Positions 1-64,000 of a stretch of DNA of 64,000 nt are shown here, one piece after another. The stretch is from Ricordea florida (lineage: Eukaryota > Cnidaria > Anthozoa > Corallimorpharia > Ricordeidae). The notes under the pieces are model-generated. The model made no database searches and was not told the DNA's origin. It saw nothing but the letters and a program-made list of their open reading frames with translations. How positions within the stretch are numbered: position 1 is the stretch's first letter; the number at the start of each line of letters is the position of its first letter. The position numbers and the translations under genes were made by a program. The stretch lies in contig OX453282.1 in assembly GCA_949710005.1 (NCBI GenBank), positions 16,937,945-17,001,944 of the forward strand. Reading direction: 5' to 3'.

Positions 1-2230
1 GCTCACAAGGTTTAAGGAAAGTAAATGGTGCATTGCTTCTTGTGCAGAAAAATCTCGCTGGCCAAGTGTTTTCATCACAGTTTTCTTAATTATGGATGCA
101 GCATTGGCATTCATTTGTGAATTATGTACAATATTACTGAATGCTTGCTTAAGAAGATGCGATCTGGATTCAGTTTTTGCTGCATACTTTGCCAACTACT
201 CCACACATGCATGGTAATCTATAACAACTTGAATGTCACAATTTGCACGCCAGCCTTGAAGTTGAAGGCGCTGGTGGTTGTTAACTCTGTGATCATTTCT
301 TTTTGTAATTACTTGAACTCTGTACTTTGATGTGTTGTCTTTTGAATGAATTTGCTCAAAATGCAATGATGTTTTTTTCGGAATTCTCAAATGGAAAGTT
401 AAATCGACATTTCGGTTCCGTTTCATTGTTCTTTTTTCTCAAACAATAACTTGTACTACATCGAGTGTGTCTTTGAACCATATTCAACAAATCAACAGTC
501 AGTGTCAGAATGTTGGATATTTTTGTGGTATTCTTGACAAGGATGAACAGAAGGTTTTATCCACAGGCCATTGTCTGGAGGATTTGGGTTACAGGTGGAC
601 AATAACCAATCAACATATTGACAGATCTTCTCAGCTGCTATTTTTCCTTCACTAACTATTGACTGTTAGAATTATCTTTACTATTTTCTGCCAAATAACC
701 ACTTAGTGCAGTTTCACTTAACTTGCATAGGCCTGGATCATTGCTTAGTTTAGCAACACCATGGCAATGAATGCTTCCTCTAGACTGATACTCAAGTCTG
801 TACCAGTGCCACTTTGCATCAAGTGAATCATATAGCCAGTGCTTAATAAATTGTTTCACGCGTTCAGTGAAAAACCAATCAACAATGTGAGGATTATTAA
901 TGACATTTTGACGCCTCGTTTCAGATAAGTTGTTTCCTTCACTGGTTTCATTTCCAATAAGAGAATGTAATTCTGGCCAATGCATATCTGCTGCTGAAAA
1001 TGTGAAAAAGAATGTGGAAGGTCCAGCATGTTGAATTATTGCTTTTAAATCTTCTTTTGCTTTGTACCAATAAGCATCTGACCCACTAATGTTCGTAATG
1101 TAACGGGACAGCTTTGTCATCAAAAGGTTTGCATTATTATTGTTAATCATTTCTCTTATTTCTTCCAAAGTCAGATGTTGTTCTCCAGAATTTTGTTTTA
1201 AAAATATTCCGGTTTGTTGTAGGATTTGTTTCCGCTGAATCATGTTTGAAGCCCAATATAAAAACCGTGGATGATTTGCAGAGCGGTAAATCCATTTATT
1301 GTCCCTTTTCTCTGCAAATTTAATAAGACGTTTTATCTTTTCTTTTAGAGTTATATTTTTTAAGATGGCAGGATTTCTTGGATCTCCTTTACCATCAGGA
1401 AACAACGTTGGAAATGCCATTGTGGCTAAAAAGGGAGTGACATACTCATTCAAAGGGCTATTACCCAAATTTGGCCAGTTCATATGCCCCTGTGAAACAT
1501 TCTGACGAATGAAATCAATTTCTTGTTGCTGGGTGTCATTAACAGGTAGCAAACTGGAAGAATCTGTATTGCTGTCATAAACAATATCATTTTCATCAGA
1601 AACGGGACTACCATCTGGTCTGGAAGTTACGTTATCCTCTAACGAAGTATCATCTGTTTCTATAGAAAGAATTTCATTGGGAACATCATTCTCTGGTAAA
1701 GAATTTAATGCATGATAATTTAATTCAATGTGTGAATAATGTGGATTATTTTTAACAAGCCAGTGAATTGCATCTGAAACCACTTGCCTTCTTACTGAAA
1801 GGTTTTTGACCAAATTTCCTTTTCCTTTAACTTAAACAAGAATTATTGATAAATCTTTAGGGTATCTTGGAAGTGAATGTGCTAATTCACTGACATCTTG
1901 GGGAAGATTTATTGTATGTCCTGAATATCCTCTTTCTCCTCCTGGTTTAATATAAATATGCATTATAGGAAGAGCTTTAGCAATCAGCATTTCTTCTATT
2001 TGCGTTAAACCAGAAAGTTCACTGGGTACTGGTGAGGGTATCATAAAGTTTTTCTTGGAGAATTTTTTTGGCACCTCCTTTTCCTTTGAGCACCTGGAAC
2101 ACTTATAATTTTGCAGACATTTTGGTGCTACTCTTAATGGCCATGCTTCAAAACAAATTGTGCACTGGCCCGAAATGGCATAATTATTGGAATTATGGAA
2201 TTTAGTAACATTTTGTTTTGCCCAGCTCTG
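1..2230 (-). pseudogene. Helitron replicase fragment: zinc finger, DUF6570, Helitron_like_N and Rep (broken)
   Basis: From about 2180 down, a CxxC...CxxC finger leads into a DUF6570-like block (1832-2074), then a 385-codon block (656-1813) with the Helitron_like_N phrase [17 protein letters not shown] and the HUH motif HCHG near 758-770. It ends with the Y2 region near 150-200 (HACVE-stop-LAKYAAK). Lesions I can place: an in-frame TAA at 1832-1834 with coding resuming in the same frame; frameshifts near 2180, 660 and 493; one in the T-run at about 371-377; and TAG at 196-198 where the first Rep tyrosine is expected. The reading frame is still open at base 1. Confidence 0.85.
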
Positions 2231-3894
2231 TTCGTGTATACCCCCATTTTTTCTGCATCAAAATTTAGTAAGTATTGTTTTTGTGTAATGGTACAGTTCC
2301 CCTCTGGCTGATTATTATCTGTACATGTCTTTTTTACAATATTTTCAGGACTTTGTTCTTGTTTCCTTTTTCTCTGATATTTATCTCGCAGGCTTGGAAG
2401 TCTTTTTTGTCGTTGCTCATGTGATTCTGATAATTTTGACTTAAGATATCTCAAGGCATTCTTATTAATAGTATGAGGTACTGTAGAAACATAATGCAAG
2501 TCTTCTTTGTAACCAACAAATAATACTCTTTGGTTTTTATTAGCAGGAGGTAGAGTAATTGTAGTGCCTTCTGGGCAAGAAAGCCTTGATTCAATGATAT
2601 GAATTACACAATTAAGTTGATTGGATATAGCTTGTATGATAATGTTGTCACACCATGTGCCTGGTGTTGCCATTCTTTTCAAATAACTTTTCCATGAATC
2701 CTCAGATATACTCTCTACAAACAACTCAGCATGTTGTTCTAAATAGCTAACACCAGCTTGCCTTAACTCTTTTCCATTCAACTCACGATCATTGATTCAT
2801 ATATGAATCATGATTTAGAAAACTCACCAAAATATTACGTTACTTCCTATTGCTTCCAAATTTGGCACACAGGAAGTAAATGAACGCACCCAATTACCTG
2901 ATGAATTTTAGCTTGTATGCTTTAGTGACAGATGCGTGACGAATTTTTAAATTTTGATTTTAGAGCGCGAGGAAGGGTTAAAGAGGAGGGTTTTCCCTAT
3001 CATTTGACATCATTTTCTGATGGACATTCTCATATGGATATAGCTCCCCGGAAATTTTGTAAAACAAACTTTTATCAATTTTTTGCTCGTAAAAATGGCT
3101 TATAGAAATTAAATTGTATTAAATTCTGTATTTAATATTTTTCAAGCAGATTTGAAAGAAATGATACCAGATAAAAAGGGAAAACTTTTTTCCTTTAACT
3201 TTTTTCAGCAATTGGCTGGCGTCTTGGTTTATGGGGATTTATATGCAAATTGTATGCATACGTTGTGTAAATTTGGCAGAATGCTAAATTTTTTGGGAAA
3301 ATATTATTGCCTACTTGAATGTGAAATATACATGTTTGAAAAGCCTATTTTGTACCCTACAAAATGAGGTATATCTTTGATCACTGCTGTAAATATCTGC
3401 GGAGATATTAAATAAAAATGAAATGTCCCTCAATTTGCTTGATTTTTGGGCGTATGGAAATGAGTTAAAGCAATATGAAACTCAGAAGTGCCATAATACT
3501 GATGTGAAATTGCTCTGAAAAAGCAGTCACCAGAACCACCAATATCCAAAGCCTGCAAACCTTTACGACACAGTCTATTAATCATTCGGTCATGTGAACT
3601 GTTTTCAGCATTTGTACTAGAAGTATTTGTATCAACTTGAGATGAGTGTCTATTGTCTGGATTCATACCACCAGAAAGTGTTGTAAAAAGTACAGGCGTG
3701 GAAGATTTTTTCAATGAAGGCTTTGCATTATTACACCTAAATGTTTGAAATATTCTCTTATGAGTTGAAACAGTTTTTGCATTTAGCTTTGAACCAAAGT
3801 AATAATAGTGAAAACAACTTTCATAGCAATGTCTTAGAAACCAAGTTGTAAATGTTTTGCAGAAGAAGTTAAGACCGGATGAGCTCGAGGACAA
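2134..3894 (-). pseudogene. OTU-like cysteine protease domain of the Helitron, in two separated halves
   Basis: The first half (ORF 3430-3894) ends with DIGGSGDCFFRAISHQYYG, the nucleophile region of OTU proteases (Asp and catalytic Cys present). The second half (ORF 2134-2781) has the later OTU strands and the catalytic-His region (EDLHYVST). OTU domains are known cargo of some animal Helitron replicases. The 650 bases between the halves (2782-3429) show no coding continuity and no convincing intron ends, so they are either an unrecognised intron or an insertion. A basic ORF at 3834-4085 with a repeated KSVRC-KR motif is probably the N-terminus in another frame. Confidence 0.65.
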
Positions 3895-4585
3895 TTTCTT
3901 TGTAAAATAAGTGTAATTTGCTTTCTCTTCTTTCTGTGCTTTAGAAATTGAAACAATTTCTGTTTAGGTATTCTCGAGGGTTCCCTGTCTCTTTTACCAC
4001 ATCGTACTGACTTAACAGAACGCCCACGCGAGGGTTGCACGCCTCTTTTATCACATCGAACTGATTTGGCAGAATGATCATACATTATCAGCTAAATCAA
4101 ACACATTTGTACCACCTTTACAGTCTATACTGTATTTGAAATTGCAGCAAGCAAGTTAGCTAAAGTTTGGCTGGCTCTAACGAATGACATGGACCTACGC
4201 GATAGTTTCGCGCGCTGTGGTCGGTAAGATTTTTACAAAACACCTGGGCTTTATACACGTGAATGAGATGGACTGATACACCGTGTTTGCTGTGTTTAGA
4301 CCGTGAAAGCTCCGTGTTTTATGCAAGGCTTGTATCAACAGTTGACTTGTTTCGTGGTGAACAAAGTGGTTCAGTGGTACAATTGTGGAAAAACTGTGCC
4401 AAATTTTCAAAAACAAATTGGTTCTATACACTGCACACATACGATGTAAGCTTAATTAAAAACTGCTATTCGCCTTGTACGTGAAAGACGTCACTGTAGG
4501 ACGATTATGCTATATAAATATATCTTCTTGATACGTTAAGATGACGTTTATAACTAAAAGACCTCAAAAAAATTTACTAACCTTA

Positions 4586-4681
4586 ACAGATTAATGGACA
4601 AACTTCTGAGTTCACACACTGAAGGAATATCGAACAGATTAATGGACAAACTTCTGAATTCACGCGCTGAAGGAATACCGT
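4586..4681. repeat. Two tandem 48-bp repeat units
   Basis: Unit 1 starts at 4586 and unit 2 at 4634, both opening with ACAGATTAATGGACAAACTT. They differ at only a few positions. Confidence 0.85.
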
Positions 4682-4891
4682 ACTCCACACTCGGGACGAA
4701 GTAATTCCACGCTTGATGTGAAAAACTTTCACGTGATCGAAGGTCCAATTGCGCGTGATAAGATTGCGTGTTTTTCATTCCATTCATTCTTGGTGGCAGA
4801 AGAAAAAATCGGGAAAGGATCTGATTATAAACATGCCGCGCATGCGTAAAAGCAACGTTGAGATTAGGATTGCGGGCTCCTCTGGTCGCCC

Positions 4892-4914
4892 GCAATAATA
4901 ATAATAATAATAAT
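4892..4914. repeat. AAT trinucleotide microsatellite
   Basis: About seven consecutive AAT units. Confidence 0.9.
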
Positions 4915-5788
4915 CATAATCTTCATTAGGGCACCTAGAAGGCTTTTCAATCCCAATTTACCAACATACATTAGTCATTATCTGCAATAACACTAGACGC
5001 TCTCGGGAGCGTTCACTCGGGCTACACTTGATAATGCGGCTTCGAACAAACGTGAATGTCAGTTTACACCTAAGTTTTGTATGTATATATTGTATACTAT
5101 ATGGCTGTTCCAGACTGTATATCGCACCGCAATTCTTGTCGACGTCGTGTTTAAAGCTGAGCGATTTTATCAGAAAGTTTTCTAAGGTTTTCCTAAAATT
5201 TCAGTGATAATTGGGTTTGCTTACCAATCGAATTAATGTTGACCAATCAGCTTTCTTGGTTCCCACGGTAGAAAACAGTTGTGAAACTTGATGCGATTCA
5301 TCTGATTCCAAGTTATCGAAGGCGAAGAAGCGATATGTGGGAAAAACAACAATATTACTCCTCAATCGGATACACTTTTCTTCCGATTTAGCCGTATTGG
5401 CCCTGTTCCCGCTAATGTCTTTCCACACGACCACGCAGAAAAAAAACTTGAGTTTGAATAAGAAAAGATCCAGAGATGATTTTGAAAAGAGGCCCGAGGG
5501 AATTCGGGCTGACAAACATTGTCACCGAGTTAATAGCTTTGGTAGCCGTTTTGCGGTCATAATTACCAAGAACTTTATTATAAACAAACAACAAGTTCAA
5601 TAGATTTAGAAACAGTCTCTAGCAATCCTTTGTAACGTCAACCGTTTCACCTGCAAGCGCAATCAAACTTTGAGCGTTATCACGCTTTTGTTGTCAAGTC
5701 TTTGTCTTGCAACTACTTTCTACGCGACCACGCATGAGACAGACCGCAATTAAGAAAACTTCATCCAAAAATGCTACCAAAATTTAAA

Positions 5789-5986
5789 TTAGATGAAAAA
5801 ATCCTTATAACCTCCTCTATTCGCGTATTGTTGTCTTGCACAAATTGTTGACTCGAGGCATCCAACGACGCGTGTCTTGTCACTGTACAAAATTAGTGTA
5901 TTAACTTCAGCTTTTGGATCCCAATGACAACAGTAGCTGACAATACAAGAGTTAGTAGTATTCATGTGCATAACATTGGCTTTCAA
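5789..5986 (-). pseudogene. C-terminal part of a small Cys-containing secreted protein (copy A)
   Basis: The 65-codon ORF overlaps the 3' part of the putative secreted protein seen in copy B and continues further, with a CC pair and two later Cys. Upstream, where copy B encodes the signal peptide and most of the mature N-terminus, copy A has lost about 150 bases and carries a short inverted repeat instead. Neither copy is intact. I do not recognise the family and make no claim about function. Confidence 0.45.
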
Positions 5987-6012
5987 AGATAGTTCAGAGC
6001 ATAGTTAGTGGA

Positions 6013-6049
6013 GAGTCTCCCTCCACTAACTATGTTCAGAGTACACATC
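6013..6049. repeat. Short perfect hairpin at the deletion point of copy A
   Basis: CATAGTTAGTGGAG is followed after a few bases by its complement CTCCACTAACTATG. It replaces the signal-peptide-coding segment present in copy B. Coordinates are approximate by a few bases. Confidence 0.7.
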
Positions 6050-6222
6050 TTTCGCATCCAACATCGATGGTGCAAGAACTTGATGAAGCCTCGTTTTCAC
6101 AATAGCAATACCCAAGGGCCTCTGCGGGTAGTCCGATTTGCGACGTTGTCGATAGACTGATAGACTGATAGACCGAAAAGGTAAACCTAGACTCGGGCTA
6201 CCTGTGGTAGTAGCCCGAGTAA

Positions 6223-8640
6223 AAAGTACTTATCAGTCAAAATTTCGTGTCTTATACAATGAGCACAAGTCTTATCAAAATGATGATTTCTAAAAGTTAT
6301 ACCGAATGCCTTCAAAAATGGTTGCCTTTGAACTCGCTTGAGTATTTTAAGAGCTGAGTTTGTAACTCCTCCCCCGTTGATAATAGCGTGCAGTCTTGCA
6401 TAATGAAGCATTGTTAAGATGTTGAAAAACATTGCAGCAATTTTATAACTCAACGTGCTAAGTGTTTATGCACGCAATTTACTTATTATCAAAACTCTGT
6501 CCGAATACGTACCGTTCTGTAACTAAAATGGTTTTCATACAAGAAATGCAGCACGTTGATCGGGAGCTCCTTTTGGAGCTCGCAAAATTCACGATTAACG
6601 ATCAGTCAGAAACGGATCCAAATTTGAATAAGTATCTTCAAAAAAAATGTCTTGTTCCCATGGGCCTTGGTATACTTGACTGAACCAGAAAAATTAGGGC
6701 CTTATTGTTGATCACTTCGCATCTAGAAATTTTTCTCATACGTCCAACCGTTTGATGGACAGTTGCTGACTTCTACCTAGAGACCTAACTATTTTTAAAC
6801 GCATTTAACCAATCCCACACAGATGACTAATTCTGAACGTGGCAATTGTTATGCCGTGTGTCACAGAATCGGGCAATTCAAGTAAATGTCTTGAAAGAAA
6901 ATAGTATTCTGCGCGATGCGTTTAGCTCATAGATTCTAGACCTTCTAGGTTACATGGAATTCAATTGTTTTGTAATGTCTTTCATGTTCCTCGACAATGC
7001 AAATGCTTGAGCTTTTTGGTTGTTCAGGTCAGTAATGGCGTCGTCTCGGAAGTCGTCAACAACAGCTAGCTCGTTACAGACTCTCTTTCCTGCAGGTGCT
7101 TTAGTTTCTCTGTCTGACTCACTGGTTCTTTATTTTTCATTTCAAACACTTAAGGAGGTCTCCCATGTACAAAAAATCCCGAAATAAATTTTGAGTCTCG
7201 AAACAAAAACCGATTCATAAAAAGGGTACTCCTTTCCCAGAGACCGTGATTGACCATCTATCATATCATCCCCAGATATAATATTATTCTGTGCATGTCG
7301 TGTTATTGATAAGTTACAGCATATTCATTTAGTCCATCCGCTCTGCCATCTGAGTACTCTGCGTTTTTATTCAGCTATCTCTTCGAGACGGTTCATCTTG
7401 GTTAACACTTTAAAGCTCATTAACTGCGATCCAACAATCGTATGTTAGTAATTTGTGGCAACGCACAGTAATGTGCCACAAAATATAATGCACTTCGTTA
7501 AGACTTGAATTGCGAATTGGCAAGTTTGGAATTTGAAGGTCTTCCCGATTAGATCAACACTACTACAATGACAGGAAATCAAAAACATCAATGTTTTTTG
7601 GTTGGAAAGGATATTAAAAGAAAAGATCATTTCCATCATGAATTTCTTCTAGTTATCTGTAGATAAACAAGTGGTTGTACAGTAAGCTGCTGCAAAATGT
7701 TATGTAATGATTTCGACCGTCAACAGAGCAGATCAATCCTTCATGACAAAAGCCCACGTATATGCACCCCATGTTTTCCGGAATGTTGTTGCTTATAACG
7801 ACGAACAAACGTTCTCTATTTGCCTAATTTTAGCTTATAAGGTAAGTATATTTATTTAAGTACGTTAATCAATTCTCTTTGAGCCCATTTTGTTGATATT
7901 TCCCGTAAGCGACCAGTTTGTCATACACCAAGGGTGGCTGTTTACGACGCCGTTAACTGTATTCATATTCAAATTTGCCAACAGAGATCACAGAAAATTA
8001 AAACACTCTTTAATTTAATTCCTGCTGTAAATGTTAGACTCGCCAACACTTGTAACAATAGGGAGCTAAAGGAAAACGGCCACCAGGACTGTATCAAATG
8101 CTGGCGTTTACAAACTACACAATAAAATTACAGTTGAAAAATACAGTTTGGAAGGTTTCCTTATTACACTCTCTAAAACAACGAAGTGAAATGTGACCAT
8201 TTTAGCAAGTTTGTCCCAAGACGCGATTATTCAGTGGCAAAAATTGCATCGATTAATTCTTTATGAACAAGTTCATGAACAACGGCTGGGAGTATGTTAT
8301 CACGTTATTATGTTGTAATTAAATGGTTTTCATATTAACTGAGGCAAAGATAGTTTCTTTGTTTATTTCGTACTTATATTAACTCATCTTTTCTTAAAAG
8401 TTAATTTTAGCACTCAATATCAAATGTCAAAATTATCGTGTATTAAGGACATTTAATGTGTTATTGAAAAAGGATCTGTTTGGTCTGTAATCTATCATTT
8501 GGAGTGGTAGCTTGTCACATCGCAATACATTCGTCTAAGTTCAAGGGCACAAACCTGCAATCCAGGAGAGATAAAAAATAACTAAACATTATCCGTCTGT
8601 TTGTGACCAATTGTGCGTGATTTCTAGACTAGCCGTTTGG
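6223..8640. other. Intergenic region without a supportable gene
   Basis: About 2.4 kb of AT-rich sequence. Short ORFs at 6187-6453 (minus) and 6462-6683 (plus) have no recognisable domain, and neither shows convincing splice sites or a poly(A) signal. I see no clear repeats. Confidence 0.5.
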
Positions 8641-8662
8641 CGGCAGAGTGGAATTCCACAGG

Positions 8663-8697
8663 TTTATAGCTGAGCTCTCATAGTTGAGGTCTCAGTC
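8663..8697 (+). promoter_or_regulatory. Candidate TATA/Inr promoter of the GFP-like gene
   Basis: A TATA-like TTTATAG at 8663 lies 30 bases upstream of an initiator-like TCAGTC at 8692-8697. The implied 5' UTR reaches the ATG at 8778 in about 85 bases. The spacing is right for a TATA promoter, but no transcript evidence is available. Confidence 0.45.
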
Positions 8698-8777
8698 AGC
8701 TTGGTGCTTTGTAAGAGTAAGGATCACGAACAAGAGAAGAGTTCTAAAAGTTAACATCTTACTTCACTTCTACCAGC

Positions 8778-10579
8778 ATGGTAAGTATTGAACAGAAGAG
8801 AAAGTTGCTATTTTGCACTACATGTAACTGTTGACTCAATCCTTTATAGAGATTCTAGTTTAACCCGGTTTTGCCCTAAACTCAATTTACAGAGTGCATT
8901 CAAGGAGGTAATGAAAGTCCAGCTTAGAATGGTGGGCGTTGTTAACGGGCAGTCATTTAGGATCGAAGGGGAAGGAAAAGGCAAACCTTACGAGTGAGTA
9001 AAGTCTGAAAATATTTATTAATTGCGTTCAGTTTGTAAGCAGTGCTGACTTATTTGAAAAAATCTACATTTATGAGAAGCTTCCATACAAGGTTTGAAGT
9101 TGCTAGTTAAGCTACTAAATTATCCAACATTGGTCTGAGATCGTACGTTCCTTACGGGAATCGTGTTTTCTTTCCACTAAGTTCATTAAGGGCAAAAAAA
9201 AAATTGTAGGACCATACTGTGGGAGTCTTTATTTTATTAAAGAACAATTTTTCTTTGCATTCTTCTCGGGCTAGAAATATGTCTGCCACTATGAATGCAT
9301 TATCTAACGTGCTTGTTTTCCTTTAAATTAATAAGTATGCCGGTGATTTGAAGTCTTCAAAATCTGATTTTAGAGCCAGCTGAACAACGGGAACTAGACT
9401 CCTTAGTAATTTTGGAGTTTTCTAGAGTTACACGCATGCCACCAAGGGCCACACCTATTGGGCGTAACTGCCAAGTTAATTATATGTTAGCGATAAATCA
9501 AAAGATAACCGCTTGATGTTGAAAAAAAGCCAATTAATGCAAGTCATTGAAACGACAGAATTTCTCTGAAACTATATGGAAGCAAAATTATGCTTCAGTT
9601 ATTAGATCAGAAGAGGCGTGATCAAAGTATGAATTAAGCGAAGTATACTTCCAAGAACGTTCTGCATTGTATATGGGCCTTGCGTTTTCTTAGTGAATTT
9701 CTTGTTTGTTTGTAGGGGATCACAGGAATTAACCCTTACAGTGGTAGAAGGCGGGCCTCTGCTTTTCTCTTATGATATCCTGACATCGGCATTCATGTAT
9801 GGCAACAAGGCATTCGTGAAATACCCAAAGGACATACCTGATTTTTTCGAGCAGACCTGTTCTAGTCCTAATGGTGGATATTCCTGGGAAAAGACCATGA
9901 ATTTCGAAGATGGAGGGGTTTGCACTGCTTCAAGCCGCATCAGGTTAGAAACTTGTATGACCAATTTCTACTTAAGAGAGAAAATTAGCTCAGTGACCCA
10001 CTTCACCTGAAAGAAATAGAATAACATAGTTGTCATCAGGCGTTTTACTCAATCGCATTGGTAACTATGCCTCTTGATAAAATCGTTTCAGTTTCTTTGT
10101 GTGCTCTCACTTCTCTCTTAACAGCGTGGACGGCGACACTTTCAATTATGAAATAAACTTTAAGGGAGAGAAGTTTCCTCCTAATGGTCCAGTGATGCAG
10201 AAAAGAACAAAAAAGTGGGAGCCATCCACTGAGATAATGTTTGAACATGATGGATTGCTGAGGAGTGACGATAACATGTCTCTGTTGCTGGAAGGAGGCG
10301 GCCATTACAGATGTAACTTTAAAACTGTTTATAAGTAAGTTCGTATGTGCCGTGATAACTTAGTAATTCGGCTCAATCAGCTAAATTAACTAAAAATACT
10401 AGTCCCGCAAAAGTTAAGTGTAAGAGTTGATAAACATAAAACAGTGCTCAATACATGGAAGTCGAGCGAAGTGGGCAACCACAAAACAGGCTTGTAGGGA
10501 TGAACGTTTAGTTTGTGTGTTTTTTTCTCCCGCAGCATCTATCTATATATACATATATACATACATACATATACATACA

Positions 10580-10611
<32 letters not shown>

Positions 10612-12216
10612 CAAACATATATACATACATATATACATACATACATACATACATACATACATGATATACATATATACATCTAGGTGTTTCTTAGAGAACG
10701 TACCTGCAAAATTCAAGGTAACGTTTTTGTGTAAAATCGGGCGATGACCGAAATTGGGCCCAGCAGGCGTTTTTCGTTTGATGGGGGAGAACGGCTGTGA
10801 TGGTGCCAACGAACTGTTCATACCCCGTTCTACCTTGCCATGTTGTCTTTGTCAGACTGGTGCTCTTGCTTCGTCGGGGATAGGATTAGGGAATTTTGGT
10901 TTTAAGGCTAAACATCTCTGTTATTTTATTTAATTTCACATCTCAGTTGTTTCAGTCTGTAATCAGAGGTTGGGTAAGGTACTTTATTTTGCTTGTAAAC
11001 CCTAGAGAGCGTTAGTGACGCTGCAGGGGGGATGGGGTGGGGTCGGCAGGAGATAGGGCAGAGAAGCAGTCAGGGAGGAGGACAGGGATGGGGGCAGTAG
11101 GGAGAGTCTAATAGGCTTTGGTTTATGTCTGGTTAAAGTAATTGGTCTGAAATGCTAAGCTTAAGGCGCTTTGATTTTCACGTCAGGTGAAATTTCTATA
11201 AGTAGGTTTTCTAAGAAACGCCTATACATATATACATATACACTAATATAAAGCATCGGCTCGATTTACTCGGGCTTGCGAGCCACGTGGTCTGACCTGA
11301 AGCGACATGATTAGTAGCCTCGCCTCGCGGGGAATTATTTTAGTGATCGCCAAGACCACTAAAGGATGTATGGGCCATCTAAGAGTAATCACTATCGTCT
11401 TTTCAGTTGTTGGATTCAGAGGCGGTCATTGTAAAGACTGCAATATGGTGAACAAGATTCTAAAAGCGAAAGGATAACGTTTGGATTTCTAACTCCGATG
11501 ACGGTGGGCATGGATGGTGACCACCAGAATCGTATTTAATCTATAAAATAGATAGAAGCTAAGACGAATTCTCATATTATTGAGTTACATCCCAAAGGTT
11601 CTGTTAATATGATAGTGCATGAGGAAGAAATGGGGAACTGCAGCCTGCATAGCCGCGGCGGACAAAGAGCTCGCGTTTATCATCAAAGGGTGAACTTGCT
11701 CCTTACATTTTTTAAGGATTTATTAGCAGCTTCAGCTTAGTTATTACTCTCAGACAGAACGTGGTTGTTCTCTTGCTCTTTCAGTTTTTCTGTCCTTGAC
11801 TCAGTGACTCTGGTCTTGACTGTAAAGGCAAAGTACTCTTTGTACTGATGTTTGTTGTAGGAAAATGACTCACTCAGACCCACGCGCGCATGAGTAATCT
11901 CTCATTAAATTTCGATCTCACTTTAGTTAACCAGTTATCTTCCGAAGTGAGGAAACGTTGGTGAAATAGTTTCTCGGGTTTGTAGCCGCGGACAGTCATA
12001 TTTTTAGTTCGAATTTCAAGCGAGTCAATATATACACACAGCAAAGTGTCACTTATGCAAATTGTTTGTTTTTTTGTCAGACCCAACAAGAAGGTCAACA
12101 TGCCAGGATACCATTTTCTGGACCACTGCCTTGAGATAAAGAAGCACGACAAGGATTACAACGTGGTTGTGCTCTTTGAGGATGCTGTAGCCCGCTACTC
12201 TCCTCTGGAGAAATAG
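8778..12216 (+). CDS. GFP-like protein with Met-Tyr-Gly chromophore, five exons, 225 aa
   Basis: Exons 8778-8780, 8893-8993, 9716-9943, 10125-10334 and 12081-12216 join in frame with GT/AG introns into 678 nt ending TAG, the usual length for anthozoan fluorescent proteins and chromoproteins. The first exon is only the ATG, giving an MSAFKE start. Recognisable landmarks: [10 protein letters not shown], the chromophore tripeptide M62-Y63-G64 in [38 protein letters not shown] and ARYSP near the end. The Glu equivalent to GFP Glu222 is present (E214). The position of the catalytic Arg (GFP Arg96) is Lys (K94, in YSWEKTM), and about three extra residues precede it (CSSPNGG). Such proteins self-form a chromophore inside a beta-can in the cytosol; colour cannot be predicted here. 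Intron 4 is 1.7 kb and carries a microsatellite. Confidence 0.93.
10543..10676. repeat. (CATA)n / (TA) microsatellite in intron 4 of the GFP-like gene
   Basis: About 130 bases of ATACATAC tetranucleotide repeat with TATATA interruptions. Tyr/Ile/His-rich ORFs on both strands across it are artefacts of the repeat. Confidence 0.95.
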
Positions 12217-12543
12217 ACCCAAGCAAAGGCGTAAAGCCAAACAACCTAAGAAGACAACAAGGCATTCAATCGAATCACGTGTTCGAATTTTTGGTTAGGA
12301 TCATGTTGGTCAGACTAGGTCTAGAACGTTTCATTTTGCTGGCTTTGTTTTACTCAGTTATAGACAAGAAAAAAAAAACTTTAAATGATTTGGTCGGATT
12401 TAGCTTTTCACACTGTCAATTCAGGTTTTCCTTTAGAACATATTTCGAGACTGAACCCTTTTAGAGCTTGAGAAACGAATCTTACATTGTTTTAGAATTT
12501 CAAGAAGAGTATACAAAGCTTTTAAACTGTTGTAGATTTAGAC

Positions 12544-12549
12544 AATAAA
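12544..12549 (+). terminator. Poly(A) signal AATAAA of the GFP-like gene
   Basis: Canonical AATAAA 328 bases after the stop codon, in AT-rich 3' UTR-like sequence. Confidence 0.6.
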
Positions 12550-13089
12550 CGCATAACAGTTTTTGAGAATTAAACTTGTTGTCAAAATCGAGAATTTACG
12601 TTCTGTTAAGTTTTGTCATTGTTTTGCATATATGTTAGTTATTGTCCACTGGGACTAAAGTGGATTTAAAATAGACATGCGCGCGGTTGCAATTCGGGGA
12701 CAGGAGAGACTCCATTATCAAGAGCAAGGTTAACGGTCATGAGAAAGGCTTACAAGAATTTTTAACTTCTTCTCATATTTTTTTTCATATGACCAGTTCA
12801 AAAAAAATAGTCACAGATTTCCCTGAATAAGCTAGTTGGAATCCAATTAAAATTCCAAATAGTCAAAAAGTATATTGGCTTGGTGGATCGTGAGCCGTGG
12901 ACTTTTCAGACAGATTGGCAGTTCGGGGTTCTGTCCTGGTGTAGCGGTACACAAGAGCCGATACAAAAGACCAAACAATACATAACAGCTAACCAATGAC
13001 TCCTTAACAAAGAAAATACAATGCTTGTTCCATTGATGCAAATTTTTTGGAACAAAAGAAACTTTTTACATAAGAAAAGAGTTCAACTC

Positions 13090-13180
13090 CCAGAGGATTA
13101 GTGTGGAACACCAACATGGCCGCCGTTTCATTGTTTTGGAACACCAATATTGCTGCTGTGACGTCATGTGAAAACGCTCT
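13090..13180. repeat. Fragment of a coral-type repeat with duplicated GGAACACCAA motif
   Basis: GTGGAACACCAACATGGCCGCC is followed within 40 bases by TTGGAACACCAATATTGCTGCT and a TGACGTCA-like palindrome. It looks like a transposon end, but the boundaries are not defined. Confidence 0.35.
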
Positions 13181-13331
13181 ATTGCATAGCTCACGGAAGA
13201 TTTAAACAGTCATTAGATTCATAACGACGAGCCAGGAAAGAGTAACTGGCGTCAATTCAAAGAATGCCTCCTAAAGTAGCGAGTATTGCTACGCTGATCG
13301 CAAAAAGAAACAATACAATAGCTTATTAGGC

Positions 13332-13545
13332 GAATTATTCGAAGAATATTACATGCTTTATCAAGTTGAAGCCGAGTTAATTGCGCCGGAACACGTTCAT
13401 AAAGAAATAGCTTTTACCTTCAGAAGTGTTAAAAAGTAGCAAGCATCAATAGCAGAAAGATTAATTCAAGCCGGAGAGTCGTCAGGTTACGAAATGAGTG
13501 CAAACAAACAACTAAGAGACAAATTCAAGGCTGATTACTAAAACT
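13332..13545 (+). pseudogene. Decayed coding fragment, probably of a mobile-element protein
   Basis: In one frame, apart from one internal TAG near 13436, the sequence reads as a helical charged protein (ELFEEYYMLYQVEAEL ... SANKQLRDKFKADY) and then ends at TAA. An adjoining 96-codon ORF at 13561-13851 is in a different frame and may be its continuation after a frameshift. The style resembles gag-like ORFs of coral retroelements, but I cannot name the family. Confidence 0.35.
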
Positions 13546-13879
13546 GCACCGAAAAATTCGTTGTTTGTCAAAAGAAATGTAACGCCGTCCACTGATTACG
13601 AAAAGCTCCAGGCTATGACATCATCAGTCACAAAAATGGCCGATGTCTTGGCATGGACAATTCTGGAGACAGAATTCAGAGATCAGAGAAAATTAGTAGA
13701 TGGTCTGTTAAAAGAGATTACAAATCTCAGACCAGTAAGGAGTGATTCAACAATTCTTGGATTCGTAAGTAATAAATATGGAACAGAACGGTTGCGCGGT
13801 AACAAATGCCAAAGAAGCACCTTTGTTATGCATTGCCAAGAAAGATTGTAAGTGGATATCATGATCAGCACTAGTTAGA

Positions 13880-15300
13880 AACAATCTCAAAAAATAGACA
13901 GTCAAGGACTGTATGTGGCTACTGCATAATAGAATATATTAGGGAGTTTAAGATCTACGACGGCGACGGTCGAGGAAAACGTCAACTCAAAATATAACTT
14001 TGCTTTATCATAAGTCTTTCGCGATTATTCAGTTTCATTCACGTCCTACAATATGGGCGAAATATCCTAAAAATAAATTGATACGAGCGGTTTCAGAGTT
14101 AAAATAGAGAATGAAAGATTCTCTGTTCCATGCTTACGTTGTCCTCAAAACCTCAAATTTGATAATTTCACGTTATCGTTTTGCGGAGTAAGCGCAAGAA
14201 TCCGTGCTGCACGTGCAGCACGATTATTTATGATCTTTTAACCAATGATATCATTGCTTTGTGGCGATGTTGTTGGCGTCGCCGTCGTAAAATCTTAAGC
14301 TCCCCAGTTATGATGATGATGATGTATTTGTATAGCACACTTTTTTATGGGATAGAACGAAATAGAAGAACGGAAAGTTTAAAGTGGAGCGGTTTTTTTT
14401 AAAGAAGTGGGTAGATTTAATGTAATGGGACCCCATTTTCTGATCACCAAACAGTATGCAATTTAGTTCAACGACAAATGCACATTACAGTAGCCACTTA
14501 ATACTCAATAATTTTAACATCAAAATGTTTTTGGGGGGTGGGAGGGGTCAAGTTGTACTTGGCCCTTGTGACATCTTATCACCAACTAGAAGGTTTGAAA
14601 ATATCTGTGGCCAAAGTAGGCGTAGAAACTGACTATTTAATAATGCATCCATAGATGTTTGAAAAGCTGGAATACAGAGATTATAAGTGGAGATTTATGA
14701 TGTATGAACTATATGTAAGTGAACAGCAAAACTGAAACACCTCTCTTGAACTTCAGTCAAACATTTTACTGATAATATATACAACACAACAAAGATACCA
14801 ATCACATCTGCCAACCTTTAGGAGATGACAAAAATTGAGCTATGACTCTTGTACAATTGCCTTACGGATGAAAATAAACCAATAGAAATAAGCTTGCCCA
14901 ACAGTAGGTTGCTCTTGCAGTATCATCCACTGTACAAAAAGCCCTGTAATTAAACATTTCCTGAGTGTCTTTGAACTGAAATATTAATCAAACATATTTT
15001 ACAAATGTTAAAAGTTGTGTTGACAATAACGCAAATACAACAATGAACAAAATAGTTATATCAATTAAGCTCACATGGATGGCAAACACTGAGTCATTTT
15101 TCTCATCGAACAACAACTCTTAAAAAGGTGCAAAATAAAACGACTGTCTTCAAACTTTTTACCTGAAACTCCATTATTTGATGTTAATTTGATAAGCGTA
15201 AGAGTAACATTGAACGAAATGGTCATGTCACATCAGTCAAGGTTGGGCGGATGGCAAAAACTGAGCAATGAGTCTTGTGCTTTGGTCTAACATCACCTTT
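13880..15300. other. Intergenic region without a supportable gene
   Basis: AT-rich. It contains a short GATGAT repeat near 14310. No ORF shows coding character. Confidence 0.5.
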
Positions 15301-15303
15301 TGT

Positions 15304-15802
15304 CCCGGGGGGGGGGGCACTCCCTTACAAGAACCTAATGGGGATGTGCCGCTGGATGGGGTCGAATTTTCACAACTGCGGTGACTATAATGGGGTCGCA
15401 TTTTTAATAGAGTTACTAGAATGGGGTCGCAAATCTTCGAATTTTGGGGGTAAATGTGCAACTATTTATGACGGTACGTTTGTAAAATAATAATATTAAT
15501 ATTTACGGTTAGCAAACGTACCAGAATGCTTGTATTGTAGGTGAAAGTAAAGTGTTCTTTATTCACTTTAAAAAATTGTGTCAATTCATTTTTGGATGAC
15601 CCGGCTTTTTAAAGGATTGACAAGGTAGATGCATAAATAGAAAGTGACTAAGTTGGGATCGCAAAAATTACATTTTCCAAAAAGTGACTAAGATGGGGTC
15701 TATAATTGGCCAAAAAATAGACTAAAATGGGGTGGGGGCTCTGAGAGGCCAGCGGCACATACCCAGCAAACATTAACCCAAGTACCCCCCCCCCCCCCGG
15801 GC
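15304..15802. mobile_element. Non-autonomous element with poly-G/poly-C inverted ends
   Basis: It opens with CCCGGGGGGGGGGGCACT and closes with the complementary C-run followed by CCCGGG. The interior has degenerate repeats of GACTAAAATGGGGTC and AATGGGGTCGCA, and GTGCCGCTGG near the left end is complementary to CCAGCGGCAC near the right end. Its right end abuts copy B of the dispersed repeat exactly where homology to copy A begins. Confidence 0.7.
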
Positions 15803-15901
15803 GTGAATGTCAGTGTACGCCTAAGGTTTGTATATGCTGTATACTATATGGCTGGTTCCATGACCACAAAAAACCTACCAGACTGTATAACGCACCGCAA
15901 T

Positions 15902-16072
15902 AGCCCATTTCCGAGTTGCTACATGCCTCAGTTTCATAGCGAGTCCAGGTGCAAGACCATTCAAATGGAAATGAGTTTAATTTGCATAAGAATACTCTAT
16001 CATTTCCATTTGAATGGTCTTGCACCTGGACTCGCTATGAAACTGAGGCATGTAGCAACTCGGAAATGGGCT
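15902..16072. mobile_element. Palindromic MITE with an identified empty site
   Basis: 171 bp made of two near-perfect complementary arms of about 75 bp (AGCCCATTTCCGAGTTGC at the left, its complement at the right) around a short spacer. It is flanked by AT on both sides (15900-15901 and 16073-16074). The equivalent site in copy A reads GCAATTCTTG without the insert, which fits a 2-bp duplication. Confidence 0.85.
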
Positions 16073-16129
16073 ATTCTTGTTGGAGTCGTGTTTAACCTGA
16101 GCGATTTTATTGGAAAGATGTCTAAGGTC

Positions 16130-17156
16130 TATGGCACGCCGTTTGTTTCAATAATACTTCTTTTACATAAATAAACCTTTTCTCCACATAAGTAATACTT
16201 GTTCCGTATGAGTAATACTTCCTTGTGAATGTATGGTACTTCCTTGCTTTTATAGCAAACTTTCTTTCTATAATAATACTTCGTGTGGTACAACTCAAAC
16301 TTATCAGAAAGTAAGACTTCGAGGTACAAATAAAACTTGTAACGCAATCCCTTCGAGCCCAGTTCCCCGCGGTCAACAAGTGACATGTGTTGAATGTGTG
16401 TGGGTCAGCGGCCTCAACACTTAATTTGAATTACGTTCTGTTGCGTGACAAGTGCCAGGCAGTGCCAGGCTGTATCATGCACTATTTTGGCGCAAACAGG
16501 GATCATGTAGTCATGTGACGCCTTGTGTACATTGCTGTAAAGCAATATGGCGGACGAGCTAGCCAACCGGCTCTCTTGGCTAGCAGATTCTCTACGTTCA
16601 AGAGGAATGCCACCTCCTCAATCATCAGCAAATAGCGAAGAGAGTACATCTGAAACGTTACAAAGATTATTTCCTAGCACTCGAGGTCGGAGTTCAGGGA
16701 TTTCAGGGCTTGGGAATCAGAGACCAGTTCCTTCGACTTCGAGCAGTTCTGATTCTGATCGTCATGGCTCACGTGGGAAACGCTTCGAGCCATACTCAAA
16801 AGGAAAACGCAAAACAACAACGTATACAAGAGGAAAGGGCAAAAAACATCTGCGCCTGTACTGAAGGAGGATGCCAATGTCCGCCATCTTGAATTTGTCT
16901 TGTCACATGTTGACCGCGGAGAACTGGGCTCGAAGGGATTGCGTTACAAGTTTTATTTGTACCTCGAAGTCTTACTTTCTGATAAGTTTAAGTTGTACCA
17001 CACGAAGTATTATTATAGAAAGAAAGTTTGCTATAAAAGCAAGGAAGTACCATATATTCACAAGGAAGTATTACTCATACGGAACAAGTATTACTTATGT
17101 GGAGAAAAGGTTTATTTATGTAAAAGAAGTATTATTGAAACAAACGGCGTGCCATA
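16130..17156. mobile_element. 1.0 kb element with ~255-bp inverted repeats carrying a captured-looking ORF
   Basis: The left arm (16130-16386) and right arm (16900-17156) are inverted copies with very few differences, ending in TATGGCACGCC and its complement. The centre (16387-16899) is unique and holds ORF 16547-16864. Long arms, no transposase, and absence from copy A mark it as a non-autonomous DNA transposon. The target duplication is not clear. Confidence 0.8.
16547..16864 (+). CDS. Ser/Arg-rich 105-aa ORF inside the inverted-repeat element
   Basis: It starts in a good context (GCAATATGGCGG). The N-terminus is helix-like (MADELANRLSWLADSL), followed by Ser/Thr-rich and then basic low-complexity sequence ending in a KGK-rich tail. 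No domain is recognised. Lying between two transposon arms, it could be a captured host first exon (Pack-type capture) or the remnant of the element's own protein. Expression is unknown. Confidence 0.35.
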   Translation: MADELANRLSWLADSLRSRGMPPPQSSANSEESTSETLQRLFPSTRGRSSGISGLGNQRPVPSTSSSSDSDRHGSRGKRFEPYSKGKRKTTTYTRGKGKKHLRLY

Positions 17157-17866
17157 ACATAAAGGTTTTACAGAAATTTCAGTGATAGTTGTGTTTGTTT
17201 ACTAATCCGATTGATGTTGAGCAATCAGCTTTCTTGGTTCCCACGGTAGAAAAACAATTGTGAAACCTGATACCATTCATCGTGATTTCAAGTTATACAA
17301 GGTGAAGAAGCGATATGTGGGAAAAACAACAATATTACTCCTCAATCGGATATACTATTCTTCCGATTAAGCCTTTTTGGCCCTTTTCCCGCTTGTGTCT
17401 TTCCACGCGACCACGCTGGAAAAAAAACTTGAGTTTGAATAAGAAAAGAATCCAGACATGGCTTTGAAAAGAGGCCCTAGTGAATTCGGGCTGACAAACA
17501 TAGTCTCCGAGTTAATAGCTTTGTTAGCCGTTTTGCGGTCATAATAACCAATAACTTTATTATATAAAAAAAACAAGTTAAATAGATTGTAGAAAAGTAG
17601 AAACAGTCTTTGTAACGTCAACCGTTTGACCTGTGAGCGTTATCACGCTTTTGTTGTCAAGTCTTTGTCTTGCAACTACTTTCCACGCGACCACGCATGA
17701 GACAGACCGTAATTGAGAAAACTTCATCCAAAAATGCTACCAAAATTTAAATTAGATGAAAAAAACCCTTATAACCTCCTTTATTCGCGTAATGTTGTCT
17801 TGAACAAATTGTTGACTCGAGGCATCCAACGACTTGTCTGTCTTGTCGCTGTACAAAATTCCTGTA

Positions 17867-18109
17867 TTAAATACAGGAGTTAGTAGTATTCATATGCATA
17901 ACATTGGCTTTCAAAGATAGTTCAGAGTTTGTCACAGCTTCATACTTTGCTTTCATTGAGTTCTCTTTGAATTTGCGGAACGACGTGGCCGAAAAGTGCT
18001 CACTGTTGTAGTTTTGGGTAGGTCTACCGCGAACGGCGTGTGCGCTTATAAGCGATGTGAGTATTCCTAGGAGAAACCCGAACATAAACAGAGTACACAT
18101 CTTTCCCAT
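17867..18109 (-). pseudogene. Putative secreted small protein, N-terminal part (copy B), truncated
   Basis: The 80-codon ORF begins with a typical signal peptide: Met-Gly-Lys, a hydrophobic core LFMFGFLLGILTSLI, then a SAHA-like cleavage site. A polar chain follows that is collinear with the start of the copy A ORF. It ends early because about 45 bases present in copy A are missing here. Family unrecognised. Copies A and B together suggest an ancestral secreted protein of roughly 120-130 residues, with the intact gene expected elsewhere in the genome. Confidence 0.45.
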
Positions 18110-18827
18110 CCAACATCAATGGTGCAATAACTTGATGACTCCGAGCGCAGCCTCGTTTTAATAATAGCAATACCCAAAGGCCTCTGCGGGTAGTCCGATT
18201 TGCGACGTTGTCGATAGAATGATAGACTGATAGACTGATAGACTGATAGACCGAAAAGGTAAACCTAGACTCGGGCTATCTGTGGTAGTAGCCCGTGTAA
18301 TTAAGCTGACTTTGCAGGAGCAGCGGTTACAATGCGCAGAGCTGGAAAGAGAGCTGAATGAGATGCGTGCAGAGATTGTGAAAACAAACATTGAATTGGA
18401 TTCTCGATTCAGCTGATAATGCTGAAGCTACCTTATTCATGAAGCTTTTCTGGGAGCAACAGAAAAAGTTATTTTCAAGTAGTTCTACTGGTGTACGGTA
18501 CCATCCAATGATTATTCGTTTTTGCCTGTCGCTTGCAGCAAAGTCGCCCTCATGCTACGCCCACTAACTATGAGCAAGCTAAGAAGAGAGTCTCGTGACA
18601 CAAATGAAACATTCCGGTATAGGGCGTATTGACAGGTTTCCTGATAGAGGCATATATCTTAAGAGAACTAAATTTCACTTGAGAGAGTCAGAGAGGGTTT
18701 TAGGTCGCGCAACCAACTAATAAATTAGAAGCCGAGAACATCACGTGTTTTCTCCTTTTACCAAACCTGGCACCTCCGACAAATGGACAGTAAGTGATAC
18801 CGAATAATACCTAAGTGAATTTTCAAG

Positions 18828-19073
18828 ATGAAAAAGATGATCAGTGAACTTAATGGAAAACTCGAAGCCTTGAATTTTCGAACAAAGAAGACCGACAAAA
18901 TTATCGCCAAGGGTGACAAAGAAGCCTTAGAGGGGCACCAAGCTTCAATCGCTAACATTACTGAAGCAGTAAGCGCACAAAAGGAGAGTATCGAGGAAAA
19001 GAAATTTAGAATCAGAGGAAGAAGTTGCCGTGTAGTTCATGGGACAAACATCATGCATACTGCTAGGATTTGA
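18828..19073 (+). pseudogene. Lys/Glu-rich ORF, possible gag-like coiled-coil fragment
   Basis: The 81 codons are rich in Lys, Glu and Ala with heptad-like spacing (ISELNGKLEALNFRTKKTDK). This is common in N-terminal ORFs of coral mobile elements. No intact downstream domain is seen. Confidence 0.3.
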
Positions 19074-19397
19074 ATGCCAGTGTGGATGGATTGTGAAATA
19101 AAGAATATTTTCGGTAATTCATGCAGTTAAAAACCTATTTAACATTTAAATAAGACGCTTTTTGAGCGTATTCTGCGTTGCCTGTAATATGTAAGGATGG
19201 TTAATAACAAGAATTTATGGTTTCATGTACATCATGACCATGGCCAGACTTCAATTTCACACACGCGTAGTAGTTATCTACACACTTTGGAAAAATTATA
19301 ATTTCTTCGCTTCTAAGCTCATCCTGCGTGGAGTTACTGCACTTGAAGTGGAAGGACCAGGTGTACTACTGGGTTTTGCTCTGCTACGAGTTTCCTC

Positions 19398-20205
19398 TTA
19401 AGATAGCCCACTAAAGCTGTCGCCGTTCGTCTTCAGCTGCTTCATCGTACACATCAAGACTGGGTATTTTCTGTGACCAGTGACTTTTGCAATTGAGTAC
19501 CTCTCGAGATTTGCTTTCTTCATCTTGCTAACGAGTGTTTTGCGGACACTGTGATTGGAAAACCGCTTCTCAGATGACTCGAGGGAGGTTTCAGAGATGT
19601 TTTTCACCATGGAGTTTATTTATTTTTCTCCCAAGGGCTGGACTTTGTAGCAGATTTCATCGGTAGGTCCTCTGTTGTGTTTTATCGAGACATAAAATGC
19701 ACCACTCGTCCTGAGACTGGGAGGCTTACGGCGGATGTACTGGCAAAATAACGCAACTGGACATCTCTCTCCGCCAATCTGGAACATTTTGGACTGAAAC
19801 TATCTTGGCTTTGCGTTCAAACCTCCAGGTCTGCGGGTTTTCGTTGGCCCTTCAGCAATCTCAACAAATTCAAGACCAACCGCCACCTTTCAGGATTCTG
19901 AAATCCTCCATTCTCATTCCGTGATGTTCCTGCCTTCCACGGAAACTAAATTGCTGGGTAAGTTGCCACCACATTGTATGAATCAAGGATTCTGGGGTTT
20001 TACCACCGAGTCTCTCAATCGCTCTTACAGAGAATTTCTTCCTCCTCTTCGTATAGCTGTCGAGGTTTGTTTGGGCACTTGCAGCCAGCCAATGGAAGCT
20101 GTTTGGCTTTCCCGTCAAATACTTGTTTGGAGGAACGGAATTCTCTGTCGCGAACAATGGACAGGTTATACCGATTTTTAAGTGTCTATCAAGTGATGTA
20201 ATCAT
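19398..20205 (-). pseudogene. Crypton-type tyrosine recombinase (DUF3504-like), broken
   Basis: On the minus strand, 19870-20205 reads ESLIHTMWWQLTQQFSFRGRQEHHGMRMEDF, which carries the first catalytic Arg region. 19611-19800 gives IGGERCPVALFCQYI and RTSGAFYVSIKHNRGP, and 19398-19610 gives NHSVRKTLVSKM and VTGHRK (the H-x-x-R and GH boxes). The blocks are separated by a frameshift near 19875, a TAG near 19800 and a TAA near 19620. This is the DUF3504/Crypton-derived recombinase fold found in ZMYM2-4, QRICH1 and KCTD1 relatives. The copy is inactive. Confidence 0.75.
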
Positions 20206-22790
20206 TACTTTCAGGCTTTCTGGCTCCTAATCCTCACCGTGTTTGTTTTTAATTTCGGCACAGAATCGCTCGAGCAAAGTGTTATTCAGCTAAGCTCTGC
20301 CAACTCGTAATTTTCGATTTCCGCAAAGCGCTTGCATTTGATTGGTTATCGCTGTTTCTTTGATCGTTGACCATTCAGAATGCTTGGTTTGTTACCTCTT
20401 TGCACTGACACATTACCTCTCTTCTGCATTGTGTTAACTGAAAACTGCATTTCTCTTAGCCAATCAAAATGGAGAAATTTTTTTCCTGTATGTTATTAGG
20501 GATTTTAAAATGTGACCGCTGGCCTTATCAACGGGTGAACGCATTAACGGGGTTATTTTCATGAGAAAATGTATGGCCGCTCAGCCGGGCCAAAACAAGT
20601 GGCCATACTAACGAGGTGGCTGAAAGACGAGGTTCCACTGCAGTTATAATAAGGGTGGTCTTGGTCTTTAACGCCGCACATATAATTTAGCCTTCCCAAG
20701 GAGATATTTATGATGATTTTAGAAACGCCGAAAATAACAAGGATTAAAGTTGGATTCGACTTTCGCTACTCAAATGTTTTCAGGTATAAAGCAACTAAAA
20801 GTAAAGATATTTCGTCAACTTCGTTCCCAGGGTCTCTCTTCTTCCCCCTGTCTCGCTCAGGGACGGGAATAAGAGAGACCCTGGGAACGAGGCAGATGTT
20901 TCGTCTGATCAAATTCCTGATTCTTAAAAGTTGTCTTCCTTTCGTTGCTGCTAAGGTTTAATGAGTCATCAAATTTTCTTTTTACAGGCATGTTCTCAAA
21001 GACCGCCTTTTCTCATCTATCAATAACTACCCATTCACATAAATTAGATTCGAGACACTGAGAGTATGGCCAGAATCTGAACTAGGACTGTTTCACATGT
21101 TTCATTTCTCATCGTCCGAAAGACGTTTTTCATGCGATATTGACAACCACGCGACACGTGAAACATTTTGAATCAAAATCCATTCACTTTCAAATATTTT
21201 GCATCGTATTTTATTTTTTAATATTTGAAGGATATTGATTTTGTTGTTCTGCCTGGAATAAATTCGTTATGGAATAAGTCAAACGGACAGTGCCACAATC
21301 AGATCTGGTGGTAACAGTTATTTGATTTGTCATGATGATTATCATATAATCCCAGTGATAATACGCTCACTTGTACGCATCCTTTCTCTTTTCTGTCTGA
21401 CAAAGCCATCAGGGGATCTTGTTTTCCACAGGCCACGGAACGAGCGAGAGCCGGGAATCCGGAACGTGGAGGCAGGTGTTTTTCTGACTTTCCGCACACC
21501 AAGAAAGGTTAACACCATTCAGTGAAAGCGAGTACAGTTCCTAAGCGGCTTTCTCATTTCGCGCTTGTGTACCACGACACGTTAGAGCGCCCCCACACCT
21601 CTTCTGAAGGCCACCATAGCACCGACATCAACAAGCTGAACTTAGAAGCATTGGAGAAAAGTGTCTTCGGTGATGCAATTACTATTTTTCAATTGTTACA
21701 GAGTGGCGCACAAACAACTCCCTGCTCGACTCCTGAGGCACAAGATGATGTACAACCTGTGAAGAAATGGAAAAAGAGAACTACAGGCTCGCAGTGTATA
21801 CAAAAGCCAACGAAGAAATCACAAAAAAGAATTCCTCATTAAATTATTACCAGGCTTCTCCTTCTCTTCTCACAACAGGTAAGGGACCTTACGGTAAAGT
21901 ACTTGGTTAATGTACACTTTTCTAAGACGTCTGAGCGTTTGCAGGCGGAAATAAGTGCTCTTATACGTGATAAATTTTACCGCTTACCGCCTGATGAGGA
22001 GAACCGTGTATTACGCTAATTAATAATAATGGCGTCTTGGAGTTTCTCTCGTAACTCCACCATCAAGTGACAATTGAACAAATTAGTAAAAGGGGCACAC
22101 TAACTGAAAATGTAGCTATGCCGATGCGAGTGGGAACAAACCAATGTAAATATCCACATAGCTTTCCAACGTATATTGCATGACAAAGCAATGTTTTGTA
22201 ATAAATTGCGAATGACACACATACAAACATTTTGCACAATCAATCGAAGGAACTTTGAGATACATTTTCTCACTATAGTGATAACACGATAGGCATAAGA
22301 AAACATGGCGTCAAAAAACGATAAATTTTGTTTGAGGGGATTGAAAATCTGAGTTTGCCCAGCGGGCGCCCATCACTTAATACGTTTGTCTCCTGTTACC
22401 TTTTGGGTTGGGCGATTTGACAGACATAGTTATTTTTAGAAACACGTTGTCCTCAGCACTTCGCCTTATAAGAACTTCCATAGTTTTGTGGTACTGCTTC
22501 AAATTATTGCAAAAGAGTTGGTCAAGTTGATGTGGCTTTGGTACAAACACATGTTTGAAAACCAAAGCACATCCATGAAGATCGCTAATCGTCTAGCAGT
22601 CTGCGAAAACGTGCGCGATTGCTGAAAGGCGTTATGGGATTTCAAACTGATTGTACTGAAATATGGCCTATTCAAAGGGACTACGGGAAAATGAATTATG
22701 GAGGGGAGTTTTTTCGTGCTCGCAGCTTACTCGGCAGGTATATGTCTTTTGCCAACATGTGCCAACCTCGGCAAATACACCATCATTCCG
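20206..22790. other. Intergenic region with one inverted repeat, no supportable gene
   Basis: The only structured feature is the inverted repeat at 20822-20889. A 106-codon plus-strand ORF at 21522-21842 is basic at its end and has no recognisable domain; I leave it uncalled. Confidence 0.4.
20822..20889. mobile_element. Short inverted-repeat element (68 bp)
   Basis: CGTTCCCAGGGTCTCTCTT at 20822-20840 is exactly complementary to 20871-20889. It resembles terminal repeats of small DNA elements. Confidence 0.65.
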
Positions 22791-22796
22791 AGCGAA

Positions 22797-23103
22797 AAGC
22801 AGTTGTCGTGCACAGAAAAAGCGAAGTCGACTTCAGGTAGGATGGCCATTGTAGACAATAACTTTCTTTAACCAAACTAGTAACTACGAATATAGTTGAC
22901 ACTGGGAGGTTTCTAAAAATAACTAGGTCGCCCGTTCAAGAATATAAAGGAGAGGAACGTTCCAATTGACGAGCTCCTGATCTCAATGCATACTGATACG
23001 GAACAGTTGTCGTGCACAGAAAAAGCAAAGTCAACTTAAACAGGATGGCCTTTGTACCATACTTCAACCAAAATAATAATTATGAATATAGTTGACACTG
23101 TGG
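22797..23103. repeat. Two diverged direct copies of a ~105-bp sequence
   Basis: 22797-22905 and 22998-23103 share CAGTTGTCGTGCACAGAAAA, then GGATGGCC, then AATATAGTTGACACTG. Their start points are about 200 bases apart. Confidence 0.7.
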
Positions 23104-23583
23104 CTTCCCTCGCAGTTAAGCAGTGGTAATTAACCGTGGTGGGTAGTTCTAGAATGGGGATTTAGTGACTTGAACGTAACCTTGTTACCCTCATCCATGT
23201 TTTCCTCCGTTCATAATCTAACGTTTTACTTATTCAGTACAGGGAACAACATAACATTGAAGATATCGTAGTTATGTGTTGCTTATCAAAGAAGCGATTG
23301 AGCGTCAAACAAATGAAAGAGTTTAGCACGAGACATGGTTCCATAGTAATACACAAGTACCAGTGGATCTTCTACTGCAAAGCATAGTCACAATGGACCA
23401 GTCCCACCGCCTGGTTAATCTACGGCAGACATTGGCAGCGCTATACCTGCTGAATCACTGTCATGTGGAAAAGTGTGAAGAGCGCGATGATTGCAGGGTT
23501 TAAGTGCTTATTTTGCGCACTTCTCGATACCATCTGTTGCTTTTTCTCAAAGCAATCATTCAAACATGGAGCTTAACCACCTG

Positions 23584-23824
23584 GGCCGGGTTGTTCGAAG
23601 CAAGGTTAAAGTAACCCAGGGTTAGTGCGAAATTTAATTGCTGATATGAGAGCTTAAAAAGCACATTCAGTATAACGCTCTTCGAATACAATTTGATGAT
23701 TGTATGTTCTGAATAAAATAGAGAAAGTTATCGGCGGAGAAAACGCTTTTTAACAATAGGAAAAGGAACCCGGGTTAAAATCTAACCCTGGGTTAGCGCT
23801 AATCGTCCTTCGAACAACCGGCCC
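23584..23824. mobile_element. MITE with GGGCCGGTTGTTCGAAG-type ends
   Basis: GCCGGGTTGTTCGAAG near 23585 is complementary to CTTCGAACAACCGGCCC at 23808-23824. An inner inverted pair (AACCCAGGGTTAG and CTAACCCTGGGTT) follows. About 240 bp, without coding capacity. Confidence 0.7.
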
Positions 23825-24587
23825 CTGGGCCATTAACAAATTACATGGGCCAAATAATTAACGGGGGCAATCTACAAAGACACCAGCTCAAAACAATTGT
23901 AATCTTGCTATAAACGAAGAAGATGATCGTAGAATGGCACGCCACGTGTGTTTTTGTGGTTCCAAGTTCCTCATGCTCTTAGGCATAGTAACGACATTGT
24001 GATATGGGCATCTTCAGGAGACGAAAAAAGTATTTCCATTCCTGACTTATAACCTTCTTCTCCCACTTTGAACTTCCGATTTCTAATTCAAGAGGTCGAT
24101 AGCAGTAGTGAAGACTTCACGAGAGCTTTGTGCAGTGGCTGGTTTATTGTGTAGCCAAAAAATACTTTTAAACATATCATCTACAAACCGATACAGAAAG
24201 CTAGTCAATCAAATCGGATGGAGGTGATGAAGGTTAAACCAATCAAAAAGTTGCATTTAATCATGATTGTACAGAAACCAATCTTAATCATTAATTCACG
24301 GACTCCCTGGAGGGACCGTCACATTCCAGTTAGTATATATAATCATAACTATAACAAAATTCTCAAATCTGATTGGCTATCAACTGCCCTAATTTCAGCC
24401 TTAATAGGACAGTTAAATAGGGCAGTACGCGTCATACCTGAGTAATTGGACAGTACGCGCCATCACGCGCGCGATTAAATGGCTTTTTTTTCACTGCTAG
24501 CAAAAAAAAACCCCTTGGAATTTCATGTGTTTTGATTTAAAAAAAGAAGTTTATATATCATAAATTTTGTTAAAGTTATGAGTAATT

Positions 24588-25016
24588 GGTAATAAGACTT
24601 TGTGTCGTCCAGTTCGGTCTGCAATCATACTCGTGATTAAACAAATCGCACTCCCGCTACGCGGTCGTCCGATTTTGTTAATCACTCGTATGATTACAGA
24701 CCGAGTTGTACTCCACTCAGTCCTATTACCATTACTAACAGGACTCCATGCTGTCCACTTAAGAAAATATTGGATGAGAAAATTCAGAGGAACACCAAAA
24801 TTGGACAAGGCCGCAGGCCGAGTCCAATTTGGTGTTCCAAGGAATTTTCGAATCCAACATTTTCTTAATTGGACAAGCACGGAGTCCTGTTATTTGTTAA
24901 TTATATAGCTACCTCTAAATCCAATATTGGCAACTGTCCAATTTTTCTTAAATTGGATAGGTGTCCAATTTAAGAAAAATTGGACAGTTGCCAATATTGG
25001 ATTTAGAAGTAGTTGT
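24588..25016. repeat. Cluster of three consecutive palindromic (fold-back) elements
   Basis: Palindrome 1, about 24588-24733, has ends GGTAATAAGACT and AGTCCTATTACC. Palindrome 2, about 24740-24897, has ends ACAGGACTCC and GGAGTCCTGT. Palindrome 3, about 24908-25016, has arms CTAAATCCAATATTGGCAAC and complement. The overlapping ORFs here are by-products of the symmetry. Confidence 0.75.
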
Positions 25017-25558
25017 ATAATTAAACTGTTAACCAGCTGCCAGACATGTATAGAAAGGAGTCGTATACCTATCCAAAACGACATCAAAATTCACAAGTCG
25101 GGAATAGAAAGTTGAAACTCGAAAATAAGAAGTCTACAGTACAATGTCGGATATAGCAAGTGGATTAGTAAGGAACAAGTACAAATTCACCATTGACGCT
25201 ACTGCTGATGTGAACAGACGGTTACCTCGATACTTTGTGCGTCGATTTTCATAGAGTAGTCAAGATCCCCGCGATGACTTATGCAGTTTCTACTGCCGCT
25301 ACAGTCGACTCGGACGACAACATCACTGCGTGACTGCAAAGAGAAACAACTCACCATCAAAGACCCTGTGTATGACATCGTCGCCATCAGGCGCTCACTG
25401 ATAAAGTGAGGCGCTCACTGATAAATTGAATTGCTGTGGTAAAGGCAGTTAAAATAATAATTGAACGCTCTTCGAGTTATGTCATTCCAAATAGACAGAC
25501 AATGCACGAGGACCTCACGACAGTAATCACACCACCAATGAAGACTGCGTAAAACAAC

Positions 25559-26256
25559 TTAAGGTTACACAATACCTTCGCGGGTGTCCTTCGGAAAAAA
25601 ATTCGTACGCGCGTTGTTTTAAAGTAAACTACCACAAACTATATATCAATAGAAAGGTAAAGAACTGTAGAATTCGAAAAAAAATATCCGTTGTTTGGCA
25701 GAGCCATTATTGAGAAGAAAGAAGCCAATAAACCGAAAACGACCGAGTGTCATTCCGCCGAATTAATCGGGTATGTAGAATGGACGGATAATTTTCAAAT
25801 TTGGCCAGAACATTCATTAAGCATCGAGGAACAAAAACGTGTCGGGGATTAGCTTTAATTTAGATATTTCTCATTTTACGGCCGCGAACGCAACGGGGTC
25901 GGCAAATTATTCGCTACTACAACTTTACGGGTCTATAAAAAGATAACCAATAAGAATTACGAAAAAGCCTGACACCCTTTTAGAGATTGATGCTTGCTGA
26001 TTTACATTGTGCAGTTCTTTTGCAGTAGTGGCTGCGTTTGATACCCGATTAATTCGGCAGAATGACACTCGGTCGTTTTCGGTTTATTGGCTTCTTTCTT
26101 CTCAATAATGGCTCTGCCAAACAACGGATATTTTTTTTCGAATTCTACAGTTCTTTACCTTTCTATTGATATATAGTTTGTGGTAGTTTACTTTAAAACA
26201 ACGCGCGTACGAATTTTTTTCCGAAGGACACCCGCGAAGGTATTGTGTAACCTTAA
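25559..26256. mobile_element. Fold-back MITE with ~210-bp arms and TTAA ends
   Basis: Arms 25559-25772 and 26041-26256 are inverted copies, starting TTAAGGTTACACAATACC. TTAA at both boundaries (25559-25562, 26253-26256) fits piggyBac-type TTAA targeting. The right-hand TTAA overlaps the stop codon of the last EFCAB7 exon. Confidence 0.85.
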
Positions 26257-29200
26257 CTAACTGTGAATTGCTGTTCTCCCATTATAACGTTAAACATCAG
26301 AGCTAAATTGCCCGCATCGGTGGCATATTGGACATAACAGCATGCTTCGTCAGTGGTATATCTGACCTGATTATCTATCAGTAGGCTCACTCGGATCGCA
26401 CTCTTATACTTGTACAAGATCAGGTCCTTCATTCCACGCACACGCCCTCCCTCTGAGCTGCCAACGACTGACTGAATAATCGCCTTTTTCACAAATTCAC
26501 TTTGGAGTTCTCCAATGAATACTCCTTGTAATAACGGCGGTGAATCTCTACAGTATATTTCCAAAGTAAACGGACAAGACTGCAAAGAAAAATCAAGAAA
26601 TGTAACTTAGTTTTCACCAAGCTAACGCTGCGTCTACAGAGAAGTACAGTTACCGTAACATGGTTTGCTATTGATGCAAATGAATATATGTAAGACCATA
26701 TACTTGAACTGTGGATTAATATGTAATGACATTAATTGATCATCGCAGTTATGCACACAACTTAAGCAGCTGTGAAATTAAAGCCTGGAAAAAAAAACTC
26801 AGCCCTGAACGGGATTCGAACCCATGACCTCTGCTCCGGTATCGTTTAATTTCACAGCTGCTTAAGTTGTGTACATAACTGCGATGATCAATTAATGTCA
26901 TTACATATTACTCCGCATTTCAATTATATGGTCTTTCATATATTCATTTGCATCATTCTTCTCCATCTACGGGCATGTTACGAAGTCACAATATGACCAG
27001 CTCCCAGTTGGCTTGATAGCTCAGTTGGTAGAGCACTGCTCCGGTACCGCAGAGGTGATGGGTTCGAATCCCGTTCAGGGCTGAGTTTTTTTCAGGCTTT
27101 AATTTCACAGCTGCCTAAGTTGTGTATATAACTGCGATGATCAATTAATATCATTACATGGTTTGTTATTAGCCGTAGGTTGCCAAGGAAAATTAACCAC
27201 CAGTGAAAATTTAATTTGTAGAAAATTCCAGCGTTAGTCCTCTGCTCAGGCAATTTTCAGGTAATAAAATACCTGTTACATGTCATATAAATCGTGTACC
27301 AATCTCCGCTTCCTTCTGTTTTGGGAAGCTATTTTTTACAACGATAATGTAAACGGTGAGAGCTACAATTACATCTGCCTCTATAACTCGGGTGATGCTC
27401 CACCAAAACTAGAATTTAGTAAAGTTACTTTGTTCAATGCCAGCCATGTTTCTACAAATAAGCGTTGCTACAAACGAACATTCGGGCTTTGTTGCTAAAA
27501 ATATTTTGGGATAGGTTTCGATCGCAGATCGCAGAATTTTGGTTTCCATATGATCGCAGACGATGGTAGAACTTTTTGCGATCTGCGATCCGCGATCGTC
27601 TGCGATCATATGGAAACCAGCCTCAAGGTTGTCTCCATGGCTACATGAGCTTAATGGACCCAGTGCCCCACTCACTCCGCATACAGTAACGTCTCAGACC
27701 CAATTTCGCCAAGCCCATTTTTCTCCAACATCTAGTTAATTATACACTAACCTGGTCGAGTTCAAGGGCTTTGTTGTAGCCCATACTATCAAGTGTTACC
27801 CATAGGTCATTGAGATCCCCATCAGAGTCCTGAGCTTCCATCAGGTTTAAGTCTAGGAACCCTTTTAGTGTTATTTCTTCGTCTTTCATTTCAAAATTTT
27901 CTGCAGGGAGTAGATGTAAGAGTGATATCTTAGTATCTATCTTTTGAGAGTGCCATTAACCCCTTGACAACTGGCATTATTACTGCAAGCCATGTATTGA
28001 ATTTCGCATCACTGCGTCATGTTGGTAGAGCTCGGGCGCTAATAGTTAGACCACTACATAGGCTCTAACACAATATGACAAAATTCCCATGATCACTTTC
28101 AAGCACCGGGGGGCTACAAATTCTGCATTTGCACTTGATAGAAAGCGAGGAGTTACCCTACGATTTAACGGCTATATCTCGTGAAAAGCTTCGCAAAATA
28201 TTTGTATTGATCATTACTACATGGAGATATCATCTCCTTCCCTTTTGCACATGAACGTACGTATTCGTACCTCGAAAATATGAGTTCATCGTTGAGCTGT
28301 TTTCTTATGTAATTCCTCATACCTTCACCATCAAAATTCCCGCAGACAGTGCTGGCGTGTAGTTGCCAACAGCAATTAGACTGAAATAATATAATATTAC
28401 TACTATAAGAGCTAATAAAAATTCGAAAACCTTTCATAACGTCCCAGGCGTCATCATCACAAGCCTCCCCGCTAGACCTCATCTGAAACAGGTCGAACTC
28501 TTGTCGATTTAAGTAACCATTATCATCCAAATCACAGTGATTGAAAATATCTACGAGCGTTTCCCTGCAATAAACAGTATCAGTAAGAAAAAATATCGCG
28601 GCTATTTAGCACACATGACGTTTCCTTAATTTTTATTATAATTGTATCATAGTTAATTGAGGAAACTTTTAATTCGTATATATTACAGCTGTTAATATCA
28701 TCATTACCGTAGTTAGAAACATGAATTTTATATTTGAATTTATTTTAATGAATTTTTTATGTTGATTTTTAGTAGTGGGATTTTGGTAACCTAGCCGTAT
28801 GGCTATGCATATTGTCATTTCAAATAAAATACCTTATCCTATCCTATTTAGCAATATATATGCTTTAACACAAGGCTAGGAAACTCAACGAAAGTTGGTT
28901 TTCTCGTTCAGTCAATTACGCGCATTGCCTGGACACACAGGGATCTCAGTATAAATAACTGGAGAATTTGATGAGGGATGAGACAGGCTAAGAGCAAATT
29001 GATTGCTTTAGAAAACGTAGATGTCAGGAAATAGCTACAACCAAAATACGGATTTTGCCACCGAAGCAAAATCGCTGACGGAAGTCAGGCCGCTTTGTGT
29101 TCCGTTTCTGATAACAAATTACTATGTAGAAAACATTGTTCCTTAAAACACCGAAAAAAGTATGAAGTTTTTTCAACGTTAGCAAGCTGCGTTTTTATCA

Positions 29201-32200
29201 GGAGAAATAAAAAGAACAATCAATGTAAATAACAATATTAAAGTACTTCCGGGACAACATTTGTTTCCTCTGCTCGACGTAACGTTGATTTAATAAGATT
29301 TTTCACATCAACCGTTTTTCATTATCTTTAGAAACAGAAATCTGGAACATTGCCAAAAACAGGCGTTGTTCCGTGCATTTCGTCCCGCTTCCTGACTTCA
29401 GAAAGTAACCCGAAATACGTCTTTGTCTTCCTTTTGATATGATATATCTGTAGACTGTCTCCCATGTATATGCTAAAATTCTAATCATTCTATTTCAGTT
29501 TTAGTTGAAAGTGGCTTGAGAATGTCAAACGCCAGTTGAATCGAATAGTTGTTAATTATCGCGTGTTCAGCTTATATGTTGCTCTCAGAATAATGAAAAA
29601 AAGACCGTGCAATTTGAACAACTTTGAATAACTGTCTTTCATTCTGATAGTGTCAGATGGCAGCCTTAAGGGTACTTTAAAACGATATTGCATTTTCGCT
29701 GTCATTCAGTCCTGCTTAAGAGTCATCAGTAAGTTTCTTTAAGGTGGTACCGGAGGCTAAAGTGACCTTTTTTTTTGGCCGAGATTTTTTTTTCAGCATG
29801 AAGATAATCTTGAAAGGTAAACATATGCCAAGTTTCAGGTCGGGGAATAAAATCCCGTCCGAGATATAGGCACGCGAAGTTTCGTTTCTACGGCCATTTT
29901 CGCGGCAAAAATACGAGCTCCATGCTGCGTTCGATACAGTTGTGTCCCGCTGTGGAAGTCCCCAAGGATGGTCTTGCTGACAGCTCGATTCAATAAAACC
30001 TTGTAATCTGAAATGTAACACCCTCTTTGATCATGGCAGCTGAAGAAGCAACACGCGCGCTTGACCGTCATTTCAAAGAGAACGGGTAAATATATCGCTT
30101 GTTGTAATGAAATTTCTTTTCTTCTTGTCACTTATTTGCTAAGTTAACAATGGCGTTCTTGTCATCCAGTTTGCAAGGAGCTCCTCCAGGCCTTCAGAGA
30201 TTGCTTCGTGGGTTCAGCTTGAAAGCTGGCGAAACAAGCGAAGAAGGGAGGCGCCGTTTTTACCGCCGAATTTTTGGAATCTTGTGGGTAAGTACCTCCC
30301 ATTTTTTGCTCTTGGTTCTCCCGGTGAGAACATTCGATGCTGTGCTTACCTTTCAACTGCCTTTTCTTCCTTTGTTCTTTTTGTTAGTTGATAATTTCAG
30401 CCAACAATCTCCTTGTTCTTCCACGTGGCACGTTCCCGCATATAGTAGCGTCTTGTTTTTACCACATCGCAATCTCAATTCTACCCATTAGCGCTTTCTC
30501 ACTTGTTGAAGACGCACAAAACCTGGTTGTGTTGGAGTGTAATATGTTTTTGCATTTTTATTGCCTCTACAGTATGGCAACAAAATCGGCGAGGGAAAGT
30601 ACCGTGGGAAGGCCCTTCCCACCTATGTCTATCCGGATTGCTTGAAAGAAGCAATCCGATCAATCATCGATGAGGGACTCCGGGACTATCTGAATCCTGA
30701 AACTTCAGCAGTAAGATATCATGTTTTGTTGTTGTATTAGTTTTGCCTCATTGAAAAATTCACGTTTATGTAAACATCGATAAACAAATTAGTGCTTCCC
30801 TTCAGCAAAATTTAAACATTAGTTATCTCATTCCTTCTATCTTGCCTTTAGGTGTACAAGGTTACCCTGACAGACCTAAGGGGTGCAAAATGGCCAGGGG
30901 ATGCCTGATTTTCTTCTTCGTTTGTAATGTTCTATATTTTTTTAGCAATAAAATGAATTGAAAAGAAATGCCTGTCATCATCTATTCTCATGAGTACGCT
31001 GAACCTGAAGTCCTTCCTTTCATTTTTACACACTCACGTTGTTTGATACAATAAATTATTACACCATACATGTATGGAAGAGCCAATTTTTATTACTTTA
31101 TGTACAATCATGTCTCACCAAAAATTACATTTACCAGCAATATATACCTAGGTACTCTTACTTTCAGAAAGTCAGATTGTGGAAGAATGTAAACTAGATT
31201 CAAAACTAGATCAAGTCTTACTGGCATTGTCCTAAAAATTATGGTAATAAAAGACAAGACTCCTAGAGGTATATGTTGTGTAAAAACTACAATATTCTTT
31301 TTTTTTTCTAATTTTTAACCATTTTGCAAATACATTGGAAATTTGATTTGAATCCCAATAACTCAACCCTTCAAGGGAAATCGAAAAACGTTCTAGTTTT
31401 TGAAGTTCCCAAATTATCAGGGGTAAGATCAATAGGAAGTATGAGTTATCTGGATTCAAATGTAAACACTTACATAGTGCTACAGCAAACTGATGTTAGT
31501 GCTAATCTAAAATTAAGATAATGACTGACAACACCAGTCCTTCAACTTCAGTCCTCATAAGCACTTCCCAAGGGTTTGGCAAGACACCCTACCCACCCCC
31601 CAGCACACACACAAGGGAAAAGAAATACTATGCAATAGGACACATTGCTTTCAGGCAAGATTTCATTTAGGAAACTGATTTAGAAAATCATAATCAATAT
31701 TTGAAAGCATGAAAAAGCTAACAACTTCACAGCTCTAGTACAAATTCACCACCCCTCGACAGCTCCCATGTAATGCTGTACTCAAACAAATGCACAAAAT
31801 TTGGATTGAAATGTTGGCATTTGCAAATGCCATATTTACCTCGATCAATACTACTTAGGACTGCTCTTGATTTTCAAGCACATCATAATTTTTTTAAACA
31901 GAATCCTCTCATTATTCATTTTCGAAACTATTGATATGTGGTAACTAAGGCTATGTCAATTATCAGCTAAGAAAAGACAAAATGTAATTGGACCTCACTT
32001 TTCCATTGCACAAATGTATGAAGTACTACACAAATTTTGTGCTGCAAGACATTAATATTTGTTTATACTCAATTATTTCCTGTTTTATAATTGTTCAATA
32101 AACTTTAGAATTCTGAGGTAATAGCAATGAACAAGAGCAGAACCCTAATAACACTAGACTACTCAAACTTTAAACAGAAACCAACTACAGGTCACAAAGA

Positions 32201-35200
32201 AATCTCTTCATATCCTTAGGAAGTAAACTTTCACATATCTTAGAAGTAAACCTCTTCACATTTTGTTTCATTTCTTGGTTCATGTTACATGGAACTTTCA
32301 TTCAATAAGTGTTTCAAACTCTTTGCCAACATACATTTTAATCAGTTATTTGGCATTATTCTCTTTTATTAAAAGGACAGTCTCTGTGGCTTTTTCTCAT
32401 GTGAGTTTTGCTACCACACCACTTACAGCTCTTTCCTCCTACTTCAAGACTTGCTCCTTCTGGGGCAGAAACTGGTTGCAGCACGGGAGGGGGTCGTGCA
32501 CTTCCATCAGCAATTGCTGTTTCTGTCAGCATTACAGCTTCTTCCTCATTGCAGGGGTCATCTTCATCATCATCTCCATAAGTATGCCTGATACGGCAGC
32601 TCTTTACATACTTCTTTCTGAAGTAAAACAATAAACAATGCATGATAAATACAGTGTATCTTTGTGTCAAATTTGTGATAATGTTCATCAGGTCAACTAT
32701 TCCCTCCATCCTCAATTCTTCTTTTTTTCCCTTCTTACTTTACAAATCTAAAAATGATATTTTTTACCTCAGTGTCTGCTCCTCAGTTCTGTCAATTTTT
32801 GATTTTACACGCTTCTTTTTACCCTCCTCAGTCCTCTTGTTTTCCAACCTTCTCATTCTTTCCGCATTATCGACTGTACACTGCATGAGATAAAAGTGAT
32901 AAATAAGGTTAATAGTTTTCATTGGGAAAAAATAAACAATAATGGAAACTTCTAATTCTCATAATTGTTTTGATCTCAATTCACACATTATATACATTTG
33001 AGATGCAAGGGAATATTGAAATTAGCTAGTAAACAACTTTAACTGCTCACTCCTTGAAAACATTCTAGAAATTAGAAAACATACCCTTTCTTGGACACCA
33101 TAGAGCACTGGCAAGCCCATTCTGGAATACAGGTCCACAATCCAGTGGTAAGTGGGTCCCATCCTTGTGAAGCACCACGTCATGTTTGCTTGGATTAAGC
33201 CGAGATTAGTTGATGCGTAGTAGTGCTTCTGGTGCAAGTTGATGTCCTTAGCCCTAAACTTAGTGAGGACACTAAAGGTTGACTCTGGCAGGTTCGAGTG
33301 CCCCTTACCCAAGCCTGGATCAATCACCTTCTCTGCACCAGCAGCCCTCTCTGCACATTCTATTTCGTAAGCCATAGCATGGAACTCACATTTTAAAACA
33401 TGAGCAGAATGGTATTGCTCCCCGGGACATTTTAGTTCCTCATAAAACCCATCCTCATCACATTTACACCCTTTACAGCTGCATTTCTTTACCGGGTGGA
33501 ATGAACAAGAACCCCCCTCCCACTCATGGATGTCACGTGCCTGATATTTTCCCAAGCAAAGCATTGTTTGCCTGTATTTTTCGGGGTCTTTACCTGCATG
33601 CACCATTGCACAGTAATGATTCCGCTTTGCACCCTGGATGAAACCTGGGCTCATACATCCACATGAAGGTTTGCTGCTTGTCGCAACATAAGTGTGCTTT
33701 TTCCCAGCACAACAACACTTCATTTCTTCCATACCGGGGTAATCCTTCTTGTGATTGTCAATAAATCCCTTGCTAAAAGAACTCTTTGTTTGGAGCTCTT
33801 GCAACTTCTTCCCGTGAGCCCTCCCAACGTGACCCCCACACAGCATTATTTTGGACTCTTGTTCATCAGAAAAAGAGTACCTGAAACCCTTTGCAGAAGA
33901 TGAATCCGCATCCTGCCAATTGACTTCCACTTTTAATCCCTCCTCTTTGGCTTTTCCCCACAAAACCTGGGTCAAGTGTCCCTCTGCAGCCTTTGAAGTA
34001 CCCTGCCACAACTCTTCATTACAAATATTATCTGCCCCGCGCATTGACAAGTGCCCATAATAGAGGAGACCCCCCGTCAAATAATTCTTTATAATAAAGG
34101 TACAGTTTTGGCTAAAATGCCCCCTTATTTGCCAGCACCCATCGCATGTTGTCACCCCCCTTGACCAACTCCCCAACTGACCATCTGGAAGGGCTTTCAC
34201 ATAATCTTTCTCCCTCTCGCACATTTCGTCGAGTATGCCCTTGATGTGGGGATAAGCAAGGTCGATGATTTCTATAAATGGCTTGTCAGATAAAACACCC
34301 AAACCCAAACCCTTCCCCAAAGTTTTCCTATAAGAGGCATAGTTATGCCCACTTATGAAAAAAGCTAAGGATAGGGCTAAGGACACCAGATGACGGCGTG
34401 ACTCTGCGGCTAGTTGGCTGCTTTGATAGCCTATTTCTGCTGTCCAGCATCCATTGCAGCGGAATAGAAATTTCATCGCACCACCTAATCCCCTCTTTTC
34501 ATTTGCCACAAGCACTAGGTTACCTAAGGGGACATTTAGTTCATTGTTTTTCACATTGTTATATGTATCTAAGAATATACAATAATAATTAAATAATAAC
34601 ATTACTAATGATTTCGAATGAAGGGGATACAGAAATTGAATCAACAAAAACTATTTTCAGAGGGAAAAAATTAAGTATCATATATCAATCAATCAGAAAA
34701 TTATATTTCTAGTTTGTCTAGTTTGCTAGGAATTCTTAGGCACTCTTTTACAATGCCCCAAAATACAAATTTACTCGTATGGTGGTGTAGCAGGTGGGAA
34801 CTACAGCTAAAGTTCACAGGTACATAAGCTTATGTATGCAGAATTTGGCACCTTTATGGCAAAGTAGTTTTTATTTGAAGAATATTATTATCAGACTTTT
34901 TCAAAGGCATAAACTCAAACAAATGGATACGTACCTTTACACCTTCCCTCATTTGATGGACATTTGAAAAATTGATTGAATTGCCTCACAAAATTCACGA
35001 TGCTTGAGGTCGTAGCAACAAACAGTCCTTCTGGAACTTCGATGCTGAAAACAAAAAGATTTGAACTCTTGTAAACAGGTGATCCACTCATTTGAGAAAA
35101 CATGTATTAGCCATCTCATGTCGAATGGTAAACAAAAAGGAATACACGAGACCAGGAGCCGAATACAGTATGAATTCTTGGCTCCTGGTGAGAATATACA

Positions 35201-38200
35201 CTGCATTCAATATTCACAGAAACTTATCAGGAAAAATTACCCACAAATGAATACATGTGATAGCTTGACAAGAACAAAAAATAACACTTCAAATAATCAC
35301 AACTAATCCCGCCAACAACGGAAATCAGGATTTTTTTAAATAAAATTCAGATGACTTACTGTAAGCTACTGATAGAAATACTATAAGATAAAAGCTCACC
35401 ATTCGTCCTTGATTGCTTGAACACTTCGCTTCTCTGGCGGTTCGTAGTCGGTGTCATCATCTGAGGACAAAGCATCCGACGTCTTCGCTTTTGGATCACG
35501 CTCGATGCGCTCATCACAATGTCGTACTGACTCACACACAAATGCGTCGAAATTCCCTTCTGCTTTAAGCTGTCTCTCGACCTCTTTGCTGCTTTTGACC
35601 GACTTTCCAGCAGGGTTTGTATATCTGTAGAAAACTTTCAGTCCTGTTGACGATGACTTCAATTTTCTTTTGTCTTCGATTACTTTCCAACCAGCTTGTC
35701 GCAACTTTTCAAAATCAAGGACAATTCTTGAGTGTGATCCCGAACCTCGAGCTTCGTTAGCACGCGCAGACTTTTCCTTAGTCGCGTTGGAATGCTTTTT
35801 TGGAGGCATTTATCGCTGTTCTTGTAATCTCTGCTCGCGTCCCGTTCGTTCCCTCGAAATGACTGCGTTTTGTCTAATTTCAACCTGTCAACGCTGACTG
35901 TTGGGGTGCCGTTGCTATGCAGAGGTGTCATTGTTTATAATGCCTTGCGCCTGATTGGTTTCGCGCGAAAAATAGCTCCCCGTAAAAGGATGGAGGGCCC
36001 AAAATAGGGCCATTTCAAGCGATTTACCGCTGTTAACTTTTATTGTAGACGTCAAAACAATATGGCTGCCATCGAAAAGAAGCTAATGTGAACTTTTGAG
36101 CCCGTTTTCTTCAGTTTAAGCTCGATTTTTGGCCAAAAAAGACATGTTATTTTAAAGGTGGTAGTTTTTGAAATTATATTATTTTTTGTAGTTTTACTGG
36201 AAAGACACGAAACTTCGCAGAGATCGAATATATACGTGAACGAACTATTATGTGGGAATACGTCAAATGCCTACAAATATAAGGCCCGTGGCAGGATGAA
36301 ACATTTTTGAAAGTTACGAAACAATATTTCTTGACATATCTTTTATTCTATTTCTTATTCTTTGACGTACTCCCACATAATTCTTGCTTTAAGTGATACA
36401 AATAAATTTACCAAAGCTTATTGAAGTCCAAGGAATTCTCTTTGAGTTATATCGAAAAAAGTAAAATGTAAAGGTTTCGACCACACCCATAAGAAGATCA
36501 TATTACAGAAATTCTTTTCATTCTTTTGGAATAAAACTATTTTTGAGAAAATCAGCACAAATAAAAGATTCACCTGTGAAGATACGATTGCGATTGAACA
36601 ATTATTTCTACAGATTTTATGTATGTAAATATGTGCTAAAAATGTTGAAATTAGCCTCCGGTACCACCTTAAATCATATAGAGCTTTATTTAACCAGGGA
36701 GCACCTTCTAAAATCTGTTCTCCCAAGAGTCCCTGACATAAATTGATACAACACTAGAATAAATATACAATACATTCACATAAATATGAACACAAAATAA
36801 TATGAATACATTACAAATATCGAATAAAATAAGGTAAATGATTGAATGATTACAATACGAGTTCGCTGATTTGCCATTTGAAGCTTGATACAGAATCCAA
36901 GTTTTGAATGTTTTTGGATGTGTTCCATAAAGTGATACTAGTGTACCTGAAAGTGCGTTTCAGGTATTCAGTTCTTGGTTTAGGTAAAATAAACTTATCC
37001 TTCTTTCTACTATTAAAACTACGTAATTCCGAGTGACGTAAGTAGTCCGTATCAAGTCCTTTCAGTTGGTTATTTGAGCGTTTATAAAAAAGAATGGCTT
37101 TGTTATACTGTCTTCTCTGCTGTTAAGTCGACCAATTGAGCTTAGCACGTACTGTGGCAGACGGGGTGTAGTTGTCAGCCGAGAGGATGATTCGCGAGAT
37201 TTTGCAGTCTCTGTAGTCATAAAGATGGTGCCTAGCTACATGTGTCCCAGACTACTCCGCAGTAGTCACGTAAGGGCTGAATAGTTGACTTGTACACAGT
37301 ATGGGTTGACGGTAACGAAAGGCAAGGCATTCTTTGAGGAGACCTAATTGATATTCAAGTTCACCTGCCTTACCTAAATGTTTTAGTCAGTTTTAACTCT
37401 TTCCCAGACCCCACAGTGAGCTTGACTTCCTTGGCAGGTTGTGATTTTCGAACTGACAAACGACATCCAGTTGTAAAACAGATTAAGCTGTTCGTACCTC
37501 TACCAAGTCTGCATTGGAGACAGTATTTCTATAAAATGAACAAATAGGCACAACAGCTAAATGTCTATCCTTCCGATTTAGAAATGTCCTGGAATATATT
37601 TATTCTGTTGGTTTCCCCCCTCCCCCGCCCAGCACCCACCCCCCAGCACCCACCCCCCCAGCACCCACCCACCCCACCCCCCCCCCCAAAAAGGATGGGC
37701 AGCACTGGATTATTCAATTCTAAATGGTGGCTTATAGTGGCTTTTAGTAGCTTTCGTATCTGTACATGGTACGGGTTCAGAAAGACATCGTAATTTGTAC
37801 GAATTCACGCCATACAGGAGCCCATTACCAGGAGCCCATTACCAGGAGCGTGATTCTCCCATACTGGGTCTGGCCATCAGCACAGTCGCAAAAGTGTCTA
37901 TTTTTAGATTTCCTTTTTCCGCGAAACAAACAAAGGGTGTCTTTTCTGAACAATCACAATGTGAGATTTATTACGTCACTGACAAAGTAACGTGCAAGAA
38001 AACGCTGTATGGCTCACACTGAATACTCATAAGACTGAAGGAGCTCAAGTCGATTTAAAAGGATGCCAGAAATTCAATCACGGTTTGTGGCTTAGTAATA
38101 TCTTTTATTAAATTTGCTTTTATTGCACGATCGACTTTTTCGTCGTAAAGATAGGAATGGTTAAAGCTGTCTTGGACCACGTAAGTACGGAAAACGGACT

Positions 38201-41200
38201 GTGCCAATAGTTTGTCCGCCATGTTTTTCGCTTCTGTGGCAGTCATCATGGTAATTGCTTTTCGCGGGAAATCGGGATCCAAAAATAGACACTTTTGTGA
38301 CTGTGCTGATGGCAGGATGTACCGTACAATCCTGCTCCTAGTAATGGGCTTCTGGCCATATTATTAGGACAGCTTTCAGTTCAGTTGACTGGTTGACTGG
38401 TGTTTTTTCACCACGAAAGTTAAGTGTTAGCCTAACTAGAAATCAGGGATGAATTTCATAAGCATGAAAAATGTTAACACGCAAATATCAAAGTGGCTTT
38501 GGATCACCGTACGCAGAAACTGAACTGAGCTGAACTGAGTTGGTACAAGGGAAAATGAGGTCAGAGAATGCATTCTCCATACTCATACTAGGTTCCCTTA
38601 CTATGATAAGAGGACAGCATCCATTTTTAGATCTGAAAACTATTTTAACTGACCAACGGCTGATCTCCTTCTCATCACGTCGTTGTAATTTCAATGCGTC
38701 GTGTGGATGTTGTTTCGATTGATCTCGACTTTCCACTTCCGGTATTGGGAAACCGCGCAGCCATGGAACGAGATATAAATAGATTCCGAGCTAAAAATAG
38801 ATTTTGTCCCCTTATCATATCAGACGGGGTTATGTTCTCTTGACTCATTATTTTCTCTTGGTTGGTACGATACGAGGAATTTTTCAGATTTGGAAGGGAT
38901 TTAACCATAATACTGAAATCTGCATAATCCTTTAAATCATATAAAAGCCCAATCCAATGATTGCTAGTACAGTAAATAGAACTTACCAGTCCCAATTTAC
39001 GCTCTGTGAATGCAACCAGTTCAGATTTGTCATTTAAACAAAACACTGCCACATCCAACATCCTCAAATGTTTCGGTGCTGAAAAAAAGGTACTTTAGCT
39101 ACGAAAAAAAAGCTATAAATGCAAAGTAAAAAATATGCTATCTTTTAACTGACAAAGAGGGTCAAACCAAGGAATCGGTGTGGTATTATTATTTAGAGAG
39201 GTTCAGTTGAATAAGTTGTCAAAAGTAATTATAATTGCATTAAAATAATTATAATTAATAATAATTAATTAATAATGAAATAAAATTATAATTAAGGCCT
39301 CAAATTTGCCCTTTCACGTAACAGAATTCCAACTATTGAGATCATCGCTACAGTAGAGGAAGGAATTTCTCCACTTTACCTTGATCAAAAGCTCTTGGTT
39401 AGAGCTGAGGTCATGAGCATTTTGACACCGTCGTGGCAAACCTCCTCCCGAAAACATAAGTCCTGATGACTGAGGACCAGGCTAAAAACCGACCAAAAAT
39501 CTTGATTTTGCCTACCTTTATTTTAAATTTTGATAATGAATTGCTGCTCCGCTCACTGCGCTCACTCCGCAGCAATCATATTTTGGGTGCTTCTCAGTTT
39601 TGGTACAATAATGGCAGGGTTGTCACCAAGATTTCAAGTTGCCGGGTAATTGTTGTTAGTAGCCGGGGAAGTCGCAAGCGGTCATGTCACCCCCTCAAGG
39701 CCCCCCCCCCCCCCACACACACACACACACACACACAACACGTTTTGGTTTAATTTAAGGACGAAAGTAGCCGGGGGTTAGGCTCCGAGTAGCCGGGGGA
39801 AATCCCCGGCCCCCGGTCCTTGGTGACAACCCTGCAATAATGGTAAGTGTCTAACCCTTCATATACCGTGCAAGATCTTACTCTACCCTCAATGTATTAG
39901 GCAAGACGACGTGCAATAGCAGTCCTATCTGATGTACTGTAAGACTCTATGGTGCTGCTGATTTTCATTCCAAACAAAAATAAAAACATACACTGTATCA
40001 TCATATTACGCACTATATCCCCTGAAAATCCACGAGAAAGTCAGTGTCTGAGTCAACGGTCAAATCAGTGATCAGAATACAATAACTCAGTGATCAAAAA
40101 AATTATCGTTTCCCACTAAGACATTACTTACACTACTTGAGTAAATGATGATAAAATCTCACTGCTGAAGTATCGTAAGGCATACTCCACTATTCCACTG
40201 TGTAGGCTATGTACCCTGACAAGTTTCACATCATTACAGTGAAAGTGATTGTTACTTTGTGTGCCAGTTTGCAACACTTTTGTGCCAGTTGGTGTCTTGA
40301 TTGGCAGATTGCTCTGAACACATCGTAAATTCAAATTCCTACTTGACCAGGCTGACGGTTTTTATCGGTAAATGTGGGTACATATGAGAACACCCCATAT
40401 TGGCTTACGTCTGGGACACAATTAACGAAAATTTTTGAAATGGAAGTGAATTAATTATATACAGTGTATGTTGTCCATTAACGGTTTCGTTCTCTAGCGA
40501 GACTAAAATTTTTTACACGTGAATTTATCCCAAATAGAGCTAGTCCACACGCGCAATGAGGTATGGGGTTCTAAGGAAAACTAGCAAACCTTTTTTGCTG
40601 GCGATTGGCTGCAGAGTAATCCAAACCAGCGATTCTCTGGACAACTGAAGTTTAAAATGATGGCTTGAGATGGTTCCATCTTCATCAATAAAGAAACTTC
40701 CTTTTGATTCTATACAATGCCAATCCTATAAAATTTAAAAACAGCAAGTCGTACAACGAGAAATTCACTTCTAAAAAATCCGTTACTTAACAATTAGACC
40801 CGTAGCACTTGAGGGCGAAGGCTCTAATTGATTTAGTATCACCCAACTAGTCGGACAGAAAAAGCAATAATAAAGTTAGCAAATGCAAGTTGAAGACAGA
40901 TTTATTTGGGAATAAAACAAAAGAAAGCGCCACGAATTTCGCTACTCGAGGACTATTACTAACAGACCTCTAGTAGCGTAGCCAATCAAATTGCGGCATT
41001 TGCATTAGTCCACTAGTTGGGTGATACTAATGTATATTACCCGTAATTGAAGATTACAAAATTCCAATTCATACATATATACATATAGTGGCTCGTCCCC
41101 ACGGGGCTTTTCAGAGTCACTTTTTACATTAAACACAACACAACATAAACTCTTTGCTAAGAATCCCAACTGGCGGAAGGCAGACCAGTTGGCTATTTAC

Positions 41201-44197
41201 AAGCGTGGCCGATGATGTGAAGGATATGAAACTCGGGATTACCGTGTTACATATCCATGTAGGGGTCAGGACGGGAATCGAACCGGGACCTTGACCAGAT
41301 ACAAGTCCGGCGCCCTAACCACTCGGCAAACCTGCCTCCAATTTTTAAAGCATAAGCATTTCCAGATTTAATCCGTGACCAGAATTACAGTCGATAACTG
41401 CTCTAAACATTATTACTACACGTATGAGCTAATGACAGCCCACCAGTGCCGACAGAAATTCCAGCCATCCCAGCCACAAATCAAAGTGGATCATAAAACA
41501 AAACTTGACAATTTTATTAACAGGCTTCTGGTGAACCTCGAAGTGTCGGATAGTATAATGCAGTCGGACAGTATTATGCTTGCAAAACCAAGGTGATCAA
41601 GTCAAGGTACAACTCGCATCGTATTGAACACAATGGTTTTAAAACTGGCCTCTACAGAACCGATTGACCACGAAGACCGTCCTATCGAACAGTTTGCCGT
41701 TCGTTTTACGCAAGAGTTGCAATTCTGGATATTTATGTAAAGTTGGATAGATTGTATGGGGAAGAAAATCATGGCTGGGTCGGAAGAGGGGAATGCAAGC
41801 ATTGTGTTGATTAAGTCTAATCGCAGTATGACCTAACCAGTTTCGGATGGATCACTGCAGCCGAAGGTGCTGCCGTTTCACCACATTGGTTTCACCGTTC
41901 CAGCCTGAAATGTGCCTTGGGATTTTTGGGCGGGGTTGGTATGCGCTAACAACTTATCAACCAACTTTGACAGATTGTTTACGGTTCTGCTAAAAAAATA
42001 AGCAAACGTGAAAGTTGCTACACAACATTTAATGTTGAATTCTTAATTTGAATTAAGTTTAATTTCTACCTTGATTTTTGGCTGGGATAGAACGCCATAT
42101 CTACGCAAAAACTGGTAGAACGTTGTTTTTCAAACACACAATGTATTAGCATCAATACCAAGTCCTCCACCAATGTCAATTCGTATCGATACAGAAGAAC
42201 TGAGCGAGAGACTAAAGCAGCAATTCAAAAACCTTGAGATTCTTTGGTTCTTCTATGTGCTGCCGTTTTTCAATAACTTGAGGGGATCCTGACATGGAAT
42301 CTGTCTTATTGGACGACCTTTCAGTGAGAGAAGAACGCCTTGGACTAGTAGGAGAGTCAACCGCATCATCCACCGCCATTTTCTTCAAGCTTTTCTGTTT
42401 GCAGTCTTCAGCAGTTGCCACAAGTAGTTTGGAAAACTGGAAGTACCAAAAATAAACACTTTCCGATGGGAACTTCTGGTAAACCGCAATCAAGCCAACA
42501 GGGAGCTGGTCATGTTGTGAGTTCGTAATACACCCGTAGATGAAGAAGAATGATGCAAATGAACATATGAAAGACCATATATTTGAAATGCGGAGTAATA
42601 TGTAATGACATTAATTGATCATCGCAGTTATGTACACAACTTAAGCAACTGTGAAATTAAAGCCTGAAAAAAACTCAGCCCTGAACGGGATTCGAACCCA
42701 TGACCTCTGTGATACTGGAGCAGTGCTCTACCAACTGAGCTATCAAGCCAACTGGAAGCTGGTCATTTGCATGTTACGGTAACTGTACTTCTCTGTAGAC
42801 ACAGCGTTAGTTTGGGGAAAACTAAGTTACATTTCTTGATTTTTCTTTGCAGTCTTGTCCATTTACTTTGGAAATATACTGTAGAGATTCACCGCCTTTA
42901 TTACAGGGAGTATTCATTGGGGAAGTCCAAAGTGAATTTGCCTGAACGGGATTCGAACCCATGACCTCTGCCTCAATTAATTCTCAATTAAAACTGCCAA
43001 CGTGACAAGCTCCCAGGTGAAACACAAAAAAACTGGATAAATCAAACGAGTTGATTAAGTAAGTTATACCACCATAAGGCAAAAGGGAGGTGCTGACGCT
43101 CGAAACGTCAGCACCTCCCATTCACCTTACGGTGGTATAACTTACTTAATCAACTCGTTTGATTTATCCAGTTTCTTGTGTTTCAATTTTCCACCGGCGC
43201 AGCACCAGTTTCTTTAGAAACTATCCCCACGATACTTACAGTTGGCTTGATAGCTCAGTTGGTAGAGCACTGCACCAGTATCGCAGAGGTCATGGGTCAT
43301 GGGCTAATATCCGAGTGGCTTATAACCGGATGAAATTTTTCGTTTCCAAGTAGATGGGCCTGTAACCAGGGAGGGGTGGGTGGGGGGTTATAACCAGAGG
43401 GCTTATAACCGGAATTTTACGGTATTTTTATTGTGTTCATATCATGTCCAAACTTAAAGTTCCAAGAAAACTAAACCAGTGAAGAATGGACGTTAGAGCA
43501 AATTATGGTGTATTGTAGGAAATGGTACTGAAAGAATATTCCAAGCTGTTCTCTGAACCTATTTTTTGAAAGAGGATGCACCTGATTCATTAATTGTTGA
43601 AAATTTAGTGGTACAGTAAATATACTTCTGCTATGCTTGTGATTTTTTTCCAAACACCTAAAGCTTGCTAAACTAAACTTACCAGTGCATGGGCATGGGT
43701 ACTTGTAAATAAAAACCGCCCTGCCAAAACAAAGATTAGTTGACTGCCAGACAAAGGTGCAATCATAAAACAAATAATAATGTTCTATTTTGATGCTTTT
43801 GTTCATGGAGTACCTCCTCATAGTCCAGCTTTCCATCCCCGTTTTCATCAGCACTGTACAAAACTGCTTGCACCTCCAATTTTGTCATCCTCTCTCCTCG
43901 CTAAAAGTAAGATGGACTTCAGTTACTCATTTCCTCCTAATATACAAATTCTCTACGATAAACACCTCCTTTCATTGCACTCAAGCAATAGTTGCAATAA
44001 TAAAGAAAGGATATTACACCACAGCTGAAAGATATGTAGTTTACCTTCAAATGGAAGGACACATTTCATTTGTTTTCTAAGACATGAGAAAGTGAGTGGT
44101 AAACAAGCAACAAATAATGGTACAGTACAGAGTCCAAGATTGTAATTGAAAATGTAACTTCAGCTGTGATTTAACCCTTTCACTCCCAAGAGTGACT

Positions 44198-44242
<45 letters not shown>

Positions 44243-44311
44243 ATGGAGACCCCTTGGGAGTGAAAGGGTTAAAAACTATCTCCCTTAACCCTTTCACTCC
44301 CAAGAGTGACT

Positions 44312-44356
<45 letters not shown>

Positions 44357-47300
44357 ATGGAGACCCCTTGGGAGTGAAAGGGTTAAAGGTGAAATAGACT
44401 CTATAGCTTATTTGTGTCTTGTTGGCTCTATGAGTTTGTTGACTGATTGCACAGCAGAAAAGTGAGAGTTTTTCTCTTGTTCTTCTATATTTACTCAAGT
44501 CTAATTGAAAAATAACTTTGTTGAATGGCAACTGAGAAAAGAAGCCCATTATCTTCATGTGTGACGATATAGAAATTCTGCACGCTGATTGGTTGTTTTT
44601 GATATTATCGTGTATGACGATATCATTGTCTAATACCGTTATATTTTTGCACACCAGTGTGTAGATATCGAAGAGATTATAATGATAAATAATGGTAATA
44701 GGACTGAGTGGAGTCTAACTCGGTCTGTAATCATATGATTGATAGCAAAATCAGACAATCACGCAACAAGAGTTAGATTTGTTCATCGCAATGATTACAG
44801 ACCAAATTGGATAACACAAGGTCTTATTACCAATGACAGTTATCATAAAAGTTACAATTTCTGAGAAAACAAGAAGAGACAAATGCAAGTTATGAATGAA
44901 AATATTGTTATTGAGCAAGGTAAACATATTATCCATTTGGAAGAAACCCCCAATTCAGGAGTCTGTACACTGTTTCGGTAGTGATTGAAACCAAGGTTGT
45001 GATTGGTTGACTTAAACTACAACTTTGAATGTCATTGGCTTATTGAACTGTCTGATAACAAACTGCCTGATATCTTAGTGGAAAAAAGGAGTTTTTCTTA
45101 AATCAATCACAATGGAGGAAATTGTAATTTTTGATTATAACAATGATAACTGTACTTGAATGGTTGGGGATGACATGATTAGGAACTATTGAGGGTGATG
45201 CTATGCACTGCATTAAACTGCTTAATCAGATTGCTTATCATAGATACCAGACTGCTATTATATCAACAAAAATGCCCATGCATGTCCAAATTGTGTTTGG
45301 AATTACACTGTCACACGTATTCTTCTTTCCAGCTCTACAATAATGGTTGCCACCAGACATTAATTCAACTCATCGTTCAACTGGCCCTGAGCCAAAGTTC
45401 ATTTGTTGTCATTTTTACTTAGTACCATATTTGAGTTACATGCGTACAGTACATGCATAATTATATTATTTGAAACATTAAATTTTGGCTTTTCAAATTC
45501 ACATCTGATTCTGAATAGATAATCAGTACTCTTGCTATCCATTTGAAGCATAAAGTTGCAGGATTAAAGTTTCATCTGCAAGTAATCAATAACATTTTTA
45601 TGTAATCTCCATATAACAAAGTTGCAAAATTTTGTCTCTTACTGTGGTCAGCATTCTAAACAATTCATCATGCGTTATGAAACCGTCGCCATTGACATCA
45701 ATTCTCTTGAATGCCCTCAATAACAAGTCTTTGGTGATTGGCTTCTCCTTTCTCATGATGTCACAGAAATCATTATAAGATATACTATCTGTTGAAAGAA
45801 ATAACTGAAGTTCATTACTAACAATAAGGAAGTATTCCATAGCATTATTATAATTCTACATTATGTCAAAGAGAATTCAGAAGGGGGTGGGGGAGTGGGA
45901 GGATGTACTGTGTAAGGGAGAGCCAAATAATGCAGAATTGCATGGACAAAAGTACAAACAATACAATCATGCACCTTAGCTGAACTTAGAAACAACTTAC
46001 AATTTCAAAAAATGGCAACCTACTAGAATGCAAAAATGAAATTTACCATATTTTCGTAGTAAAACTGCACCAAAAGTAATGCACTAATGCGATCCCTTAC
46101 ATTTATGTCCCCTTTGGTGGGGGCCGGTTCATTGGTAGGTTACAGTAAATACTCCACAGATTGAAATTCTGGAGCCATGGAGGTTTGAGTAAAATTCTCA
46201 AGGTATGGAGGTTTCTAGGTTCAGGGTATTCATGTTACTAATATTTTAGGCAAGCCTGGCCTTTGATAGTACACTAAGTCTTATGATATTAGGTTTGCTT
46301 TTTGAAAGCCCTGTAGAACCAGTATTTTGGTTCACATCTATTGGGTTTGCATGGCTGTTGCCTTTACAGGATTGTGAGTAATATTGTTCATTTAACATTT
46401 TGGCGGTGTTTTTCTTTGCATGCAAGTCACCTACTTCACAGTTTACGAGCCACATTTACTTGGAATAAAGGTACTTGGAAATTAGAGAGGGCTTTAAATC
46501 AGTTGGGAGGAAGGTGTAGATGTCAAATAGACAGGTTGAACTGAATTGTGGAATTTCTAATGTACATGGATGAGAGTCAAGCTTCGAAATTTTAGATATT
46601 TATTCTGTTGACTACTAATAGGTATTGAAAATTTTAATCAAGGAATCCTAATGAATGCATCTGCCTCTCCAGAATTAAGCCTTTGCAAAGGCAGAGGAAT
46701 GGTTTAACAAGGTTAGCATAAAAATGATTCTTCAAAGAGGATTGGTTTGATAAAGTTATAGAGTATACATGTAGTAAGCTGAGTTTGAAGAATAAAGTCA
46801 CTGACAGTAAACAGCAGATCCCACCTCTATCATCTCTCCAATATTTCTGCACAACACTCTTTGAAGGGTTCCTTCCTCCAAATTGAAGAGCTGTCAGGAA
46901 GAATAGCGATGTGTAAGCACAAGAAAATATCGATATCCCACGCGCAAGACTTCATAAATGACTGGAACATTAAATCAACCATGCTCTGTGTACAGGAGGA
47001 TTATTGGCCAAGCATGAGAACTATTAGATCGCTAAGTATTTCATTTGGCTGAGTTCACGTTTGGATTTAATACAAGTAGATGGGAAATCCAAAATGGTCA
47101 AGATGGATTTACCATGATGCCTACATTTTATATTCATAATTTAACCAACCACACTCCTGAATTTGAAAAGATGGACATTACCAAAACATCTACATCAGCT
47201 ATAGCAATCGGCCTTAAGATGGTCTCATTAATACCCACCAAGAGTTAATTCCTCAACAGAAGTGATTTTCTCGGTTGTGTTACTCAAAACCGAGAGGTAA

Positions 47301-47446
47301 GCAGCCCGACATTCCTTCATAAAGTTGTCAAACTTAACAGTAGATTCTCGTCGAACTTTCTCGGAGAACGATACGTTCGATCCTCTGGATGAAATGCTAG
47401 AGTTGGAGGATTTTCTGTGCGGTTTTGGACGTAAGATATCTGACAT
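26253..47446 (-). CDS. EFCAB7: EF-hand calcium-binding protein, EFCAB7 orthologue, at least ten exons
   Basis: Minus-strand exons with matching GT/AG sites and phases: 47446-47239, 46890-46825, 45788-45643, 43900-43814, 42436-42233, 40725-40590, 39078-38987, 28564-28431, 27900-27752 and 26579-26253. They spell EFCAB7 in order: KECRAAYLSVL; ALQFGGRNPS; NDFCDIMRKEKP; EF-hand DVNGDGFITHDE; EF-hand DENGDGKLDYEE; a Ser-rich linker; SKGSFFIDEDGTISSHHF; ELVAFTERK; EF-hand DLDDNGYLNRQEF with SSGEACDDDAW; DLWVTLDSMGYNKALEL; and SCPFTLEIYC. In vertebrates EFCAB7 works with EVC/EVC2 and IQCE at the base of cilia in Hedgehog signalling. The phase step between 38987 and 28564 shows at least one unplaced exon there; a linker exon between 42233 and 40725 may also be missing. 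The last exon stops at a transposon boundary. Identification is from remembered family features. Confidence 0.85.
26658..27170. mobile_element. Head-to-head SINE pair with shared 15-bp target duplication
   Basis: A truncated minus-strand SINE (26673-26850) is joined to plus-strand SINE sequence (26851-27155). The tails (TTTCACAGCTGC...GATGATCAATTAAT) form a long fold-back. The whole is flanked by ACATGGTTTGCTATT (26658-26672) and ACATGGTTTGTTATT (27156-27170), so it seems to have inserted as one unit. It lies in the last EFCAB7 intron. Confidence 0.8.
27010..27082 (+). repeat. tRNA-derived head of a SINE
   Basis: A-box TAGCTCAGTTGG (27017-27028) and B-box GGTTCGAATCC (27061-27071) sit at tRNA spacing, with a D-stem-like GAGC and an anticodon-like CTGC...GCAG stem. 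It is followed by a T-run and a conserved 3' tail shared with other copies, so it is a SINE promoter head rather than a working tRNA gene. Confidence 0.8.
27539..27623. repeat. Short palindromic element
   Basis: GGTTTCCATATGATCGCAGA near 27539 has its complement near 27604-27623, with further inner symmetry around GATCTGCGATC. Small fold-back element in an EFCAB7 intron. Confidence 0.7.
28660..28860. other. Possible 3' tail of a retroelement
   Basis: AT-rich stretch ending in AATAAAATACCTTATCCTATCCTAT, i.e. a poly(A)-signal-like motif followed by a short TATCC repeat, as seen at 3' ends of some non-LTR elements. No coding part is attached. Confidence 0.3.
29739..29760. repeat. Isolated MITE terminus TTAAGGTGGTACCGGAGGC
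   Basis: The same 22 bases occur in inverted orientation at 36651-36672, the end of another element. The partner end of this copy was not found. Confidence 0.5.
30033..30908 (+). CDS. Small four-exon gene, 121 aa, unknown function
   Basis: Exons 30033-30085, 30170-30287, 30573-30710 and 30852-30908 have consensus GT/AG borders and consistent phases (2, 0, 0), giving 366 nt with stop. The protein is mixed charge: MAAEEATRALDRHFKENG, an Arg-rich middle (GRRRFYRRIFGILW), then GNKIGEGKYRGKALPTYVYP and a C-terminus VYKVTLTDLRGAKWP. There is no signal peptide or membrane segment. A poly(A) signal lies at 30947. It is nested, antisense, in the large EFCAB7 intron. I do not recognise the family; short exons and full splice logic argue for a real gene, possibly element-derived. 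Confidence 0.7.
30947..30952 (+). terminator. Poly(A) signal AATAAA of the small four-exon gene
   Basis: AATAAA 39 bases after the TGA at 30906-30908. Confidence 0.65.
30960..32340. other. Intronic AT-rich sequence without a supportable gene
   Basis: No ORF with recognisable motifs and no clear repeat apart from short A/T runs. Confidence 0.5.
32356..35809 (-). CDS. MBD-like domain fused to a Mutator-like transposase domain with C-terminal zinc knuckle, 792 aa
   Basis: Five exons (35809-35400, 35044-34935, 34568-33085, 32880-32768, 32617-32356) join in frame with GT/AG introns to 2379 nt, with no internal stop. Residues ~38-90 look like a methyl-CpG-binding domain: GWKVIEDKRKL, VFYRYTNPAGKSVKS and a following helix. 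Residues ~205-520 resemble the Mutator-like (PF20700-type) transposase: FRCNGCW, GVTTCDGCWQIRG (D316), a GHLSMRGADN block, VEVNWQDADSS (D393/D395), a Cys/His-rich insert and PESTFSVLTKFR. The acidic C-terminus ends in CKWCGSKTHMRKSHRDCP, a zinc-knuckle-like C-x2-C-x4-H-x7-C. It is nested in the large EFCAB7 intron on the same strand. No terminal inverted repeats were found. Domain names are from motif recall; transposase moderate, MBD tentative. Confidence 0.75.
36151..36673. mobile_element. MITE with TTTAAAGGTGGTA ends (~520 bp)
   Basis: TTTAAAGGTGGTA at 36151 is complementary to TACCACCTTAAA at 36662-36673. The interior is AT-rich with no coding sequence. The right terminus is shared with 29739-29760. 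Confidence 0.6.
36680..37610. other. Intronic sequence without a supportable gene
   Basis: No recognisable coding or repeat structure beyond AT-rich runs. Confidence 0.4.
37613..37690. repeat. C-rich tract with CCCAGCACCCA units
   Basis: About 75 bases of C-rich sequence with three CCCAGCACCCACC-like units ending in a C-run. The minus strand is correspondingly G-rich, with many G-runs. Confidence 0.9.
37818..38352. mobile_element. Short inverted-repeat element with an internal ORF
   Basis: The left arm, about 37834-37907, contains GCCATCAGCACAGTCGCAAA and AAGTGTCTATTTTTAG. The right arm (38278-38350) is its complement with a few changes. The left end starts with a short duplicated GGAGCCCATTACCA. 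Between the arms is a minus-strand ORF (38055-38282). Confidence 0.75.
38055..38282 (-). CDS. 75-aa ORF inside the inverted-repeat element, unknown
   Basis: It reads MMTATEAKNMADKLLAQSVF after a short leader, then Tyr/Asp/Lys-rich sequence (SYLYDEKVDRAIKANLIKD) to a natural stop at the element's inner edge. Amphipathic and charged, with no signal peptide. Function and expression unknown. Confidence 0.35.
   Translation of the reverse strand: MDPDFPRKAITMMTATEAKNMADKLLAQSVFRTYVVQDSFNHSYLYDEKVDRAIKANLIKDITKPQTVIEFLASF
39615..39834. mobile_element. MITE with CAGGGTTGTCACCAAG ends and 9-bp target duplication
   Basis: Ends CAGGGTTGTCACCAAG and its complement bound 220 bp containing a C-run and (CA)n. 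It is flanked by CAATAATGG at 39606-39614 and 39835-39843. Located in an EFCAB7 intron. Confidence 0.85.
41075..41340 (-). mobile_element. tRNA-derived SINE, second family
   Basis: On the minus strand, 41340-41262 has a tRNA-like head: GCCGAGTGGTTAGGGCGCC (A-box region) and GGTTCGATTCC (B-box). A body and the tail GTGGGGACGAGCC follow. It differs from the ATAGCTCAGTTGG family at 27010. Located in an EFCAB7 intron. Confidence 0.7.
42490..42766 (-). mobile_element. Tandem/partial SINE copies of the ATAGCTCAGTTGG family
   Basis: A complete tRNA-like head on the minus strand spans 42676-42751, with its tail at 42545-42675. A second partial head (GGGAGCTGG, AGCCAAC) at about 42490-42540 precedes it, so at least one and a half units are present. 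Confidence 0.75.
42765..42945 (+). pseudogene. Inverted duplicate of the last EFCAB7 intron/exon junction
   Basis: About 180 bases match the complement of 26500-26658: the same intron end (CTTTGCAG), then SCPFTLEIYCRDSP-like coding sequence, then divergence after GEVQSEFA. It lies inside an earlier EFCAB7 intron, with SINE sequence on both sides (minus copy to the left, B-box fragment at 42945-42975 to the right). It is a gene fragment, not an exon in use. Confidence 0.75.
43019..43186. mobile_element. Palindromic element (~165 bp)
   Basis: Arms AACACAAAAAAACTGGATAA... and the complement ...TTATCCAGTTTCTTGTGTT, centred on GTGCTGACGCTCGAAACGTCAGCAC. The arms are near-identical over about 75 bases. 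Confidence 0.8.
43241..43305 (+). mobile_element. Truncated SINE head
   Basis: GGCTTGATAGCTCAGTTGG followed by CATGGGT, then interrupted before the B-box. Same family as 27010. Confidence 0.7.
44172..44387. mobile_element. Two tandem copies of a ~101-bp MITE
   Basis: Copies at 44172-44272 and 44285-44387 are near-identical. Each begins TAACCCTTTCACTCCCAAG and ends with its complement. They are separated by only 12 bases. Confidence 0.85.
44694..44832. mobile_element. Palindromic element related to the 24588 cluster
   Basis: It starts GGTAATAGGACTGAGTGGAG, has CGGTCTGTAATCAT and its complement ATGATTACAGACC inside, and ends GGTCTTATTACC. The termini match palindrome 1 at 24588-24733. Confidence 0.7.
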
Positions 47447-47449
47447 AGT

Positions 47450-47957
47450 TATTACTTGACTTCACATATATAGATGTAAGAAGTTATAAACAAGTTCAGC
47501 AGCGCGGGTTCCACTGTATTTCGAATCTTGATCGTCGCTTTTCATCCATTTCGTTCCCCAGTCCTCTCGACGGGGATTCCACGATGATATCGGCGCGGCC
47601 AGGGCCGAATGTTTTCTGGGTTGCCATGGGCAACTCTTCTCGGTCAAGAGGGACAGAAATCCAGCATGATGGTGAGGAATATGACCGCCTCTGCCATATT
47701 TGCAGTTCCCAGGCAAGAATCATGTCTCGTTTTTTATTTTCTATCTTTGTTGTCAATACCCCTTCAAAATTATCGAAACAAAGTTTTTCTCTGAGCCAAC
47801 TGGACTTTTCTTTCATGGTCTTCAGCAAGAATCTAGGAAAAGTCTTAATTTGGTTCAATGTGTGTTGAAATTTATATTGTTTCTGCAGACAGAGCACAAA
47901 AACCATTATGATGAAACAATTTATTGGATTGGGTTTTTGCAATATCTGTGAGAGTTA
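47450..47957. other. Upstream region of EFCAB7; unresolved ORFs
   Basis: Overlapping ORFs on both strands (for example plus 47584-47868, starting MISARPGPNVFWVAMGNSSR) could include a divergently transcribed first exon, but no partner exon or domain can be identified. The strong EFCAB7 start at 47446 places its promoter here. Confidence 0.35.
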
Positions 47958-48090
47958 GGGACGGACCATTAGAAAAGTGATGGGGGGGTGGGGAATTTTC
48001 AGCTTGCACGAATTTTTTTTTTTCGCTCACACGGTGGGAAATGTCCACTTGATCCCAGTTTTTTAAAGAGACAATTGAGCTCGGCCGATA

Positions 48091-48663
48091 TTGATTCATT
48101 CGACCACAGCTGGTATTGTAGTTTTATTGGCCCATAGAAGCCTGGCAGCTAGTTTGTCTGTTTTGCACCAAAGACAAATCGTTTCTTCGCATCGTGAGCT
48201 TTCTTCTCGTACCAAATTTGCCATATTTTCACTTTTTTTTCGCATTTTTGCTCCGGAGCAAAGTTGGCATAGACATCTGAAGAGCAATCATCGATCTGAA
48301 GTGTGAGTACCTTGTTTTATTTCTTATTTTTTTGCCTTCGTGTAGGATTTATGAACAAATTAAAACCATAGAACCACACTTTTGACTCTACTAAATATTT
48401 TTGGAACCTCGAGAACATTGATTGTTATTTATTTAATATTGAAAATTTGTCACAAAATTGGTGAATTTTTAGGTGGCGTTGAGTGCTGCTGTGGCTGATG
48501 GGGAGCAAGAAGCGAAGAGCTCCGCGAAGAACGACCAAAACTACAGAAAAACTGCGATTTCCCATAGGCGATCTCGCTCAAAGGAGGTCTGAATTAAAAG
48601 AAGAATTTTTAAGAAAATCAAAGCAATTAAATGCTTTGAGGAAGAATTCGAGCCGAATTAATT
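48091..48663 (+). CDS. Possible short two-exon ORF inside the Harbinger-like element
   Basis: ORF 48091-48306 ends close to a donor-like sequence (GTGAGTACC, about 48302). An acceptor-like TTTTTAG near 48475 precedes a basic ORF (48483-48665: KKRRAPRRTTKTTEK ... RRSELKEEFLRKSKQ). A splice-joined product is possible but unproven and has no recognised domain. Confidence 0.2.
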
Positions 48664-50193
48664 AGCAAGTAAGTAATATTGTCCTGACAATCATGGACTG
48701 GTCATGGAAATCATGCATGCATTCAACTCAAGACTTTGTTTCTTATTGTGTGAATCTGGCTATTACTCTTTTATGATTACTTTTTTGTTTCATGGGTTTA
48801 TAAAAGCCACTCTAATTGCTTCATTGCTGTTCTATTGTGTACATACAAAAATGTACTGTAAAAATTGCATTTAAATCCATGAAACAGTAGTACTACTTTA
48901 ATTAGCTAGGACAGCTGAATGGCACAAATTAAGCAGAAGGAAAAAATTAATGTTGTTTTCTTGTTGTTTTTATTTTGAACTAGTTATGTTACACACTTTT
49001 AGTGTTTGCTTTCTAACTTTATTTTTTAACTTTATATTTATTTATTTGAAAATACCCACTTAAAGTATATATCTATCTATCAATACTCAAAAGCTCTGCG
49101 TACAAATATGTTAAAAAGAGCCAAAAAGTAATTTTGAGATAGACTTGTTCTATTCACATTAAACTGTAAAAGAAATATGACTGACTGTAGTAAAAACAGT
49201 GCAGTACTATCACCAATACTTTTTTACAGTTCAAATAAATTGACTTTGTTTCTCTAAAAAAGGAAAACTGATTGATAATTGATTTTAACTATTTATAACC
49301 AATCAATAACAGTTGTTATGCCTTTGATGTTGTGCCTTTTCAAATACTGTCTATTGACAGGGAAATCATAACAATGAATAATGCAAAACTATTTTATGTT
49401 TGTATGTTTTAAATGCATCTTTAATTACTCAATATATACCGATTATGAGATTATAAAAAAAATATCTATGTATTTGACTTTAATTGTATGTCAAGTTTTA
49501 ATGGAATAAAAGTTATTTGTATTTGAATCATTCCTTGTGTTTATATTTATGTACAATGGTTAAGTGCTCCCTCTAAACCAGTGAACGTATAATTACACAG
49601 CAAATAGCACTAAATTATGCTAGAGTAGAAGCACTAAATCTGTGAAACAAATATTACTAGTTATAATAAATAGTGTTGAAGAGACAATAGCGAACAAACA
49701 AATTAGCATTATTTATCACCTACCTTGTACTATGTTTGTTTCAGGAATTAAGTGTATTTACTCTACACTCTTTAGCAAGCTGTATCTTTAGTAATATTTA
49801 TTTCATGAATTTAGCATGAGCACCTTATAACAAAACAAATAAATATATTAGAGCGCACACACTTAATCCGTGAAATATAAACAGTACAAAATAGGTGTTA
49901 AATTATGCTAATTTGCTTGTTTCCTATTGTCTAATCAACACTATTTAGTAGTAGCTAGTATTATTTGTTTCACAGATAAAGTGAGTGCACTCTACTATAA
50001 GTTACCTACAACATCGTAGACAATAGGAACCAAAATGTTTTCTTTGTATCAACAAGTACAAGTTATTGTTCATGGTTTAAATGTGTACTCTTTAACTCAT
50101 GGAAATGAGTACAACTTACAGAAGTACCGATGTGTGTATTGGGAAGTTGTGCATATTGCAAACACTATAACAAAAATCAAATTGTAAAATTTC

Positions 50194-50523
50194 CTAATCA
50201 AAGTCGTATGTCATTCCAAACTGCTTCTCCTCATTTACAATAGCCTCAATTCTCTTCTTATTCTTGAACTTCTTCTTGAGAAACTCATCATCTGAATAAG
50301 AGGTGCCCATAATCTTATTAAAAAGACTTTTTACCGGCCCTGGAAAAAGAAGTAAACGCCAAGACAGCCTTCTTGTGTTTCTTTTGGTCTCGCCGGTGAA
50401 TAAGCCGTAGTTTGTGGTTGACGCAAGTGTCCGTATAATTTGGAATAATTCTGTAGGCAATTCCACCTTTATAAAAACTTTCCAAGGACTTCTTGGAGCA
50501 AACCTAAACGATAATCTTCTCAT
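50194..50523 (-). CDS. 109-aa basic ORF inside the Harbinger-like element, unknown
   Basis: Intact ORF beginning MRRLSFRFAPRSPWKVFIKV and ending with Lys/Glu-rich helices (DDEFLKKKFKNKKRIEAIV) and FGMTYDFD. It is better composed than neighbouring ORFs but matches no domain I know. It may be an element-encoded accessory protein. Confidence 0.35.
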   Translation of the reverse strand: MRRLSFRFAPRSPWKVFIKVELPTELFQIIRTLASTTNYGLFTGETKRNTRRLSWRLLLFPGPVKSLFNKIMGTSYSDDEFLKKKFKNKKRIEAIVNEEKQFGMTYDFD

Positions 50524-50746
50524 AAACTGCTTGTACCATCTCTCTGCTTTGCGTTAAAGCGTGGGGTAGTACTGGCCAACGCGATGCCTATGTTTTGACC
50601 TCGATGGTCCGAAATGGCTCTGTAATTGGCTCCACAAGATTTTTAAGGTCTTCAAAAGCCTTCTCCACTTTTCCTTTATCTAAATTGTCCAGAGACAATA
50701 GTTCAGACCGGCCTACAGTAAGTGCACCGAGGATAATATTCGGAAT

Positions 50747-50853
50747 GATTTCCGCTCAGGTCCCTACTTCATTACGAATGTTGTAGCCGAGCAAGAAATG
50801 TTTGCACGCGAACTTCCCAAGACAATTCAAGTACAGCATGCATAATGAAGTAG
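50747..50853. mobile_element. Variant copy of the GATTTCCGC MITE inside the Harbinger-like element
   Basis: Left arm GATTTCCGCTCAGGTCCCTACTTCATT matches 58844 onward. The right arm survives only as CATGCATAATGAAGTAG. Confidence 0.6.
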
Positions 50854-51458
50854 CCTCACAACAGCAGCCATTTTTAATTTGTTCGAATCAGGAAGGTTAA
50901 TACTTCATTCGTACACATATTCAGTGCCCAAACACACATGGCCTTTCAAGTGTCACACTCATGAAGTATTGTGTCGGGTGTTACGGCTGACCAACATATT
51001 GTGCACTCAACTTGGCCACATTTGGCAGTAAAATTTCCCAGCGTGTCACTGCTTGTGCAGGAATTTTTTTTCAGGTGAACCCCTCTGCACGAATTTTTTT
51101 ACTACGTGTGAAAAAGTCACAATTGGACCTTCCTGCTGCATGAATTTTTTTTTTTTTTACCTTCTTCTTTGCATGAATTTCTTTTTGGCATTTTCCCTTG
51201 CATGAATTTTTTTTGTTTTATTCCCCAACCCCCCTATCACTTTTCTAATGGTCTGTCCCTTATCATCACCTTTTGGCTTCCGCTGACAACAAACTGACAA
51301 GCTGCCCGCCAAGCATCAATCATTGACTTGAAATGGTTCTATTCACCTTTTCAAAGATTTACAATATTAACAGGATCAGAAGAATGATTTCATTAAACAC
51401 GAAAACAGTTGTGAGCATGACAGTCCAGTACATCGAGATGTATCAAAAGGACTATGTT

Positions 51459-52020
51459 CTAATCCCATTGAGTTAGGGTAAGAGGCACCAAATGACCATT
51501 CAGGGATGCTTGAACCTGGCTCACTTGAGGCAGTCTGTGCACTACTACGCCAACTAGGGTAAGAGCTAAGATGCTCACTGAATGTGTATTCATTTCTATA
51601 ATAAGGTCTGCTATTAAATTAAAGCTGGCTTCATTTCTGTGGCTGAGTAAGAGCTGAAACAATTCGAACTCAAGCTTTCTAGATTTTTCCATTTCTTGCC
51701 GTGAACGATATCAACTCTTTTGTGGGGTCCTTTTGAATAGCCTCCTTTGCAAGGGTCAATGCCCCAGTTGTTGCCAAATCAGGTCTCTCTTTAGATGAAT
51801 AGCTGCGATGTTTTTGTTTTCACAGGAACAAAAAGTTATTTTTCCTTGCAACTATCATCCACACTCTCTACAGAAAGATCACTAGGTGAAGATGAAGCCG
51901 AGGGCTTCAATGATAAATGGGGCTGACAGGTTTCTCTTGTCTTCACGACTTCGAACAAAGCAGCGAACCACTTGCCAAATCCTTTATCCTCCTGAAATCG
52001 CTTATGATTCCAGTTTCTGT
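51459..52020 (-). pseudogene. Harbinger-type Myb-like/accessory protein remnant
   Basis: Reading the minus strand gives, in different frames, KRFQEDKGFGKWFAALFEVV, LKPSASSSPSDLSVESVDDS, then ATTGALTLAKEAIQKDPTKE and finally RKLEFELFQLLLSH. This order (a short N-terminal motif, a Ser-rich linker, a C-terminal helical tail) matches Myb-like accessory proteins of Harbinger elements as I remember them. At least two frameshifts break it. It lies just outside the TTA-flanked element. Confidence 0.45.
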
Positions 52021-52094
52021 TTTTTGTGTTAGCGCTGCCCAGGCTAGCTTACACAGGGAGACACATTGCAAATGCACTAAATCAGTCAATTAGT

Positions 52095-52265
52095 ATAGGT
52101 AATCACATGATTTCGAGTGCAATTTGGGATAAATCAGCACGAGTAAATTTTTCAAAGGCTAACCAAATTGCACGAGCCCGTAGGGCGAGTGCAATTTGTA
52201 GTCTTTGAAAAATTTACGAGTGCTGATTTATCCCAAATTGCACGAGACAAATCATGTGATTACTT
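52095..52265. mobile_element. Palindromic element (~165 bp)
   Basis: GTAATCACATGATTTCGAGTGCAATTTGGG is mirrored by its complement near 52225-52265, with an inner inverted pair around AAATTGCACGAGCCCGTAGGGCGAGTGCAATTT. Confidence 0.75.
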
Positions 52266-52429
52266 GTTAATAATATACATGCAAAAGTTTAATTTCAACT
52301 TTCTGCACTAAATTTCAACTTTTTGCACTCAATTTCAATTTTCTGCACTGTTTGGGATTAATTGACGTGCTTTCAGCCAATGAGCATGCTGAAATTTTTG
52401 CATGTATATTATTAGCATTGATATTGAAG

Positions 52430-52555
52430 GTCAACGGTAATCCGTAGAGAATCTATATCGACCAAAATCTCTCCTGGTCTAAGAATATTAGGGAGACAGC
52501 AAGGGCGGTTTCCTCTGGTGTAGGGGCACTTAAAAAACTGAGGCTGTTCTTATGT
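52430..52555 (+). pseudogene. LINE reverse transcriptase fragment, first part
   Basis: Reads IYIDQNLSWSKNIRETARAV then SSGVGALKKLRLFLC, the familiar palm/thumb phrase of jockey/CR1-like LINE polymerases. There is an in-frame TAG near 52445. It continues in frame after the MITE at 52556-52953 is skipped. Confidence 0.7.
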
Positions 52556-52953
52556 CAGGGGCACCCAACGAGAATATAGTTCACAACCACTTAAACATAG
52601 CATTGTTAAAGTGTTTTGGTATTTAAATGGTAGATATAAGCATATTTTTATCCCCTAAAATTTTTTAATCTGTTCGGATTTCCTAGCTGAAAGTCTTGTG
52701 ATCCGAAAATTATAGCGATCAAAACTTACCTTTTCGAAAATTTCAGCCAGAAAAAAGGCTCCCGAAAAATTCTAGGTGACCTTTTTACGTTAAAAATCCG
52801 TTAAAAATGGGCAATAATACCATTTTTTAGATGTTCGAAAATCCTAGGAGAGGCAAACAAGCAAGAAATTTTTTTAACAAATGTTCCGAAAATGCTAGAT
52901 CTCAATCGTCTTCCGAACAGACATTTTCCGAAAATTGACGTTGGGTGCCCCTG
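52556..52953. mobile_element. 398-bp MITE with CAGGGGCACCCAACG ends and 6-bp target duplication
   Basis: CAGGGGCACCCAACG at the left and its complement at the right, flanked by TTATGT on both sides (52550-52555 and 52954-52959). The surrounding LINE reading frame closes perfectly when it is removed, confirming the boundaries. Confidence 0.9.
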
Positions 52954-53193
52954 TTATGTGATGAGACGGCTATTTTGATATACAAAGCTTTAATCAAACC
53001 AAACTTTGACTACTCCACACCTGTGTGGGACGGTCTCAGCAATGAATTAGCCGATAAACTACAAAAGCTTTAGAATCACGCCATTGTGGTTATCACAAAA
53101 TCTGATTACGACTCTAGCGTTACCGCTCTTCGCTCAGTTCTAGGGTGGGAAGAGAGTGAGAAATCACAGTTACGAAGACAAAAATATTTATAA
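52954..53193 (+). pseudogene. LINE reverse transcriptase fragment, C-terminal part
   Basis: Reads ETAILIYKALIKPNFDYSTP, VWDGLSNELADKLQKL, stop, NHAIVVITKSDYD, then SVTALRSVLGWEESEK to TAA at 53191. The PxFDY...W...KLQ.LQN pattern is the LINE thumb. One internal TAG shows decay. Confidence 0.75.
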
Positions 53194-53302
53194 AAAATTG
53201 TCCAAGGATTTAACAGAAAATTAAACAGAGATTTTTACTAAGAAAGAAAATAAATTTTGAATTTTTAATGTTAATTTAAAGATATAACTTATGAAAGTAT
53301 AA

Positions 53303-53698
53303 ATGGACAGACTACTAAAATTGAACCTTGATCAATTGAAATTATATGGAGAAAGGTACGCTGTTCCAAAATGGCGAAGAATTAGAAAAGCAGAACTCGC
53401 TAAAAAGTTATATAATATTCCTAAATTCAAGGAAAAGTTTAATAAAATTACTGATAATCTTACTCGAGAGCAAAGATTGAGGATAATATTAAATGATGAA
53501 GAGATTCCAAAACCTGAAACTAATATTTCTAAAAAACAAAAAACCACACCAAACCAATACGCTGAATTAAATTTTATTGATGATGATGATGATGAATTGG
53601 AAAAAATTAAACAAAATGCGAAATCTATCACTGCACGAAAAAATGGATTTAAACAGGTTTGCAACAGAAGTAAATATGATGCAAATTTAGCCCTCTAA
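53303..53698 (+). CDS. AT-rich 131-aa ORF with SAP-like N-terminus
   Basis: Starts MDRLLKLNLDQLKLYGERYA then WRRIRKAELAKKLYN, a helix-turn-helix-like layout reminiscent of SAP/HeH DNA-binding motifs. It continues as Lys/Asn-rich sequence with an acidic DDDDDELE stretch. Codons are strongly A-ending, unlike the host genes here. It may be a piece of a large DNA transposon or an integrated element; no neighbouring gene supports a specific origin. The SAP call is tentative. Confidence 0.4.
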   Translation: MDRLLKLNLDQLKLYGERYAVPKWRRIRKAELAKKLYNIPKFKEKFNKITDNLTREQRLRIILNDEEIPKPETNISKKQKTTPNQYAELNFIDDDDDELEKIKQNAKSITARKNGFKQVCNRSKYDANLAL

Positions 53699-53699
53699 A

Positions 53700-55290
53700 T
53701 TTGACCAAAATTTTCACCAGAAGTAATTATGATGCAAACACAGATGTTTATTCTGTTGAAATTACGTGCAAATACGACGTAAACCTGAAATCTACTTTAT
53801 ATTTGCTTCGTATTTGATACCTCCGCAAATCAACAAATCCGGTGTACATTCACTCCAGATTTGTTCTCTGTGGAAAAATAATGTTTGCTTTCTGCAAAAA
53901 TCTAAGCAAACATGTTGCAAATTTATATGTATGCATCACTGTTTTCCAACGTTTACCCAAACTACATCCAAAAACTTTAGCGTACGTTTTACTCATGTAA
54001 CATGTGCAAATATTTACTTTTGGACAAAGTTTGCATTACTTCCAAATAACCAGATTTGCGAGTGTTTTTGCACATTTGCTTTCGGTATACTGATAGTATT
54101 CGTTATGATGAGGAATGAACGTTCGAAACGCCATCTTTTTGACGTGACAATGTCAACCTAGTTGACTAAACAATTTTCCAACTTCCACTCCGCAACCGAC
54201 AGAGCATCAGTCCACTTTAAAGGAAAAGTAACCCCTTAACAAATTTTGACCATGAACTGAGGAATTGCAAAGGCAATAAGAAAGGAAAGAAGGGTAATCT
54301 AAAGTGTGTATAATGAACACAAGTCATGGGGTGGATAAAGATCCCCCCTGAAAGCATAAACTTTATTTCAAAGAGAATTTGGAATTAACACTATTTTACA
54401 TCAGTTCAATTATACCATGTGATAGAAAATACAATCAATCAGAGTACAGATCGACTAGTTGACGGTTTTTAAAGAATCGGTTTGAGCAATGTCACCACCA
54501 AATTTTTCCACTCGCATTTATTAGTCTTGTTTTGTATTTTCTTTATAAAACACTGCATTACACTAAAAAAGAGTGACATTGGGTAAGCCATTCAAACAAT
54601 TTTTCTTTCCAAAACGTAGAAAGCACGTCAGCAAGATAACAAAGTTTTACTAAATTTCAACGAATTAGTAAAAAATAAAGATAAATTCAAGTTTAAGGTA
54701 AAAATGATCTTAAGAAACTTGAGAATTATGCCCTATGAAACAACACTTATTGACGTACTAGCAACAGTCATGTCTCTGTTCTTGTCACACAAAATTCAAG
54801 ATTTGAATTAGCTTTTGTACTAAGTAATGGTAGGTACTAGCTCAAAGTACACGAAAGAACAATGAACAGTAACTAGTTGTTTGATTACAATGTAGCCTTC
54901 TCCTTTGGCAAAGTCCACTGTGACTTAGCATGATATATTTACTAGACTGGACTAAGGTACCATTCATATTACCACATGCTCATCATGCACATGAGCTCCT
55001 CTATTTGCCGTACACTGTCCTTTCCCAGTCAGTTCTCTTAGGCCTTCGGTTCATTCACAACAGCGTTTTTCCCTCCCACCCACCTTTTGTTCTGACTGGA
55101 ACCTTTGTTTAGCTCTTTCGATTATCAATTATGTTCACTATATATTTAGCATGACCAGAATGTATTTCAAGCAGATCATTATTTTATTCTTCTACATCTA
55201 AATGTATGTTGAAGATTAATCATTTATATTATGGTGTTATACTGGACTAGGTCTTATTCCTTCATTAAGTTCCTGGGATGTGAAACTACT
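53700..55290. other. AT-rich sequence without a supportable gene
   Basis: Just after the ORF at 53303, AGAAGTAATTATGATGCAAA (about 53719-53738) echoes the ORF's own 3' end. A Cys/Phe-rich 131-codon ORF (53766-54161) shows no domain and is not called. Confidence 0.4.
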
Positions 55291-55299
55291 GTCTTGCTT

Positions 55300-55625
55300 C
55301 CCAATAAAAGTAGTGGCAGGGAAGTGTAACCCCTAGCTGCACTTTACCCCACAGTAAGGCTTAGCCCTTGGAGGCAGGTCTGGAAAAATGTCCACTCCAG
55401 GGTGTGGACCCCCGGTCACACCTGATCTGTACTCCACCCAGAATGGCCACCGCTCCTGGTTCCCCTTAGTTCCTAGTGACTGGGGTATATGGGCCTCACC
55501 CCCAGAGACTACCAGGACTCCTGTCTAGGGTGGCTTCCCCCGGTACCACTCAATCTTGTCTCCCCCCAGGAGGGCTTCTCTCCTGGTCCCCTTACCCCTA
55601 GATTTAAGTGCTTCCCTGCCACCAG
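55300..55625. repeat. GC-rich block with imperfect internal duplication
   Basis: Locally much richer in C than its surroundings. CGCTCCTGGTTCCCCTTAG (about 55451) recurs as CTCTCCTGGTCCCCTTACC roughly 118 bases later, with similar CCCAG-GGC flanks. No coding sense is found. Confidence 0.45.
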
Positions 55626-56131
55626 AGTTTTGCCCATTACCTATTGTGTGCTTTCTGTGTGGTACCTGGCATAGAGCCTTTATGCAAAAACACTGCAAAT
55701 TGGAAGAGTTTATTAACTCAGTTATTAAAAAATGATAACTACAGTGTTCATGTAGTGCTACTGTTGCCATGGCCAAAATCTCAAAAGAAGAAAGAAAATC
55801 ATAAGAGCACAACATGCTAAATCCTTTGTTAGAAGTCTTCCAGTCTGGACCAAAACTGATCCCAATACAAAAACGTTATCTACTTTGTGAGTGCTGATAC
55901 ACCAGGGATTCACCATCAGGTCTTGACACCTCATTTCACTGCCATTTTAAATAAGTAAAGTGACGTTCAGCAGTGATTAAAAGCAAAAGAACCAGATCCA
56001 CTCTGCATCATGTCTTTTGGGATCCAGAGCTTCTCTTTCAAATGACCTACACGGGAATGGTATTTACTGCAGAAATAACATGGTCCATGACCAAAACTTG
56101 TCGCCCATTATTTGTATTCACTACAAAGTTT

Positions 56132-56479
56132 GCTTCGGCTAACTTAACAGATGAAACATCTGTCCTGTCCCGTTTCCGGTGCGCTGCCTAAAGATGAAAA
56201 CATCTGGGCAACTACAAGCTTCCACCTACTCTGCAGTCAACACACACTTGTGAAATTTAAGTGATTGACCAATGTTGAGTTTAGCCTTTGGTATTTACCT
56301 TTCTAATCATGATGATTTCATACAGTGAGTCTGGAAAAATTACTACCTCCGCCAATCATTGAATTTACCTTACAAGGGAAGCTTCCGCTAACTTAACAGA
56401 TGAAACATCTGTCCTGTTCCGTTTCCGGTGCGCTGCCTTAAGATGAAAACATCTGGGCAACTACAAGCTTCCACCTACT
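56132..56479. repeat. Two near-identical 99-bp direct copies, 249 bases apart
   Basis: 56132-56230 and 56381-56479 share over 95% by eye. Each contains two small perfect stems: CAGATGAAACATCTG, and AGATGAAAACATCT. The intervening sequence is not duplicated. Confidence 0.8.
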
Positions 56480-57249
56480 ATGTAAGGAAAACTGAATTAA
56501 AGGTAAATATTTCACCATCACTTTTCTGTAGTTCCAAGCTCGCAAAGGAGGTCATTTGAAAAAAGAAACCCTGCTAGTATGACCAGAAACAGTGGTTTTG
56601 GCTTTCAGTTGAGCCTGAAGTAAATAACAATTCTCCTACAGAATGTGAAATCCTTACTTGTGCAGTAAAATATGTCATACAATAGTCAAATCCACCTTAT
56701 AAATTTAAATTTATAGCCAGGTCATTTTAAAAACAGAAGAAAAATAACCTAAGATCGGACAGAGTGGACTTGGCTTTCAGTCAAGCTAAAGCAAAACTTC
56801 AGTAACTTATCAGTAATTTTATTAGAAAGCTATTTTTTTAAAATAAAGGTCTCAATATTAAAATCATTAAAACACTTTTACCCTTTAAGCCCCAATATTC
56901 AAAGACAAAATTTCCCTAATAATCTCCACGCATTAGTTGAGAGAATTAATTTGTTGAAAGATGAAACCCTTCTCCTTGTGGTGTTTATTTTGTTGTCATA
57001 ATCTTTCCTTTAATGAAGTAATGATGTTGTGAGGGGAAAACTGTTTTGGGTGATTCTTGGGGCTTAAAGGGTTTGTAGCCCTGCCACAGTGTCCTTGACA
57101 GTGTGATATAAAGTTTTAGTTAGTGGTGGTATGACAACCAATAGAGAGAAGGAGTATGATGTCACTTTACCATGGTAGCAACATTTCTGGATCACAACAG
57201 TGGGAAGCTTAAGCAACAACCACAGCGATGGCAACGAACGGCAGAAAAG

Positions 57250-57450
57250 AAATCAGTTTATTATATAAACACCAATGAAATACTAGGTGAGCTTTCTTGC
57301 AAAAACTTGATATCTTCACAGGTGAAAATAACATGTTATCTTCACATGTGAAAATATCACCTTTGCTATGGCTTGATAATAAATTGGGCCTTTCACAAAA
57401 CTGTTAAAGTGAAATGGCTTGGTATTTCATTGGTGTTTACATAATAAATA
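57250..57450. mobile_element. MITE with TTTATTATATAAACACCAATG ends
   Basis: AAACACCAATGAAATAC near 57270 is complementary to GTATTTCATTGGTGTTT near 57425-57445. The interior holds a duplicated ATCTTCACAGGTGAAAATA/ATCTTCACATGTGAAAATA. Confidence 0.7.
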
Positions 57451-57897
57451 GGACATTACATGGCTGCTTGGAGATACAAAATTTCTCTTCTTGTTCAACA
57501 GTTGAAGAGAAATGTCTTATCTCTGCGCGGCCATGTAATATCCTCTATTTATGTTAGCAAAACAACAACTTTGCATGTGCATCACGTTTTTTTGTACATT
57601 TCTTATCCATCGTTGCAAGTCTGCAACTAGAAACTTCCTAATTTCACGTCACTGGTTTATGGAGTTGGTGAACACAGCACAAGAATTTTCTTTTTCTTTT
57701 TCTAAAGTCAGATATGGTCCTTTTGGATTCAACCTCAGAAAATAATTTCTCCACAATTTTACAAACTAAAAGAAACTGAATAAGATCGATAAGTTTGAAA
57801 CAGTGTGAATTCACTTTTTAAGTGACCTTTTCACTTTGTTGTCATCAAGAAATTTGACATAACGACTTCTCCTCTCTATTTAATATCAAGAACCTAA

Positions 57898-59370
57898 TCA
57901 TGATGACAGAGACTTGACACTGACCAATAGGTGATCCAAAGAAGCCCTAGCATTTGGGTCATTCTTTAGGCTGCATTCACTAAGGGAGAGAAGTGGCTTG
58001 CTACCAATCTTGGTTGCAATCTGCCTTAACAGACGGCCAAGGGCATATACATCACTTGCATAGGATGGAGGGTGAGTTCCTGCAACAACTTCAGGGGCAA
58101 CATGTGTGTACTTCTGTTTGTATGTTTCTTGTTCTTGTTTGGACAAAACTTTTCTACTGGCTTCCTGTTTTCTAATGCACTTTCCAAAATCAATGATTAC
58201 TGGCACAAACAGTGTATTTTTGTATGTAAGCAAGATGTTATCACCTTTTATATCCTGATGAATCAGTCCAGAGTTGTGCAACACTTTGAGTGCTTCTAGA
58301 AGTTGCAAAATAACATGAAACCACTCTTGATTTTTTAAAACCAAGGTATGGCTGTGTAAAGTCCTGTGAAGAGTGTATGCTTTGCCTTCCACATTGCAAA
58401 ACTGGAGTACTAACAGGAAAGGTTTCCTTTGTACACAAATACCATAAACGTAGGGAAAACATGGGTGATCCAACTGTTTCATCAGTGATGCTTCTTTGAT
58501 AACATTGGACTCTGATAACAGGTGTGTGTTAAATTGTTTAACAGCAACTGAAATCCCTCTGTAATACATTTTATAGCAACGTCCAAAGACACCACATCCC
58601 AGTAACAGAGGTTGGTCAGTAGAACCACTTGGATCTTTCACATGACTGAGATGACTTCTCTTTACATGTGACACCAGTTGATCTGCAGAAACTGAGGCAT
58701 CTTTATGTGCCTGTTTCTCATTCTCCATAGCGTTTGATTTATCCATTTTGCTAGTCTGAAAAAAATTAATACCATTCTTGCCAATTATGAAATTTTATTG
58801 CTTCTCAGTAGCCCTTACATTTCTTAATTGCTTAATTTGGAATGATTTCCGCACAGGTCCCTACTTCATTATGCATGCTGAAGCTTTCTTGTCTGGTGTA
58901 ATGCACGTGCAAATATTTCTTGTGTTCGAAGAACGAAATAATACAGTTACGGAATGCATAATGAAGTAGGGACCTGTGCGGAAATCTTACCCTTAATTTT
59001 GCTGACGCACCCATTTCATTGTAAACATGGTGTAAACAAATGACGTTCCTACCCTTTCACGAAGATGTAGAGCATGCCATTTAGCGTAATACTTCCTCGC
59101 AAGATGGAGCAATCTTTCATTCTTCGCTAAGGTCATCGCTCGTTCATCTTCAAGGGCTAACAAAGCTTTTCTTCTTTTATCTTCTTTGTTCGCCGCTCTA
59201 GCCTTTCTCTTTCGCTTTCTTCTTTCGTTCTGCATTGCTGCTCTTTCTTTATGGGTATTCTTTCTCCAAGAAAATGGCTGGTTTGTCTTCATAATATTTA
59301 TACGCTGCTTATTGCTGCCGTCGATATTTCCCGCCTCAGAGCCTTTTCCCGCGTAAAATTGGGTCAGCAA
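57898..59370 (-). CDS. Protein kinase with basic helical N-terminal region, two exons, ~391 aa
   Basis: Exon 1 (59370-59053) encodes a Lys/Arg-rich helix (NERRKRKRKARAANKEDKRR ... ARKYYAKWHALHLRER). Exon 2 (58755-57898) encodes a kinase domain with glycine loop GCGVFGRC, VAVK (about K179), EASLMKQLDHP, HQDIKGDN, IDFGKC and APEVV. Phases join cleanly (GT/AG). The catalytic Asp, Lys and Asn are present, but HRD is HQD, so it is a non-RD-type kinase that could still be active. The length is complete to the C-lobe. The start at 59370 is the first ATG; one 26 codons later is possible. I recall such basic-helix kinases as numerous in anthozoans. Ser/Thr versus Tyr specificity is not decided. Confidence 0.85.
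58844..58986. mobile_element. MITE in the kinase intron
   Basis: GATTTCCGCACAGGTCCCTA and its complement bound 143 bp within intron 1. A variant copy is at 50747-50853. Confidence 0.85.
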
Positions 59371-59399
59371 TGATGCTCAATTAGATAATTATTTCATTT

Positions 59400-61950
59400 A
59401 TGACACGCGAAATCTCCATAACGGGTGAAACTTTGGCTTGGTTGGATTAATTGATACCTTTTAGGGAATGCAATCGTTCATCAACGACTTAATTTGTCCA
59501 ACAATTCCAACATTTGACATATTTTACTCTGTAATACAGTAGCTCTTACACATTTCAAGGAGCAAGGATGTGTTCTTTAATTTATATTAACTTTTGCATA
59601 GATTTTTACATGATAGAAGAAATTGTGTGCACTAAAACTGGTCTGAAAAAGATTATGCATAGGCTTTATGTCAAACCTGTGCATTAATAATCAAGTTATA
59701 AGAAAATATTCCAAGGGTAGGGTGACTCCTGATGTAATTTTAATAAATTTATTTGATCCTGTTAGCCCTTTAACCAAACAAAAAATAACTAGTTTCCAAA
59801 CCCTGGGCCTTACAAAATACTTCAAAAAATTGAATTCCAGCCCTTTCAAATACCTGAAGCCTGAAAAATGGTACCCCTAAGCAGATCCTTTGATTGTGTA
59901 TAAAGGAGATATCATTCACTTCTCCTCCGTCTGCTCAAGTCCTTTATCAGAGGCAACTGGAGCATTGTTCTGGCACCCATCCACAATGCACGGGTACATT
60001 TTTCAGTTAAAATGTATGTGGGTTTATTTCATTCTTGACTGAAAGTAGATTACTATGAGCAGGATATTTTTTTGCCAAGATCACCTAATTGGATTTGAGT
60101 AAGATAGATGCAAGGTAGGTTTCAAGAACTGAAAATCGTTCCAAACCCACAATTTGGCAACATCACACCCCCCCCCCCCCCCCCCTCCAACACACACCAC
60201 GGCTACCTTCTCGCCCCTGGTCTGCAACCCCATTCACATAAGGAAACAAGAAATCACTGCATTCAGTTTCTGTTGAATAGCTTGAATTTATTATCACCAG
60301 ATCATGATCATAACAATAAATACACATGTATAGACTACTGTAAACATATTATTATTCACTCAAAATATTTCCCCAATTCTGATTGGCTAAAAGCACATGT
60401 TTAATTCACCATAACCAGTTACTGATGACCAAATTTGGAAAAACGTTTGTGTTTAATGAGAAATGACGTCAAAAATGTAGCCTACAGGTTAATGAACAGT
60501 TAACTGAGAAGACCTGGGGACAAGGTTGAGTTGCTTTGGTTGTGAAAACAAAAATGGCCGACACTTCACCCGTTTCCAGAGTAATAACTACAGCTGGAAC
60601 TAGGCAAAGTAATAGTTAAAAACATAGCAAAAACAGCAATAAGACAACTCATTCATTCAGTAACTGCTTAATATTAACTATTAACACTTGAGAATTAAAT
60701 CATGCCCTTTTTTAAAATAATAAATTTCAAAATACAATAAGTTTATTTTGGAATTTCCTTTAAGTGTGCAATATGCAGTATAAAATCAGCTTTGTTGTGC
60801 TTTAAATGTGCTCATCATTTACACTGGCCATAGGCAATCATTATTGCGGTTCCATTTAAGAGGCTCTTCTCATGTCTTGATCATGTGATCAACTTTTGGT
60901 AATCACGAAAGCATAGCAAAAGCTGAAAGAGCATATTAAGATTAGGCAACCTGAAAATTTTCAGCCCTATCCCTCAAAAGAAGCAATAATTCATGCAATG
61001 GCCACCAAAAGTTGGAAGCATTGTATGAGAAAAACAACTTTACCATCCAGTCACATGTGCATGGTTTTACATAAGAATTCTGTAATTTCGAAATTTTCAA
61101 AACTGTCATGAAATAATACCAAAAGCATTACAGGGCTCAAATATCCTTTTAAGTCATAACAGGCAATTTGAGTCCTTAAATGGGGAAGGAAAATATTTAA
61201 CGACAGTTTAAACATTTTAGAACTTACAAGGATTTGTATCAAAAACCATGCAAGAGTGACTTAGTGGCAAAAGTTGTTTTTCTCATACAAATACTTCTAA
61301 CTTTGAGCTTGTGCTAACAAATTCTTTTACGAAGAACTGTTTTCGTGTTTACCAAAGGTTGATCATGTGATCACAGTTATGCAAAGACCATATTGTGGCC
61401 TTTTTTTCACCATACTAATAATTATGAATGAATGTAAACAGGCCAGGCAACTATAAACTATCCTTCCTGAAATGACCAACTATTTCAAAATATTGTTACC
61501 CTTAAAGCTGTTTTTCACTAACAACAGAGTCACAGTCAGTGTCTTAATCAGAAGTGTGAAAACCGTGTTCTAATTCCACTTATGACTCCATCAATTGCCA
61601 ACTAGTGAAAACCCAATTGCAAGCAGAGGCAGAATTAAACTCATCGCAATGCCTTTGAATGGATTGTTTTTTCACCAGATCGAGTCTTACAAAATGTATG
61701 ACTCTGGTTATGACTCCGATCTTTGATTGTCACTGAGTCATAGGAACTAAAGTTAAAAATACATTAATCATAAAAAGTTTATTCATAATGGTTTGAAAAG
61801 TGGAGTCCTTTTCCAGATATGAAATTTAGCCACAAAATAGAAACACAGTCTTCGTTCAAAGGAGACTTTTCAATTACTCTGTTTAATATTTTTTTTTTAA
61901 ATTCAAATTATGTAATAGTGTAACTCATTGCAGAGTCCAACATTTAACAG
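59400..61950. other. Intergenic, mostly repeats; no supportable gene
   Basis: Contains a C-run (60166-60186) and an inverted-repeat element (60877-61372). ORFs such as 59668-59880 and 60108-60404 lack recognisable motifs. Confidence 0.45.
60877..61372. mobile_element. MITE-like inverted repeat (~500 bp)
   Basis: TTGATCATGTGATCAACTTTTGGTAATCAC near 60877 is mirrored by ACCAAAGGTTGATCATGTGATCA near 61350-61372. An inner pair (GTATGAGAAAAACAACTTT at about 61024 and its complement near 61272) extends the symmetry. Confidence 0.65.
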
Positions 61951-61960
61951 ATTAAAAACC

Positions 61961-62560
61961 TTAACAGTGTAGTTTGAGTGGGAGAGGACAAACTACTAAC
62001 ACATGCTCCCGTTGAATAACACTAAATACTGGCACAAACCTTCCATGTACTCTCTTAACAGGAATGAAAGTAGCCTCACCTTCCAATTCAAAGAGATCCT
62101 TGCACCACACCTCCACTGGAGCACCTAAGGAGTACCGAGAAGGATGTGATTGAAACCAGCGCACAAAAGCAAGTATGCACGGAAGAGGCTGTCTATTGAC
62201 TTTGATTGTCTGTTCCATGAAAAACTGAATGATTCCAGGCCTAAGATCACTTCCACTGGTGTCAATTTTTCCTCCAAGAGCACACCACCTTGCAAGAATA
62301 TATGATGATCTGTCTCCTCGTGAGAGGCTTGAACCATATTTATCTCCAGAAAATGTGCACAATGCAAATCTCTTGAAATGGCCAGTAATGGATTCTTCAT
62401 CCACATCATCAAAAATGCTTGTGTAGCACTTCTTTAAATATGGGAGGAACTCGTCGCCCAAGCAATCTCTGTGATGAGGCCCACAACAAACATATGAAGA
62501 ATCTTTGGCAGACCAAGTGACATCTTTGCGGACATTTCCAATAGAAAGCATACTGGTCAT
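61961..62560 (-). CDS. C-terminal portion of an EnSpm/CMC-like transposon protein, 199-aa ORF
   Basis: Uninterrupted ORF with YVCCGPHHRDCLGDEFLPYL, KYGSSLSRGDRSSYILARWC, GGKIDTSGSDLRPGIIQFFM, WFQSHPSRYSLGAPVEVWCK and VHGRFVPVFSVIQREHVLVV. I recall this string of motifs as the C-terminus of coral EnSpm-like (Transposase_21/DUF4218) proteins. The transposase core is absent upstream, so this is either an internally deleted copy or a separate ORF. It starts 34 bases after the stop of the next gene. Confidence 0.5.
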   Translation of the reverse strand: MTSMLSIGNVRKDVTWSAKDSSYVCCGPHHRDCLGDEFLPYLKKCYTSIFDDVDEESITGHFKRFALCTFSGDKYGSSLSRGDRSSYILARWCALGGKIDTSGSDLRPGIIQFFMEQTIKVNRQPLPCILAFVRWFQSHPSRYSLGAPVEVWCKDLFELEGEATFIPVKRVHGRFVPVFSVIQREHVLVVCPLPLKLHC

Positions 62561-62593
62561 GATTAAGTTTAATATATTATTTATGATTAATGA

Positions 62594-63188
62594 TTAACTT
62601 TCAGGAGACAAAATATCATGCACTAGTACTGCATCCTCCTCTTCAAGCTCTTGAACATTTGTGCCTGATGGTCCTGTAAATTAGAATTATTGATTTTGAT
62701 TGCTATATAATACATTTATGTATCCAGAATCCTGCACTTTAGAATACGAAATTTGGCACAAGGAATCTGGAATCTCATTTCATACAACTGGAATCCAGAA
62801 TCCAAGCTCCAATGACAAAGAAACAAATCAAGTGCCTGGATCCGAAATCCAAGGATTGGAATCCAGAATACAAGACTGTTTTAGGGTAAAATATGGGTAA
62901 AACGACAAAATGGTTAGATAAATTACATTTAATTGCTAATATGCATAGGAAGTTTGTCCACCACGTTTTTGTACCTTGAGATGTTGCTTCGATTCCCTGA
63001 TCCTCAGCCTCGTGCCCCATATTTCTGTCAACGTTAACATCTTCGAAATCATCACCTGCAATTTCCTCCTCTTCTGAAGAATATACTTCTTCCCTAGTTT
63101 TATGACAATATAGATCAGCGTGAAGCCTGTGAGTCCTTAACGTTACATATTCCTCACAGTGCTCGCAAAACTTTCTTTTGGATGCCAT
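62594..63188 (-). CDS. 97-aa two-exon protein with N-terminal Cys/His finger and acidic tail
   Basis: Exon 1 (63188-62975) begins MASKRKFCEHCEEYVTLRTH, a CxxC...H-x3-H finger, then an acidic region (YSSEEEEIAGDDFEDVN). Donor CAAG|GTAC. Exon 2 (62673-62594; acceptor TTTACAG) adds GPSGTNVQELEEEDAVLVHD and stops at TAA 62594-62596. Such FC-HC fingers open the transposon proteins whose C-terminus is encoded just downstream (61961-62560), so the pair is probably one EnSpm-like element with its catalytic core deleted. Confidence 0.55.
62735..62880. repeat. Degenerate GGAATCCAGAATCC repeat tract in the intron
   Basis: ATCCAGAATCC, GGAATCTGGAATCTC, GGAATCCAGAATCCAAG and GGAATCCAGAATACAAG recur over about 145 bases. 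Confidence 0.65.
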
Positions 63189-63217
63189 ATAAAATCACAA
63201 TCTCACACACGTCTCAA

Positions 63218-63287
63218 GAGTGAGTAGTACAATGTAGTCACCAGATTCTCACGAGTGAGAAGAACAATGTAGTCACCAGGTTCTCTC
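63218..63287. repeat. Two tandem 35-bp units upstream of the 97-aa gene
   Basis: GAGTGAGTAGTACAATGTAG at 63218 repeats as GAGTGAGAAGAACAATGTAG at 63253, each followed by TCACCAG-TTCTC. Confidence 0.8.
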
Positions 63288-63475
63288 GAACATTCGCATT
63301 TTACGTCAGTGGACGTCAGCGCTGTTTCAGCCAATAGTCAACGTACCAGCGGTGTCGAATTTCGCATTCAAACCTTGAGCGCCATTTTCATCTCTTTCTT
63401 CTGTTTGTGAGACTTGTTCTTGCCGCTCGATCGATCCGTTCTTTATTCGTTACGTTAAGTACCAGTTTATTTTCC

Positions 63476-64000
63476 ATGGCCAGAAACCGCCCAGACAGGG
63501 GAAGCAGACGTCGAGTGGAGGAGACATCGGGTATGAGGAATGCCAACGGAAAAACGCCTGGAAGGTCATCCTCAACATCGAAAGGTGGCGGTTCAAACGT
63601 ACCAACAACGCCTCCTTCGGCTTCAAGTTCATTAGCATCTCCCAGTGGCTCCTCAGCCACAACCACCCCGCAACCCTTACAATCGACACCTGAGTCGATA
63701 AACTCGCAATCGAGCGCTAGTACGCCGATGGAGCAACTTCAGAATACCCGTACGCCGATAGTTCCAACAAGGCCCACAAACGAGGGCGGCCGAATCAATC
63801 GTGATCTCGCGCCATTGCTGGACGTGAACGCGGATGAAAGTGTACAAGGAGGTCAAGTACCAGTGGAAATTCTTGACCACCTTAAATCATTTATACAGAG
63901 ACAGGAGGAGTTCAACCAGCGCCTCGAACAGAGGATCGAAGAAAACATCACCCAAAGCCAAAAAGGGCGGGAAAAAAAGTCAAGACGCTTGCCCAAGGCT
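63476..64000 (+). CDS. N-terminal part of an unidentified protein, open at the window edge (175+ aa)
   Basis: ATG at 63476 in a good context (TTCCATGG) opens a frame without stop to base 64000. It starts MARNRPDRGSRRRVEETSGM, continues Ser/Thr/Pro-rich, and ends with a helical coiled-coil-like stretch (SFIQRQEEFNQRLEQRIEEN). This layout is common for ORF1/gag-like proteins of animal retroelements and some regulators. Without the rest I do not assign it. Confidence 0.6.
   Translation, partial: MARNRPDRGSRRRVEETSGMRNANGKTPGRSSSTSKGGGSNVPTTPPSASSSLASPSGSSATTTPQPLQSTPESINSQSSASTPMEQLQNTRTPIVPTRPTNEGGRINRDLAPLLDVNADESVQGGQVPVEILDHLKSFIQRQEEFNQRLEQRIEENITQSQKGREKKSRRLPKA

Follow-up and report, generated by a model that had tools for sequence, protein, structure and literature searches.

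A recently mobile, TTAA-flanked transposon of Ricordea florida with an MBD-like domain in its putative Kolobok transposase

The window analysed here is a stretch of 64,000 nucleotides from Ricordea florida (contig OX453282.1). It contains a minus-strand gene (35809-32356) which, when spliced and translated, consists of five exons and 792 codons with no internal stop. The exons join in frame and all four introns have GT/AG borders, which bears out the intact five-exon gene described in the original prediction. This gene is located within a 6.93-kb element (29743-36668) with the ends GGTGGTACCGGAGGC, which also carries a second gene, ORF2 (Table 1). The CxxC-H-C motif encoded by exon 5 of the transposase gene found no match in the Pfam scan.

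Table 1. Features of the element and of its two genes (positions within the window)
Feature	Position	Strand	Basis or remarks
TTAA target-site duplication, left	29739..29742	.	TTAA at both ends in 10/10 full-length copies
Left terminal inverted repeat, starts GGTGGTACCGGAGGCTAA	29743..29773	+	Inverted repeat; copy alignments stop here
ORF2, four exons (30033-30085, 30170-30287, 30573-30710, 30852-30908)	30033..30908	+	121 aa, convergent to transposase
Transposase exons 1-5	35809-35400, 35044-34935, 34568-33085, 32880-32768, 32617-32356	-	Spliced reading
MBD-like domain, residues 33-94 (fold) / 38-86 (PF01429)	35528..35713	-	Pfam, alignment, model, Foldseek
PF20700-matching part of catalytic domain	33793..34533	-	Fragment scan, 45.7 bits, fragment residues 12-258
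D316, proposed first catalytic Asp (CDGCW)	34141..34143	-	Identical in 5/5 A2 rows; role inferred
D393-A-D395, proposed second catalytic Asp	33904..33912	-	Identical in 5/5 A2 rows; role inferred
C417-G-G-H420, CxxH signature	33829..33840	-	Identical in 5/5 A2 rows; signature as in PMC9587614
E602, proposed catalytic Glu (SNLPES)	33283..33285	-	Identical in 5/5 A2 rows; role inferred
CxxC-H-C zinc-knuckle-like motif, C-terminal, exon 5	32377..32427	-	Read off translation
Right terminal inverted repeat	36638..36668	-	Inverted repeat; copy alignments
TTAA target-site duplication, right	36669..36672	.	Full-length copies

ORF2 is open and its spliced exons have AG acceptors. Homologous exons were found in subfamilies C (73% identity) and D (55%), and a convergent ORF2 copy lies beside at least 43 of the 56 genomic places in which exon 3 of the transposase was detected; the two-gene layout of the element is conserved. 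The number 43 is a lower bound, as among 150 ORF2 matches only those covering the third exon (E-values down to ~2e-9) were typed; weaker rows, of which C11:6839502 and C8:18361042 are two, would raise it. The KolX accessory protein resembles the C-terminal (ballast) domain of P2X7, and identity of ORF2 with KolX was considered but found no support: neither P2X7 nor KolX was matched in Pfam or in a PDB search with a three-row ORF2 profile, which returned no P2X7 chain at E <= 10 and unrelated weak matches only. No Pfam family matched the window protein or the subfamily D fragment, and subfamily C gave a single weak, unrelated match.

The N-terminus of the transposase is MBD-like in sequence and in predicted fold. 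With the whole protein as the query, PF01429 was matched by residues 38-86 at 16.3 bits, which is below the cut-off of 21, while exon 1 alone scored 19.8 bits and an 80-aa fragment 21.3 bits. In the exon-1 alignment, PF01429 matched all five subfamily rows (best E-value 7e-5). The structure model of exon 1 was modest overall (mean pLDDT 61.8, pTM 0.39), with pLDDT values of ~77-84 across most of residues 31-90 and one block at 63. Compared by Foldseek, this model retrieved exclusively MBD/TAM domains at ranks 1-40, with a best E-value of 0.037 and no match at E <= 0.001, and ranks 1-27 of VIA-align were likewise MBD/TAM domains. Exon 1 alone, when searched against PDB sequences, matched only an aminotransferase (E-value 0.093). 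The MBD-like domain occurs in five subfamilies of the element, and of 18 loci read in other subfamilies, 17 have the corresponding exon; this reading left out exon-3 places of 70-73% identity beyond subfamilies B and D (e.g. C9:15354884, C4:18661354 and C1:18737406).

The remaining part of the protein had been described as a DDE-type, Mutator-like transposase (PF20700). Scanned as fragments of 249-260 aa, the proteins of three subfamilies reach 44.5-49.1 bits with this family (cut-off 26.5), but neither the whole transposase nor the whole exon 3 (0/5 rows) produced a match. In the proposed profile check, the cut-off was thus exceeded by the 80-aa fragment with PF01429 and by ~250-aa fragments with PF20700, while the complete protein stayed below the cut-off in the former case and unmatched in the latter; with this reservation, the fusion of an MBD-like domain with a PF20700-type transposase in one gene is supported. 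Cysteine residues conserved at columns 284, 286, 302, 304 and 319 of alignment A2, after the CxxH signature and before the last E, form a zinc-finger-like cluster. The model of the catalytic exon was unusable (mean pLDDT 36.4), and a profile comparison with a canonical PF20700 element of the same genome revealed no relation, even though the fragment scans match PF20700.

Contrary to the statement that no inverted ends were seen, the element is bounded by a 31-nt terminal inverted repeat (84% complementary, TTAA not counted). Ten full-length copies (the one in the window and 9 of the 12 copies retrieved) terminate exactly at the positions equivalent to 29743 and 36668, and all of them have TTAA at both ends and unrelated sequences beyond it. 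They differ from each other by 0.24% on average (range 0-0.42%, 45 pairs), and nine of the ten retain an open transposase frame. The copy count proposed earlier gave 56 exon-3 places (from 93 matches, after omission of 36 other-exon or short pieces and of a piece overlapping in a degenerate copy), of which 12 have 98-100% protein identity; there are thus at least 12 near-identical copies in the genome, and the element has spread recently. Given these copies at different sites, the inverted ends and the TTAA duplications, domestication of the transposase as a host gene, which had been left open and with which the stop-free five-exon frame would agree, is ruled out for this locus as extremely improbable. 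A subterminal inverted 16-mer (at 29874 and 36203) was set aside, because no copy of it (with <=1 mismatch) was present in six loci of other subfamilies.

The name given to PF20700 in Pfam, Mutator-like transposase, would imply a Mutator (MuDR/MULE) element. This is very unlikely, since MULEs generate target duplications of ~8-10 bp and not the TTAA found in 10/10 copies; TTAA likewise flanks the genome's canonical PF20700 element (5 of the 6 copies read). Duplication of TTAA is common to piggyBac and the window element, but piggyBac ends carry the motif CC[C/T]T (PMC2872659), whereas the ends described here start with GGTGG, and the transposase matches PF20700 and no piggyBac family; piggyBac identity was therefore rejected on the end motif. 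According to PMC9587614, Kolobok transposons are marked by TTAA, by 5'-RR...YY-3' ends and by CxxH or DxxH between the second D and the last E, and a zinc-finger-like cysteine cluster precedes the last E in all their lineages except Kolobok1. The ends of the window element read GG...CC, i.e. 5'-RR...YY-3', and CGGH lies between the second D and the last E in 5/5 rows. TTAA, the ends, CxxH and the cysteine cluster fit a putative assignment to the Kolobok superfamily. A THAP domain is usual, although not universal, in Kolobok transposases (PMC6004289), and in the Pfam scan of the window transposase no THAP was returned, but MBD only.

The CpG content of the element is uneven. The end regions are CpG-rich (observed/expected ~0.8-1.35) in every profile reaching an end but one (subfamily C copy L053, 0.53 in the first block), and in the middle the ratio drops to 0.13-0.5; it is 1.04-1.23 in exon 1 versus 0.16-0.37 in exon 3. 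Depletion of the element bodies is expected of germline methylation. The insertion flanks have a median ratio of 0.87 (n=10; 7/10 CpG-rich). The corresponding values are 0.77 for 110 1-kb windows of the analysed stretch and 0.80 for six copies of the canonical PF20700 element. The ten flanks, a small sample, show no insertion bias toward CpG-depleted DNA.

We consider it probable that the element is a 6.93-kb Kolobok-superfamily transposon which has moved recently and seems to be autonomous, and that the gene encodes its transposase, whose MBD-like domain binds the element ends in a largely methylation-blind manner. The MBD/TAM-fold domain would occupy the position usual for THAP in Kolobok proteins and would recognise the transposon ends largely regardless of their methylation, and the PF20700-type catalytic domain, by DDE chemistry, would cut at TTAA and then reinsert the element; ORF2 might have a role as well. 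Chance likeness of the N-terminal domain to MBD, the true fold being some other small DNA-binding one with three strands and one helix, is quite improbable, as MBD was the top Pfam match of the window's row, all five rows matched, and the structural comparisons agree; moreover, the six best PDB chains in the exon-1 profile search were all MBD2, albeit with E-values of only 0.11-0.62.

The alternative that the domain is a true methyl-CpG reader, which directs the transposase towards methylated DNA or keeps it away (for target choice or for sensing the silenced state of the element body), would accord with the MBD/TAM fold, with the CpG-depleted bodies and with the single CpG in the end of the window's own element (ACCGGA). 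In MBD2, an Asp, a Tyr and the second Arg contact methyl-CpG. These align with F60, R62 and K72 of the window's transposase, and in the four aligned subfamilies the respective positions are occupied by F/L/H, R/L/T/S and K/N, the canonical residues being absent from A, B and D as well. Of the four subfamily ends read, three (A, C and D) lack the CpG present in the end of the window's element. From the replaced contact residues and the ends devoid of CpG, we infer that binding of the ends may be independent of methylation, and a true methyl-CpG reader appears unlikely. The suggested coupling to methylated DNA thus found no support, and the few flanks gave no hint of a preference for CpG-depleted DNA. 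Somewhat less likely still is a Kolobok lineage in which THAP was exchanged for an MBD fold that continues to sense cytosine methylation, though by non-canonical means, and makes transposase activity or the binding of the ends dependent on how the element is methylated; internally deleted copies, with the MBD exon and ORF2 retained but little left of the catalytic exon, would in that case be methylation-tuned repressors.

MBD domains are mostly regarded as host readers of DNA methylation. Among the 45 PF01429 matches in this genome, 36 lie within copies of the element family, five are host-like (judged by score and isolation) and four are unassigned; as only 5/45 look host-like, it would be wrong to take MBD matches in such genomes for methylation machinery. 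A recently mobile transposon lineage with an MBD-like domain in its own transposase would represent use of this fold by a mobile element. Its diverged pairs of MBD and ends may constitute a natural set for learning DNA recognition without the classic arginine finger, and methylation-sensitive transposition becomes a testable question. No MBD in a transposase was described in the titles and abstract openings searched (Repbase, subscription journals and the genomes of other species were outside the scope), and neither MBD nor methyl occurs as a word in the text of PMC9587614.

Several known systems resemble the element. The MBD/TAM domains of BAZ2A, BAZ2B, SETDB2, MBD2 and MBD4 are alike in predicted fold and in the GW...P.GK...S pattern, but here the domain is joined to a transposase and other residues stand at the aligned positions of methyl-CpG contact. 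The canonical PF20700 element of this genome (L001 type, 2.86 kb) has GGTGG ends along with TTAA in the same 5/6 copies, a CpG-rich start and a depleted middle, as the window element does, and it too has DDE-type motifs (in its case DGTW, GDGDS and CVGH); it differs in having a single-exon frame of 620 aa and no MBD match, and in the genome scan no PF20700 match (117 in total) came as close as 35 kb to any of the 45 MBD matches. Kolobok0, E, D, H and P (PMC9587614) and Xenopus Kolobok (PMC6004289) share TTAA, RR/YY ends, CxxH and the cysteine cluster with the window element. Several Kolobok lineages have an accessory gene, and so does this element, although its ORF2 product, matching neither a Pfam family nor a P2X7 chain, gave no sign of being KolX or any other of the accessory proteins listed for them. 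The transposases differ at the N-terminus, which is usually THAP in Kolobok and MBD-like here.

The transposase gene is composed of five minus-strand exons, which splice, as originally predicted, to 792 codons (2379 nt including the stop), with GT/AG at all four introns. The predicted fusion also holds, as the MBD-like exon 1 lies in the same spliced gene as fragments matching the transposase profile PF20700. Inverted ends, not seen in the original prediction, were identified: a 31-nt terminal inverted repeat (84% complementary, TTAA excluded) bounds a 6.93-kb element. Within it, a subterminal inverted repeat of 16 bases (94% complementary, two CpGs) was found, with no counterpart in six loci of other subfamilies (diverged relatives A-D in the same genome). 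Outside the element lie an inverted repeat of 54 nt (87% complementary) and, around it, more inverted pairs, perhaps another small element. A 90-aa open frame, also outside, may resemble a LINE reverse transcriptase C-terminus.

Coordinates of features in the window
Feature	Position	Strand	Basis
Element	29743-36668		
Inverted ends	29738-29773 and 36638-36673		repeat search of window
Transposase exon 1 (MBD-like)	35809-35400	minus	spliced translation
Transposase exon 2	35044-34935	minus	spliced translation
Transposase exon 3 (catalytic)	34568-33085	minus	spliced translation
Transposase exon 4	32880-32768	minus	spliced translation
Transposase exon 5	32617-32356	minus	spliced translation
Subterminal inverted repeat	29874-29889 / 36203-36218		
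54-nt inverted repeat	37873-38355		
Further inverted pair	37828-37864 / 38319-38355		
90-aa open frame	36850-37122	minus	

The element was compared with 12 further copies in the genome (538 Mb, 48 contigs; the window is C11:16937945-17001944). Nine align over its whole length, ending at window 29739 and 36672 (± a few chance-match bases), and three (L042, L047 and L050) lack the left end; in L042 the loss falls behind an N run, and this copy is cut at the right end too. All ten full-length copies, window included, have TTAA at both ends with differing sequence beyond it, and their mean pairwise difference is 0.24% (range 0-0.42%, 45 pairs). The transposase frame is open in nine of them (L049 has two stops), as is ORF2, the convergent second gene (L041 is frameshifted; L039 and L040 are one codon short). 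Near-identical full-length copies at different sites are the product of recent transposition; a domesticated host gene, which the original prediction had left open, is therefore excluded at this locus by the inverted ends, the TTAA and the copies themselves. A tblastn-type genome search gave at least 93 matches, at least 56 of them to exon 3; of these, 12 share 98-100% identity, a degenerate one has 90% and the others have 70-79%. A 19-base end pattern occurs at least 48 times, 38 of these being exact and 10 carrying one mismatch, and its reversed control 0 times.

PF20700 matched neither the whole 792-aa protein (Pfam scan) nor any of five whole exon-3 rows, but fragments of 249-260 aa scored 45.7 (window), 49.1 (subfamily A) and 44.5 bits (subfamily B) against a cut-off of 26.5. 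The putative catalytic residues D316, D393/D395 and E602 and the CxxH signature C417-H420 are identical in all five alignment rows. The canonical PF20700 element of this genome (L001-L008) is 2.86 kb long, has TTAA and GGTGGCTCGATAGGC ends and is present in at least eight copies, at least 99% alike over the aligned span. TTAA with GGTGG ends was seen in five of six copies read, so PF20700, though named Mutator-like, marks TTAA elements here. Profile comparison of the window family with L001 found no relation; by eye, both share the motif order D-G-x-W, D-x-D-S, C-x-x-H-V and a late E.

Three internally deleted copies (C8:6953131-6957173, C11:375308-379351 and C4:32377887-32382461) keep the MBD-like exon and ORF2 and have no exon-3 match. 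The first (L061), the one copy of the three whose junction was read, lacks window 34092-31206 and hence D393/D395 and E602. The C11 copy has 4044 bases between end matches, against 4043 in the C8 copy, and this match, in size alone, suggests that the deleted form has moved. Deleted P elements serve as repressors; by analogy, and speculatively, the MBD-only forms might do likewise.

ORF2 (four exons, 121 aa) begins near the left element end and heads towards the transposase, and a convergent copy lies beside at least 43 of the 56 exon-3 places. Its middle is 73% identical in subfamily C and 55% in D. The protein has no Pfam match. Kolobok0 elements are described (PMC9587614) as encoding KolX, related to the P2X7 C-terminus; a vague resemblance of ORF2 to KolX/P2X7 was not upheld by profile search. 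Because ORF2 is conserved, our guess is that it may be accessory in transposition.

Of 18 loci from other subfamilies, 17 have the MBD-like exon upstream of exon 3 (L032 lacks it); the exon was read in A, B, C and D and is an old component of the transposase family. In subfamily C, a frame break of the same kind interrupts the middle of the exon in both copies read (L030 and L053), and the subfamily may thus be dying out or rely on others. Scanning the whole genome with PF01429 yielded 45 matches. Of these, 29 are no more than 6 kb from an exon-3 place and 7 are near ORF2 without exon 3; 5, among them the four best, stand isolated and are likely host genes, and the other 4 are unassigned. None of the 45 lies within 35 kb of any of the 117 PF20700 matches genome-wide, which, together with the placement by exon 3 and ORF2, restricts the domain in Ricordea florida, as far as the scan sees, to the lineage of the window element. 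Reading of methylated DNA, as originally proposed, finds no support. In the MBD2 profile alignment, F60, R62 and K72 stand opposite three MBD2 residues that we take to be methyl-CpG contacts: Asp and Tyr in 'KSDVYY' and Arg in 'KKFRS'. At these positions subfamily B (first row) has L, L and K, subfamily D has H, T and K, and subfamily A has L, S and N; the first arginine finger sits in a variable-length loop and has no placement. The fold is kept and the known methyl-reading residues are replaced.

Between subfamilies, synonymous sites are saturated (pS 0.64-0.87); the corresponding pN values are 0.09-0.18 (exon 3), 0.19-0.32 (ORF2) and 0.31-0.46 (exon 1, with 0.25-0.44 for its MBD-like part). 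Judged by these substitutions, exon 3, exon 1 and ORF2 are all constrained; divergence of the MBD-like part outpaces that of the catalytic exon and is similar to that of the remainder of exon 1. The window element has a CpG observed/expected ratio of about 1.0-1.2 at each end and 0.13-0.5 mid-element; in the subfamilies measured, the ratio is 1.04-1.23 in exon 1 and 0.16-0.37 in exon 3. Profiles of window 29743-36668 and of L021, L030, L031, L051-L053, L059 and L001 revealed CpG-rich ends and a depleted middle in the window element, subfamilies A, B and C, and the canonical element (one C copy starts at 0.53), as if bodies had long been methylated in the germline, with ends/promoters unmethylated. 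Among the ends compared, that of the window family holds one CpG (ACCGGA) and those read in A, C and D none; for B, no end was located. The flanks of ten insertions had a median CpG observed/expected of 0.87 vs a background of 0.77, and thus no preference for CpG-depleted DNA was seen in this small sample.

Kojima and Bao (PMC9587614) list four Kolobok marks: TTAA, termini of RR...YY form, C/DxxH, and a zinc finger that lies after the second D and before the last E; all four are present in the window element, the zinc-finger-like site as a prediction, and on these sequence features it is probably of Kolobok type. No THAP was found in the whole transposase by Pfam scan. The reading that we consider likely is an autonomous Kolobok-type transposon, whose transposase would act on its own element, with the MBD/TAM-fold domain replacing THAP as the end-binding domain and binding the ends largely independently of methylation. 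THAP is described as usual in Kolobok transposases (PMC6004289), whereas the window transposase has an MBD-like N-terminus, and it is this domain swap that makes the element noteworthy and of fair interest.
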